Assembly (NCBI GenBank): GCA_030640625.1
Contig: DAOWJB010000167.1
Location: 1-47,672 of the forward strand
DNA length: 47,672 nt
From: Bacteroides sp.
GTDB lineage: Bacteria; Bacteroidota; Bacteroidia; Bacteroidales; SM23-62
Direction of reading: 5' to 3'
Positions 1 through 47,672 of this stretch are shown here, one piece after another (the first letter of the stretch is position 1; every line of letters begins with the position of its first letter). The position numbers and the translations under genes were made by a program. Below the pieces are notes generated by a model. That model was given only the letters and a program-made list of their open reading frames with translations, had not been told where the DNA came from and ran no database searches.

Positions 1-1
1 C

Positions 2-1081
2 CATTATAATAACCTTGAGGAATCGGGTATGTACGTGGTTGTGGGTGAAGAAAGTGATTATTTTGGCGAATCTTACAGGTCAACAAGCAAAAAGTCTGCA
101 ACAGAATTTGGTGTCTTTGTACAGGACGAATGGTCTGTAACTGAAAAATTTGCAGTTGTTCCGGGTGTGCGTTTGGATTTACATAGTTCAATAGAAGAAT
201 ATAAAGCAGACCGCCAGGTTTTTGAAACCACATTATTCCCAAAAACAAAATTTGAAGAAACCAGTATAAACCCGAGGATTGCCCTAAAATACGAAGTCTC
301 GGAAAGAATCACGTTAAGGGCAAATGCAGGAACAGGTTTCCGTGCCCCTTACGGGTTTTCAGAAGACCTGCATTTATGCAGCGGCTCACCCAGAGTTTGG
401 AAATCTTCTGCACTAAAACCTGAAATATCGGTAAGTTATAATTTATCTGCCGACTATTATGGCAACAAAATCAGGGTAAGCACCAATTTGTTCCGGACAG
501 ATTTAAAAGATAAAATTGGTTTTACTGACGCAGGAACGGATGTGGCTGCTTTAGGCTATGATTACCAATGGGAGAATATTGACAATGCTTTCGTGCAGGG
601 AGTAGAAGTATCGGTAATGGCATTTTTACTTAAAGATTTAGGTTTAGGTATTGATTTTACATACAACCAGGGGGAATATGATAATGTACGTGAAGATTGG
701 GAAGACACACCTTACGCAGATATCAGTAAATATATTTCACGCTTCCCTGTAACAACAGGTAATTTAAAAATAGAATACACCCCTAAAGACTGGAGTTTTG
801 CATTAACAGGCAACTATCAGGGAAAAATGTATATAGATTACTTTAATGAAGAAATAGACCCTGTTATTGGAGACCAAACCAAGATAAAAGTGACAGACCC
901 TTTTATGCTTTTTTATGCAAGAGTTTCAAGAAAATGGAACGTATTTAAATTATATGCAGGAGTAAACAATATTTTTAATTATGTACAGCCTGAAAAACAT
1001 ACAGACGATGCAGCGTTTATGTATGCCCCTGTTTACGGGACAATGTTTTATGGTGGAATAGTGATTGATATAAGTTATTAA
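2..1081 (+). CDS. TonB-dependent outer-membrane receptor, C-terminal part (5' end outside window)
   Basis: The reading frame is open to the left edge, so this is the 3' part of a longer gene and the first ATG at 29 is internal. The roughly 360 visible residues are alternating amphipathic strands typical of the 22-strand receptor barrel. Typical marks are a GTGFRAP segment around residue 110 and a C-terminus ending in VIDISY, whose final aromatic residue suits barrel assembly. Family role: TonB/ExbBD-powered uptake of siderophore, vitamin, metal or oligosaccharide across the outer membrane. The plug domain and any SusC-specific N-terminal domain lie outside the window, and no susD-like gene follows, so the substrate cannot be named. 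Codon use looks more AT-rich than in the genes right of 5 kb. Confidence 0.85.
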   Translation, partial: HYNNLEESGMYVVVGEESDYFGESYRSTSKKSATEFGVFVQDEWSVTEKFAVVPGVRLDLHSSIEEYKADRQVFETTLFPKTKFEETSINPRIALKYEVSERITLRANAGTGFRAPYGFSEDLHLCSGSPRVWKSSALKPEISVSYNLSADYYGNKIRVSTNLFRTDLKDKIGFTDAGTDVAALGYDYQWENIDNAFVQGVEVSVMAFLLKDLGLGIDFTYNQGEYDNVREDWEDTPYADISKYISRFPVTTGNLKIEYTPKDWSFALTGNYQGKMYIDYFNEEIDPVIGDQTKIKVTDPFMLFYARVSRKWNVFKLYAGVNNIFNYVQPEKHTDDAAFMYAPVYGTMFYGGIVIDISY

Positions 1082-1367
1082 ATTCAAGTTTCCCGCTTAT
1101 TACGGTGGTATTATCATCTTATGCAGCTGACTTTCTCTCAAAAACCGGTGAAAAAGCCTCATTATTTCTTCAGCCCTTTGTTTGTCCCGGATCATTTCTT
1201 CAAATAGTTCCATGCAGGTCAAAAATACTTCTGAGGCTTTATCCGAAGTGCATTTGTTTGTACGGTAACGACATAATATAGTTAACGCGTTGTGCTATTG
1301 AATTTTGTTGATAACTATAAAATATTGATAGTGAGAGATTGAACGGTTAAAAAGCGAAAAATCAGGG
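1082..1367. other. Gap with a short open minus-strand segment
   Basis: No convincing gene is seen. On the minus strand a frame is open from about 1290 down to a stop at 1100-1102 and reads as charged, helical-looking protein. Its only ATG is at 1213, giving 37 codons. The longer open stretch has no start, so it could be the tail of a decayed gene. No terminator hairpin was recognised after the receptor gene. Confidence 0.3.
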
Positions 1368-1607
1368 GTGTACTTGCAGAGGGATAAGATCGGAAAATTC
1401 GATTTAAATCTACTTTGTGACTTAGTGGCAAAAAAGTATAGCCAAAAAGAATTTACAACTGAAGAGTGCCTGAACAGTTACTTGAAGCAGGTGCTTTATT
1501 ACTCTGAGGCCGGTTATACACAAAGAAGTATTAATTTTACAACTGATGCACTAAAATGTAAAACTATCTTATTATGGAAAGACGGAAGTTCATTTCAAAA
1601 AACATAA
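1368..1607 (+). CDS. Small hypothetical ORF, possibly a decayed gene fragment
   Basis: The frame encodes 79 residues from a GTG start with no clear ribosome-binding site. Its end overlaps the start of the next gene by 34 bases in another frame. The composition is protein-like and helical (KFDLNLLCDLVAKKY, then EECLNSYLKQVLYY). It faintly recalls the C-terminal helices of AbiEii-type nucleotidyltransferases, but I cannot support that assignment. The overlap with a well-supported gene and the lack of a good start suggest a remnant or a chance frame. Confidence 0.25.
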   Translation: MYLQRDKIGKFDLNLLCDLVAKKYSQKEFTTEECLNSYLKQVLYYSEAGYTQRSINFTTDALKCKTILLWKDGSSFQKT

Positions 1608-2551
1608 CTTTTGGAGCGCTTGCCACAGCTGCTTATGGTTCATTAGGCTTCACAGATCCAAAAACAGATAAACTGGCAAGTTCTGTTAAGCAAGAGGATG
1701 ATGTAACAATTGAAAGGGTGTCAGAAGGACAACCCCACAGGGGAAAAGTGTTGGCAGTAATACAACCTCATTGCGATGACATCCCCATTTATGCTGCAGG
1801 TACTGTAGCAAAGCTTATTTATGAAGGTTATACCGGATATTTGATAAGAACATCCAATGATGAAGCTGCAGGTGCGGGTGCGAGTATGGGGGAGAGGGTT
1901 TTGAATAATGAAAGGGACAATGCAGAGGTGGCAAAGGTTCTGGGGCTTAAAAAGACTTATGACCTAAACTATAGCAATCATAGGATGGACGAATATAACA
2001 TACAGGAGATTAAGGGACGGCTTATATTTTTGTTCAGGTTGCTGAAAATAGATACATTGATATGTTATGATCCATGGGGACAATATGAAGAAAATCCTGA
2101 CCATTATATTACGGCCATGGCAGTTGAAGCTGCTCGTTGGATGGCAGGCATGGGTACCGATTATCCGGAACAATTAGAGGTTGTGAAACCTCATACTGTG
2201 AGAGAGATGTATTATTTTGCAAGGGGACCTCAGCTTGTAAACCGGGTAGTGGATATTAGCAGGTTTATAGACATAAAGGTAGAGAGTAATATTGTCTGTA
2301 AAACACAAGGACCCGGTGGAGATAATGGCGCACGACTAAGAAAAAGGTTAGCAAAGGAGGGGAAGAAATTAGCGATACTTGGTAACGATGACCAGACAGC
2401 TAACTTCAATTATGTAAAAGAATTTGTGTTGGATCATGATAAAATAAATGGAGAAAAATATGGACTGGCCTGGGCGGAATGTTTTCATTATGTCGGCCCC
2501 TCTCCCTCTAAACTCGATGAATATATACGAAAAAATACCGTTTCTATATAA
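1574..2551 (+). CDS. PIG-L/LmbE-family deacetylase with Tat-type leader
   Basis: A 325-residue protein. Residues 1-25 form a twin-arginine-like leader (MERRKFISKN, then a small hydrophobic stretch), so export to periplasm or envelope is likely. The zinc motif normally PHPDDE is present as PHCDDI at 65-70, keeping His66, Asp68 and Asp69 but changing the Pro and the usual Glu. A second motif, ENPDHY, gives His177. The family removes N-acetyl groups from sugars such as GlcNAc, using zinc. The ATG at 1574 is preceded by AT-rich sequence without a strong Shine-Dalgarno, normal in this phylum. Substrate unknown. The altered motif makes catalysis likely but not certain. Confidence 0.8.
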   Translation: MERRKFISKNITFGALATAAYGSLGFTDPKTDKLASSVKQEDDVTIERVSEGQPHRGKVLAVIQPHCDDIPIYAAGTVAKLIYEGYTGYLIRTSNDEAAGAGASMGERVLNNERDNAEVAKVLGLKKTYDLNYSNHRMDEYNIQEIKGRLIFLFRLLKIDTLICYDPWGQYEENPDHYITAMAVEAARWMAGMGTDYPEQLEVVKPHTVREMYYFARGPQLVNRVVDISRFIDIKVESNIVCKTQGPGGDNGARLRKRLAKEGKKLAILGNDDQTANFNYVKEFVLDHDKINGEKYGLAWAECFHYVGPSPSKLDEYIRKNTVSI

Positions 2552-2640
2552 ATCAGCAATTCTCATCAGTTATTAATAAATCCTCCGGAGTGTAATCATT
2601 GAAAAATCCCCCAGAAACGGGGAAAATTATCTCACAAAAA

Positions 2641-2673
2641 AACGCAACCAACTGCAAATAAGCTGGTTGCGTT
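2641..2673 (-). terminator. Rho-independent terminator-like hairpin after the tRNA-like remnant
   Basis: AACGCAACCA at 2641-2650 pairs perfectly with TGGTTGCGTT at 2664-2673 around a 13-base loop. Read on the minus strand the stem is followed by a run of Ts. It lies 6 bases beyond the 3' end of the tRNA-like fragment at 2680-2728, where a tRNA terminator would be. Confidence 0.6.
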
Positions 2674-2679
2674 TAATCT

Positions 2680-2728
2680 TGGTCGGGGTGAATAGATTCT
2701 AACTACCGACCCCACGCCCCCCAGTTGG
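2680..2728 (-). pseudogene. Decayed tRNA 3' half (Pro-like)
   Basis: Read on minus, the last bases are CACCCCG-A-CCA, a 7-base acceptor strand, discriminator and CCA. They are preceded by a 17-base T-arm with a 5-7-5 layout whose stem still pairs (two G-U pairs). The loop is TTAGAAT instead of TTCGAAT, losing the near-invariant C56. Before it is a variable-loop-like GGGTC and a G-rich segment resembling the anticodon 3' side of tRNA-Pro. The 5' half is missing, so it cannot be a working tRNA. The Pro label is an inference from the CGGGGTG-type acceptor. Confidence 0.45.
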
Positions 2729-2901
2729 GGGTTTCTGTCATTCTATATCCTCTTGCAAATCCTAGAGAATCTGGAATAATTTACCAATGTATTTGATGTG
2801 ATGCCTTGCCTCATACCGGATTGTTGACTCCTGCAAAAATACATCTTGGTGATTAAATGCGATTTAAATCCACATTGTTTTGCAAATTGATTGCAAATAA
2901 A

Positions 2902-2941
2902 AAACCAGACTATCACAACAACCACTGTAACTATCTGGTTT
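2902..2941 (-). terminator. Terminator-like hairpin after the tRNA-Val fragment
   Basis: AAACCAGA at 2902-2909 pairs with TCTGGTTT at 2934-2941 around 24 bases. On minus the stem runs into six Ts. It lies 6 bases beyond the 3' end of the tRNA-Val fragment and may be the original terminator of the tRNA-Val gene, separated from it by the insertion. Confidence 0.5.
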
Positions 2942-2947
2942 ACAATT

Positions 2948-2991
2948 GTGGGCGATACTGGATTCGAACCAGTGACCTCCTGCTTGTAAGG
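2948..2991 (-). repeat. Partial copy of tRNA-Val(TAC) 3' half, putative attachment site
   Basis: These 44 bases match 4852-4895 at 43 positions (only 2978 T against 4882 C differs). The copy covers the anticodon loop, anticodon stem 3' side, variable loop, T-arm and acceptor 3' strand, then diverges abruptly at 2992. That is the layout left when a tyrosine recombinase integrates at a tRNA 3' end with crossover near the anticodon loop. Confidence 0.85.
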
Positions 2992-3000
2992 TACTTGATT

Positions 3001-3339
3001 CTACCCAGGTGATGACATAGATTCATGTATTTCTATTTCACAGGCTCCATTCCAAGCTAGATGTGGGTGTCCTTCCAACAGGGCTTTTGCCTCATCTATA
3101 CTTTCAGCCTGTAATACTGAATAACCACAAACCTGTCTATTGCTTTTCTGACTGTTTCCATCAGCAGTGAGTTTCTGACCTCCCATCAGAGGATTTCCAA
3201 GATCAACAAGCTGATCACCACATTTGGCAGCCCATGTCATCCATTGTTCCATACCTTTCTCCATTTTTTCAGGTGAGGCATTGGCCGATTGGGCCATAAG
3301 TTCATCCGGAGCATGATAGATTACGATATATTTTTTCAT
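3001..3339 (-). CDS. YCII-related (YciI-like) domain protein
   Basis: From the ATG at 3339 the product is 112 residues beginning MKKYIVIYHAPDELM, the usual first strand of YCII proteins. A longer frame reaches 3375, but the added residues do not fit the fold. The family forms small dimeric alpha/beta-barrel (ferredoxin-like) proteins, some with a His-Asp pair. In this sub-type (DGC-R-like YCII) function is mostly unknown. The C-terminus has strand EACEIEIH-type composition and the stop codon is 10 bases from the tRNA-Val fragment. It lies on the same strand as the reductase upstream and may be cotranscribed across about 115 bases. Confidence 0.7.
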   Translation of the reverse strand: MKKYIVIYHAPDELMAQSANASPEKMEKGMEQWMTWAAKCGDQLVDLGNPLMGGQKLTADGNSQKSNRQVCGYSVLQAESIDEAKALLEGHPHLAWNGACEIEIHESMSSPG

Positions 3340-3453
3340 GGTAGTTGGGTTTGTTTGATTTAACAATGGTTTCACTTCAGATACCCACCTGAGATAGGGA
3401 ATATGGAACCAAATAAGTTCTAAATAAGGATCAGAAGCTATGTCCAGTATTTA

Positions 3454-4440
3454 TTAGGGCCAATTACTCAGCCCCTTGAAGAACATGAGCCGTTCATAAT
3501 GTGGTTCTACCTTTTCTTCTATAGCCAGCATATCTTCTGCTGAAAGCTGTACAAACTCCTTTGCAATTTGGATGTTTTCCTCAAGCTGAGAGATTTCTTT
3601 AATCCCAATAATGATCGTACTTACCGGCAGGCTCAAAGTGTAGCTCATCGCTTCCTTCATGGTGATAATTCCACCCTGATCAAAGATCCTTTCCTTTGCA
3701 GGAATCTTCATGCCAATGATACCCATCTTTTTCTCCACAGCAGTGGGAAGAAGACCCTCAATGAAAGATTTATAATATTTATCTGCTGCATTAAGTGCCA
3801 TAAGCACTGTATCAAAAGGATATCGGTCGATTAGTTCTTTCAATGGACCCGGACTTTCATGACCTGTTATGCCAAGGAAACGTACTATCCCCTGATCCCT
3901 TGCCTCCTCAAATGCCTTCAGGCAGCCACTATCTGAAAAGATCCACTCCAGGTTCTCATTTTCTCTTACACTATGGATCTGCCAGAGATCAATTCTATCC
4001 GTTTGAAGGTTTTTCAAGGATTTCTCCAGGTCACTCATGGCTCCATCATAACTCCTGGAAAAGGTCTTGGTAGCAAGGAAGACCTCATTCCGGCGTGTTT
4101 TCATAACCTCCCCGATATATCTTTCACTGATACCACGAGCATTTGTACCATAATAGGCAGATGTATCGATGTAATTTATTCCAAGGTCTATCGCTTTGTT
4201 AATGATTTCAATTGCCTTATCCTGCATTCCAGCCTGTTCCAGGGTAGCCTGACCACCTAGGCTGTAAATACTTAGCATTTCTCCCGTTTTACCAAAGGTA
4301 CGATGTGGAATTTTTAAGGTAACGTCATCTTTGGTACATCCTTCAAGCGACATGATGTAGGGGACAAGCCCCATTATGGAAGTACCGGCAATCAGCTTCT
4401 GTAAAAATCTTCTCCGACTTTCTTCTTTGATCCGTGTCAT
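3454..4440 (-). CDS. Aldo/keto reductase with twin-arginine lipoprotein leader
   Basis: From the ATG at 4440 the protein is 328 residues. Residues 8-14 read SRRRFLQK, followed by a hydrophobic stretch and Cys35 in LEGC, which fits Tat export and possible lipidation. The AKR barrel follows, with the catalytic tetrad Asp92, Tyr97, Lys125 and His156 all present and a C-terminal helical region. AKRs reduce carbonyls with NAD(P)H; exported AKRs with this leader are common in Bacteroidota and are generally of unknown substrate. The frame extends to 4503, but the leader start is at 4440. A TAAATTTG box lies shortly upstream without a matching -33 element. Confidence 0.85.
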   Translation of the reverse strand: MTRIKEESRRRFLQKLIAGTSIMGLVPYIMSLEGCTKDDVTLKIPHRTFGKTGEMLSIYSLGGQATLEQAGMQDKAIEIINKAIDLGINYIDTSAYYGTNARGISERYIGEVMKTRRNEVFLATKTFSRSYDGAMSDLEKSLKNLQTDRIDLWQIHSVRENENLEWIFSDSGCLKAFEEARDQGIVRFLGITGHESPGPLKELIDRYPFDTVLMALNAADKYYKSFIEGLLPTAVEKKMGIIGMKIPAKERIFDQGGIITMKEAMSYTLSLPVSTIIIGIKEISQLEENIQIAKEFVQLSAEDMLAIEEKVEPHYERLMFFKGLSNWP

Positions 4441-4809
4441 AATTTGAAATTTATGATATACCAACAAATTTAGATTAAAAACTGGCAAAAGGTAGAATTT
4501 CAAATAAGTATAGACTTAAATTTTTAACAAGAAATAGAAATGTTACCACTTACAAGGAAAAAATGATACCACAAAAAACCTTCATTTTTTTTCATTTTTT
4601 GGTAATCTCCCCCCAATATTAGCGGGGAGTTGACAAAAAATGATAATCTACACCAAAATACGAATGGTATCAAGATACCGGTGGAAGTGGTATCATCTTA
4701 CTCCGTCGTTAAAACACCAGCATTAAAAAATAAAAATCTTAAAATAATTCACAACGTATTGAGTACATAGAATCCCCAAATCTTCAACCCCCATTCAACC
4801 CAATAAAAA
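4441..4809. other. Gene-free region between reductase and tRNA-Val
   Basis: No ORF of substance is seen. The stretch contains the leader region of the reductase gene, a CTCCCC/GGGGAG hairpin (4607-4612 with 4624-4629), and the GTATC-centred repeats described at 4560-4699. It lies inside the putative island, next to the tRNA end where an integrase gene would often sit. Confidence 0.5.
4560..4699. repeat. Inverted-repeat cluster of a GTGGTATCAT motif
   Basis: ATGATACCAC at 4563-4572 is the exact reverse complement of GTGGTATCAT at 4687-4696. The match extends to 12 of 13 bases. Between them GGTATC-AA-GATACC (4666-4679) is a perfect dyad with the same core. This may be a multi-site operator or the ends of a very small inverted-repeat element; no target duplication was seen. 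Confidence 0.5.
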
Positions 4810-4840
4810 AAGGAGCCAGATCTTTATGACCTAACTCCTT
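4810..4840 (-). terminator. Terminator of tRNA-Val transcript
   Basis: On minus, AAGGAG and CTCCTT form a 6-bp stem around 19 bases, followed by a run of seven Ts, starting 13 bases after the tRNA 3' end. Confidence 0.6.
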
Positions 4841-4852
4841 CTTCATCAATCG

Positions 4853-4927
4853 TGGGCGATACTGGATTCGAACCAGTGACCCCCTGCTTGTAAGGCAGGT
4901 GCTCTGAACCAGCTGAGCTAATCGCCC
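4853..4927 (-). tRNA. tRNA-Val (anticodon TAC)
   Basis: A complete cloverleaf on minus. Acceptor GGGCGAT pairs with ATCGCCC, the D-arm contains AGCTCAGCTGGTTCAGAGC, the anticodon stem CTGCC/AGCAG type encloses CTTACAAG with anticodon TAC, and the T-arm carries GGTTCGAATCC. The discriminator is A and CCA is not encoded. Its 3' half is duplicated at 2948-2991. Confidence 0.95.
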
Positions 4928-5074
4928 TTCTGTGCCAGGGTGATCCCCTTAAGCGGGTGCAAATATACGTAGCTATTTTATTATTACAAAGGAAATCCAG
5001 CATTTTTTCGACACGGTCAAATGGCCTCTCTGACTGGCAGTTCTGAAGATATTTACGGGGTATTTTTCTATTGA

Positions 5075-5857
5075 TTACTCGTAGTCCCCACTTAGATCCA
5101 GCAACTCAACTTTCCGGAACTGATAGGGATGGCTTTCGGCCTGCAAGGCAATGTATCCCGATGAGAGCAGTGTACCATCCAGCAGGGGGAATCCTTCAGG
5201 TAAACCTCCTCCACCGATCTGTGGTTGCATATATGTCAGTACCGTGTCACCGTTGACAAGGTGATGGACAATGCTGTCTCCAAGTACGATGAGTTCAACA
5301 TTGACCCATTCCTCTCCCCTGAATGTCTCGGAGGACGAACTGATACAGTGTTGGGTGACCAATTCTCCCTCCATTACGACATTGGTCCCGGGTGTACAGA
5401 GATTGGCCGTGGGACGATCCCCCTCATCTCCTCCGCCAAGGAATTGTGCTTCTATGCTGATAGGAAATGGCTGTTCTACGAGCATGCTTTCTGCCGATTG
5501 GGCATGGAACATGACCCCACTGTTTTTAAAGGCCCAACCGGGTCCACCGGTAACCTGCTCACCGATGATCCTGTATTCCACCCTCAGTATGTAATAAGAA
5601 AATGGCTGTCTGTAAAAGATGTGCCCGAACTCTCCGTCAATGCTGTCCCATTCATCATAGTTCACAACAAGCATCCCGTCTTCTACACGGAAAGTGTTCA
5701 AATAATTCTCGTTTAGCGGGTGTTTGGCAAACTTGATATCCCAATCTTCCAGATCGGTGCCATTAAAAAGTTGGATCCATTTCTCTTGTTCTTGCGGTTG
5801 AACGCCTGGTTTACAGCAAACCATAAGAAGTAATAAAAGCAAACTTAAATTTCTCAT
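5075..5857 (-). CDS. DUF1080 (3-keto-disaccharide hydrolase-like) lipoprotein
   Basis: A 260-residue protein with a lipoprotein leader ending LMVCC (Cys14-15). The first domain motif, LFNGTDLEDW, is the classic opening of the DUF1080 jelly-roll fold, followed by a laminin-G-like beta sandwich to the C-terminus. DUF1080 proteins are secreted or lipidated and act on carbohydrates; several are 3-keto-disaccharide hydrolases working with oxidoreductases. The presence of a Tat oxidoreductase 0.6 kb away is noted but it lies beyond a tRNA and is an AKR rather than a GFO/IDH dehydrogenase. A consensus promoter with a dyad over its -33 box lies upstream (5898-5936). Confidence 0.85.
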   Translation of the reverse strand: MRNLSLLLLLLMVCCKPGVQPQEQEKWIQLFNGTDLEDWDIKFAKHPLNENYLNTFRVEDGMLVVNYDEWDSIDGEFGHIFYRQPFSYYILRVEYRIIGEQVTGGPGWAFKNSGVMFHAQSAESMLVEQPFPISIEAQFLGGGDEGDRPTANLCTPGTNVVMEGELVTQHCISSSSETFRGEEWVNVELIVLGDSIVHHLVNGDTVLTYMQPQIGGGGLPEGFPLLDGTLLSSGYIALQAESHPYQFRKVELLDLSGDYE

Positions 5858-5897
5858 TGTTTCAGTTTCAGGGGTTTAATAAAGTGAGATATTTTGT

Positions 5898-5928
5898 CAA
5901 ATATAAAATTAAAGTTAAAACCGGCAAA
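5898..5928 (-). promoter_or_regulatory. Bacteroidota sigma-ABfr-type promoter of the DUF1080 gene
   Basis: On minus, TTTG (5925-5928) is separated by exactly 19 bases from TATATTTG (5898-5905), an exact fit to TTTG-N19-TAnnTTTG. Predicted transcription start is near 5893, about 36 bases before the ATG at 5857. Confidence 0.7.
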
Positions 5929-5936
5929 AACTTGCC
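5923..5936. promoter_or_regulatory. Dyad GGCAA-N4-TTGCC over the -33 box
   Basis: A perfect 5-bp inverted repeat at 5923-5927 and 5932-5936 covers the -33 TTTG of the leftward promoter. A protein bound here would block that promoter, so it is a candidate repressor operator. Confidence 0.4.
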
Positions 5937-5939
5937 ATT

Positions 5940-5985
5940 TGTCACATTAATGACATTTTAACTTTATAAATATATCGTATATTTG
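5940..5985 (+). promoter_or_regulatory. Crp/Fnr-like dyad and -7 box before the DUF4395 gene
   Basis: TGTCA-N6-TGACA (5940-5944, 5951-5955) has the geometry of Crp/Fnr-family sites. TATATTTG at 5978-5985 is an exact -7 box but no TTTG lies at the right distance upstream. The dyad centre is about 41 bases before the expected start point, the class II activator position, so activation in place of the missing -33 box is plausible. Confidence 0.45.
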
Positions 5986-6023
5986 GATCTGAATATATTT
6001 TTTAATTATTGGAGGGATTTAAC

Positions 6024-6455
6024 ATGGTTGAAGTATGCCCTGTAAACGAAAGACAAATCAATGAGAATGTAACCAGACTCAATGCCCTGGTCACATTCAT
6101 CGTCGTTGCCTTATTTATCCTTACCCCTTACAAATGGATCCTGCTTTTCCTGCCTGTTGATTTTGCACTCAGGGCCTGGTTCCATGGGAGGTTCAGTCCC
6201 ATCGGACGAATGAACAATTACCTTGTAAGAAGCCTGAATCTCGGGGAGAGCCTGATTAATGAGGGACCCAAAGTATTTGCTGCCCGCATCGGTCTGATCC
6301 TTTCTGCCCTGGCAGTAATAAGCTTTTTTGCCGGATTCACTATAGTCGCCTATATCCTGGGAGGAATACTTGTTTTCTTCTCCTTCCTGGAAGCTACATT
6401 CGGATTTTGTGTTGCCTGTAAAATCTATCCATTTATATACAGATCCCGCATATAA
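6024..6455 (+). CDS. DUF4395 membrane protein
   Basis: The chosen start is the ATG at 6024, preceded by GGAGGG, giving 143 residues. The N-terminus MVEVCPVNERQINENV carries the CPV motif of DUF4395. Two hydrophobic pairs follow (about residues 20-50 and 88-130) with the conserved FHGRFSPIGR-type loop between. The last helix ends with FCVACKIYPF, giving a CxxC-like pair. DUF4395 proteins are small membrane proteins, often next to or fused with thioredoxin-fold or rhodanese proteins, suggesting a thiol or sulfur role. No such neighbour occurs here. The gene appears to have its own regulated promoter. Confidence 0.8.
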   Translation: MVEVCPVNERQINENVTRLNALVTFIVVALFILTPYKWILLFLPVDFALRAWFHGRFSPIGRMNNYLVRSLNLGESLINEGPKVFAARIGLILSALAVISFFAGFTIVAYILGGILVFFSFLEATFGFCVACKIYPFIYRSRI

Positions 6456-6546
6456 GATCAGGGAGAGCCATTCACCTCTTACATGTTGAGAATCTGCTGA
6501 CTTTTGCCTTAAGGCGGGCAATTTCAGCCACTGGAATGGCCAGGAA

Positions 6547-8538
6547 TCAGCCCTTGAGGGTAAGCGGAAGAAAAATAACGAAACAGACGCCGTCCGGGAC
6601 GTTGTGAACCTCGATGCTTCCACTGTGGTCCTGGATGAGTGAATAGGTGATCGATAATCCAAGGCCGGTCCCTTCACCAGGATCCTTGGTAGTGAAAAAA
6701 GGATCAAAAACATTCGATATATGTTCATCGGGGATGGCCGGACCTGAGTTGCAAATTTCAATAACAGCCTGGTCCTGGCTCGATGTTTTGCCTTTAACTT
6801 CCCAGGTACAGATCCTGATAAATTCATTCTTCATTTCCTCCTTTCCCTGGATGGCAGAAATGGCATTGTCGATAATATTCAGAATAACCTGGTGGAGCTT
6901 ATCCTGGAATACAGGCACGGTACGTTTTAAACGGAAATCCTTTTCAACCCGGATGTTCTCTCCAAACCTGGATCTGATAAGCAACAGGGTATTGTCAATG
7001 ATCTCATGCAGATCACTACTGACAGGTTTCTCACGATCACTCTTGGAAAAGGTCATCAGTGCCGTTATGATCTTGTGTGTCTTCTCAAATCCTTCCCTGA
7101 TCATCGATCTGGCAGATTCCATTGATTTTGAATCGGTAATATAACCCTCCTCAAGAAGATACATGCCGCCAGCGATATGGTTGAGCGGATTGTTTATCTC
7201 ATGAGCTATCCCTGCAGTTAGCGTACCCAGTGAGGCCATTTTCTCAGATTGTACAAGCTGCTGCTGGGTGGATTTCAAACGTTCGAGCGTATCTTCCAGT
7301 TTAATGGTCCGCTCCACTACTTCTTCCTTTAGAAGTTCTGTAAAGTTCTGTTGCATCAGCAAATACCTGTCTGCAATGGCCATGATGAACACAATGATCT
7401 GGGTCATGTAAATAGCCTTGATTGAATACGTTACAAGCACATGTGATGATATAACCCCCGCATTTGCCATAACATGGAGGATAACCCCTGCCATGGGGAT
7501 GAATAAGGCCCAGAAGAAAAAGCGGGCGAGCTTTGCACCTGACAACCAGTATATCATGGATATGGCCAGCAGGCTCACCATCAGCAAGGGCATAAAAAAG
7601 GTAGCAATCTTATTTCCTGAATAATAATCTATAAGATACCAGGCGAAAAAAATGATCGTGAGAATCTTGAGTATGCTAAACCATGATTTTACCAGGAGAG
7701 ATGCTTTTTCCTGTGAAAAAAATCGCTGTGTGAATAATATATAGAAATAACCGACCAGCAACGCGCATGCAGTGATAACATGCAGCACAAATGCAGGTTT
7801 GCCTGCAATCACCCACCGGGGCAATAGATTATCATAAGCGAGCTGAAAAAGAATAATACCCGCAAGGGCCAGCAGGAAATAGACATACATCCTGTCCCTT
7901 GTAATCAAAAAAACACTGAACACCAGCAGCAGGCTGAAACCTGCGATGCCATAAAAAAATCCCAGGAAGACATGTCTCATCCTTTCTCTTTTTACCAAGG
8001 AATCAGGTGAATTGAATACAACCGGGATGCGGAGAGGCGTATCGGACTGGATCCTCAGATACATGGAAATTGTCCCTTCCGGGGGAATGGCAATATCATA
8101 AACAGGGTTCATTTTTATGCTTCTGTAGGAGGGCTGCAACCTCCTGGCACCAAATGACCCTGAGGATATCAATGAATCCTTTTCATCCACCAGGTATACA
8201 TCAACATAATCCAGGTAATGATTAAGAAACTGGTAATAAACCTTTTGTTGCAGGTCGTCCGTATTATTCAATATGATCTTCAACCAGTATGCCGACCTTG
8301 AAAAACCAAAATTCAGATAAGGTTTGGAATGCTCATGGAAAGTCCTGTTTTGAATGGTTTTGAGATCTTCGTCCTGCTGTTTGTCTTCGTAAATCCAGGC
8401 ATGGTCAGTAGCGTGCGCCTGCTGGAAGTTCTTGTCTATAAACAGCGTGTCAGAAGCATATATCCTGCCCTGCTGATTTACCAATGCCAGCCAGCAAATC
8501 ACCAATAATAGTGAGCGGATATAATGGAGGTTATGCAA
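6547..8538 (-). CDS. 7TM-DISM sensor histidine kinase
   Basis: A 663-residue protein. A leader helix (8-20) precedes an extracytoplasmic 7TMR-DISM extracellular domain (about 30-180), seven membrane helices (about 190-395), a short coiled coil (400-430), a HisKA domain with phospho-acceptor His446 in GIAHEINNP, and a HATPase_c domain (N-box with Asn554/Asn558, G-box DPFFTTKDPGEGTGLGLS at 612-629). Family knowledge: DISM domains sense small ligands, possibly carbohydrates, and signal through autophosphorylation. There is no fused receiver and no response regulator beside it, so it is an orphan. The frame begins at a TTG (8538); no in-frame ATG gives the full leader. A TATCTTTG box lies 20 bases upstream. 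Confidence 0.9.
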   Translation of the reverse strand: MHNLHYIRSLLLVICWLALVNQQGRIYASDTLFIDKNFQQAHATDHAWIYEDKQQDEDLKTIQNRTFHEHSKPYLNFGFSRSAYWLKIILNNTDDLQQKVYYQFLNHYLDYVDVYLVDEKDSLISSGSFGARRLQPSYRSIKMNPVYDIAIPPEGTISMYLRIQSDTPLRIPVVFNSPDSLVKRERMRHVFLGFFYGIAGFSLLLVFSVFLITRDRMYVYFLLALAGIILFQLAYDNLLPRWVIAGKPAFVLHVITACALLVGYFYILFTQRFFSQEKASLLVKSWFSILKILTIIFFAWYLIDYYSGNKIATFFMPLLMVSLLAISMIYWLSGAKLARFFFWALFIPMAGVILHVMANAGVISSHVLVTYSIKAIYMTQIIVFIMAIADRYLLMQQNFTELLKEEVVERTIKLEDTLERLKSTQQQLVQSEKMASLGTLTAGIAHEINNPLNHIAGGMYLLEEGYITDSKSMESARSMIREGFEKTHKIITALMTFSKSDREKPVSSDLHEIIDNTLLLIRSRFGENIRVEKDFRLKRTVPVFQDKLHQVILNIIDNAISAIQGKEEMKNEFIRICTWEVKGKTSSQDQAVIEICNSGPAIPDEHISNVFDPFFTTKDPGEGTGLGLSITYSLIQDHSGSIEVHNVPDGVCFVIFLPLTLKG

Positions 8539-8557
8539 TTATTCTCATTTTATCAAT

Positions 8558-8590
8558 CAAAGATAATTAATTCACAGATTTAAAGGCAAA
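8558..8590 (-). promoter_or_regulatory. Possible promoter of the histidine kinase
   Basis: On minus, TTTG (8587-8590) and TATCTTTG (8558-8565) are separated by 21 bases, slightly long for the phylum consensus. It overlaps the folC end, so the kinase may be transcribed both alone and with folC. Confidence 0.35.
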
Positions 8591-8596
8591 ACTGTT

Positions 8597-9904
8597 TTAT
8601 TCCAGCACCTCGGCCACGACAAAGGTACTGCCTCCAATGAAAATCAGGTCTTCCTGGTTTGCTTTAGACCGGGCTATTTCCAGGGCTTTCAGGGGGGTAG
8701 GACAAACCTGTCCATACAGTCCGAATTTCATTGCCTCTGCGGCGAGCTTCTCCCGGTTCATGGAACGGGGGATGGCCGACTGGGTGAAGTAATAGTGGGC
8801 CTGTGCAGGCAGTTGTTCAAGTATTTTGGAGGGATCCTTATCATCCACCATACCCAGAACAATATGAAGCTCCTTCCAGGGAGTATGCCGGATCTGCTTC
8901 ATGACTTCCACGATACCCTCCCGGTTATGCCCTGTATCGCAGATGGTCAAAGGATTATTACCAATGATCTCCCAGCGGCCCCTCAGCCCTGTCATTTTCC
9001 TGGTATTGGAAAGACCGGTCCTGATAGCCTTCTCAGGGATATTTATTCCGGTCCGGGATAATAGATCGACCACCGCCAGTACGGTGACAACATTTTTTTG
9101 CTGGTACAAACCGGGAAGGTCCGTCTCAAGGGTTTCTATTTTAAGACCTCCATCCCCTGAAATATGAAAGATCTGCCTGCCCTGCAGGCTCTGCGTTGAG
9201 TATTCCACCTGGAAAGCCTGGTCGGCATAAGTTATGGGGCATCCCATCTCCCTGGCCTTCCGTGAAAATACGCGTTCAGATTCCTCCTGTGTTTCCCCGA
9301 TGACCACGGGTATGCCGTTTTTCATGATGCCGGCCTTTTCCACTGCGATCTTATAAATGGTGTCACCCAGAAACTGGTTGTGATCCAGTCCGATATTGGT
9401 AATAACGCATACCAGGGGATAGATTATATTCGTGGAATCCAGTCGTCCGCCCATCCCTGTTTCAACCACGGCAAAATCCACCTGCTCCCGGGCAAAAGAC
9501 TCAAAAGCCATGGCCACGGTCATTTCAAAGAAAGACGGGCACTGCTTTTCCAGTATCTCCCTGTGCCTGCTGACAAATTCCGTGATGCTTTCCTCGGGGA
9601 TCATCTTCCCGTCTATCCTGATCCTTTCCCTGAAATCAAGCAGGTGGGGCGATGTATATAAGCCGGTTTTGTAGCCGGTGGACTGAAGGATGGCGGACAG
9701 CATGTGTGCCACCGACCCTTTTCCGTTGGTCCCGGCAATATGAATGCTTTTAAAGTTCCTGTGAGGATGCCCGAAATATTCATCAAGGGCATGGGTGTTA
9801 TCCAGGTTTGATTTATATGCCGCCTTCCCCACCCGCTGGTACATGGGCAGACGCTCAAACAAAAATGTTATGGCTTCCTGGTAGTTCAATGCCTTACCAT
9901 TCAT
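8597..9904 (-). CDS. folC: Bifunctional folylpolyglutamate/dihydrofolate synthase
   Basis: From the ATG at 9904 the product is 435 residues, normal for the family. Key motifs: P-loop GTNGKGS at 58-64 after IHIAG, the omega-loop YTSPHLLDFRERI just downstream, ETGMGGRLDSTN in the ligase core, and a C-terminal Rossmann domain with DTGHNREG. It adds glutamate to folates, and in bacteria often also makes dihydrofolate from dihydropteroate, in the cytoplasm with ATP. The frame is open further upstream to 10210, but that part overlaps the nitroreductase gene and is not homologous. Start and the preceding stop overlap by 11 bases, so the two genes are likely cotranscribed and translationally coupled. 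Confidence 0.93.
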   Translation of the reverse strand: MNGKALNYQEAITFLFERLPMYQRVGKAAYKSNLDNTHALDEYFGHPHRNFKSIHIAGTNGKGSVAHMLSAILQSTGYKTGLYTSPHLLDFRERIRIDGKMIPEESITEFVSRHREILEKQCPSFFEMTVAMAFESFAREQVDFAVVETGMGGRLDSTNIIYPLVCVITNIGLDHNQFLGDTIYKIAVEKAGIMKNGIPVVIGETQEESERVFSRKAREMGCPITYADQAFQVEYSTQSLQGRQIFHISGDGGLKIETLETDLPGLYQQKNVVTVLAVVDLLSRTGINIPEKAIRTGLSNTRKMTGLRGRWEIIGNNPLTICDTGHNREGIVEVMKQIRHTPWKELHIVLGMVDDKDPSKILEQLPAQAHYYFTQSAIPRSMNREKLAAEAMKFGLYGQVCPTPLKALEIARSKANQEDLIFIGGSTFVVAEVLE

Positions 9905-10418
9905 TCCACCGGATACGGTCTTCTTTGAACCTGTCAGGCAGCCCTTTTTCCTCGGCAGGGTGTCCGATAGAAATAAGCGAAAAGGGATGTATATGGGCAG
10001 GGAGGTCAAAGATCTTACGAATTCCATCCTGTCTTTCCTGCCTGGGATAAACACCCAGCCAGACCGCCCCGAGTCCGAGGGCATGTGCCGCCAGCAGGAT
10101 ATTTTGAGTGGAGGCTGAACAATCGACACTCCAGTAACCCTTGCTGAGCTCCAGGTTTTCATCGCCGCATACCAGGATGGCCAGGGCGGCACCCGATAAC
10201 ATGGAGGCATAGGGGTGAACCTCGCGGATGCGGTCTAGCAGGTCACGCTTATCGATTACAATAAAATGCCAGGGCTGCTCATTCCTGGCGGAAGGGGCAT
10301 ACATCCCGGCTTTCAACAACAAGATTATTTCAGACTTATCAACAGGCTTCCCACTGTAACGCCTTATACTCCTTCTCTTTAATATTGCGTCGATTACGGG
10401 ATTCGCAGATTCACTCAT
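9894..10418 (-). CDS. Nitroreductase-family FMN oxidoreductase
   Basis: From ATG 10418 (two codons after an in-frame GTG) the protein has 174 residues, typical of short nitroreductases. RRSIRRYSGKPVDK near residue 15-28 is the FMN phosphate-binding N-terminal motif; APSARNEQPWHFIVI and the C-terminal ISIGHPAEEK are further family marks. The enzymes use NAD(P)H and FMN to reduce nitro compounds, quinones or, in specialised members, flavin itself. The true substrate is unknown. It overlaps folC by 11 bases and faces the phoH gene divergently across a repeat-bearing region. Confidence 0.88.
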   Translation of the reverse strand: MSESANPVIDAILKRRSIRRYSGKPVDKSEIILLLKAGMYAPSARNEQPWHFIVIDKRDLLDRIREVHPYASMLSGAALAILVCGDENLELSKGYWSVDCSASTQNILLAAHALGLGAVWLGVYPRQERQDGIRKIFDLPAHIHPFSLISIGHPAEEKGLPDRFKEDRIRWNEW

Positions 10419-10467
10419 AATCACAGGTTTAACAGTTTATGAACAGTTTTCTAACAGCTTATTAAGT
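10418..10467. promoter_or_regulatory. Tandem hexamers every 11 bp (PHO-box-like)
   Basis: Hexamers start at 429, 440 and 451 past 10000: TTAACA, TGAACA and CTAACA, each with N5 spacing. Weaker 4-of-6 matches lie one period out on each side (TAATCA at 10418, TTAAGT at 10462). An 11-bp repeat of TTAACA-like hexamers is the architecture of PhoP/PhoB-type boxes. The position before a phoH-ppk gene run fits, but the sigma factor and consensus for this organism are unknown. Confidence 0.4.
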
Positions 10468-10511
10468 ATTTAATTGCTAATTTTAACCGATTTTACCCAA
10501 AATCCCCTCGC

Positions 10512-11843
10512 ATGCCCAAAAAAGCCAAAAAGACATTTGTGGTGGATACGAATGTGCTGTTACATGATTACAAATGTATCTATAATTTTGAAGAGAATGA
10601 TGTTGTCATCCCCATCGTTGTATTGGAGGAACTGGACAGGTTCAAGCGGGGAAATGACCTGATCAATTTTCATGCCCGGGAATTTACCCGTGAGCTCGAT
10701 AAGCTCTCCGGAGATGACCTGTTCAACGGGGGGATATCTCTCGGGGAAGACATGGGGATGCTTTCCATAGAAACGGGCAAACCATATTCTGATCTGATCA
10801 AGAAATCCTTTCCCGAGGATACACCAGATCACCGTATCCTGGCCATCGCCGAACATCTGCACATTGCGAACCAGAAAAAGAATGTGGTCCTGATCTCAAA
10901 GGACATCAACCTTCGCATGAAGGCGAAAGCCATTGGGATCATCGCTCAGGATTATAAGAATGACAAGGTGGCCAATATTGATGAACTGTACAAGGGGATA
11001 TCCATGATTGAAGGGATGGGGACAAAGCTGATATCCAGGATGTACGAAGAGTACGAGGGGGTGCCTGTACAGGATTTTAATTTTGAGACAAAACCTGCAG
11101 CCCATCAGTATTATATCCTGAAGAACGGCAAATCCAGTGCGCTTGCACATTATGACCCTTTCAATGATGTAATGGACCGGGTGGAAAAGCAGAAAGCCTA
11201 TGGTATAGATCCCCGAAACGCCGAACAGGCATTTGCCCTTGATGCCCTCATGCGGCCGGAAGTTCAGCTGGTCTCACTGACCGGCAAGGCAGGTACGGGA
11301 AAAACCCTCCTGGCCCTGGCAGCGGCTCTCTACCAGCGCAAGCTGTTCACCCAGATCTTCCTGGCCAGGCCGATTGTTCCCCTGGCCAACAGGGACATGG
11401 GATTCCTCCCCGGGGATGTCAAGGAGAAGATCGAACCTTATATGCAGCCGCTGATGGACAATCTCTCGGTGATCAAGCATAAATTCAGTCAGCAGAGTCC
11501 GGAATTCACCAAAATCGAGGAGATGCTCAAAAGTGAGAAGCTGGTGATCACACCCCTGGCTTATATTCGCGGGCGAAGCCTTTCACGCATTTTCTTTATC
11601 GTGGATGAAGCGCAGAACCTGACACCCCATGAGGTAAAAACAATCATTACACGGGCCGGCGAAGGGACCAAGATGGTCTTCACCGGGGATATTGAGCAGA
11701 TTGACTCCCCCTATCTTGATTCCCATTCCAATGGACTCTCCTATCTGTCAGATAAAATGAGGGGACAGGAGATTTTTGCGCATGTGAACCTTGTGAAAGG
11801 AGAAAGGTCCTTTCTGGCGGAACTGGCCAGTAACCTCCTGTAA
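10512..11843 (+). CDS. phoH: PIN domain-PhoH ATPase (PhoH2 type)
   Basis: A 443-residue protein. The N-terminal PIN domain (about 8-150) begins TFVVDTNVLLHDY and keeps acidic residues expected of a metal-dependent RNase (VVLEELDRF, later DHRILAIA). The C-terminal PhoH domain has Walker A GKAGTGKT at 258-265 and Walker B FFIVDEAQN with Asp365-Glu366. Known PhoH2 proteins unwind and cut RNA using ATP. The link with phosphate starvation comes from E. coli PhoH and is not universal. It heads a plus-strand run that includes polyphosphate kinase. The ATG lies after CCCCTCGC, with no clear Shine-Dalgarno. Confidence 0.92.
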   Translation: MPKKAKKTFVVDTNVLLHDYKCIYNFEENDVVIPIVVLEELDRFKRGNDLINFHAREFTRELDKLSGDDLFNGGISLGEDMGMLSIETGKPYSDLIKKSFPEDTPDHRILAIAEHLHIANQKKNVVLISKDINLRMKAKAIGIIAQDYKNDKVANIDELYKGISMIEGMGTKLISRMYEEYEGVPVQDFNFETKPAAHQYYILKNGKSSALAHYDPFNDVMDRVEKQKAYGIDPRNAEQAFALDALMRPEVQLVSLTGKAGTGKTLLALAAALYQRKLFTQIFLARPIVPLANRDMGFLPGDVKEKIEPYMQPLMDNLSVIKHKFSQQSPEFTKIEEMLKSEKLVITPLAYIRGRSLSRIFFIVDEAQNLTPHEVKTIITRAGEGTKMVFTGDIEQIDSPYLDSHSNGLSYLSDKMRGQEIFAHVNLVKGERSFLAELASNLL

Positions 11844-11926
11844 ATCTCATTGCCTGGAAAATACCTTCTTGCGGGACTCGGTTGCATTGATGTTTTTCAT
11901 TAAATTTGATAGAAAATCAACCGATC

Positions 11927-12424
11927 ATGACCAAATCCCTGCACATTGTTCGGCATGGTAAATCCAGCTGGGATTTCGAAGGTATCTCCGACATCGACCG
12001 CCCTTTAAGTCCCCGGGGTATAAACAATGCCTACCTGATGGCCAAAAAACTATCTGACAGGAAGGTAGTCCCCGATCAATTCATTACCAGTCCCGCTAAC
12101 AGAGCCCTGTACACATCCATCATATTCGCCCGTATTCTGAAATTTCCCTATGAAAAGATTAAAATAGATGACCGCATCTACATGGGCTATACAGACGATC
12201 TGATCGGCTTGATCCGTGGCCAGAAGCCATCCCTGTCCCATATCCTGATATTCGGACACAACCCGGCTTTTACCTCCCTGGCCAACCACCTGATGGATCA
12301 TTACCTCGACAATATCCCCACCGCCGGCATGATTAGCCTTAGCTATGAGATAGATAGCTGGGAAGAGGTTGGCAGGGCAAAACCCGTGGAAGATTTTTTT
12401 GATTATCCTAAACGGTATCTATAA
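11927..12424 (+). CDS. sixA: SixA-type phosphohistidine phosphatase
   Basis: From ATG 11927 (an in-frame TTG at 11906 is less likely) the protein has 165 residues, the small SixA size. The RHG signature is IVRHGKSSW with catalytic His10; the second His is in IFGHNPAFTSLANHL. SixA removes phosphate from histidines of phosphotransfer proteins such as ArcB or PTS-Ntr. Here it sits 72 bases upstream of polyphosphate kinase, whose mechanism uses a phosphohistidine; a functional link is an inference only. Confidence 0.88.
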   Translation: MTKSLHIVRHGKSSWDFEGISDIDRPLSPRGINNAYLMAKKLSDRKVVPDQFITSPANRALYTSIIFARILKFPYEKIKIDDRIYMGYTDDLIGLIRGQKPSLSHILIFGHNPAFTSLANHLMDHYLDNIPTAGMISLSYEIDSWEEVGRAKPVEDFFDYPKRYL

Positions 12425-12496
12425 TAAAAGACTCGGAGGTTTTTATTACATTTGTATTCGCGAAAATCCTCATTACTCTTTCACTTCAGGGACTCT

Positions 12497-14548
12497 ATGG
12501 CAATTAAGAAAAAGATTATCAACCGGGAAATAAGCTGGCTTGCATTCAATGAGAGGGTCCTTCAGGAAGCCATTGATCCAAACGTACCGCTGGTAGAACG
12601 ATTCCGTTTTCTGGGAATTTTCTCCAATAACCAGGATGAATTTTTCAAGGTTCGCGTTGCGACCATCAAACGAATGATCGATTTTGAAGAATCCATTGGT
12701 GCTAAAAACAAGGAAAAACCCAGGAGGATCCTGACTGAGATACAGAAAAAGGTTCTCCTGCTCTCGGAAAAATTTGAAGAAACATACCAGAACCTGATCA
12801 ACGACCTTGCCAAGCAGCATATTTTCATTATCCGGGAGGATGAGCTAAACAATGAACAATCGGAATATGTCAGGACGTATTTCCACGACAGGGTTCTCTC
12901 GGTGATCACCCCGGTAATGCTTCACAATATAAAAAAACTCCCCAACCTCACGGATAAATCCATTTATCTGGCAATCAAACTTACCAGCAGCGAATCCGCC
13001 ATTGAACCCGAATATGCCCTGATTGAGATCCCCAGTGATGAGATTGGCCGCTTCGTGGTCCTGCCGCTCTCGGGAAAAAAGCAGTTCATTATCCTGCTCG
13101 ATGATGTGATCCGTTTCTGCCTGGATGATATTTTTGGCATTTTCCAGTATGACCGATTTGAGGCATATATCATTAAACTTACCCGAGATGCCGAACTGGA
13201 CATAGACAACGACCTGTCAAAAAGCTTTCTTGAGATTATTGACACAAGTGTTTCTGACCGGCTGAAAGGTCAGCCCGTAAGATTTTTATACGACAACTCC
13301 ATGCCTGTTGACCTGTTTGAATACCTGAAGAAACACCTGAAACTGGATGAAGGGGATAACCTGATCCCCGGGGGAAGGTATCACAATTTCAAAGATTATA
13401 TGAAGTTCCCCAACCTGGGAGGAAAACGGATGATCTACACACCTACCCCACCCGTTTCACATCCCCTGATCAAACCCCATGAGAGCATCCTGGAAGTGCT
13501 GAATAAAAAGGATGTGCTGCTTCATTTTCCTTTTCAGAAATTTGACCATTATATAAACCTGCTGAGGGAAGCTTCCATCGATCCCGAGGTTAGATCAGTA
13601 AGTATAACCCTTTACAGGGTTGCCTCACATTCAAGGGTGATCAATGCACTAATTGCCGCTGCAATGAATGGGAAAAAGGTGACTGTAGTCATAGAACTGC
13701 AGGCCCGCTTCGATGAGAAATCCAATATCTACTGGGCACGGAAACTGGAAGATGCAGGGGCAAGGGTTTTATTTGGTTTACCTGGACTAAAAGTGCATTG
13801 CAAGTTAACCCTGATCACCCGGCGGGAAGGCCGCAAGCTGGTCCGCTATGCCACTGTTGGTACCGGCAACCCTCATGAGGGAACAGCAGTGATATATTGT
13901 GACCTTATCCTGATGACCAAGGATCCCCGGATTGCAGAGGAAGTGGATAAGGTATTTACCTTTTTCGATACCACTTACCGTACCTTCAAATACAAGCACC
14001 TGCTGGTTTCTCCCCTGTATATGCGCAACCGGCTGTACATGATGATTGACAACGAGATCAGAAATGCCAGGGAGGGGAAGAATGCCTATGTCATCCTAAA
14101 GGCTAACAGTCTGGTCGACAGGGATATGATCAAAAAACTATACCAGGCCAATGCCGCAGGGGTGAAAATCAAGGCCATTATCAGGGGTATGTGTTCCCTT
14201 ATACCGGGAGTGCCCGGACTCAGTGAAAACATCGAGGTAATCAGCATTGTCGATAAATTCCTGGAACACGCCCGGATCTTCGTTTTTTGCAATGACAATG
14301 ATGAAAAGTATTACATTTCCTCGGCTGACTGGATGCCAAGGAACCTTGATCACCGCATCGAGGTAGCCTGTCCCATATATGATAAAGAGATACAGGATGA
14401 GATCCGGGATATCATTGAGATCCAGATGAAGGATAATGTCAAGGCCAGGATCATTAACGAAGAACAGGATAACCAGTACAGAAAACCACAGACTATCCGG
14501 AGGGTGCAATCCCAGATGGAACTTTACAAATACTACCAGAAAAAGTAA
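12497..14548 (+). CDS. ppk1: Polyphosphate kinase 1
   Basis: A 683-residue protein from ATG 12497, the usual length. Domains in order: N-terminal helical domain (FINREISWLAFNERVL-type opening), head domain, and two phospholipase D-like C domains. The phosphorylated His is His434 in LKVHCKL and the second active-site His is His591 in LEHARIF, within one position of E. coli PPK1 (435 and 592). GRYHNFKDYMKFPN and SSADWMPRNLDHR are also conserved. It reversibly makes polyphosphate from ATP at the membrane. A TACATTTG -7-like box at 12447-12454 might give it its own promoter. Immediately followed (3 bases) by the inositol monophosphatase gene. Confidence 0.96.
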   Translation: MAIKKKIINREISWLAFNERVLQEAIDPNVPLVERFRFLGIFSNNQDEFFKVRVATIKRMIDFEESIGAKNKEKPRRILTEIQKKVLLLSEKFEETYQNLINDLAKQHIFIIREDELNNEQSEYVRTYFHDRVLSVITPVMLHNIKKLPNLTDKSIYLAIKLTSSESAIEPEYALIEIPSDEIGRFVVLPLSGKKQFIILLDDVIRFCLDDIFGIFQYDRFEAYIIKLTRDAELDIDNDLSKSFLEIIDTSVSDRLKGQPVRFLYDNSMPVDLFEYLKKHLKLDEGDNLIPGGRYHNFKDYMKFPNLGGKRMIYTPTPPVSHPLIKPHESILEVLNKKDVLLHFPFQKFDHYINLLREASIDPEVRSVSITLYRVASHSRVINALIAAAMNGKKVTVVIELQARFDEKSNIYWARKLEDAGARVLFGLPGLKVHCKLTLITRREGRKLVRYATVGTGNPHEGTAVIYCDLILMTKDPRIAEEVDKVFTFFDTTYRTFKYKHLLVSPLYMRNRLYMMIDNEIRNAREGKNAYVILKANSLVDRDMIKKLYQANAAGVKIKAIIRGMCSLIPGVPGLSENIEVISIVDKFLEHARIFVFCNDNDEKYYISSADWMPRNLDHRIEVACPIYDKEIQDEIRDIIEIQMKDNVKARIINEEQDNQYRKPQTIRRVQSQMELYKYYQKK

Positions 14549-14551
14549 TCA

Positions 14552-15364
14552 ATGCCTGATATCAATCTTGAAGAGTTTTGCAATGAGGTGATGGAAATCG
14601 CCCGGACCGCTGGAGAATTTATCCTTTCAGAACAGCAGAAGCTTACCGCATCAACGGTGGAAGCGAAAGGCAAACATAATTTCGTAACCCATGTGGATAC
14701 CAAAGCTGAACAGATGCTGGTCGATGGACTGGGTAAACTAATTCCCGAATCGGGATTTATCGCTGAAGAAGGTACTGCAGGCCAGTCCGGTGAGGACTAC
14801 CAGTGGATCATTGATCCGGTGGACGGAACCACCAATTTCATCCATGGACTCCCCCCTTTTGCTATCAGCATCGCGCTAATGCATCACGGGGAGATTGTTC
14901 TGGGTGTAGTATATGAGCTCGGATTCAGAGAATTTTTCTATGCCTGGAAAGGCAGCAAAGCTTATTTGGACGGCAGGGAAATCCATGTCAGCAACACATC
15001 AAATGTTAGTGATTCATTGATTGCTACCGGCTTTCCATATACTTATTTCGAGCACCTTGAGGGCTTTATGGATTCGGTAAATTATTTTATGCAAAATTCT
15101 CACGGGTTGCGCAGGCTGGGATCGGCTGCAACAGATTTGGTGTATGTTGCCTGCGGCCGTTTTGAAGCCTTCTACGAATATGGTTTGAGTCCCTGGGATG
15201 TTGCTGCCGGGGGTTTTATCATCCTGCAGGCGGGCGGGAAAGCATGCGATTTTTATGGGAACGATGACTGGCTTTTCGGTGGGACCATTATTGCTACCAA
15301 TACAGCTGTCTCAGATGAGTTTAGAGGTATAATTAAAAAAATCTTTATCGATGATCGATCCTAA
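14552..15364 (+). CDS. Inositol monophosphatase family protein
   Basis: A 270-residue protein with the full metal-binding set: EEG around 72-74, IDPVDGTTNF with Asp88, Asp91 and Gly92-Thr93, and the C-terminal WDVAAGGFIILQAGG. The family hydrolyses sugar and inositol monophosphates with magnesium. SuhB-like members also act on NADP or 3'-phosphoadenosine phosphate, and E. coli SuhB binds the transcription antitermination complex, so the exact role is open. It starts 3 bases after ppk1, so cotranscription is nearly certain. Confidence 0.92.
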   Translation: MPDINLEEFCNEVMEIARTAGEFILSEQQKLTASTVEAKGKHNFVTHVDTKAEQMLVDGLGKLIPESGFIAEEGTAGQSGEDYQWIIDPVDGTTNFIHGLPPFAISIALMHHGEIVLGVVYELGFREFFYAWKGSKAYLDGREIHVSNTSNVSDSLIATGFPYTYFEHLEGFMDSVNYFMQNSHGLRRLGSAATDLVYVACGRFEAFYEYGLSPWDVAAGGFIILQAGGKACDFYGNDDWLFGGTIIATNTAVSDEFRGIIKKIFIDDRS

Positions 15365-15393
15365 TATTTAGTGATCGCAAAATCGCTTTCAAC

Positions 15394-16290
15394 ATGGACG
15401 CAATCATTTTCTACCTGGCGGTCCCCTTTATATACATATTGTCTCTCCTGCCCATGCGGGTACTCTACCTGGTATCCGATATCCTTTACCCTGTCACTTA
15501 TTACCTGATCGGCTACCGTAAAAAGATCGTGCTGAATAACCTGAGAAATTCATTCCCTGAGAAAACGGAAGAAGAGATCAGGGAAGTGGCCCACAAATTC
15601 TACAGGCACTTCAATGATTTGATAGTAGAGATCCTGAAAATGACCACCATCTCACCTAAAAGTCTTAAGAAACGCTTGAAATTCAGTAATCCTGAAGTAA
15701 TGAAAGACTATTATAAGCAGGGAAAAAGCGTGCTGCTGGTAGGCGCCCATTTTAATAACTGGGAATGGAGCCTGGGACTGACCGATGGTTCCCCCCATCT
15801 ACCGATCTCAATTTATAAACCCCTGCATAATAGATATTTCGATCGTTTTTTCAGAAAGACACGAGAACGTCACGGGGCAATCATGATACCTATGCGTGAC
15901 ACCATCCGGCAAATCCTTGCTGACCGGCGGGAGAGAAAACTGGCGTATTACGGCTTTGTAAGCGACCAGTCCACCATCTGGGAAGAAACCCAGTACTGGA
16001 CAAATTTCCTGAACCAGCTGACACCGGTCCACCTGGGAATTGAAAAGATAGCCCTTAAAACAGGCTACCCGGTGGCATTTGTCCATATAAAAAAGGTTAA
16101 GAGAGGGTATTATGAAGTTGATCTCTTGAAACTTTTTGATGAGGTATCGGGATTGGCGGAGCATGAAATCACAGAAAAACATGTCCGTACTCTGGAGGCC
16201 AATATCAGGGAAAAACCGGAACAATGGCTGTGGACTCATCGCCGCTGGAAACTAAGCCCGAAAAAATTGACCGAAAACCATAATACCTGA
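15394..16290 (+). CDS. Lipid A biosynthesis-type acyltransferase (LpxL/HtrB family)
   Basis: A 298-residue protein. An N-terminal hydrophobic helix (about 5-40) anchors it at the inner membrane. The catalytic HX4E motif is His119-Glu124 in GAHFNNWEW, with SLPISIYKPLHNRYFDR downstream, and the C-terminus reads WLWTHRRWK, all typical of LpxL/LpxM enzymes. These add secondary acyl chains to Kdo-lipid A or to related lipids, including aminolipids in Bacteroidota. It follows the phosphatase gene by 29 bases on the same strand. Confidence 0.9.
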   Translation: MDAIIFYLAVPFIYILSLLPMRVLYLVSDILYPVTYYLIGYRKKIVLNNLRNSFPEKTEEEIREVAHKFYRHFNDLIVEILKMTTISPKSLKKRLKFSNPEVMKDYYKQGKSVLLVGAHFNNWEWSLGLTDGSPHLPISIYKPLHNRYFDRFFRKTRERHGAIMIPMRDTIRQILADRRERKLAYYGFVSDQSTIWEETQYWTNFLNQLTPVHLGIEKIALKTGYPVAFVHIKKVKRGYYEVDLLKLFDEVSGLAEHEITEKHVRTLEANIREKPEQWLWTHRRWKLSPKKLTENHNT

Positions 16291-16339
16291 CAGGCATTCA
16301 GATATTCTTATTACTTTTAGTCCCCACAAAATCTCAAAA

Positions 16340-17368
16340 TTGGCAGAAGTAGCAGTTGTCATATTAAACTGGAACGGAGTTCATTTTCTAGGTAAATTTC
16401 TTCCACCACTGATCAAATTCACAGATCAGGATCTCGCCGAAATCTGGGTAGCAGACAATGGGTCAACCGATGCATCCCTGGAATTGCTCCGCAAAGATTT
16501 CCCGATTGTCAAGACCATTGAGCTGGGTGAAAACTATGGATTTGCTGAAGGCTATAACCGCGCTCTCGATCAGATCGATACCCCCTATTTTGTATTGCTT
16601 AATTCAGATGTCGAAGTCAGCGAAAACTGGCTTACCCCCCTGTATAACACCATGAAGGACAATGCCAGCCTCGGGGCATGCATGCCCAAGATTAAATCAT
16701 GGCATGATAAGGATTCCTTTGAACATGCCGGTGCTGCAGGAGGCTTTATTGATAAATTCGGATACCCCTTTTGCCGGGGAAGGATCTTTAACCAGATCGA
16801 AAAAGACAGCGGGCAGTTCGATTCCGACCTGGATATTTTCTGGGCATCCGGGGCCTGCCTGATGATCCGTTCGGACTTGTATAAGCGGAGCGGTGGACTC
16901 GATCCATTCTTTTTTGCTCATATGGAAGAAATTGACCTCTGCTGGAGGATTAAAAACCTTGGCTATAAGATTAAGTTTTGCTGGGAATCAACCATTTATC
17001 ACATTGGGGGCGGCACCCTTCCCAAGCATGATCATAACAAAACATACCTGAATTTCAGGAATAATATCATCCTGCTGTATAAAAACCTTCCTGCAGGAAG
17101 ATTATTCCAGATATTGTTCCCCCGGCTGATCCTTGACTGGATCTCCATGTTGCAGTTCCTGGTAAAACTTGAACTCAGAAATTTCTCAGCCGTTATCAAA
17201 GCACATCTCTTCCTGCTATTCCATATTCCATCCATTCGCAGACTCAGGGCAAAGAATCTTAAACTTGACGGGTTTAACCTGCATCCCGAAATTTACCCCG
17301 GAAGCATCGTATATAATTTTTTTATCAAGGGGGAAAAACACTACCGGCAGCTCGAATTTCATCCCTGA
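16340..17368 (+). CDS. Family 2 glycosyltransferase (rhamnosyltransferase-like)
   Basis: A 342-residue GT-A enzyme. It starts at TTG (16340); the first in-frame ATG would lose the nucleotide-binding fold, so TTG is favoured. Motifs: VAVVILNWNG at 4-13, VADNGSTDASLELL around 37-50, DxD-equivalent DVE at 90-92 in LLNSDVEV, and ASGACLMIRSDLY before a WRIKNLGYKI motif. The C-terminal 100 residues include amphipathic helices that may touch the membrane. It probably transfers a sugar for surface polysaccharide or glycan. No polysaccharide cluster surrounds it; the acyltransferase upstream suggests an envelope role. Confidence 0.9.
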   Translation: MAEVAVVILNWNGVHFLGKFLPPLIKFTDQDLAEIWVADNGSTDASLELLRKDFPIVKTIELGENYGFAEGYNRALDQIDTPYFVLLNSDVEVSENWLTPLYNTMKDNASLGACMPKIKSWHDKDSFEHAGAAGGFIDKFGYPFCRGRIFNQIEKDSGQFDSDLDIFWASGACLMIRSDLYKRSGGLDPFFFAHMEEIDLCWRIKNLGYKIKFCWESTIYHIGGGTLPKHDHNKTYLNFRNNIILLYKNLPAGRLFQILFPRLILDWISMLQFLVKLELRNFSAVIKAHLFLLFHIPSIRRLRAKNLKLDGFNLHPEIYPGSIVYNFFIKGEKHYRQLEFHP

Positions 17369-17502
17369 TCCGGGTTACAAACCTACCTGTTAATAACCGT
17401 GAAATTTGGTTAATAAAATCTGTTTGTTTCTTAAGCATCAGGAAGCTAATTTAGTATCTTCGTTTCAAGTCCAAACAATACATATTCCTAAAAACGAATT
17501 CA

Positions 17503-17922
17503 TTGTATCCTGACTGGAAAAACAGGTCTATTCTGATTGCTGATGATGATTTATCAGCTCACCTATTGCTGGGAGAGATCCTTAAGCCTACCGGAATAAA
17601 GATATATCCCGCTTACGATGGAACCGAAGCTTTTTCCTCATTCATTGAACATCCTGATATTCAAATCATTATCATGGATATTCGTATGCCCGAAATGAAT
17701 GGGGTAGAGACCACCAGGCTGATCCGTAAGTACAGGGCAGATATCCCCATTATTGCCTATTCTGCCATAAACCAGCCGGAATACAAACACCTGATGAAGA
17801 AACTGAACTGTGAAGAATTCCTCCTGAAACCGGTTCATCCCAATATCATCCTGACAACCCTTTCCAGGTACCTGGATCCCCAACCCATGGTTCCTTCAAA
17901 CATGGATATTTTTCTTTCCTAA
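17503..17922 (+). CDS. Single-domain response regulator
   Basis: A 139-residue protein made of one CheY-like receiver with no output domain. Asp59 in IIIMDIRMP is the phospho-acceptor, Asp14-Asp15 the acidic pocket, Ser87 the switch hydroxyl and Lys109 (LLKP) the conserved lysine. It starts at TTG (17503); no nearby ATG exists. Stand-alone receivers act in phosphorelays or bind partners directly. The nearest kinase is the 7TM-DISM protein 9 kb away; pairing is speculation. The gene ends 24 bases before murF, which comes from the opposite direction. Confidence 0.88.
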   Translation: MYPDWKNRSILIADDDLSAHLLLGEILKPTGIKIYPAYDGTEAFSSFIEHPDIQIIIMDIRMPEMNGVETTRLIRKYRADIPIIAYSAINQPEYKHLMKKLNCEEFLLKPVHPNIILTTLSRYLDPQPMVPSNMDIFLS

Positions 17923-17946
17923 ACCCTGCGTGAATTCTTATCTTTT

Positions 17947-19245
17947 TCAAAGTAAAGGGACCAGCTCTTCCAAGCCTATTCCCCGTGAGCCTTTCAAGAG
18001 TATCATCCGGTCTGCCAGAGGATGTTCCTTCAGCCATCCGGCACAGTCCCCTGCAGATAAAAACACCCTGTACTTTTCAGTCACTTCAGCCTTAGAGAAT
18101 ACAGGACCCACCAGGATAAGCTCCCTGAATTCACAGGAAAGCAGATAATCTATGATCTCCCGGTGGGCGTCGGGTGCAGCATCTCCCAACTCCAGCATAT
18201 CCCCCAGGATGACGGATTTATCAGGATGATCCATTGACCGGAAGTTGTCAATAGCCGCTCGCATACTGGTAGGATTTGCATTATAGGCATCAAGGATCAG
18301 CACATTGTGATCGGTTTTCATCCGCTGCGACCTGTTATTTTCCGGCTGGTAATTTTGCACTGCCTGCTTAATGTTCCCGGGGTTGATCCCGAAATGCAAT
18401 CCAATGGAGGCTGCAGCGAGTATGTTTTCAAGGTTATAGTCTCCAATCAGGCTTGTATCGATCTCAAGTTTCCCGGAGTCTTCGACTTCCAGTCGTATCC
18501 GCAGCATGGGGTCGGCTTCCAGGACCTCCCCGCTGATGGCAGATTCGCCGGTCCCGCCATACCAGATGATGCCTCCATCAAAATCTTTCAGCATCTCGCG
18601 CAAGGTCGCGTCGAGTTCATTGATAAAAACCAGTCCCCCATTTTTCCCCAAATAATCATACAGCTCCTTCTTGGCTTCCTTTACTCCTTTCAGGGACCCA
18701 AAACCTTCCAGGTGGGCCATCCCAATATTGGTAATCAAACCATAATCAGGCCTGGCTATTTTACACAGCATGGCAATCTCTCCGGCATGGTTTGCCCCCA
18801 TTTCTATGATTCCCATCTCGGTAGAAGCATCGATATCAAGTAATGTCAGCGGTACGCCAATATGATTGTTCAGGTTCCCGCTTGTGGCCTTCGTAATAAA
18901 TTGTGTTGACAGAATCTTTGCTGCAAGCTCTTTGGTAGTGGTCTTCCCATTTGATCCTGTAATGGCGATCAGTGGGATGCTCAGATGGCTGCGATGGAAT
19001 GCGGCCAGTTCCTGCAAGGTTTCCAGGCTGTTTTCTACCAGGATATACCGCTCATCCCTGACCACCGAAGGATCATCCACTACCGCATAGGCAGATCCGC
19101 CCCTTAGTGCATCATGGGCATAGAGACTTCCATTAAATCGATCCCCTCTGAGCCCAAAAAATATGGAACCGACCGTCGGCACCCTTGAATCCGTTATGAC
19201 CCTGGGGTGCGATTTATAAATTTTATAGAGGACCTCAATCTCCAT
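17947..19245 (-). CDS. murF: UDP-MurNAc-tripeptide:D-Ala-D-Ala ligase
   Basis: A 432-residue Mur ligase. N-terminal domain with TDSRVPTVGSIFFGLRGDRFNG binds the UDP-sugar; P-loop GSNGKTTT at 97-104; NNHIGVPLTLL and EMGANHAGEI follow; the C-terminal Rossmann domain has LDAYNANPTSM and GDMLELG, typical of MurF. It adds D-Ala-D-Ala to the cytoplasmic peptidoglycan precursor using ATP. No other mur gene is adjacent, unlike the usual dcw cluster. A 19-bp perfect inverted repeat (19274-19355) lies in its presumed 5' leader. Confidence 0.94.
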   Translation of the reverse strand: MEIEVLYKIYKSHPRVITDSRVPTVGSIFFGLRGDRFNGSLYAHDALRGGSAYAVVDDPSVVRDERYILVENSLETLQELAAFHRSHLSIPLIAITGSNGKTTTKELAAKILSTQFITKATSGNLNNHIGVPLTLLDIDASTEMGIIEMGANHAGEIAMLCKIARPDYGLITNIGMAHLEGFGSLKGVKEAKKELYDYLGKNGGLVFINELDATLREMLKDFDGGIIWYGGTGESAISGEVLEADPMLRIRLEVEDSGKLEIDTSLIGDYNLENILAAASIGLHFGINPGNIKQAVQNYQPENNRSQRMKTDHNVLILDAYNANPTSMRAAIDNFRSMDHPDKSVILGDMLELGDAAPDAHREIIDYLLSCEFRELILVGPVFSKAEVTEKYRVFLSAGDCAGWLKEHPLADRMILLKGSRGIGLEELVPLL

Positions 19246-19273
19246 ACAAGAAAAACTTTGAAATGGCTTTATT

Positions 19274-19355
19274 TCTTTTCAGGGATATTAAATAAGCTGC
19301 CTTACGTGTTTTGCGCAGCAAAATATGCAGCAGTGTTTTAATATCCCTGAAAAGA
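19274..19355. repeat. Perfect 19-bp inverted repeat with structured loop
   Basis: The arm at 19274-19292 (TCTTTTCAGGGATATTAAA) is the exact reverse complement of 19337-19355. The 44-base interior contains GCTGC (19296-19300) that can pair with either GCAGC (19315-19319 or 19327-19331). It lies 28 bases before murF and next to a bidirectional terminator. Confidence 0.75.
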
Positions 19356-19364
19356 TAAAAAAAA

Positions 19365-19394
19365 AGCCGTTTCAAATTGTATTATGAAACGGCT
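19365..19394. terminator. Bidirectional Rho-independent terminator
   Basis: AGCCGTTTCA (19365-19374) pairs perfectly with TGAAACGGCT (19385-19394). A T-run follows on minus (ending gldJ) and CTTTTTT follows on plus. Confidence 0.85.
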
Positions 19395-19415
19395 CTTTTT
19401 TGATTTTTTTGATGA

Positions 19416-20948
19416 TTAGAATCCTGCCGGACTTCCAACCCTTGTCATGGCACAACGGAAGCCGAGGTCGTCCCTGGCAGCTTCCTCATCCAGGAATCTT
19501 CTGGTACCCGGACTCATCCAGTAGGCACGGTCTTTCCAGGATCCTCCTTTAAATACCCTTGCGCGGTTATTTATCAGTGATGTGATATCCGGTCCGTACT
19601 GGGAATACATTTCTTTTGATGCGTAGTTGGTTGTATCACCAATGGAATAGATGCTTGAGCTAAAATCTCCATCCCCGTAAGCCCGGTAATCAGCCTGCCT
19701 GTAATTCTGGGTGTAATCTTTTACGTCGTTGGCATCGAGTTCCCTGTACTGCAGGTTACCGTACTTATCCTTCGGAACAAGGGCTCCGGTTGCCGGATCT
19801 CTTTCCAGGGTCTTGAAAACATTCCCGCGGAAAGGCCTGAAACCGCTGACATCCTGGTGTGAAAGGGGCCGGTATACGTCCTCCACCCATTCATTCACAT
19901 TACCAGCCATGCAATACAGTCCGTAATCATTCGGCCAGAAGGAAAACACGGGTGCGGTAATGGCAGCATTGTCATTCAGGTCGCCGGCCATACCCATATA
20001 ATCGCCGTTCCCCCTGACAAAATTGGCCCTGAATTTACCCAGGTCCCTCCTGGAATCATTCCTCAGCGAATGTCCGTTCCAGGGATATATCCTTCTCTCC
20101 CACAATCTTTCCTCATAAGTATTACCGATCAGGCCAAGGGCTGCAAATTCCCATTCTGCCTCGGTTGGAAGCCTGTATTTGGGAAATAACAATCCATCCT
20201 CCATCCTGACAGCCCGGCCCTCACTACTGGGATCCGTTCCGATATCTCCACCTCCGTCACTTGGATTGGTAGGTCTCAGGTTTGGAAGGTTTTCTCCGAC
20301 AAGTCCAATATACTGGCCGGCCAAATAGGCATCCGTATTAAAATGCTCGGCACCTTGCTGACCAGCGGGGTCTTTCAACATGATCCCCTCTTCGATCAGC
20401 ATCCTCTCATTAACCCTGTCAGTACGCCAAAGGGCATAGTTACTAGCCTGTCTCCAGCTTACACCGACAACGGGATATTCATTATAGGCCGGATGGCGCA
20501 GGTAATACTCCACATAAGGCTCATTGTAGGCCATCGGGTCTAACCAGACAAGTGTGTCTGGAAAGGCATTCTGAAGCACCTCCGGCATTTCGGAGAAAAC
20601 CCTGCTAATCCAGTACAGGTATTCCCTGTAATCAATATTCCGGACCTCTGTTTCATCCATGTAAAAGGATGTCAGGGTTACCCTGCGGGGAACATTGTTC
20701 CAGTCATACAAAACATCCTGTTCAACCCGTCCCATGGTAAATGATCCGCCTTCAATGAACACCAGTCCGGGTCCGGTTTCCTGCTCATAATTCTGAGCAA
20801 CCTCATAACCGCCCCAGTCAGGATCATTGTATTCCCAACCCGTTGTAGTAGATTCTTTACCACTCTGGGTTATATCTTTTCCGCCACAGGAAGCAACCAA
20901 CATTGCCACCATTATTAAAATGGAAAGAATTTTAACCTTGCTTGTCAT
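19416..20948 (-). CDS. gldJ: Type IX secretion/gliding lipoprotein GldJ
   Basis: A 510-residue lipoprotein with leader ending at Cys21 (VASC). It carries the formylglycine-generating-enzyme-like (SUMF1) fold: FIEGGSFTMGRVEQD, then DETEVRNIDYREYLYW, YPVVGVSWRQASNYALWRT, YRLPTEAEWEFAA, and the C-terminal FKGGSWKDRAYWMSPGTRRF. The opening TTGWEYNDPDWGGYEV and the TEVRNIDYREYLYW segment fit GldJ better than GldK/PorK. GldJ is needed for the type IX machine and gliding in Flavobacterium; here it probably supports secretion. It faces nothing upstream but a PorP-like gene 82 bases behind on the same strand. Confidence 0.9.
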   Translation of the reverse strand: MTSKVKILSILIMVAMLVASCGGKDITQSGKESTTTGWEYNDPDWGGYEVAQNYEQETGPGLVFIEGGSFTMGRVEQDVLYDWNNVPRRVTLTSFYMDETEVRNIDYREYLYWISRVFSEMPEVLQNAFPDTLVWLDPMAYNEPYVEYYLRHPAYNEYPVVGVSWRQASNYALWRTDRVNERMLIEEGIMLKDPAGQQGAEHFNTDAYLAGQYIGLVGENLPNLRPTNPSDGGGDIGTDPSSEGRAVRMEDGLLFPKYRLPTEAEWEFAALGLIGNTYEERLWERRIYPWNGHSLRNDSRRDLGKFRANFVRGNGDYMGMAGDLNDNAAITAPVFSFWPNDYGLYCMAGNVNEWVEDVYRPLSHQDVSGFRPFRGNVFKTLERDPATGALVPKDKYGNLQYRELDANDVKDYTQNYRQADYRAYGDGDFSSSIYSIGDTTNYASKEMYSQYGPDITSLINNRARVFKGGSWKDRAYWMSPGTRRFLDEEAARDDLGFRCAMTRVGSPAGF

Positions 20949-21030
20949 GGTTCTCTCTTTTTAGCTTTTTATAAGATTTTCAAATATACTTAATTTTTCA
21001 AACGCTTTAGAAGCACTGTCCCAAAAATAA

Positions 21031-22011
21031 CTAACTTTTAGGACAATTTATTGCCTTAAAATTTGCATGTTGACGCTTTTTATACTCCAATTTGAGTAAA
21101 AAGGTTACCTCATGTGCCCCCATATTTCGCATAGTGCGCCAGGGATCCATCACATTAAAGTCGTATGAGTATCCGATTCGGAAATAATCATGTTCATATC
21201 CGAAGTGGACCGAGAAGGCATTCAGGGAAAAACCTGAACTGTGCCTGAACCATAATCCGGCTTGTAAATAATTGTATATCAGACTCAAACCATAGTTAAG
21301 TTGCCGGAAACCGGCCTGGTGCAGATATACCAGGTTTGGATTCAGCTTCAGGGCCTCTCTCCCCATCCTTCTTTCATAGATGGAAAGAAAAACACCACCA
21401 TGTACCGTAAGTTTTCTGGGCAGAGGTTGATAATAGTTTTTTGAAATGGAGGTATTCGGCTTGGTAAGGTGGTGCATTGAAACCCCACCATATGCAATCC
21501 GGTTATACACAACAAATCCCACGGCGAAATCGGGATAACCAGTATTCATATCAGAGATGGGTTCTGTATGCCCGATGTATATCCCAGTCGCATCCAGGCC
21601 ATCCGGCAGAATCATGCTGCCAGTCTTCAGGAAACGGTGACTGTATGAGGCCTGGAAACCGGCATTGACCACAAATTCAGGGCTCACTTCCAGGAAGTAG
21701 GTATAGATCGCATCTATGCTGGTTCTGTTTATGGTACTCCCTTGCGCGTCATTCATGATATTGATCCCTATCCCCCCCTGCAAAGTCCTTACAGGCATGT
21801 CAAATGCAGCATTATATGTAACATATGGGGATCCCATGGCAGGGATCTGGTTCCTGTACGCAGCCGACACCCTGGGATGATGAGCGGAGCCGGAATACGC
21901 AGGATTCAGGACCAGTATGCTGTTATAAAACTGGGAAAAAAAGGGATCCTGACCCATGACCAGCTGCTGAAAGGTGATCAAAACAATTAATATGAGATAC
22001 TTCCTGATCAA
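21031..22011 (-). CDS. PorP/SprF family type IX secretion outer-membrane protein
   Basis: A 326-residue protein with a signal peptide ending near QLVMGQ, followed immediately by DPFFSQFYNSILVLNPAYSG, the diagnostic N-terminus of PorP/SprF. The rest is a beta-rich barrel pattern. These proteins work with type IX secretion, some as anchors for particular surface adhesins or as partners of the PorK-PorN ring. Frame begins at TTG (22011); no in-frame ATG precedes the leader. Close same-strand spacing (82 bases) to gldJ allows a joint transcript, and it diverges from porU. Confidence 0.88.
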   Translation of the reverse strand: MIRKYLILIVLITFQQLVMGQDPFFSQFYNSILVLNPAYSGSAHHPRVSAAYRNQIPAMGSPYVTYNAAFDMPVRTLQGGIGINIMNDAQGSTINRTSIDAIYTYFLEVSPEFVVNAGFQASYSHRFLKTGSMILPDGLDATGIYIGHTEPISDMNTGYPDFAVGFVVYNRIAYGGVSMHHLTKPNTSISKNYYQPLPRKLTVHGGVFLSIYERRMGREALKLNPNLVYLHQAGFRQLNYGLSLIYNYLQAGLWFRHSSGFSLNAFSVHFGYEHDYFRIGYSYDFNVMDPWRTMRNMGAHEVTFLLKLEYKKRQHANFKAINCPKS

Positions 22012-22131
22012 ATCCTGAACTTCTTTAACAAATATTTATACTGATAAACTGCAATAAAGTTTTTTTGAACCCGTTAGAATGAAACGTAAATACCATTAAA
22101 ATATGTTATTTTATTGGTTATATTACTGCCA

Positions 22132-25100
22132 ATGTTTTCAACCCGTCCCATCCATATTTACATCCTGAATGTAATTCTTCTTGTGCTGCCTTTCTCGGTA
22201 TCCGGACAGCATAATCCAGGAATCCGTACCCTTCATTGGACCCCAGTCAAAAAAATGCGGGTGGAGAACGAGAACAGGGATATCCTCCATTTTAAAAATG
22301 CCACCTACGATCTAAATACTTTATTACCAATTTTTTATGAAAAATTAAAAATAGATAATAATTACGAATATGATATTGAAATTTATAACCAGGTCTTTCA
22401 GGCTGTTGATATTTCGCTGATACGCAATGTTGATAACTTGGATAAAATAACTGGTAATATTTCTACCGAGAATCAGATTGGAACCCTCAGAAAAGAAAAA
22501 TATATTCAGGTAAACATTATCCCGCTTCGTAAAAATGCCCGCAATGGCCAGGTCGAGCTGCTGACATCTTTCGGTTTACGATTGATTCCCCGGCCTTCTC
22601 CAAAAAAAAGCGACATGGCCATAACCCGGCAATATGCAAATCAGTCTGTTCTGGCCAGCGGTTTCTGGGTAAGCATCAAAGTGGAAAAAGACGGGATCTA
22701 CCAGCTGAGCTATGAACAATTATCCGATATGGGTATTTCAAATCCAGCCAATGTCAGGATATATGGAAATGGTGGTGGAATGCTGCCGGTATCAAACCAG
22801 TCCTTCCGGCATGATGACCTGCTTGAAAATACCGTGTATTTTGACAAAGGAAGTGACGGCGTGTTTAACCAGGGGGATCATATTCTTTTCTATGGACAGG
22901 GACCAGATGTATGGACATACAATGAATCGAAACAATTTTTCAACAAGTCCATCCATGACTTTGCTTCGTTTTCCTATTATTATCTGACTTCCGATCTGGG
23001 TGCGGGCAAGCAAATGCAGGTGGCTGAATCTCCCGGCGGTCCGGCCAATTATACAGCCACCCAGTATGATGATATCCGTCATCATGAATTGGATGATATA
23101 AATCTGATCCACTCGGGACTGGAATGGTACGGGGAACATTTTGACATCGTAACGGAACAAAGTTTTATGCTTGATGGACCTGATATCCTGCTGACGGAAA
23201 ACGTCAAGGTCCGGATCAATGCAGTTGCACGTGCATCTTCCACTACAAGCTTCCAGGTGTCCTCAAACCAGACAAGCATTGGTAGCTTGCAAATGGCCGG
23301 AACAGGTCTTTCCTCCGAAACCCTTCCATACGCACAACCGGACGATAAAACATTTTCCTTCATGCCGGCAGCCGATATTAAGTCCATCACCCTGCGATAT
23401 AATAAAAACGCTGCATCTGCACAGGCCTGGCTGAATTTCATCACCTTTAATGCCCGGTGTGCATTAAGCCTCCAATCCAACAGCCTTATGTTCCGTGACC
23501 AGCGATCGGTCGGACCTGGAAGGGTATCCGAGTTCCAGGTTGCTACAGCCCAGGATGCGGTTGTATGGGACATAACCGATCCTGCCAATGCAAGCATTAT
23601 GAATACGGTGAAGGAAGGCAATACACTCAAATTCACAGCAGCCACAGAAACTTTGAAAGTGTTCATCGTTTTTACCGGGAATGGGATTACGCCTATTCTG
23701 GAAGGGGATGATGTGGGACCGGTCCCCAACCAGAACCTGCATGGTCTGCAGGGAAGGAATTACGTTGTGGTCAGTCATCCGGAATACATTTCATTTGCCA
23801 GGTCGCTTGCGGCTCACAGGCATGACCGGGATGGACTTGACACTGTTGTGGTCACACCCGGACAGATTTACAAGGAGTTCTCCTCCGGGAAACCGGATGT
23901 GAGTGCCATCCGTGATTTCCTGAAAATGCTTTATGACCGCGCAGCTACCCAGGAAGACATGCCAAAATATGTCCTGTTGTACGGGGACGGATCATACCAC
24001 AACAAAGGAAGGGATGAAAACAATACCAATTTTATTCTCACCTACCAGTCTCCGAATTCTTTGTCCCCCGTCTCCTCTTTCGTTACAGATGATTTCTTCG
24101 GATTGCTTGATGACGATGAAGGCGGATCGAGTGGCCTGATGGATATCGGCATCGGCCGTTTCCCTGTGTCTACCGAAGAACAAGCCCGGAATGCCATGAC
24201 CAAAACCATTTCCTATGACCAGCTCGATAAAATGGGCGACTGGCGGAATGTCGTCTGTTTCATCGGAGACGACCAGGATTATAATCTTCATATGAGACAG
24301 GCTGATGAACTGGCTGATTATGTGGAAACGAATTATCCCAGTTTCTCCATCGGGAAGATCTATCTTGACGCTTATCCCCAGATATCCACCCCTTCCGGGA
24401 AGAGGTATCCGGATGTAAACGAGGCATTGAACCAGCGCGTCAACAAGGGGGCCCTGATCATTAATTATACGGGACATGGAGGGGAAAACGGACTGGCCCA
24501 CGAAAGGATACTGACCATCAATGATATCGTCTCTTGGCAGAACCGGGATAAGTTGCCACTGTTTATGACAGCAACTTGCGAATTCAGCCGTTTTGACGAT
24601 TATGAGCATACTTCCGCCGGTGAATTGGTTTTCCTGAATCCGGAGGGTGGAGGGATTGCCCTGTTCAGCACCACCAGGCTGGTTTATGCGGGACCGAACC
24701 ATGTGCTGAATGAACGATTTTATGAACATGTCTTCACCCGTGATGACCAGCACCGGAATTACCGCCTGGGAGACATCATGCGGCTGACCAAAAACGATGT
24801 TTCTGCCGGGATCAATAAACTTAACTTCACCCTTTTAGGTGATCCGGCTGTGGAGCTGGCATACCCCAAAAACAGGATACGTGTGCTGACCATCAACGAA
24901 ACCGATGTAACCCAGGCAACGGATACCCTGAAGGCCCTGGGAAAGGTTACGATCACCGGTAGCGTGGAAGACGAGCTGGGCAACGCCCTTTCCACATTCA
25001 ACGGGATCATCTACCCGACCGTTTATGATAAGAAATCGGAAATCAAAACCCTTTCCAATGACGGCGATCCTGAAATGACCTTCAGCCTGCGCGACCGCAT

Positions 25101-25947
25101 ACTATACAAGGGCAAGGCATCTGTGACAAATGGCAATTTTTCGGTCAATTTTATCGTGCCAAAAGATATTTCCTATAATTATGACTATGGAAAATTAAGC
25201 TTTTATGCAGCTGACAATAGCGCAGATGCCAGTGGTTCATATGAACAGGTCATCATCGGCGGATCAGCCGATTCAGTTGCCAACGATACCGATGGTCCGG
25301 ATATTCAGATATACATGAATGATGAGCATTTTGTTTTCGGGGGTATGACGGACGCAGATCCTCAACTATTGGTGTTTGTCAGTGACAGCAACGGGATCAA
25401 TACCATCGGAAGCGGCATCGGGCATGACATCACCGCCATTATGGACCAGCAAACCACCCAGACAATTGTGCTGAATGACTTTTATGAAGCAGATACCGAT
25501 TCTTACCAGAGCGGCAAGATAAGGTACCCGTTAAAAAGCCTCGAAGCCGGACAACACCACCTCAAAGTCAAGGTCTGGGATGTTTACAACAACTCTTCGG
25601 AGCAATACATTGAATTTGTTGTAAACACCGAACAGGACCTGGTTTTGAAACATGTTTTGAATTACCCCAATCCCTTTACTACGCATACACAGTTTTTCTT
25701 CGAACACAATCAACCGGATACAGACCTGGAGGTGCTCATCCAGGTATTCACGGTCTCCGGGAAGCTTGTCAAAACCCTTGAACGGCAGGTAACCTCAACC
25801 GGTTACAGGAGTGCCCCAATAGATTGGGACGGACTCGATGATTTTGGCAGCAAAATCGGACGCGGTGTCTACCTCTACAGGTTGAAAGTCAGGACATCTC
25901 TTGGCCAGACCGCCGAAAAGTTTGAAAAGCTTGTAATATTAAATTAG
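22132..25947 (+). CDS. porU: Type IX secretion sortase PorU (C25 peptidase family)
   Basis: From ATG 22132 the product is 1271 residues, near the usual PorU size, with a signal peptide (MFSTRPIHIYIL to about residue 24). The C25 gingipain-like catalytic domain has His782 in YTGHGGENG and Cys816 in TATCEFSRF. The C-terminus has a Por-type sorting domain: YPNPF near 1180, then a beta strand set ending in KLVILN. PorU removes the C-terminal signal from type IX cargo at the outer membrane and attaches A-LPS. It is followed by porV, its known partner, after 52 bases. Confidence 0.95.
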   Translation: MFSTRPIHIYILNVILLVLPFSVSGQHNPGIRTLHWTPVKKMRVENENRDILHFKNATYDLNTLLPIFYEKLKIDNNYEYDIEIYNQVFQAVDISLIRNVDNLDKITGNISTENQIGTLRKEKYIQVNIIPLRKNARNGQVELLTSFGLRLIPRPSPKKSDMAITRQYANQSVLASGFWVSIKVEKDGIYQLSYEQLSDMGISNPANVRIYGNGGGMLPVSNQSFRHDDLLENTVYFDKGSDGVFNQGDHILFYGQGPDVWTYNESKQFFNKSIHDFASFSYYYLTSDLGAGKQMQVAESPGGPANYTATQYDDIRHHELDDINLIHSGLEWYGEHFDIVTEQSFMLDGPDILLTENVKVRINAVARASSTTSFQVSSNQTSIGSLQMAGTGLSSETLPYAQPDDKTFSFMPAADIKSITLRYNKNAASAQAWLNFITFNARCALSLQSNSLMFRDQRSVGPGRVSEFQVATAQDAVVWDITDPANASIMNTVKEGNTLKFTAATETLKVFIVFTGNGITPILEGDDVGPVPNQNLHGLQGRNYVVVSHPEYISFARSLAAHRHDRDGLDTVVVTPGQIYKEFSSGKPDVSAIRDFLKMLYDRAATQEDMPKYVLLYGDGSYHNKGRDENNTNFILTYQSPNSLSPVSSFVTDDFFGLLDDDEGGSSGLMDIGIGRFPVSTEEQARNAMTKTISYDQLDKMGDWRNVVCFIGDDQDYNLHMRQADELADYVETNYPSFSIGKIYLDAYPQISTPSGKRYPDVNEALNQRVNKGALIINYTGHGGENGLAHERILTINDIVSWQNRDKLPLFMTATCEFSRFDDYEHTSAGELVFLNPEGGGIALFSTTRLVYAGPNHVLNERFYEHVFTRDDQHRNYRLGDIMRLTKNDVSAGINKLNFTLLGDPAVELAYPKNRIRVLTINETDVTQATDTLKALGKVTITGSVEDELGNALSTFNGIIYPTVYDKKSEIKTLSNDGDPEMTFSLRDRILYKGKASVTNGNFSVNFIVPKDISYNYDYGKLSFYAADNSADASGSYEQVIIGGSADSVANDTDGPDIQIYMNDEHFVFGGMTDADPQLLVFVSDSNGINTIGSGIGHDITAIMDQQTTQTIVLNDFYEADTDSYQSGKIRYPLKSLEAGQHHLKVKVWDVYNNSSEQYIEFVVNTEQDLVLKHVLNYPNPFTTHTQFFFEHNQPDTDLEVLIQVFTVSGKLVKTLERQVTSTGYRSAPIDWDGLDDFGSKIGRGVYLYRLKVRTSLGQTAEKFEKLVILN

Positions 25948-25999
25948 AATAAACGTTAGATAGTAAATTTAATTTATCTTTGTTTCGCTTTAATTATAT

Positions 26000-27238
26000 A
26001 TGATGAAGTTTGTATCATTTAAAAGTATTTTTCTGCAAATACTTATATTGTTCTTTATTTCAGGGAGTTATGCAGTAGCACAAAACGGGACAGTCCCCAG
26101 CGGCCCACAACTCAATGCCATCCAGACAGCCGTACCATTTATGACAATCACACCGGATTCAAGGGCCGGGGGCATGGGGGATATTGGTGTTGCAAGTGAA
26201 CCCGATATCAATTCACAATACTGGAATTCTGCTAAATATCCATTCATGGAGAGCCAGGGCGGTGTAGCCCTCTCCTATACACCGTGGTTGAGGCAATTGA
26301 TCAATGATATTAACCTTGCTTACCTGGCCGGATTCTATAAGATCGATGACAAGCAGGTGATAAGCGCGGCTCTCAGGTATTTTTCGCTGGGACAAATAGT
26401 ATTCACAAATAATTACGGCACCCCCCAGGGAATTTATGTGCCCAATGAATTTGCCATCGATGCCGGTTATTCAAGGCTGCTGACGGATAATTTTTCCGGG
26501 GGAATTGTTTTCCGCTTCATCCGTTCTGACCTGACCGGCGGACAAATGGTCGGGGGTGGAGAGTCGAAAGCTGCAATAGCGATCGCGGGTGATCTGGGAT
26601 TTTATTACCGCTTGCCTGACCTGAGGCTGGGAAACAAGGACGGTATCCTTGGACTAGGCATGCAGATAGCCAATATGGGAAATAAGGTATCCTATACAGA
26701 AAACCAGGAGAAATCCTTCCTGCCCACCAACCTGAGACTGGGTGGATCATTTACGATTAACCTGGACGAGTACAACTCCATAGCCCTGATGGCTGATGTC
26801 AATAAATTACTGGTTCCCACACCACCCGTCTGGCTTACCGACAGTGTAGGAGCTCCTGTAAAGGACGCGGATGGCAACCAGGTCATTGAGTATGGTAAAA
26901 ATCCATATGTCTCTGTTCCGGTTGGTATGTTCCAGTCCTTCTATGATGCACCCGGCGTGATCATGGATGACGGAAGCAGGAGCGTAGCCCGAGAGGAGAT
27001 TAATGAAATTACTTACAGTGTGGGTATGGAATACTGGTACCGTAAACAGTTTGCGATCAGGGGAGGCTATTTCCATGAACACTCGACAAAAGGTAACCGT
27101 AAATATTTCACCGTGGGAATGGGACTCAGGTTGAATGTATTTGCACTTGATTTCTCCTACCTGATCCCGGTAAAACAACAAAACCCCCTGGCCAATACCC
27201 TGCGTTTTACGTTGGGCTTTGAGTTCGGCGGTAAGTAG
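26000..27238 (+). CDS. porV: Type IX secretion outer-membrane protein PorV (LptO)
   Basis: A 412-residue protein with an N-terminal signal peptide ending around VAQNG. The mature part begins with AIQTAVPFMTITPDSRAGGMGD, seen at residues 40-62, the standard PorV motif, and ends as a FadL-like barrel with LRFTLGFEFGGK. PorV shuttles cargo to PorU and takes part in deacylating LPS for anchoring. TATCTTTG at 25975-25982 is a possible extra -7 box, but no matching -33 box was found, so cotranscription with porU seems likely. Confidence 0.94.
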   Translation: MMKFVSFKSIFLQILILFFISGSYAVAQNGTVPSGPQLNAIQTAVPFMTITPDSRAGGMGDIGVASEPDINSQYWNSAKYPFMESQGGVALSYTPWLRQLINDINLAYLAGFYKIDDKQVISAALRYFSLGQIVFTNNYGTPQGIYVPNEFAIDAGYSRLLTDNFSGGIVFRFIRSDLTGGQMVGGGESKAAIAIAGDLGFYYRLPDLRLGNKDGILGLGMQIANMGNKVSYTENQEKSFLPTNLRLGGSFTINLDEYNSIALMADVNKLLVPTPPVWLTDSVGAPVKDADGNQVIEYGKNPYVSVPVGMFQSFYDAPGVIMDDGSRSVAREEINEITYSVGMEYWYRKQFAIRGGYFHEHSTKGNRKYFTVGMGLRLNVFALDFSYLIPVKQQNPLANTLRFTLGFEFGGK

Positions 27239-27259
27239 CAGCAAGCAAAAACCATTATA

Positions 27260-27739
27260 ATGAATTTCAGGATCGGTGTCGGCTATGATGTCCACCGGCT
27301 CGAGGAAGGTCTTCCGTTTGTCCTCGGGGGAGTCAGCCTGTCTCATTCCAAGGGTGTCGTGAGTCATTCTGACGGGGATGTATTGATCCATGCCATCTGT
27401 GATGCTTTGCTGGGAGCACTGGCATTGGGGGACATTGGGACCCATTTCCCCGATACCGATGAAGAATTCAAAGGCATTGACAGCAAAATCCTGCTGAAAA
27501 AAACCATCAATATGATCCGTTTCCATGGCTATGATATCTCTAACCTTGACACTACGATATGCCTGCAGAAACCGAAGATCAGTAAACATATCCCGGAAAT
27601 GATAAAAACCCTCTCCAGGGTAATAGATATAGATCAACACCAGGTTTCCGTAAAAGCGACCACGACTGAAAAGCTTGGATTTGTAGGAGATGAGAGTGGT
27701 GTTTCCGCATACGCCGTTGTACTTATTGAAAAAATCTGA
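27260..27739 (+). CDS. ispF: 2-C-methyl-D-erythritol 2,4-cyclodiphosphate synthase
   Basis: A 159-residue protein of standard size. Zinc ligands and motifs: GYDVHRLEEG with Asp10 and His12, SHSDGDVLIHAICDALLGAL, and a C-terminal TTTEKLGFVGDESGVSAYAVVLI. It forms trimers and makes the cyclic diphosphate in the MEP isoprenoid pathway. It follows porV by 21 bases on the same strand, so it may share the secretion transcript. Confidence 0.95.
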   Translation: MNFRIGVGYDVHRLEEGLPFVLGGVSLSHSKGVVSHSDGDVLIHAICDALLGALALGDIGTHFPDTDEEFKGIDSKILLKKTINMIRFHGYDISNLDTTICLQKPKISKHIPEMIKTLSRVIDIDQHQVSVKATTTEKLGFVGDESGVSAYAVVLIEKI

Positions 27740-27790
27740 TTTTCTCCTGTCATTCCTCTGTAAAAATTTTAATTTTGTTCAATACAAATA

Positions 27791-27820
27791 ACAATTTTAA
27801 ATTGTATCAATCGCATTGAT
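27791..27820. promoter_or_regulatory. Two abutting 15-bp palindromes before a start codon
   Basis: ACAATTT-T-AAATTGT (27791-27805) and ATCAAT-CGC-ATTGAT (27806-27820) touch each other and end exactly at the ATG of 27821. They lie in the expected leader and could be DNA operators or RNA hairpins hiding the start. TAATTTTG just upstream (27770s) is a possible -7 box. Confidence 0.5.
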
Positions 27821-28180
27821 ATGTCAAAGAATGTTGTGCTCGGAGCCAGTCCCAATCCCTCAAGGTACTCCAACAAGGTGGTAAGAAGCCTGTTGAAACG
27901 TGAACACGAGGTGGTACCTGTGGGAACAAAACCCGGAGAAATAAAAGAGATTGAAATCCTGATGGGAATGCCGGATATACCTGATGTTGATACCGTGATA
28001 CTATACCTGGCTCCAGGCCGGCAGCCTGATTATTATGATTATGTGATCAGCCTGAAGCCACGCCGCGTGATCTTTAATCCGGGAACAACCAACCAGGAAT
28101 TCATGGATCTCCTCAATGAAAAAGATATTAAAACCGTGGAGGATTGTGCCCTGATCATGCTGAACTCAGGGGAGTATTAA
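27821..28180 (+). CDS. CoA-binding domain protein
   Basis: A 119-residue protein consisting of one CoA-binding Rossmann domain of the YccU/CoA_binding_2 type. It begins VVLGASPNPSRYSNKV and contains VIFNPGTTNQEFMDLL, then VEDCALIMLNSGEY at the end. Relatives bind CoA or nucleotides; no reaction is established for the small form. Its start is covered by two palindromes, suggesting tight control. It is separated from ispF by 81 bases. Confidence 0.85.
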   Translation: MSKNVVLGASPNPSRYSNKVVRSLLKREHEVVPVGTKPGEIKEIEILMGMPDIPDVDTVILYLAPGRQPDYYDYVISLKPRRVIFNPGTTNQEFMDLLNEKDIKTVEDCALIMLNSGEY

Positions 28181-28194
28181 CGATCCGGGAGGGA

Positions 28195-28662
28195 TCATAA
28201 ACCTATCTTTGTATAAACAGCCAATACATTTTCTACCAAACCACTGCCATCGTCAACCGTGTAGGACCAAATAATCTCATCCCAGCCTTTCTGTACCTCA
28301 GCACTGCCCTGAAATGTCCACCCACCCTGCAGTACCTGGTATCCAAGGGCAAGGGTAGTTCCATCCAGACTTGCCTCGGCATAAATATCATTCCCCAGGC
28401 CGTGGAAAAAATAAATCCTTACCATGTCCGGCTTGTCGGGATGCTTCTCAATCTCAACCCAGTAAATTTCTTCTTCGGATTTTATTGGACTGGATTCCTC
28501 CTCAACTTTCCAGGTATCCACCAGTTTATCCCGATCATCACCACTGTCAAGGTCCGACAGCAGGTCTTCGCAGGAATATAACAGGACTGCCAGTGAGATC
28601 AGGATGCCGGCCAATCTCATGATATTAAGATTGTTCTTTCTTGTATCCATGAACTTAATCAT
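28195..28662 (-). CDS. Small lipoprotein of unknown function, coupled to hutU
   Basis: Up to 155 residues. Starts are possible at 28662 (ATG overlapping the hutU stop as ATGA), 28650 or 28620. The overlap suggests translational coupling and favours 28662 or 28650. The lipoprotein leader is RLAGILISLAVLLYSC with lipid Cys at residue 31 counting from 28662. The mature part has acidic stretch DLLSDLDSGDDRDK and then a lipocalin-like beta pattern (DTWKVEEE, GGWTFQGSAEVQKGWDE). I do not recognise a family. Its position makes a link with histidine degradation possible, but readthrough placement is as likely. Confidence 0.7.
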   Translation of the reverse strand: MIKFMDTRKNNLNIMRLAGILISLAVLLYSCEDLLSDLDSGDDRDKLVDTWKVEEESSPIKSEEEIYWVEIEKHPDKPDMVRIYFFHGLGNDIYAEASLDGTTLALGYQVLQGGWTFQGSAEVQKGWDEIIWSYTVDDGSGLVENVLAVYTKIGL

Positions 28663-30677
28663 TCATTATCAATTACACTTTCTACGATTTCATCATCCAC
28701 AAGGTTCGGAATGGTTACTTTCAGGTCCGGAAACCGGTCCATCTCCCGCTCAATGGCAAACATGGCTGATTCATTCCGGGCCCAGCTCCTTCTGGCAATA
28801 CCGTTGTTCACATCCCAGAAGAGCATGTTTTCCAACCTGCGTTCTGCTTCTGGCGTACCATCCAAAACCATGCCAAAACCACCATTGATAACCTCTCCCC
28901 AGCCAACACCTCCGCCATTATGCAAGGATACCCAGGTAGCCCCGCGGAAAGCATCCCCGATCACATTCTGGACGGCCATATCTGCAGTGAAACTTGATCC
29001 ATCATAGATATTTGATGTTTCCCTGTATGGGGAATCTGTACCACTTACATCGTGATGGTCACGTCCGATTACCACAGGAGCAGAAATGCGTCTGGAACGA
29101 ATGGCATCATTGAAGGCCCTGGCAATCTTAACCCGGCCCTCTGCATCAGCATAGAGGATACGGGCCTTGGATCCCACCACCAGATTATTTTTCCCTGCCT
29201 CGCGGATCCAGTTTAAATTATCCAGGAGCTGGTTTCGGATCCGGGCAGGTGAGTTCCTGCTCATATTTTCCAGCACCTCAGTGGCAATTTCATCGGTTAC
29301 CTCAAGGTCTTCCCTGCTTGAGGAGCAACAAACCCAGCGAAAAGGGCCGAAACCATAATCAAAGAACAGGGGTCCCATAATATCCTGTACATATGAAGGA
29401 TACCGGTAAATACCCTGGGACTTAAAAACGTCTGCTCCTGCCCTGCCGGCTTCCAGCAGAAAAGCATTCCCGTAATCCCAGAAATACATTCCACGGCCTG
29501 AAAGCACATTGATTGCCCTGACCTGTCGCTTCAGGGATTCCCCAACGAGTCGCCGAAAAGTATCCGGCTGCTCAGCCATCATCCTGTTTGCATCTTCATA
29601 GGACAGGTCAACCGGATAATACCCTCCGGCATAAGGATTATGGAGGGATGTCTGATCGGATCCGAGCTGTACCTCCACATCCTCTTTCACAAGTTTCTCC
29701 CAAAGGTCAACAACGTTCCCCTGGTAGGCCAGGGATACAGCCTCCTTTTGCCGGCGGGCTTTTTCCATCCTTAACAACATCTTGTCCAGATCTGCATGAA
29801 CTTCCGACACCCATCCCTGGCTATGCCGGGTTTTAATGGCTTTCGGATTGATCTCGGCAACCATGCAAATGCCGCCGGCGATCTCTGTTGCTCTTGGCTG
29901 AGCCCCGGACATACCTCCAAGTCCGGAACTGACAAACACCTGTCCCCCAAGGTCATCCCCTTCCTTTTCAGATTTCATCCGGCCTGCATTCAGTATGGTA
30001 ATAACTGTGCCGTGGACGATTCCCTGTGGACCAATATACATGAACGAACCAGCTGTCATTTGTCCGTATTGACTGACCCCCAGGGCACTGAACCTTTCAT
30101 AGTCATCGGGTGAAGAATAATTGGGTATGACCATGCCATTGGTGACTACCACCCTGGGAGCTTCCGTATGAGATGGGAACAATCCCATGGGATGTCCTGA
30201 ATACAGCACCAGGGTCTGATGATCAGTCATGCCGGCCAGGTATCTCATGGTCAGCCTGTACTGGGCCCAGTTTTGAAATACGGCCCCGTTCCCTCCATAA
30301 GTGATCAGCTCATGGGGATGCTGAGCTACTGCATCATCAAGGTTATTGCTCAGCATAAGCATTACGGCAGCAGCCTGCTTTGAGCGATGAGGATAAGCCT
30401 GGATATCACGCGCATAAATCTTATAATCAGGACGGTATCGATACATGTAAATCCTCCCATAATCCCTCAACTCATCCGCAAATTCCCTGGCCAGGATCCT
30501 GTGATGTTTTCCGGGGAAATATCGCAGGGCATTCCGGAGGGCCAGTTTCTTTTCCTCTCCTGATAATATATCTTTTCTCCTGGGAGCGTGGTTTATATCC
30601 GGATCAAAAGGCCTTACCGGAGGCAGTTCATCCGGGATACCTCCCATGACTGCCCTCCTGAATTCTTTTTCTGTCAT
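28659..30677 (-). CDS. hutU: Urocanate hydratase
   Basis: From ATG 30677 the protein has 672 residues, matching the long form of urocanase. NAD+-binding and active-site motifs: YGGNGAVFQNW, LYSGHPMGLFPSH, GLGGMSGAQP, DYGFGPFRWVCCSSSREDL and a C-terminal SLHNGGGVGWGE. It converts urocanate to imidazolone propionate in histidine catabolism, in the cytoplasm. hutH, hutI and the formimidoyl transferase are not in the window. A TAAATTTG box lies on minus at 30696-30703. The stop overlaps the lipoprotein start. Confidence 0.95.
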   Translation of the reverse strand: MTEKEFRRAVMGGIPDELPPVRPFDPDINHAPRRKDILSGEEKKLALRNALRYFPGKHHRILAREFADELRDYGRIYMYRYRPDYKIYARDIQAYPHRSKQAAAVMLMLSNNLDDAVAQHPHELITYGGNGAVFQNWAQYRLTMRYLAGMTDHQTLVLYSGHPMGLFPSHTEAPRVVVTNGMVIPNYSSPDDYERFSALGVSQYGQMTAGSFMYIGPQGIVHGTVITILNAGRMKSEKEGDDLGGQVFVSSGLGGMSGAQPRATEIAGGICMVAEINPKAIKTRHSQGWVSEVHADLDKMLLRMEKARRQKEAVSLAYQGNVVDLWEKLVKEDVEVQLGSDQTSLHNPYAGGYYPVDLSYEDANRMMAEQPDTFRRLVGESLKRQVRAINVLSGRGMYFWDYGNAFLLEAGRAGADVFKSQGIYRYPSYVQDIMGPLFFDYGFGPFRWVCCSSSREDLEVTDEIATEVLENMSRNSPARIRNQLLDNLNWIREAGKNNLVVGSKARILYADAEGRVKIARAFNDAIRSRRISAPVVIGRDHHDVSGTDSPYRETSNIYDGSSFTADMAVQNVIGDAFRGATWVSLHNGGGVGWGEVINGGFGMVLDGTPEAERRLENMLFWDVNNGIARRSWARNESAMFAIEREMDRFPDLKVTIPNLVDDEIVESVIDNE

Positions 30678-30759
30678 TATTTCATACTTCTTGTGCAAAT
30701 TTAAGAACAAATCATGTCAAGTTTTATATTCTAGAACAAATATGTGGATTGGATTGAAT

Positions 30760-30791
30760 TTTGCAATACTGCCAGCAGAATAGTAATTTTA
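30760..30791 (+). promoter_or_regulatory. Possible promoter of the lemA operon
   Basis: TTTG (30760-30763) and TAATTTTA (30784-30791) are 20 bases apart; the last base departs from TAnnTTTG. Start point would be about 20 bases before the lemA ATG. Confidence 0.35.
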
Positions 30792-30816
30792 TTAATCCAT
30801 TATTAATACCCGATAT

Positions 30817-31407
30817 ATGAAACTTAGAAGAAAACAATTTATTTACTTGCTCCTGCTGGCAGGTATCCTCCCCTTTCTTTCATCCTGCAGTTATAACCGC
30901 ATGATTGAAATGGATGAAGCAGTTGCCGGACAATGGGCCCAGGTTGAGAATGCATACCAGCGCAGGGCCGATCTTATTCCCAACCTGGTAAATACCGTCA
31001 AAGGATACGCAGATTTTGAGAAGGAAACCCTGACCCAGGTGATTGAAGCACGGGCCAAAGCCACCAGTGTTACAGTCAACGCGGAGAATCTTGATGCACA
31101 GGCGCTCCAGCAATTCCAGAGTGCCCAGGATGGATTAAGCTCTGCCCTCTCAAAACTGATGGTTGTGGTGGAAAGATACCCCGACCTGAAAGCCAACCAG
31201 AACTTCCTGGATCTGCAGGCACAGCTGGAAGGCACGGAAAACCGCATAGCCGTTGAAAGACGGAAGTTCAATGATGCCACACGAAACTACAATACCTTTA
31301 TCAGGAGATTCCCAACAAATATCGTTGCAGCGATATTCGGATTTGACAAGAAAGGTTATTTCGAGGCAGCCGAAGGAAGTGAACAGGTACCAACTGTAGA
31401 ATTTTAA
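30817..31407 (+). CDS. lemA: LemA family lipoprotein
   Basis: A 196-residue protein. The leader ends LSSC (lipid Cys around residue 24), then follow the LemA helices: VENAYQRRADLIPNLVNTVKG, EARAKATS, LMVVVERYPDLKANQNFLDLQ and EGTENRIAVERRKFND. LemA folds as a long antiparallel helical bundle on the membrane; its function is poorly defined. The gene leads a compact run with two TPM-domain genes, the recurring LemA-TPM arrangement in bacteria, and is 3 bases from the next gene. Confidence 0.94.
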   Translation: MKLRRKQFIYLLLLAGILPFLSSCSYNRMIEMDEAVAGQWAQVENAYQRRADLIPNLVNTVKGYADFEKETLTQVIEARAKATSVTVNAENLDAQALQQFQSAQDGLSSALSKLMVVVERYPDLKANQNFLDLQAQLEGTENRIAVERRKFNDATRNYNTFIRRFPTNIVAAIFGFDKKGYFEAAEGSEQVPTVEF

Positions 31408-31410
31408 GCC

Positions 31411-31863
31411 ATGCAACCATCCAATTTTTTCAGCAGCGATCAGAAAAAAATGATCGGGCAAGCCATCCGCGATGCGGAGCTGGATACCTCAGGGGAGATC
31501 CGGGTCCACATAGAACGGAGCTGCAAAGGAGATGTCCTCGACCGGGGGGCCTACCTTTTTGAAAAGCTGGGTATGCACAAAACAGCAAAACGAAATGGTG
31601 TTTTGTTCTACCTGGCTATCGATAACCACAGGTTTGCCATCCTTGGCGATGCGGGGATCAATGCCGTTACGCCCGATGATTTCTGGGACAACATCAAGGA
31701 TAAGATGCAGGAAGAATTTCGAGAGGATCGATTTACTGAGGGACTGGAACAGGGGATCCGGATGGCAGGGGCACAGTTAAAGGTACATTTCCCCTACCAG
31801 GACGATGATATAAATGAATTACCCGATGATATATCCTTCGGGGACCAACAGGAGGAAAAGTGA
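31411..31863 (+). CDS. TPM (TLP18.3/Psb32/MOLO-1) domain protein, soluble
   Basis: A 150-residue protein with no signal peptide: the TPM domain covers nearly the whole length. Marks are SGEIRVHIERSCKGD, DRGAYLFEKLGMHKTAKRNG, FYLAIDNHRFAILGDAGI and GLEQGIRMAGAQL. TPM domains in plants repair photosystem II and some have phosphatase activity; the bacterial role is unknown. Start is 3 bases after lemA and its stop overlaps the next start as GTGA. It likely forms a complex or pathway with the two neighbours. Confidence 0.88.
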   Translation: MQPSNFFSSDQKKMIGQAIRDAELDTSGEIRVHIERSCKGDVLDRGAYLFEKLGMHKTAKRNGVLFYLAIDNHRFAILGDAGINAVTPDDFWDNIKDKMQEEFREDRFTEGLEQGIRMAGAQLKVHFPYQDDDINELPDDISFGDQQEEK

Positions 31864-32657
31864 AAAAACTGATCATCATATTACTGGCTGGCCTGGTTCT
31901 GGCCTCCGTTAGTTCCGGACAGGATATACCTGATCCAATGCAACCTCCCCGTATGGTAAATGATTTCTCCGGACTGCTCAAACCCGATGAGGGTGAACAG
32001 CTGGAGCAGAAATTGCAGGAATTCTACTATGAAACTTCCACACAGCTCTATATTGTTATCCTGGATGATATTGCAGGCTACGATATCGCAGATTATACCT
32101 TCCAGCTGGGGGATAAGTGGGGCGTAGGAACCAAAGATAAGGACAACGGGGCGGTAATCCTGCTGAACCCCTCACCCGACAGACAACACGGTGATGTATA
32201 TATCGCTACCGGTTACGGGCTGGAGGGGGCCGTTCCTGATGCTATCGCCAACCGGATCATCGATTATGATATGGTCCCTCATTTTAAGCAACTTGATTAT
32301 TATGGTGGACTGGAGGCGGCAACCAATACATTGATCGATATTACCAGGGGTGAATACACGGCTGATGAATACCTGCAACGAAAACAGGAAGGGAGCCCTG
32401 CTGTCGCTCCATTTTTCATATTCATATTTTTAGTTATCCTCTTTTCCATCATTGGCCGGGCAAGATCGGCAAGACAATATGCCATGGGACACAATGTACC
32501 CTTCTTGCTGGCCCTTTTCATGGCCAGCGGTGCAGGCAGGTCCCATTCAGGCAGCTTTGGCAACTTCCGCTCCGGTGGTGGCGGTTTTAGCGGCGGTGGC
32601 TTTGGCGGCGGCGGCGGTGGCAGCTTTGGCGGCGGTGGTGCCGGAGGTTCCTGGTGA
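31860..32657 (+). CDS. TPM domain membrane protein with glycine-rich tail (YgcG-like)
   Basis: A 265-residue protein starting at GTG 31860, overlapping the previous stop; GGAGG sits just upstream. Signal peptide (about 1-20), TPM domain (about 30-170, with VNDFSGLLKPDE, DKDNGAVILLNP and ATGYGLEGAVPDAIANRI), a membrane helix (about 180-196) and a low-complexity Gly/Ser tail ending GGAGGSW. The organisation is that of YgcG-family proteins, thought to be envelope-located, with the tail perhaps in the membrane or exposed. Operon with lemA. Confidence 0.9.
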   Translation: MKKLIIILLAGLVLASVSSGQDIPDPMQPPRMVNDFSGLLKPDEGEQLEQKLQEFYYETSTQLYIVILDDIAGYDIADYTFQLGDKWGVGTKDKDNGAVILLNPSPDRQHGDVYIATGYGLEGAVPDAIANRIIDYDMVPHFKQLDYYGGLEAATNTLIDITRGEYTADEYLQRKQEGSPAVAPFFIFIFLVILFSIIGRARSARQYAMGHNVPFLLALFMASGAGRSHSGSFGNFRSGGGGFSGGGFGGGGGGSFGGGGAGGSW

Positions 32658-32675
32658 TGAAGACATGGGTTTAAT

Positions 32676-33824
32676 ATGGTAAAACATACAACAATCGTAT
32701 TTATTCTGCTGATAATGGCAGGGAAAGTGGGCTTTGCCGGCGATGGGATTGGTGGCGATGGAATTGATGGCAAAAATACCCTGAGGATCGTATTCGCAGG
32801 AGATATCATGGGGCATGATTCCCAGATCAATGCAGCTTTTGTAGATTCTACGGAGGGCTATGATTATGAGAGTTGTTTTTCATACCTGACACCATACCTG
32901 CAGGATGCCGATATTGCCGTCGGCAACCTGGAAGTCACCCTTGCAGGTCCCCCATACAAGGGATATCCACGGTTCTCCAGTCCGGATGCCCTGCTGGACG
33001 GCTTGTTGAATGCGGGCTTTAATGTGATGGTCAATGCCAACAACCATGTACTTGACCGTGGCAGAGACGGACTCGAGAGAACACAAGAGGTAGCAGGAAA
33101 AAAAGGCATGATCCTGACCGGTTCATTCATCTCTTCCGGACACCGGGAGCAATGCTACCCCCTGATCCTTGAAAAGAATGACATCATGCTTGCCATGCTG
33201 AACTATACTTACGGCACCAATGGTCTGAAGGCTGATACACCGAATGTTGTAAATTATATCGATACCCTGCAGATATTCCGGGATATTCAGAAAGTAAAAC
33301 TGGTTGAACCCGATTTTGTGATCGCCACCATTCACTGGGGGAAAGAATACCAGCGCCAGGAAGATCAAGTGCAACGCGCACTCGCCAGCTTCCTTTTCAG
33401 GCAGGGAGTGGATGCCATAATAGGTTCCCATCCACATGTAGTGCAGCCTGTTGATTATACCCAGGCAGATACTGGCTATCATCAGCTTGTTGTCTACTCA
33501 CTTGGGAATTTCATATCTAACCAGCGGGACAGGTACCGCGACGGGGGTATAATTTTCGGACTTGAACTGGAGAAGTCTGATCAGACAAGGATCACCGGAT
33601 TTGATTACCTGCCAGTCTGGGTTCACAAACCACTACATGACGAAAAGCGGGTATTCAGGCTCATTCCCGCCAACCTGCCGGATGAAAAAGTTGAGCGGAT
33701 CGGTTTTACCGGAACCGAGTTGTCTGGTTTCAGACAATTTTATCAGGATACCAGGGATCACCTTTCAAATGTACCCGAAAACAGGTTCTACCTGGAAAAC
33801 CAGCTCCTCCAGGAACACAAATAA
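32676..33824 (+). CDS. CapA-family (PGA_cap) metallophosphatase-like protein
   Basis: A 382-residue protein with a signal peptide (about 1-20). The PGA_cap domain has FAGDIMGHDSQ, ADIAVGNLEVTLAG, NANNHVLDRGRDGL, IHWGKEY and GSHPHVVQPV, and YSLGNFISNQ. The domain is related to calcineurin-like metallophosphoesterases; CapA proteins take part in poly-gamma-glutamate capsule handling in Bacillus. There is no capBC here, so another envelope polymer is possible. It follows the TPM gene by 18 bases. A second CapA protein is at 37653-38735. Confidence 0.88.
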   Translation: MVKHTTIVFILLIMAGKVGFAGDGIGGDGIDGKNTLRIVFAGDIMGHDSQINAAFVDSTEGYDYESCFSYLTPYLQDADIAVGNLEVTLAGPPYKGYPRFSSPDALLDGLLNAGFNVMVNANNHVLDRGRDGLERTQEVAGKKGMILTGSFISSGHREQCYPLILEKNDIMLAMLNYTYGTNGLKADTPNVVNYIDTLQIFRDIQKVKLVEPDFVIATIHWGKEYQRQEDQVQRALASFLFRQGVDAIIGSHPHVVQPVDYTQADTGYHQLVVYSLGNFISNQRDRYRDGGIIFGLELEKSDQTRITGFDYLPVWVHKPLHDEKRVFRLIPANLPDEKVERIGFTGTELSGFRQFYQDTRDHLSNVPENRFYLENQLLQEHK

Positions 33825-33825
33825 A

Positions 33826-35295
33826 TTATTTCAACCTTCTAATTCCCTGTTTCGCTTTATTTCCTATACTATTCTTATAGGCTGACCGGTTCATTTTCAG
33901 GCAGGTATGATAACTTTCCAGGGCCTTCTCTTTTTTACCCATATCTTCATATATCATCCCCATGAGAAGGGCAGCGTTGGAAGGGAAATACCAGGAAGAA
34001 CCCTGCCCGTTTTTAATGACCTCATGGTATTTAACAATGGCCTCATCTATTTCCCCCAGGCAGTCTGAGATCCTGGCCAGGCGGTAAGTATACTCCAGGG
34101 AATCCCGTTGAGAAGCCAGGTCACCAGGGTAGATCCCCAGCAGGATTTCACGTGATCTCCAATAGTGTCCGCCATCAAAGTATAACCTTGATTTTAACAG
34201 ACCAGGATTGGGTGGGGTTTTCTCGCCTGCTTCCCTGAAGGCCTGTTTGTCTGCATCCAGGATCATGTTCCCCTTTTGGATAACATTCTCGCGGGCTTCC
34301 CGGTAAGCCGCAGAATCCCCATTTAGATAATAATACCAGCTGAGCTTGTGCCAGGCTGTTTTAACATAATGATCCCCCCGGGTTGTCTGCAAAAACTGAA
34401 GCAGTTGGTCGCCGGCTTCTGATTGAAAGTTGTTCAGCATGGCCTCACCAAGTAACAGGTCAAGGTAGCTGAAGCTTGTTTCACCTGGATCCTGCCGCCA
34501 GGTACCAAGGATTTCTGTCACTTCCCGGCTGTGGCCGGATTTCAAAGCATGGTAGGCATAAAAGTACCTCTGCAGGGTAACCGTGTCACTGCCACAATCA
34601 GTAAGTGGTCTGCCTGTTCCCTCCTCTAAACCGGTCATCTGCCTGGCATACAAAAGAATAAGACAAGACTCCAGCCTGTTGGCCCCGGTTGAACCATCAT
34701 GGTAATCCCCAAGATATTCCAATCCCATCTCTGCATCTCCCCGTATCCCGAAGATCTTCATCAACCAGTTGTATTCGGCAGGGGCTGAACCCGCAACCAG
34801 GTAAATCAACCCTCCAAGTTTTTCATTGACAGGATTTTCAGGCACTGCGGATTCCAACTGGCGGAGATATCGTTTTGCCACGTAGAAATTGCGTGCAGCT
34901 TTGAGGTTGTCACCATGGTAGGCATTCAGGAAAGAGGATTGCAGGTGAATGGCCGATATCACAGACAGCCGGCCTGGCAGGTAACCGAACCGAGAGCGGA
35001 TGGAATCCAACCTTTCCACTGATTTTGAGAGGTAATTTTCATAGCTGGCCCTGTCACCCCCGATAAGGGCATCAAGGAATTCCAGGTAATTTTCGAGATA
35101 CATGATCTCAAGTACCATTTCATGACCCCCACGGAAGGCCTCAATCAGGCTGTCGGCCGTATCAAATTGCAGGGAGAGGATCTGATTGAGTATGCTGGAA
35201 TAGTTTTCCGATGAGGAGTCTTGTGATATGGCCCTGGTCCCGGCACAAAAAAAAACCAGGCAAATGGCGATATACTTTGTGACGTTTGCCAACAT
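33826..35295 (-). CDS. Secreted TPR-type repeat protein
   Basis: From ATG 35295 there are 489 residues with a signal peptide (MLANVTKYIAICLVFF to AISQ). The remainder is alpha-helical with repeats, clearest at the C-terminus: EAIVKYHEVIKNG, FPSNAALLMGMIYEDMGKKEKALESYHTCLKMN. It resembles the large helical-repeat proteins of the TTC39/Iml2 type found in Bacteroidota, but no function is known. The frame is open up to 35496 by overlap with the preceding gene; that portion is not part of the protein. Sits 67 bases after the zinc-ribbon gene on the same strand. Confidence 0.75.
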   Translation of the reverse strand: MLANVTKYIAICLVFFCAGTRAISQDSSSENYSSILNQILSLQFDTADSLIEAFRGGHEMVLEIMYLENYLEFLDALIGGDRASYENYLSKSVERLDSIRSRFGYLPGRLSVISAIHLQSSFLNAYHGDNLKAARNFYVAKRYLRQLESAVPENPVNEKLGGLIYLVAGSAPAEYNWLMKIFGIRGDAEMGLEYLGDYHDGSTGANRLESCLILLYARQMTGLEEGTGRPLTDCGSDTVTLQRYFYAYHALKSGHSREVTEILGTWRQDPGETSFSYLDLLLGEAMLNNFQSEAGDQLLQFLQTTRGDHYVKTAWHKLSWYYYLNGDSAAYREARENVIQKGNMILDADKQAFREAGEKTPPNPGLLKSRLYFDGGHYWRSREILLGIYPGDLASQRDSLEYTYRLARISDCLGEIDEAIVKYHEVIKNGQGSSWYFPSNAALLMGMIYEDMGKKEKALESYHTCLKMNRSAYKNSIGNKAKQGIRRLK

Positions 35296-35362
35296 TGAAA
35301 AAAAAAGCTGCCGGATCCAGAAAACTGGATTGGACAGCCCATGGAAATTTTTCTTCTGGATT

Positions 35363-36124
35363 TTAATCTTCCTTGTCAGTGTCAACAAGTATCCTACCGC
35401 AATATTCGCAGACGATGATCTTCTTCCTGGAAGCGATATCCAATTGTCTTTGCGGTGGGATCTTGTTAAAACAACCCCCACAGGCATCCCGCTCAACAGT
35501 CACAACCGCCAGGCCGTTTCTGGCGTTATTCCGGATCTTATCATAAGCAATGTAAAGCCGGGGTTCAATCATGCCCCGTATATCACCGCGTCTTTTATCG
35601 AGTACTTCTTCCTCCTTCTGGGTATCAGAGATAATCTCGTCAAGTTCTGCTTTTTTATTATTAAGATCACCCTGTCTCTCTTCCAGCACGACATTTGAAT
35701 CAGCAATGTGTTGTTCCTTCTCAGTAACCTGTTCATTGAATTCATTCTTTCTCTTTTCTGCCAGTTCGATCTCGAGGGTCTGGAATTCGATCTCTTTTGA
35801 CAGGGAATCATACTCCCTGTTATTTCTCACATTATTCTGCTGTTCTTCGTATTTCTTAATCATGCTCTGTGCACTGGCTACCTCATTGTTCTTTTTTGAA
35901 ATGGCCTCCTGGAGGGTCTTCGCCTCTGATTCGATATTACCGATCCTGGTCTCCAACCCGACAATTTCATCTTCCAGGTCCTGCACCTCAAGGGGCAGCT
36001 CACCACGAAGTATTTTAATTTTATCTATATCTGTATCAACCTGTTGTAAATCGTATAAAGCCTTCAATTTCTCTTCAACAGACATTTCGGCGACATCGCC
36101 GGCCTTTGTCTTTTCTGCAACCAT
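35363..36124 (-). CDS. Coiled-coil protein with C4 zinc ribbon
   Basis: A 253-residue protein. Residues about 15-185 are a long heptad-rich coiled coil (for instance VEEKLKALYDLQQVDTDI, EEQQNNVRNNREYDSL). The C-terminus carries two Cys pairs, CGGC and CEYC, making the zf-RING_7-like ribbon. Family members from Bacteroidota and Chlamydia (CdsZ-like) bind nucleic acids or secretion components, but no role is known here. The gene is one base from the Nif3 gene, a pairing that recurs across Bacteroidota. Confidence 0.88.
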   Translation of the reverse strand: MVAEKTKAGDVAEMSVEEKLKALYDLQQVDTDIDKIKILRGELPLEVQDLEDEIVGLETRIGNIESEAKTLQEAISKKNNEVASAQSMIKKYEEQQNNVRNNREYDSLSKEIEFQTLEIELAEKRKNEFNEQVTEKEQHIADSNVVLEERQGDLNNKKAELDEIISDTQKEEEVLDKRRGDIRGMIEPRLYIAYDKIRNNARNGLAVVTVERDACGGCFNKIPPQRQLDIASRKKIIVCEYCGRILVDTDKED

Positions 36125-36125
36125 T

Positions 36126-37220
36126 TTAAAAATAATTTACTGGATTTGTATTCACCTCCGACAAATGAACCGCAAATTTAGTGAATTTTTTTGTAAGTAA
36201 TTCATAAAAAATCTCTTTGGTGAATTGCTCACTTTCATAATGCCCGATGTCTGCTATCAATATCCTGCCATCCGCATCGAAAAATTGGTGATATTTAAAA
36301 TCGCCACTAACAAAGACATCCGCCCCTGCTGCTATGGCCTTGGACAGGAGAAAACTTCCGCTGCCGCCACAAAGGGCTACCCTTTTAACCTTCCTTCCGA
36401 GTAAACCGGTATGCCGAACAAAGGGAGTGTTAAACCGCTCCTTAAGCAACTGCAGAAATGACTCCTCATCAAGTGGTTCTTCCATTTCGCCAATAGCCCC
36501 GGAGCCGGCCCTGTCATAGGCATTGGCCAGGGGATAAATATCATAGGCAACCTCCTCATATGGATGGGTGCGGATCAATGCTCGGATGATCTGGTTCTCC
36601 CTCTCTTTTGGGAAGATGGTCTCTACCCGTAATTCCGCTTCGGTATGCATGCTGCCCTTCTCCCCCACAAAGGGATCAGTATTTTCTGAGCCCCTGAAGG
36701 TGCCTTCCCCCGGCGCATTAAAACTGCACATGTCATATTCTCCGATATGGCCGGCACCGGCTTTGAATATGTCTTCCCTTACGGCAGCGGCATGATCAGC
36801 CGGCACGAAGAACACCAGCTTTCGCAACTGGTTTGCCATGGGAGAGAGGATCACAGTATCGTTCAAACCCAGTTTTTCAGCAATTTTTTGGTTGACACCG
36901 GTATGTACTGCATCCAGGTTCGTATGCGCAGCATAGATGGCCAGCTGCTTACGCACGGCCTCAATGACCAGACGCTCCGTATAGTTTGACCCGGTCAGCT
37001 TAGTGAGCCCGCCGAAAATAAGCGGATGATGCGATATGATCAGGTTGGCCCCCAGGCGCAGGGCTTCTTCAATCACCTTTCCGGTAATATCAATACAAAG
37101 CAGCGCAGCATTTACTTCCTGGCCCGGATCACCGGTCTGGAGACCTGCATTATCATAGGACTCCTGATAAGACAGGGGAGCAAAAGATTCAATATAATTT
37201 GTGATTTCCCTTACTTGCAT
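36126..37220 (-). CDS. Nif3-like dinuclear metal centre protein
   Basis: A 364-residue protein, the long form with an inserted PII-like domain (about 125-230, includes VRIETIFPKERENQIIRALI). Metal motifs: ISHHPLIFGGLTKL, AAHTNLDAVHTGVNQ, and C-terminal SGDFKYHQFFDADGRILIADIGHYESEQF. Known structures are toroidal hexamers with two metals; in E. coli the relative YbgI acts as GTP cyclohydrolase-like, but function is largely unassigned. Start at 37220, 8 bases after the merR stop, and the next gene begins one base later. Confidence 0.92.
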   Translation of the reverse strand: MQVREITNYIESFAPLSYQESYDNAGLQTGDPGQEVNAALLCIDITGKVIEEALRLGANLIISHHPLIFGGLTKLTGSNYTERLVIEAVRKQLAIYAAHTNLDAVHTGVNQKIAEKLGLNDTVILSPMANQLRKLVFFVPADHAAAVREDIFKAGAGHIGEYDMCSFNAPGEGTFRGSENTDPFVGEKGSMHTEAELRVETIFPKERENQIIRALIRTHPYEEVAYDIYPLANAYDRAGSGAIGEMEEPLDEESFLQLLKERFNTPFVRHTGLLGRKVKRVALCGGSGSFLLSKAIAAGADVFVSGDFKYHQFFDADGRILIADIGHYESEQFTKEIFYELLTKKFTKFAVHLSEVNTNPVNYF

Positions 37221-37228
37221 CGAACAGG

Positions 37229-37570
37229 TCAGTGATCCATCTCTTCTTTGATTTCCAGCAACATTTTCCGGATGTTATGCAGCTTCTGGATTACCTCCAG
37301 GTTGTGAATGGCATCGTCCTTGTTCTCTTTCATCTTCAACTGCGCTCCCTTCAACGTCATGCCCCGTTCCTTGACCAGATGATAAATGATATGAAAATTA
37401 TCAATATCTTCCTTGGTAAAAAGCCTGTTACCCTTTTTATTCTTCTTGGGCTTGATAATATCAAACTCCTTCTCCCAAAATCGAATAAGTGAGGTATTTA
37501 CATCAAACATCTTCGCTACTTCTCCAATACTATAAAACAGTTTTTCTACCTTGGGTTCTTTATAGGGCAT
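37229..37570 (-). CDS. MerR-family transcriptional regulator (short)
   Basis: A 113-residue protein with the MerR helix-turn-helix and wing: YSIGEVAKMFDVNTSLIRFWEKEF (10-33), then NRLFTKEDIDNFHIIYHLVKERGMTLKGAQ and a dimerisation helix. No cysteine or drug-binding domain follows, so the effector is unknown. This type, with FWEKEFD and PKKNKKGNR, is common in Bacteroidota beside Nif3. It probably governs its own operon with nif3 and the zinc-ribbon gene. Confidence 0.92.
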   Translation of the reverse strand: MPYKEPKVEKLFYSIGEVAKMFDVNTSLIRFWEKEFDIIKPKKNKKGNRLFTKEDIDNFHIIYHLVKERGMTLKGAQLKMKENKDDAIHNLEVIQKLHNIRKMLLEIKEEMDH

Positions 37571-37652
37571 GGAAGGCGGAATAAATTTTATCTAAAATAG
37601 GAAAATTGCTTTGAAATATCAATAAATTATTCTTTGCCAAGTCAGGAATGTT

Positions 37653-38735
37653 TCAAAGTTCAGATTTTCCAACTTCTTCCGGTAGGGTAATAATGCCGTC
37701 CTGATCTATATCCAGGGGGATCTCCGGGAAGTCTGCCCGGGTCAGCTCCTGCAATTTGGTAATGGCTCTATTCAAGGGATCAATGCTTACCCCGCCGCTG
37801 CCTGGCTGGTATATAGGAATAATTTCCCCCTGCAGAAACTTTCCTTCAGGAGTCACATAAACTTTCATGATAGGAGCGATACCTTTGGGTCCCCTGAGAT
37901 TAAACCTGCGGTAGGTGCAAAAATTACCCAGGCTGTAGATGATAAATCTGTCCCTGTATATCTCAACAGCCCTTGTAACATGTGGACCATGGCCAAAGAC
38001 AATATCCGCCCCTGAATCTATCACCCTGTGGGCGAAGGCATACACATTCCCGCGACCCGCCCCCAGGTATACTTCATTCTGGCGTGTGACATGTTGATGA
38101 TCAGCCCCTTCGGCTCCGCCATGAAAGGAAACAATGAGAATATCACACCTTGCCCTGAATGAGTCAACCATGGAAGCCGCTGCATCCAGGTCATCCAGAC
38201 CATAACACCCCAGGTTTGGAGCAAAAGCAATCAATCCGTAACGGATCCCGTTCTTGACAACGACCACAGAAGGAGAAAAATACGATCCCGCAAAAGCCAT
38301 GCCGTGGCTTTCGAGAACCCATTCCGTTTGTTTCTTCCCGGCAGAACCGAAATCATTGGCATGATTGTTTGCGAGGCTGAGCATATCAAAACCACCATCA
38401 ACAAGGCAATGAACATAATGGTCGGGCATCCTGAACACAAAACACTTTGTAGTGTCTTTACATCTTTTTGGCTTTCCCAAATCGCCTGCAAAGGTCCCCT
38501 CCAGGTTGCCGACAGTAATATCCGCATCCTGCAGTATGGAGTTTACCTCATGCAGGAGAGGTTTGCAATCATTCCCGGGCGGAAGGTAAATGGCAGAGGG
38601 ATAATCTGTCCCCATCATGATATCTCCCACACCTAAAACTGTTAATGTATCGGAGCAAATACCTGAGGAATCCTGCTGGGCCTTAACAGGAATGATAAAG
38701 AAAATACATAGCAGGAGTGAGAAAGACTTAATCAT
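37653..38735 (-). CDS. CapA-family protein with C-terminal EF-hand loop
   Basis: A 360-residue protein with a signal peptide (about 1-19). The PGA_cap domain is clear: GVGDIMMGTDYPS, ADITVGNLEGTFAG, LANNHANDFG, VSFHGGAEG, GHGPHVTRAVE and YSLGNFCTYR. At 342-353 the sequence DIDQDGIITLPE is a perfect 12-residue EF-hand calcium loop (Asp1, Asp3, Asp5, Gly6, Ile8, Glu12). Its start overlaps the end of the M23 gene by 8 bases, so the two are cotranslated. Role unknown; CapA-like envelope function plus calcium binding is an inference. Confidence 0.88.
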   Translation of the reverse strand: MIKSFSLLLCIFFIIPVKAQQDSSGICSDTLTVLGVGDIMMGTDYPSAIYLPPGNDCKPLLHEVNSILQDADITVGNLEGTFAGDLGKPKRCKDTTKCFVFRMPDHYVHCLVDGGFDMLSLANNHANDFGSAGKKQTEWVLESHGMAFAGSYFSPSVVVVKNGIRYGLIAFAPNLGCYGLDDLDAAASMVDSFRARCDILIVSFHGGAEGADHQHVTRQNEVYLGAGRGNVYAFAHRVIDSGADIVFGHGPHVTRAVEIYRDRFIIYSLGNFCTYRRFNLRGPKGIAPIMKVYVTPEGKFLQGEIIPIYQPGSGGVSIDPLNRAITKLQELTRADFPEIPLDIDQDGIITLPEEVGKSEL

Positions 38736-39702
38736 AGCTTTGCCCGGGACGCATGGAGAGTATTATCATCCGGTCAAACTCCTGTGCAGTCAGATCTTCA
38801 AAATAATAGTTTATGGGATTGATCTTTTTCCCGTTGAGATGAACTTCATAGTGCAGGTGGGGAGCCGTGGAAAGTCCTGTGCTGCCAACGTATGCAATAA
38901 CATCTCCCCGCTTGACCTCCTTGCCTTTCCAGAGATTGTTGAAGCCATCAAGATGGGCATACAGTGTAGTATATCCAAAACCATGGTTAATGATTAATTT
39001 ATTCCCATATCCTCTCCTTGACCGTTCAACAAGTTCAACGGTCCCATCTGCTGTCGCATATACTTCCGTCCCGGTAGGCGCAGTAAAATCCATCCCGTAA
39101 TGGAACTTTTTGATCTTATAAATAGGGTGTATCCGGAAACCCCAACCAGCAGCTGTCCTGGTGAGGTCTTTATTGGCAATGGGTTGAATAGCAGGCAATG
39201 AGGACAGTTGACGCTCCCTGTTCTTGGCCATTTCGATTACATCATCGTAAGATTTGCTCTGAACATAAACCGCTTTTGTCAGCTTGTCAAGACGCTTTGC
39301 TGTTTCAATGATCAGGTTTGAATTGTCATAGCCCTCCATGAATTCATAACGGTTCACCCCGCCAATTCCAGCATCCCGCACTGAGTGTGGAATCGGATCA
39401 GCATTGAAGATGGTGCGGTAAATATTATCATCCCGTTTCTCGATATCGTCCAGTACAGTTTCCAGATTGCCTATCTTCTGGTTCAGGATATCATATTGCT
39501 GGTTCAGCTGCTTATTCTCCCTTTTCAATACCTTTTCCTTGGGTGTATCAAAAACTGATGAGTAGAAGACGTTCAGCAAAATGGCTATAAGCAGCAAGCC
39601 CGACAGGTAGGACATCAGTATCAGCAGCCTTTTTTTCAGGCTTGGCCTGATCTTGTCATAGCTCAGCGATTCAGTATTATAACGGTACTTGGACTTGCCC
39701 AT
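38728..39702 (-). CDS. M23 metallopeptidase, membrane-anchored with coiled coil
   Basis: A 324-residue protein. A cytoplasmic N-tail (1-25), one membrane helix (26-48), a coiled coil (55-90) and a linker carrying DPIPHSVRDAGIGG at 102-115 precede the LytM domain. Zinc and catalytic residues are intact: His201 and Asp205 in FHYGMD, His250 in LYAH, His282 and His284 in PHLHYE. M23 enzymes cut peptidoglycan cross-bridges. It sits between a paralogue (39756-40718) and a CapA gene, which it overlaps by 8 bases. A cell-wall remodelling unit is likely. Confidence 0.93.
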   Translation of the reverse strand: MGKSKYRYNTESLSYDKIRPSLKKRLLILMSYLSGLLLIAILLNVFYSSVFDTPKEKVLKRENKQLNQQYDILNQKIGNLETVLDDIEKRDDNIYRTIFNADPIPHSVRDAGIGGVNRYEFMEGYDNSNLIIETAKRLDKLTKAVYVQSKSYDDVIEMAKNRERQLSSLPAIQPIANKDLTRTAAGWGFRIHPIYKIKKFHYGMDFTAPTGTEVYATADGTVELVERSRRGYGNKLIINHGFGYTTLYAHLDGFNNLWKGKEVKRGDVIAYVGSTGLSTAPHLHYEVHLNGKKINPINYYFEDLTAQEFDRMIILSMRPGQSYD

Positions 39703-39755
39703 TGTTTTTACAGTTCGCTGTCAAAAATAGGAAATATTTTTCTACTCAAAAAGAG

Positions 39756-40718
39756 TTAATTATCAACCTCTCTGGAAAGATTGATAATTTGTGAATATTC
39801 CTTTGGACTGAGGTCTTCTGCGTAATAATGCTTGGGGTTCTCTGCACGTCCTTTTACCCGGATCTCATAATGCAGGTGTGGACCGGTAGATTTACCGGAA
39901 TCACCAATTGTACCAATGATATTACCCCTTTTGATTTTTTGTCCCTTGTGCACCAGGATATCATGCAAATGTCCATAACGGCTGGTATATCCAAAACCAT
40001 GATCGATGAGGACTTCTTTACCATACCCATTTTTGGATACCTTGGTCATTTTAACCACCCCGTCACCCGTGGCATATACGTTGGTCCCGATAGCCCCGGC
40101 AAAATCCAATCCCCTGTGCATGGCCCTGCGCTTAGAAATAGGGTCAATACGCATTCCAAATACAGAACTGATCCAATAAAAATCCTCCAGGGAAATCGGC
40201 TGGATAGATGGTTTATGAACCAGTATGTATTGGTGCTTATCTGCCTCCACGAGGAGGTCCCGGAAGGAGCGGGACTGGATATCCATCCTGATGCCGGTCA
40301 GGTCAGCCCTCTTGTTCAGGTCTACCATGAGTCTGGAATTCTCGTAACCATGCAGATTACCGTAGCGCTCGGCACCACCAAGACCAGCCTCCCTTATGGA
40401 ATGCGGAATGGGATCCAGTTCAAAAAAAGAGCGGTAAATATGATCGTCCCAATGCTGAATATCAACCAGGATAGCTTCAAGCTCCCTGATCTTTTCCTCA
40501 CAGGTTTGGTATTTCTCAAGGATGGCTTCCTTTTCTGCCTGCAATTTTACCTCTTTGGGATTCGACAGATAGCTGTTAACGGTGACCCTGACAATCAGGG
40601 ACAGAGAAACTGCTACAACTGTGTATAAGGCGAATCGTCTAAGCCGGGCCTGTAAGGTTGGTTTGTCGGGCTCGAAACGATGCGAAACGGGATCAAAATG
40701 AAATCGCTGTCTACTCAT
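39756..40718 (-). CDS. M23 metallopeptidase, paralogue of the next gene
   Basis: A 320-residue protein with the same plan as its neighbour: N-tail, membrane helix (about 29-47), coiled coil (55-90), the DPIPHSIREAGLGG motif at 102-115, then the LytM domain with His201, Asp205, His250, His281 and His283. All zinc ligands are present, so it should be active. The two arose by tandem duplication and have diverged to roughly a third to a half identity by eye. It lies first in the minus run, 53 bases before its paralogue, with a possible promoter in the TTTG-rich stretch at 40731-40770. Confidence 0.93.
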   Translation of the reverse strand: MSRQRFHFDPVSHRFEPDKPTLQARLRRFALYTVVAVSLSLIVRVTVNSYLSNPKEVKLQAEKEAILEKYQTCEEKIRELEAILVDIQHWDDHIYRSFFELDPIPHSIREAGLGGAERYGNLHGYENSRLMVDLNKRADLTGIRMDIQSRSFRDLLVEADKHQYILVHKPSIQPISLEDFYWISSVFGMRIDPISKRRAMHRGLDFAGAIGTNVYATGDGVVKMTKVSKNGYGKEVLIDHGFGYTSRYGHLHDILVHKGQKIKRGNIIGTIGDSGKSTGPHLHYEIRVKGRAENPKHYYAEDLSPKEYSQIINLSREVDN

Positions 40719-40745
40719 GCAACATCATATTAGTCACGAAAATAT

Positions 40746-40807
40746 AAATTCAAACAAATTCAAACAAATCTCTCTATAAAAAAACTAATTTTACAGCTTA
40801 TTAGTTT
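40746..40807. promoter_or_regulatory. Tandem 10-bp repeat and hairpin between M23 and alaS
   Basis: AAATTCAAAC occurs twice in direct succession (40746-40755, 40756-40765). AAACTAAT (40782-40789) pairs with ATTAGTTT (40800-40807) around 10 bases; on minus it is followed by six Ts, like a small terminator. On minus the repeat offers several TTTG boxes 18 bases before a TATATTTT sequence, a possible promoter for the M23 gene. Confidence 0.4.
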
Positions 40808-40869
40808 AGAGCCTAAAACACAGATCATTTAACGCAAATTATTAAAGAAGGTTACAATTTATTCATCCT

Positions 40870-43503
40870 ATGCTAATGTCATCCAATGAGATACGTCAGG
40901 TTTTCCTCGACTATTTTTCATCGCTGGAACATAAAATTGTTCCCTCAGCACCCATGGTAATTCAGAATGATTCTACCCTGATGTTCACCAATGCAGGTAT
41001 GAATCAGTTCAAAGACTTATTCCTTGGTAATGAGCCGGTTACACACAGGAGGATTGCAGATACACAGAAATGCCTCAGGGTATCCGGAAAACACAATGAC
41101 CTGGAAGAAGTGGGGCATGACACCTACCATCATACCATGTTTGAAATGCTCGGAAACTGGTCCTTCGGAGATTATTTTAAAAAAGAGGCCATTCAATGGG
41201 CATGGAGTTTTCTTACAGAGGTTCTGGGGATTGAAAAAAACAGGCTTTATGCCACCATTTTTGAAGGGGATAAAACAGATGGTATCGAGATGGATGAGGA
41301 AGCACGGGAATGCTGGAAAATGCATATTCCCGGTAATCATATCCTGGAGGGCTCCCGGAAAGATAATTTCTGGGAAATGGGGGATACCGGTCCATGTGGG
41401 CCCTGTTCCGAGATCCATGTGGATATCCGGTCCAATAAGGAGCGCCAGAAAATCCCTGGAACAAAACTGGTTAACAGTGGCCACCCCCAGGTTATTGAGA
41501 TATGGAACCTGGTATTCATCCAATATAACAGGAAAGCAAATGGAGAACTGGAAAGCCTGCCCATGAACCATATTGATACCGGATTGGGACTTGAACGGCT
41601 TGCCATGGTGCTGCAGGGCAAGACTTCAAATTACGATACTGATATATTTCAATCACTGATTGTAGAAATCTCAAAGATCACCTCCTGCAAGTATGGTGCT
41701 GCAGAGGAGACTGATATCGCCATGCGGGTGGTGGCTGACCACCTTCGCGCCGTGAGTTTTTCCATTGCCGACGGCCAGCTCCCATCAAATAACAAGGCCG
41801 GCTATGTGATCCGTCGAATACTCCGCCGTGCCGTACGTTACGGATACACCTTCCTCGGTCAGGAAAATCCCTTCATGCATAAACTCGTTAAGGTTTTAGT
41901 GAAGGAGATGGGAAAAGCTTTCCCGGAATTGAACGCCCAGCGTGAATTGATAGAAAAGGTAATCAGGGAAGAAGAGGGCTCATTCCTTAAAACCCTGGAC
42001 AATGGAATTCGCATGCTGGATGAGCTTATCGCTGATGCAAAACAGAAAAACCACTCCACCATCGATGGTAGATCGGCCTTCGTACTCTATGATACCTACG
42101 GATTCCCCTTTGACCTGACACATCTGATCCTGAAAGAAAATGACCTGAATGTAAGCCAGGAAGCATTTGAACAGGCAATGGAATCTCAGAAGTCCCGCTC
42201 CAGGAATGCAGCCTCGGTAAACATGGGGGACTGGGAAGAAATCATGTCCGCCGAATCAACCCGTTTCCTGGGCTATGATCAATCGCGCGCTGAGATCAAA
42301 ATTGCCCGGTACCGGAAAACCGAAGAAAAAAACAGGACCCGGTATCAGCTTGTTTTCGACCAGACCCCTTTCTACGCTGAGAGCGGTGGCCAGGTAGGAG
42401 ATACCGGAATGATTGAGCAGGGGAATGAAAAAATCTGTATCCTGGATACCCAGAAAGAGCATAACCTGATCATTCATATCACAGAAAAGCTCCCGGCAGT
42501 TCTCGATGGTCAATTTATAGGGACGGTGGACCGTGAAGCACGGAAGAATATTTCTTGCCACCATACCTCCACCCACTTGCTCCATTATGCCCTGCGTGAG
42601 GTACTCGGCAAGCATGTGGAACAGAAAGGATCACTGGTCCATCCCGATTACCTGAGGTTCGATTTCTCGCATTTTCAGAAAGTGGAGAACAAGGAACTGG
42701 ATCAGATCGAAAAGCTTGTGAACCGACTGATCCGTGATGACCTTCCCCTGGAAGAGAGCCGGACAGTTACCATGGAGGATGCATTGGATATGGGTGCCAT
42801 TGCCTTCTTTGGTGAAAAATATGGCGAACAGGTTCGGGTCATTAAATTTGGTGATTCAGTGGAACTGTGCGGGGGAATCCATGTGAAGGCCACGGGAAAT
42901 ATAGGCTTCCTGAAGATTGTCAGGGAAAGTGCCATCGCGGCCGGCATTCGCCGGATCGAAGCGGTGGCCGGTCCCGCAGCCGAAAAATATGTGGATCAGG
43001 GCTTTGAAATACTGAAAAAGATCGAAGGCGTTTTCAAGACCCCGAATATCCTGGCCACCATTGAAAAAACCCTGTCTGAGAATGCAGAGCTGAAAAAGCT
43101 GAGAGACGATTTTAGCAGGGATATCAGATTAATTGCCCGTAAAAACCTGATCAGCAGGATCAGAAAAACCGGGCATATAAACCTCATCGCTGAAGAAATC
43201 CCAATGAGGACTGCTGATGATTTTAAATCCCTGGCCTTTGAATTGAAGGCTGAGGTGGAAAACCTGGTGCTCGTCATCGGAGGCAACCTGAACGGAAAAG
43301 CACACCTGACGGTTATGATCACAGATAACCTCGTGAAAGATCTATCGCTTGATGCCCGGCAAATGATCCGTGAAGTATCCGGTGACATACAGGGTGGCGG
43401 CGGCGGACAGGATTTCTATGCTACTGCAGGTGGTAAAAATCCCACAGGCATATCACAGGCCATCGAAAAGATCGCAGCAATCGTTGAGAAAGCAGCAGGT
43501 TGA
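40870..43503 (+). CDS. alaS: Alanyl-tRNA synthetase
   Basis: An 877-residue class II synthetase of normal length (start ATG 40870; a second ATG two codons on is possible). Motifs: RQVFLDYFSSLEHKIVPSAP opening, the class II core with FEMLGNWSFGDYFKKEAI, GPCGPCSEIH, the editing domain with CHHTSTHLLHYAL, and ELCGGIHVKATGNIG. The C-Ala domain ends with GGGGGQDFYATAGG-type sequence. It charges tRNA-Ala in the cytoplasm and clears Ser/Gly mischarging. No T-box-like leader is seen in the 151-base upstream gap. Confidence 0.97.
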   Translation: MLMSSNEIRQVFLDYFSSLEHKIVPSAPMVIQNDSTLMFTNAGMNQFKDLFLGNEPVTHRRIADTQKCLRVSGKHNDLEEVGHDTYHHTMFEMLGNWSFGDYFKKEAIQWAWSFLTEVLGIEKNRLYATIFEGDKTDGIEMDEEARECWKMHIPGNHILEGSRKDNFWEMGDTGPCGPCSEIHVDIRSNKERQKIPGTKLVNSGHPQVIEIWNLVFIQYNRKANGELESLPMNHIDTGLGLERLAMVLQGKTSNYDTDIFQSLIVEISKITSCKYGAAEETDIAMRVVADHLRAVSFSIADGQLPSNNKAGYVIRRILRRAVRYGYTFLGQENPFMHKLVKVLVKEMGKAFPELNAQRELIEKVIREEEGSFLKTLDNGIRMLDELIADAKQKNHSTIDGRSAFVLYDTYGFPFDLTHLILKENDLNVSQEAFEQAMESQKSRSRNAASVNMGDWEEIMSAESTRFLGYDQSRAEIKIARYRKTEEKNRTRYQLVFDQTPFYAESGGQVGDTGMIEQGNEKICILDTQKEHNLIIHITEKLPAVLDGQFIGTVDREARKNISCHHTSTHLLHYALREVLGKHVEQKGSLVHPDYLRFDFSHFQKVENKELDQIEKLVNRLIRDDLPLEESRTVTMEDALDMGAIAFFGEKYGEQVRVIKFGDSVELCGGIHVKATGNIGFLKIVRESAIAAGIRRIEAVAGPAAEKYVDQGFEILKKIEGVFKTPNILATIEKTLSENAELKKLRDDFSRDIRLIARKNLISRIRKTGHINLIAEEIPMRTADDFKSLAFELKAEVENLVLVIGGNLNGKAHLTVMITDNLVKDLSLDARQMIREVSGDIQGGGGGQDFYATAGGKNPTGISQAIEKIAAIVEKAAG

Positions 43504-43551
43504 TCCCTGCTGCAGACAAATCATTCCACTGATCCTAAAGGATCCGGACTT

Positions 43552-44418
43552 TTAATAGGTACGGGTCATCCCTTCGGGAACCACGATAGTAAAATCAGCT
43601 TTCCCGGCAGAAGCTTCTTCCAGACTATCCGGACTCTCCTGTAAAACAGTTGTAATGGTCATGATTTTTAGTCCGGGTGACTGATGCTTGATATACCAGC
43701 CAATCCCTTCAAAATTGTCGGAGTGATAAGCCCCGTTGAAGTGAAGGAATTGTTTGTCCGGGGACCAGTTCTTTAATATGAAGTGGCTCATGGTGGCATC
43801 CTTGATAGCCTGGGCTTTAGGAAGGTTTTCATTGACCTTGCCATGACCCATGGAGCTCATTTTCAGCATGGCTTTATATCCGGGCAATTCCGGATCATAA
43901 GCGATGGGCAGGGGAGGGATCAATTCCTTCGCCGCAGCAGACAAGGAGTCGAGTCCCTCGAATCCCTCACGATACACCAGATTGGCATAACGCCGTGGTA
44001 CATTGGTGGCGATAAAGGCTACCTGATGCTGAAAAGCAAACTGCAAGAGGGGTTTGTAATCCGTTTTATAGTTCTGCCATAGCCTTGCCTCATCCTCAAA
44101 TTTTGCCTCAGTGATCATGCCAGCCAGGTATTCATCTAGCAGCAGCTGGTTGTCGGACTCAAACATTTCAGCTCCAAGCACCAGGTCCTTCTTTCCCGAT
44201 GCATGAAGATCTTCGGTCAATTCCTTTTGCAGCCAATGGGCAATGGGATTATCATGAAGTTCCCCAAAGAAGATGATATCTGCTCCTTCAAGCTTCTTGA
44301 CCATTTTTGTATAGGGAATGTCCTTCCCCTTTTGGTTATATATCCTGTATGCAGGTTTGTCCGTAACAAATGCCAGACTCAGTCCAGCAAGCAGAATAGT
44401 GATCAGTATATTTCTCAT
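43552..44418 (-). CDS. ChaN-like (Tiki superfamily) protein
   Basis: A 288-residue protein with an N-terminal hydrophobic leader (about 1-18). The ChaN fold is shown by ADIIFFGELHDNPIAHWLQ (GExH motif) and a downstream HFNGAYHSDNFEGIG. ChaN of Campylobacter is a haem-binding lipoprotein tied to iron uptake; other superfamily members are proteases (Tiki) or esterases (EreA). The leader has no lipobox Cys, so it is likely periplasmic. The gene converges on alaS, with 48 bases between the stops, and diverges from the acyl-CoA synthetase. Confidence 0.82.
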   Translation of the reverse strand: MRNILITILLAGLSLAFVTDKPAYRIYNQKGKDIPYTKMVKKLEGADIIFFGELHDNPIAHWLQKELTEDLHASGKKDLVLGAEMFESDNQLLLDEYLAGMITEAKFEDEARLWQNYKTDYKPLLQFAFQHQVAFIATNVPRRYANLVYREGFEGLDSLSAAAKELIPPLPIAYDPELPGYKAMLKMSSMGHGKVNENLPKAQAIKDATMSHFILKNWSPDKQFLHFNGAYHSDNFEGIGWYIKHQSPGLKIMTITTVLQESPDSLEEASAGKADFTIVVPEGMTRTY

Positions 44419-44513
44419 AATCAGTATATAATTTAGTGAGAACCCAGTTTACAAATATAGCTAACTCAAATAAATTCATATATTTGAATACACTAAACCA
44501 ATAAGCACCAACA

Positions 44514-46316
44514 ATGGAAATTACCAGGACATTCGATCTGCTCAATCTTTATCGCGAGAAATACCGGATGGAAGATGCCTTAGCCGGAAAGGAAAAGGGC
44601 GTTTGGGTACATTACTCATCCGACCAGTACATTGACTCTGCCAATAATGTCTCCTATGGCCTTTTGGCATTGGGACTCAAGAAAGGCGATAAGGTAGCCA
44701 CCATCTCAAACAACCGTCCCCAGTGGAACTTTGTAGACATGGGCGTTGCCCAGGCGGGAATCATCCACGTACCAGTTTATCCCACTATCAGTTTGGAAGA
44801 ATATGAGTATATCCTGAAAGACTCAGAACCTTCTGTGATTTTTCTTTCAGACAAAGCCCTTTACGACAAGATCAAACCCATCGCAGATACTATTGAATCT
44901 GTTAAAGAAGTTTATACCTTCAACGAGGTGCAAGGTGCCAAAAACTGGTCAGAGGTCGTTGAACTCGGCAAAAAATCAGCAGACCAGTTCAAAGATGAGC
45001 TGGAAAAAATTAAAGATTCCGTTAAACCGGAAGACTTCTTCACCCTGTTATATACCTCCGGAACGACTGGATTTCCAAAGGGCGTGCAACTTTGCCAGAA
45101 CAATGTAGTCACGAATTTCAAGGCCACGGCTGAAGTTCATAGCCTGGGTCATGGCGACAGGACCCTCTCCTTCCTCCCCATCAGCCATATTTATGAGCGC
45201 ATGGTCAATTACCATTTCCAGTACCTGGGCATTGCCATCTATTATGCTGAGAATATGGGAACCATCATCGATAATGTAAAGGAGATCAAACCTGAGATCT
45301 TCCTGACCGTACCACGATTGCTGGAAAGGGTGTATGACCGGATCATCGGGAAAGGCAAGGATCTCACAGGTATTAAAAAACGTATTTTCTTCTGGTCAGT
45401 GAACCTGGGACTCCGATATGAACTGAACCATAAAAATGGATGGTTCTATCACCAGAAATTAAAAATTGCCGACAAACTTGTTTTTTCAAAATGGCGGGAA
45501 GCCCTGGGCGGCAATATCAAGATCATCGTTTCGGGAAGTGCTGCCTTGCAGCCAAGGCTTGCCAGGGTTTTCTGGGCAGCCGGTATAACGGTACTTGAAG
45601 GATACGGACTGACGGAAACCTCACCTGTGATTGCCGTCAACAACCTTGTCAAAAATGAGATCATGTTCGGGACGGTTGGACCGGTTATCAGCGGTGGAGT
45701 TGAGGTAAAGATCGCCGAAGATGGAGAGATCCTCTGCAAAGGTCCCAATATCATGATAGGCTATCACAAGCAGCCCGAACTTACCAAAGAGGTGATTACC
45801 GAGGATGGCTGGTTCCATACAGGTGATATCGGTGAGCTGGTTGATGGCAAGTTCCTGAAGATCACAGACCGCAAGAAGGAAATGTTTAAATTATCGAGCG
45901 GTAAATACATCGCACCACAGATCATTGAAAACAAATTGAAAGAATCTTTCTTCATAGAGCAGGCCATGGTTGTGGGCGAAAATGAAAAATTTGCGTCTGC
46001 GCTGATCTCCCCGAACTTCCCTTTCCTTCATGAATGGGCTTCGAGGCATGATATTAAATTCAGGAACAATCAAGAGTTGATTTGCCTCAAAGATGTACAA
46101 GATCGCGTTCAGCAGGAAGTCCAGGAGCTGAACAAGGACCTGGGCGAACATGAAAGGATCAAAAGGATCCGGCTCGTCGAGGAGGAATGGAGTCCGGAAT
46201 CCGGAGAGCTATCACCAACGGCAAAACTAAAACGCCGAAAACTCTACGAAAGATACGAATCCATTCTGGCTGAGATCTATGCGGTCGGCAAAGGCTCTAC
46301 CGACTTCAGCGAATAA
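44514..46316 (+). CDS. fadD: Long-chain acyl-CoA synthetase (AMP-binding)
   Basis: A 600-residue ANL enzyme of the long-chain type. The phosphate-binding loop TSGTTGFPKG is at 181-190, followed by LSFLPISHIYERM, EGYGLTETSP, GWFHTGDIGEL and a C-terminal DRKKEMFKLSSGKYIAPQ, with catalytic Lys near the end in GELSPTAKLKRRKL. It activates fatty acids as acyl-AMP and transfers them to CoA in the cytoplasm or at the membrane. TATATTTG lies about 30 bases before the ATG, but without a clear -33 box. No beta-oxidation genes lie beside it. Confidence 0.94.
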   Translation: MEITRTFDLLNLYREKYRMEDALAGKEKGVWVHYSSDQYIDSANNVSYGLLALGLKKGDKVATISNNRPQWNFVDMGVAQAGIIHVPVYPTISLEEYEYILKDSEPSVIFLSDKALYDKIKPIADTIESVKEVYTFNEVQGAKNWSEVVELGKKSADQFKDELEKIKDSVKPEDFFTLLYTSGTTGFPKGVQLCQNNVVTNFKATAEVHSLGHGDRTLSFLPISHIYERMVNYHFQYLGIAIYYAENMGTIIDNVKEIKPEIFLTVPRLLERVYDRIIGKGKDLTGIKKRIFFWSVNLGLRYELNHKNGWFYHQKLKIADKLVFSKWREALGGNIKIIVSGSAALQPRLARVFWAAGITVLEGYGLTETSPVIAVNNLVKNEIMFGTVGPVISGGVEVKIAEDGEILCKGPNIMIGYHKQPELTKEVITEDGWFHTGDIGELVDGKFLKITDRKKEMFKLSSGKYIAPQIIENKLKESFFIEQAMVVGENEKFASALISPNFPFLHEWASRHDIKFRNNQELICLKDVQDRVQQEVQELNKDLGEHERIKRIRLVEEEWSPESGELSPTAKLKRRKLYERYESILAEIYAVGKGSTDFSE

Positions 46317-46325
46317 AAAAACAGG

Positions 46326-46362
46326 TATTGCATGAAAGAAACAGCTTATCTTTCATGCAATA
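46326..46362. terminator. Bidirectional terminator between convergent genes
   Basis: A perfect 14-bp stem (46326-46339 with 46349-46362, TATTGCATGAAAGA against its complement) and 9-base loop. On minus seven Ts follow (after CCTG); on plus seven Ts follow after ATTTATCTCCG. It separates fadD from the symporter gene. Confidence 0.85.
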
Positions 46363-46363
46363 T

Positions 46364-47672
46364 TTATCTCCGTTTTTTTATCAGCAGTAAGCCCAGAAAT
46401 GTTAGCAGGCCATTCAGGATCAGTAGTTCAAAGCCGAACTTGTAGCCGTTGAACCAGGATTCGGAATGCGTGCTGATAATGTATGATAAGATGGGGGAGG
46501 CAATGGCAATCACCGGAACCCAACGATCCCGGACCCGGTATTTTGTAAAAAGTCCAAAACTGTAAAAACCCAGCAAGGGACCGTAGGTATAGCCTGCAGC
46601 CGTAAAGATTGCACTGATCACGTTCTGGTTATTGATCAGTTTGAATACCAGGATAACAGCCAGCAAGACAAGTGAGATGCCAATATGGACTATCTTCCTC
46701 AGTCGTCTCAGGCGATCTTCAGGTAGCCTGGAACCGTTCAGGATATCCACTGTGAAAGAGGTTGTCAGGGAGGTAAGCGCGCTGTCGGCACTTGAATAGG
46801 CTGCAGCTACCAGCCCGATTATAAAAAATATGGCCACCACCGGGCTCAGGTATCCTCTTGTCGCAATCAAGGGGAACAGATCATCAGACTGTGCCGGTAT
46901 AGGAATGGCGTGTCGGGCAGCAAAGATGAATAAAAGGGCGCCCAGTGAAAGGAAAAGGAAATTTACCGGGACCAGGGCAATACTCATCCAGTACATATTC
47001 TTCCGTGCATCCCTCAGATTCCTGCAGGATAGATTCTTTTGCATCATATCCTGGTCTAGCCCGGTCATAACAACGACTATAAACACCCCGCTAAGAAATT
47101 GTTTGATAAAATGATCCCCTGCTTTCCAGTCCGAAAAAAAGAAAATCCTGGAATAATCAGATTGAACTATCTCGCCAATCATCCCGCGAAAACCAATGTC
47201 CAGCTCCTGGCAGATCAGTACCACAGTGATAATTACCGCCAGTAACATAAACAGGGTTTGAAAGGTGTCTGTCCAGATAATGGTCTTGATCCCTCCCCGG
47301 AAAGTATACAACCAGATCAGCAGGATGGTGATCACAACCGTTGCCCAGAAGGGTATATTCCAGCTGCTGAAAATGCTGATATGTAATACATTGGCAACCA
47401 GGAAAAGGCGAAAAGAGGCTCCCATAACCCTTGAGATCAGGAAAAAGGAAGCCCCCGTCTTGTAGGAACGCCAACCGAAACGGCCTTCCAGGTATGTATA
47501 AATAGAGGTCAGGTTCAGCCTGTAGTACAGCGGCAGTAATACCTGAATGACGATGAAATAACCCAGCAGGTAACCCAGGACAATCTGCATATAAGAGAAC
47601 TGGCTGTCCCCCACCCAGCCCGGCAGGGAAATGAACGTCACCCCCGAAAGGGAGGCACCGATCATTCCAAAG
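46364..47672 (-). CDS. Sodium:solute symporter, C-terminal part (N-terminus outside window)
   Basis: The reading frame is open to the right edge; the ATG at 47665 is internal, since FG precedes MIGASLSGVTF, the usual SSS motif. About 435 residues remain with some 11 hydrophobic helices. Family marks include GASLSGVTFISLPGWVG, YRLNLTSIYTYLEGRFG, FRGGIKTIIWTDTFQ and a sodium-site-like segment AAYSSADSALTSLTTSF. Members move sugars, sialic acid, amino acids or vitamins with Na+. The substrate cannot be told. It ends one base after a shared terminator with fadD. Confidence 0.9.
   Translation of the reverse strand, partial: FGMIGASLSGVTFISLPGWVGDSQFSYMQIVLGYLLGYFIVIQVLLPLYYRLNLTSIYTYLEGRFGWRSYKTGASFFLISRVMGASFRLFLVANVLHISIFSSWNIPFWATVVITILLIWLYTFRGGIKTIIWTDTFQTLFMLLAVIITVVLICQELDIGFRGMIGEIVQSDYSRIFFFSDWKAGDHFIKQFLSGVFIVVVMTGLDQDMMQKNLSCRNLRDARKNMYWMSIALVPVNFLFLSLGALLFIFAARHAIPIPAQSDDLFPLIATRGYLSPVVAIFFIIGLVAAAYSSADSALTSLTTSFTVDILNGSRLPEDRLRRLRKIVHIGISLVLLAVILVFKLINNQNVISAIFTAAGYTYGPLLGFYSFGLFTKYRVRDRWVPVIAIASPILSYIISTHSESWFNGYKFGFELLILNGLLTFLGLLLIKKRR

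Follow-up and report, generated by a model that had tools for sequence, protein, structure and literature searches.

A two-gene, integrase-less interval between copies of a tRNA-Val 3' half in a Bacteroidales genome, a probable decayed island at a tRNA-Val hotspot

Genes and tRNA-derived sequences at the locus

The window, i.e., the whole stretch of DNA analysed here, is an entire contig of 47,672 nt (G000:C95) from a Bacteroides sp. genome (G000; 4.0 Mb in 352 contigs, 90% complete). ARAGORN identified a single tRNA gene in this window, tRNA-Val(TAC), located on the minus strand at positions 4852-4927 and scoring 73.9 bits against RF00005. When the 2400-5100 region was compared to Rfam, only this intact tRNA-Val passed the threshold, the remaining matches being far under the gathering cut-off. 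The last 44 nt of the gene, starting at the anticodon loop, are found again on the minus strand at positions 2948-2991 with 43 identities out of 44, and the two sequences diverge directly past the anticodon loop. This repeat had been reported in a preliminary description of the locus. The same description had pointed out that a general repeat with no link to the tRNA would speak against an insertion: a search of G000 with a 28-nt T-arm/acceptor pattern (up to 3 mismatches) yielded these two copies only and a control pattern yielded none, which excludes a chance origin. These data confirm that the tRNA-Val repeat is real. Among the features by which tRNA islands are recognised is a directly repeated tRNA 3' end at their far boundary, and the 2948-2991 sequence is best read as an att copy left behind by a tyrosine integrase.

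The tRNA-Val copies enclose two minus-strand genes. The first (3001-3339) encodes a YCII-domain protein (PF03795, E = 3.6e-8); its open frame spans positions 3001-3375, with the ATG at 3337-3339 as likely start, and its stop codon is located ~10 nt from the att copy. The second (3454-4440) encodes an aldo/keto reductase (AKR; PF00248, E = 3.3e-33) with an N-terminal signal-like stretch, in an open frame of 3454-4503 with a likely ATG near 4440; no NCBIfam model passes its cut-off for this protein. These are general family assignments only and do not suggest a role in mobility, defence or toxicity. Upstream of the AKR gene, the 4560-4699 region carries 13-nt inverted repeats (AAAATGATACCAC / GTGGTATCATCTT) and a GGTATCAAGATACC palindrome, which are possible regulator sites. 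The YCII-AKR pair is not tied to the island, as a YCII gene and a truncated AKR gene, 82% identical to the window, stand together on contig C137 of G002 (L026, 16165-16966), where there is no tRNA copy.

No recombinase is encoded between the tRNA-Val copies, where a tyrosine-recombinase tRNA island would hold its integrase, and a PF00589 search returned no integrase match on the window contig. The preliminary description, in which the interval was considered to lack an integrase and to be possibly a remnant, is therefore borne out on this point. The recombinases of G000 amount to two Xer-sized proteins and one fragment, and when the G027 integrase was used to look for remains of an integrase gene across the first 8 kb of the window, it yielded noise only.

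To the left of the att copy, a tRNA-Pro(GGG) relic is found on the minus strand at positions 2640-2724, oriented like the tRNA-Val copy. It consists of the 3' 45 nt (2680-2724) and of a terminator hairpin (2640-2674), stops at the anticodon loop, and matches the intact tRNA-Pro of G000:C44 at 80%, with 4 mismatches in 45 nt. Farther left, a PIG-L deacetylase gene (1529-2553) is 93% identical to its counterpart on G002:C400, versus 79% for core genes, and in each of the two genomes is located to the left of the tRNA-Val fragment; given this excess of identity, the gene was probably exchanged more recently and looks like a single-gene block.

Reconstruction of the target site and integrase-linked fragments

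When the 2992-4895 segment was removed in silico, joining position 2991 to 4896, ARAGORN recognised a complete tRNA-Val in the product: as expected for a tRNA island, its removal restores an intact target gene. With the intact tRNA-Val locus of G090, a genome from another family, the joined site gave an alignment of 165 nt (81% identity) that crosses the junction; the fragment side by itself aligned over 131 nt and the intact side by itself over 84 nt. The folC gene adjoins the tRNA in G090 and is also located nearby in the window, which makes G090 a reasonable stand-in for an unoccupied site, albeit from another species. A contig search with the gene of the right flank retrieved 6 loci only, two of them apparently contigs of G003 and G005, and no closed empty site from the same species; the relatives carrying this gene include metagenome-assembled genomes labelled Bacteroides sp. 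(SM23_62, HyVt-375, CSMAG_477). The comparison with an empty site, which had been proposed as the way to check the insertion, is thus favourable as regards the rebuilt tRNA and its match in G090, and partial in that this match comes from another family.

We searched the 393 genomes of the order for strict fragments, i.e., tRNA-Val 3' halves that do not run on into the D-arm side. Eight were found, two in the source genus (G000 and G003) and six outside (two in G027, one each in G236, G099, G204 and G352). On their anticodon-loop side, all six fragments outside the genus are followed by a PF00589 match. In five cases (G099:C28, G204:C24, G352:C29, G236:C80 and G027:C42) the integrase is full-length and its open frame starts ~0.1-0.2 kb from the fragment; in the sixth (G027:C130) the match is a C-terminal remnant. 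In G000, the slot of the relatives' integrase, just past the fragment, is occupied by the YCII and AKR genes. In G099, a fragment, an integrase, cargo genes and an intact tRNA-Val in direct orientation make up a complete 5.8-kb element. Pfam analysis of two fragment-locus integrases and of the integrase encoded on G267:C342 detected PF13102 and PF00589 in all three, and the arm-binding domain PF17293 in two (one fragment-locus protein and one other). This G267 contig (L105; 6,877 bp) carries, besides its integrase, a 73-nt identical terminal overlap across the tRNA-Val core, an observation consistent with the circular form of a related element or with an unresolved repeat giving an equal picture. 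Looser searches recovered fragments with no adjoining integrase in G013, G006 and G002, so that integrase-less fragments are not unique to the window. The exact fragment pattern had no match among IMG/VR viral contigs.

Measured against the intact tRNA-Val of their own genome, the fragments are 44 (G000), 44 and 44 (G027), 45 (G236), 46 (G099), 49 (G204) and 50 nt (G003) long. The breakpoints therefore agree to a few bases, in the anticodon loop or just past it. This regularity bears on an integrase-independent origin, in which the copy would be a partial duplication or a pseudogenised neighbour of a tRNA-Val pair. tRNA arrays can decay, and tandem tRNA-Val copies are present in some genomes of the order (G087, G190 and G278). 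However, the window copy ends at the anticodon loop, like the integrase-adjacent fragments of other families; its flanks differ from those of the intact gene on both sides, unrelated genes separate the two copies, and the 5' half is gone without a trace. We consider such a duplication very improbable. Both the integrases adjoining homologous fragments in other families, which the preliminary description had suggested looking for, and the rebuilt tRNA support its proposal that the copy stems from integrase-mediated insertion at the tRNA 3' end.

Taken together, these results lead us to read the 2948-4851 segment as a decayed genomic island at a tRNA-Val hotspot, flanked by att sites and devoid of integrase like a cis-mobilizable element (CIME), with a probability of roughly 0.8. 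An element with a tyrosine integrase would have recombined its tRNA-Val core, a 3' half, with the chromosomal tRNA-Val, the crossover occurring in the anticodon loop. By comparison with the other loci, the 3' half of tRNA-Val (4852-4927, the integration target) would have been rebuilt with element DNA, and the old 3' half would have been pushed, together with its former flank, to positions 2948-2991. Most likely, site-specific integration came first, and was followed by the loss of the integrase and of most of the cargo and then by vertical persistence.

Element ends and history of the locus

The 3' flank of the att copy carries TTTGCAAATTGATTGCAAATAAAAAACC and a hairpin, and that of the intact tRNA carries TTCAACCCCCATTCAACCCAATAAAAAAAGG and a hairpin. 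On the left (2879-2941, plus strand), the element-like end is composed of a TTTGCAAAT/ATTGCAAAT tandem repeat with an 11-bp pitch (2879-2898), an A-run and a terminator hairpin (2902-2941); beside the intact tRNA (4783-4842, plus strand), it is composed of a TTCAACC tandem repeat with the same pitch (4783-4800), an A-run and a terminator. The order is thus common to both flanks (two 7-9-mers at 11-bp pitch, A-run, terminator, tRNA core) whereas the sequence is not. The left end matches sequences that flank tRNA-Val loci or fragments of several other families, and the TTCAACC-type module is also found beside tRNA-Val copies in G002, G003 and G006 and beside a tRNA-Ala in G002. In the latter case (C19, 7003-7030; L131), the TTCAACC repeat, A-run and terminator lie immediately 3' of an intact tRNA-Ala(CGC) and are preceded by a sequence similar to the end of a T9SS sorting-domain gene. 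An integrase matching the TTCAACC-type end was not found, nor was this end found among IMG/VR viral contigs.

A tandem repeat with a 10-12 bp pitch is present at one fixed position in 13 of 41 distinct tRNA-Val 3' flanks, a proportion biased upward by several TGCAAAT-type flanks that entered the set by homology to the window, the other types being independent. In 1000 dinucleotide shuffles the mean was 0.35 and the maximum 4, and other pitches or positions gave 0-3; the position and pitch range were picked after inspection. The repeat sequences differ among flanks (TGCAAAT, TTCAACC, GTATCGA, GTTACAT, GTGTACA, TTTAAAC), as would be expected of arm-type sites for different integrases. The different 3' flanks of the two copies suggest the ends of two different, stacked elements. 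If the repeats are read as element ends, the copy at 2948 would mark where an older element, to its left, meets the YCII-AKR unit, to its right, and the displaced flank (2879-2947) would be the tRNA-side end of the earlier element, implying at least two stacked elements. We had initially taken the left flank (TTTGCAAAT to the terminator) as simply the ancestral chromosomal flank; this view was revised, as the complete G099 element has a like architecture, with different repeats, on its tRNA side. The flank may be both, an old element remnant fixed in the chromosome. In G108, where the tRNA-Val flank has the repeat, no fragment was found farther left within ~38 kb. The single integrated element (2992-4851) of the preliminary description thus stands as regards its integrase-mediated origin, and is incomplete in that at least two stacked element ends are probably present, with an element-like left side and a tRNA-Pro relic.

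The genomes of the same family available for comparison are all fragmented assemblies. The congeneric G002 (contig C400) shares the fragment-YCII junction with G000, but in G002 30 nt of the tRNA are left and the YCII stop is 14 nt away. Beyond the junction come a second TTCAACC-type end and ~9.6 kb with other genes; an intact tRNA-Val follows, separated by one gene from another fragment. G003:C55 has an intact tRNA-Val, one gene and a fragment, and G006:C26 a fragment with no full tRNA nearby. As no integrase adjoins any of these fragments, the tRNA-Val locus of this family appears to be a hotspot where small units without an integrase accumulate additively. G000 and G002 share ~72% identity in the junction region, versus 79% in the core genes of the right flank, indicating an old junction; its presence in a decayed state in a congeneric genome suggests that the insertion is probably old and that the unit is probably no longer self-mobile. 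The intact tRNA-Val genes of G002 and G003 (L021, 15675-15750; L022, 5292-5368) have a 5'-side flank unlike the chromosomal one and apparently common to both, and are followed by one gene and then another tRNA fragment; they are possibly tRNA genes carried by an island.

The 1.9-kb unit may be what remains of a larger island after deletion, the YCII and AKR genes being chromosomal or later insertions and not its original cargo. This variant, compatible with a decayed island, would account for the homologs of both genes that occur elsewhere in G002 and G003 away from tRNA copies and for the ~9.6 kb of additional DNA between like ends in G002; however, in G000 and G002 alike, 10-14 nt separate the YCII stop from the fragment, which suggests an old junction, and we hold the variant to be rather doubtful. 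It is unlikely that the unit is still mobile, as a non-autonomous mini-element whose core, YCII-AKR genes and arm/terminator end would form a minimal circle excised and inserted by a tyrosine integrase acting in trans. The 43/44 identity of the core fits such mobility, as do the arm-like repeats and terminators retained at both ends and the recurrence in the genus of 0.5-1.7 kb units with one or two genes, delimited by tRNA-Val copies or by ends of the TTCAACC type (in G002, one unit with YCII alone and another with one gene; in G003, one unit with one gene). On the other hand, G000 has only its two Xer-sized recombinases and a fragment, the junction copy of G002 is decaying, and the unit was not found a second time with identical ends. 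Loss of the integrase, rather than mobilisation in trans, would be the course taken by the decayed island.

These small units could also be viewed together. The tRNA-Val locus of the family would then be a cassette array, in which 0.5-2 kb units of one or two genes are shuffled by a tyrosine integrase in trans; we regard this as improbable. Under such an arrangement, each unit might have as its boundaries a tRNA-Val 3' half and a modular end made up of an arm repeat with an 11-bp pitch, an A-run and a terminator, and the terminator-bearing end would shield transcription of the tRNA from each insertion. Unlike those of integron cassettes, whose attC sites are not tRNA-derived, the boundaries in the window are tRNA-derived.

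Relation to known islands and significance

Islands with att repeats but without integration genes are a named class, the CIMEs, exemplified by the ICESt1-related islands (PMC5704250). As in CIMEs, att-type repeats are present at the end of the target gene and on both sides of the window unit, integration and transfer genes are absent, and the unit is probably stacked with other elements by accretion; in contrast to CIMEs, whose att sites are functional and mobilised in cis (PMC5704250), the window unit has two genes only, its att sites are predicted from sequence, and no active neighbouring element is present on its contig. In Dehalococcoides, 15 ssrA islands lack an integration module and may be CIMEs; they are likewise stacked and bounded by copies of an RNA-gene 3' end, but involve a serine recombinase, tmRNA and a 20-bp repeat, whereas the window involves tyrosine recombinases, tRNA-Val and a 44-bp copy (PMC3146451). 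Additive flexible islands that range in size from 330 bp to 42 kb and have repeated 3' ends of tRNA-Lys at their borders are reported at tRNA-Lys in Ca. Methylopumilus in an excerpt of PMC10872708. The window shares with them a variable island between repeated tRNA 3' ends; theirs are 20-bp repeats in another phylum, and the arm/terminator grammar of the ends is not described in that excerpt. The excerpt also gives an own tyrosine recombinase as a mark of tycheposons, and none is present in the interval. A further parallel is with the five Bacteroidales islands that have full-length PF00589 integrases, which have in common with the window the target, the breakpoint region and the orientation of the far copy, but hold an integrase directly beside the fragment where the window has cargo genes.

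The unit had been described as far smaller than known islands. This does not hold, since tRNA-repeat-bounded islands down to 330 bp are published, according to the same excerpt (PMC10872708), and att-flanked islands without an integration module already form a named class (PMC5704250; PMC3146451). The window joins this known kind, of which relics were known before. It represents a very small, worn-down stage of a tRNA island in an uncultured Bacteroidales lineage and a clear case of islands piling up at one tRNA. The boundary grammar of the tRNA-Val islands, i.e., a core reaching to the anticodon loop, a 3' side with a terminator and repeats at 11-bp pitch, and the integrase on the opposite side, could aid in finding integrase-less islands that are overlooked by integrase-based detection.
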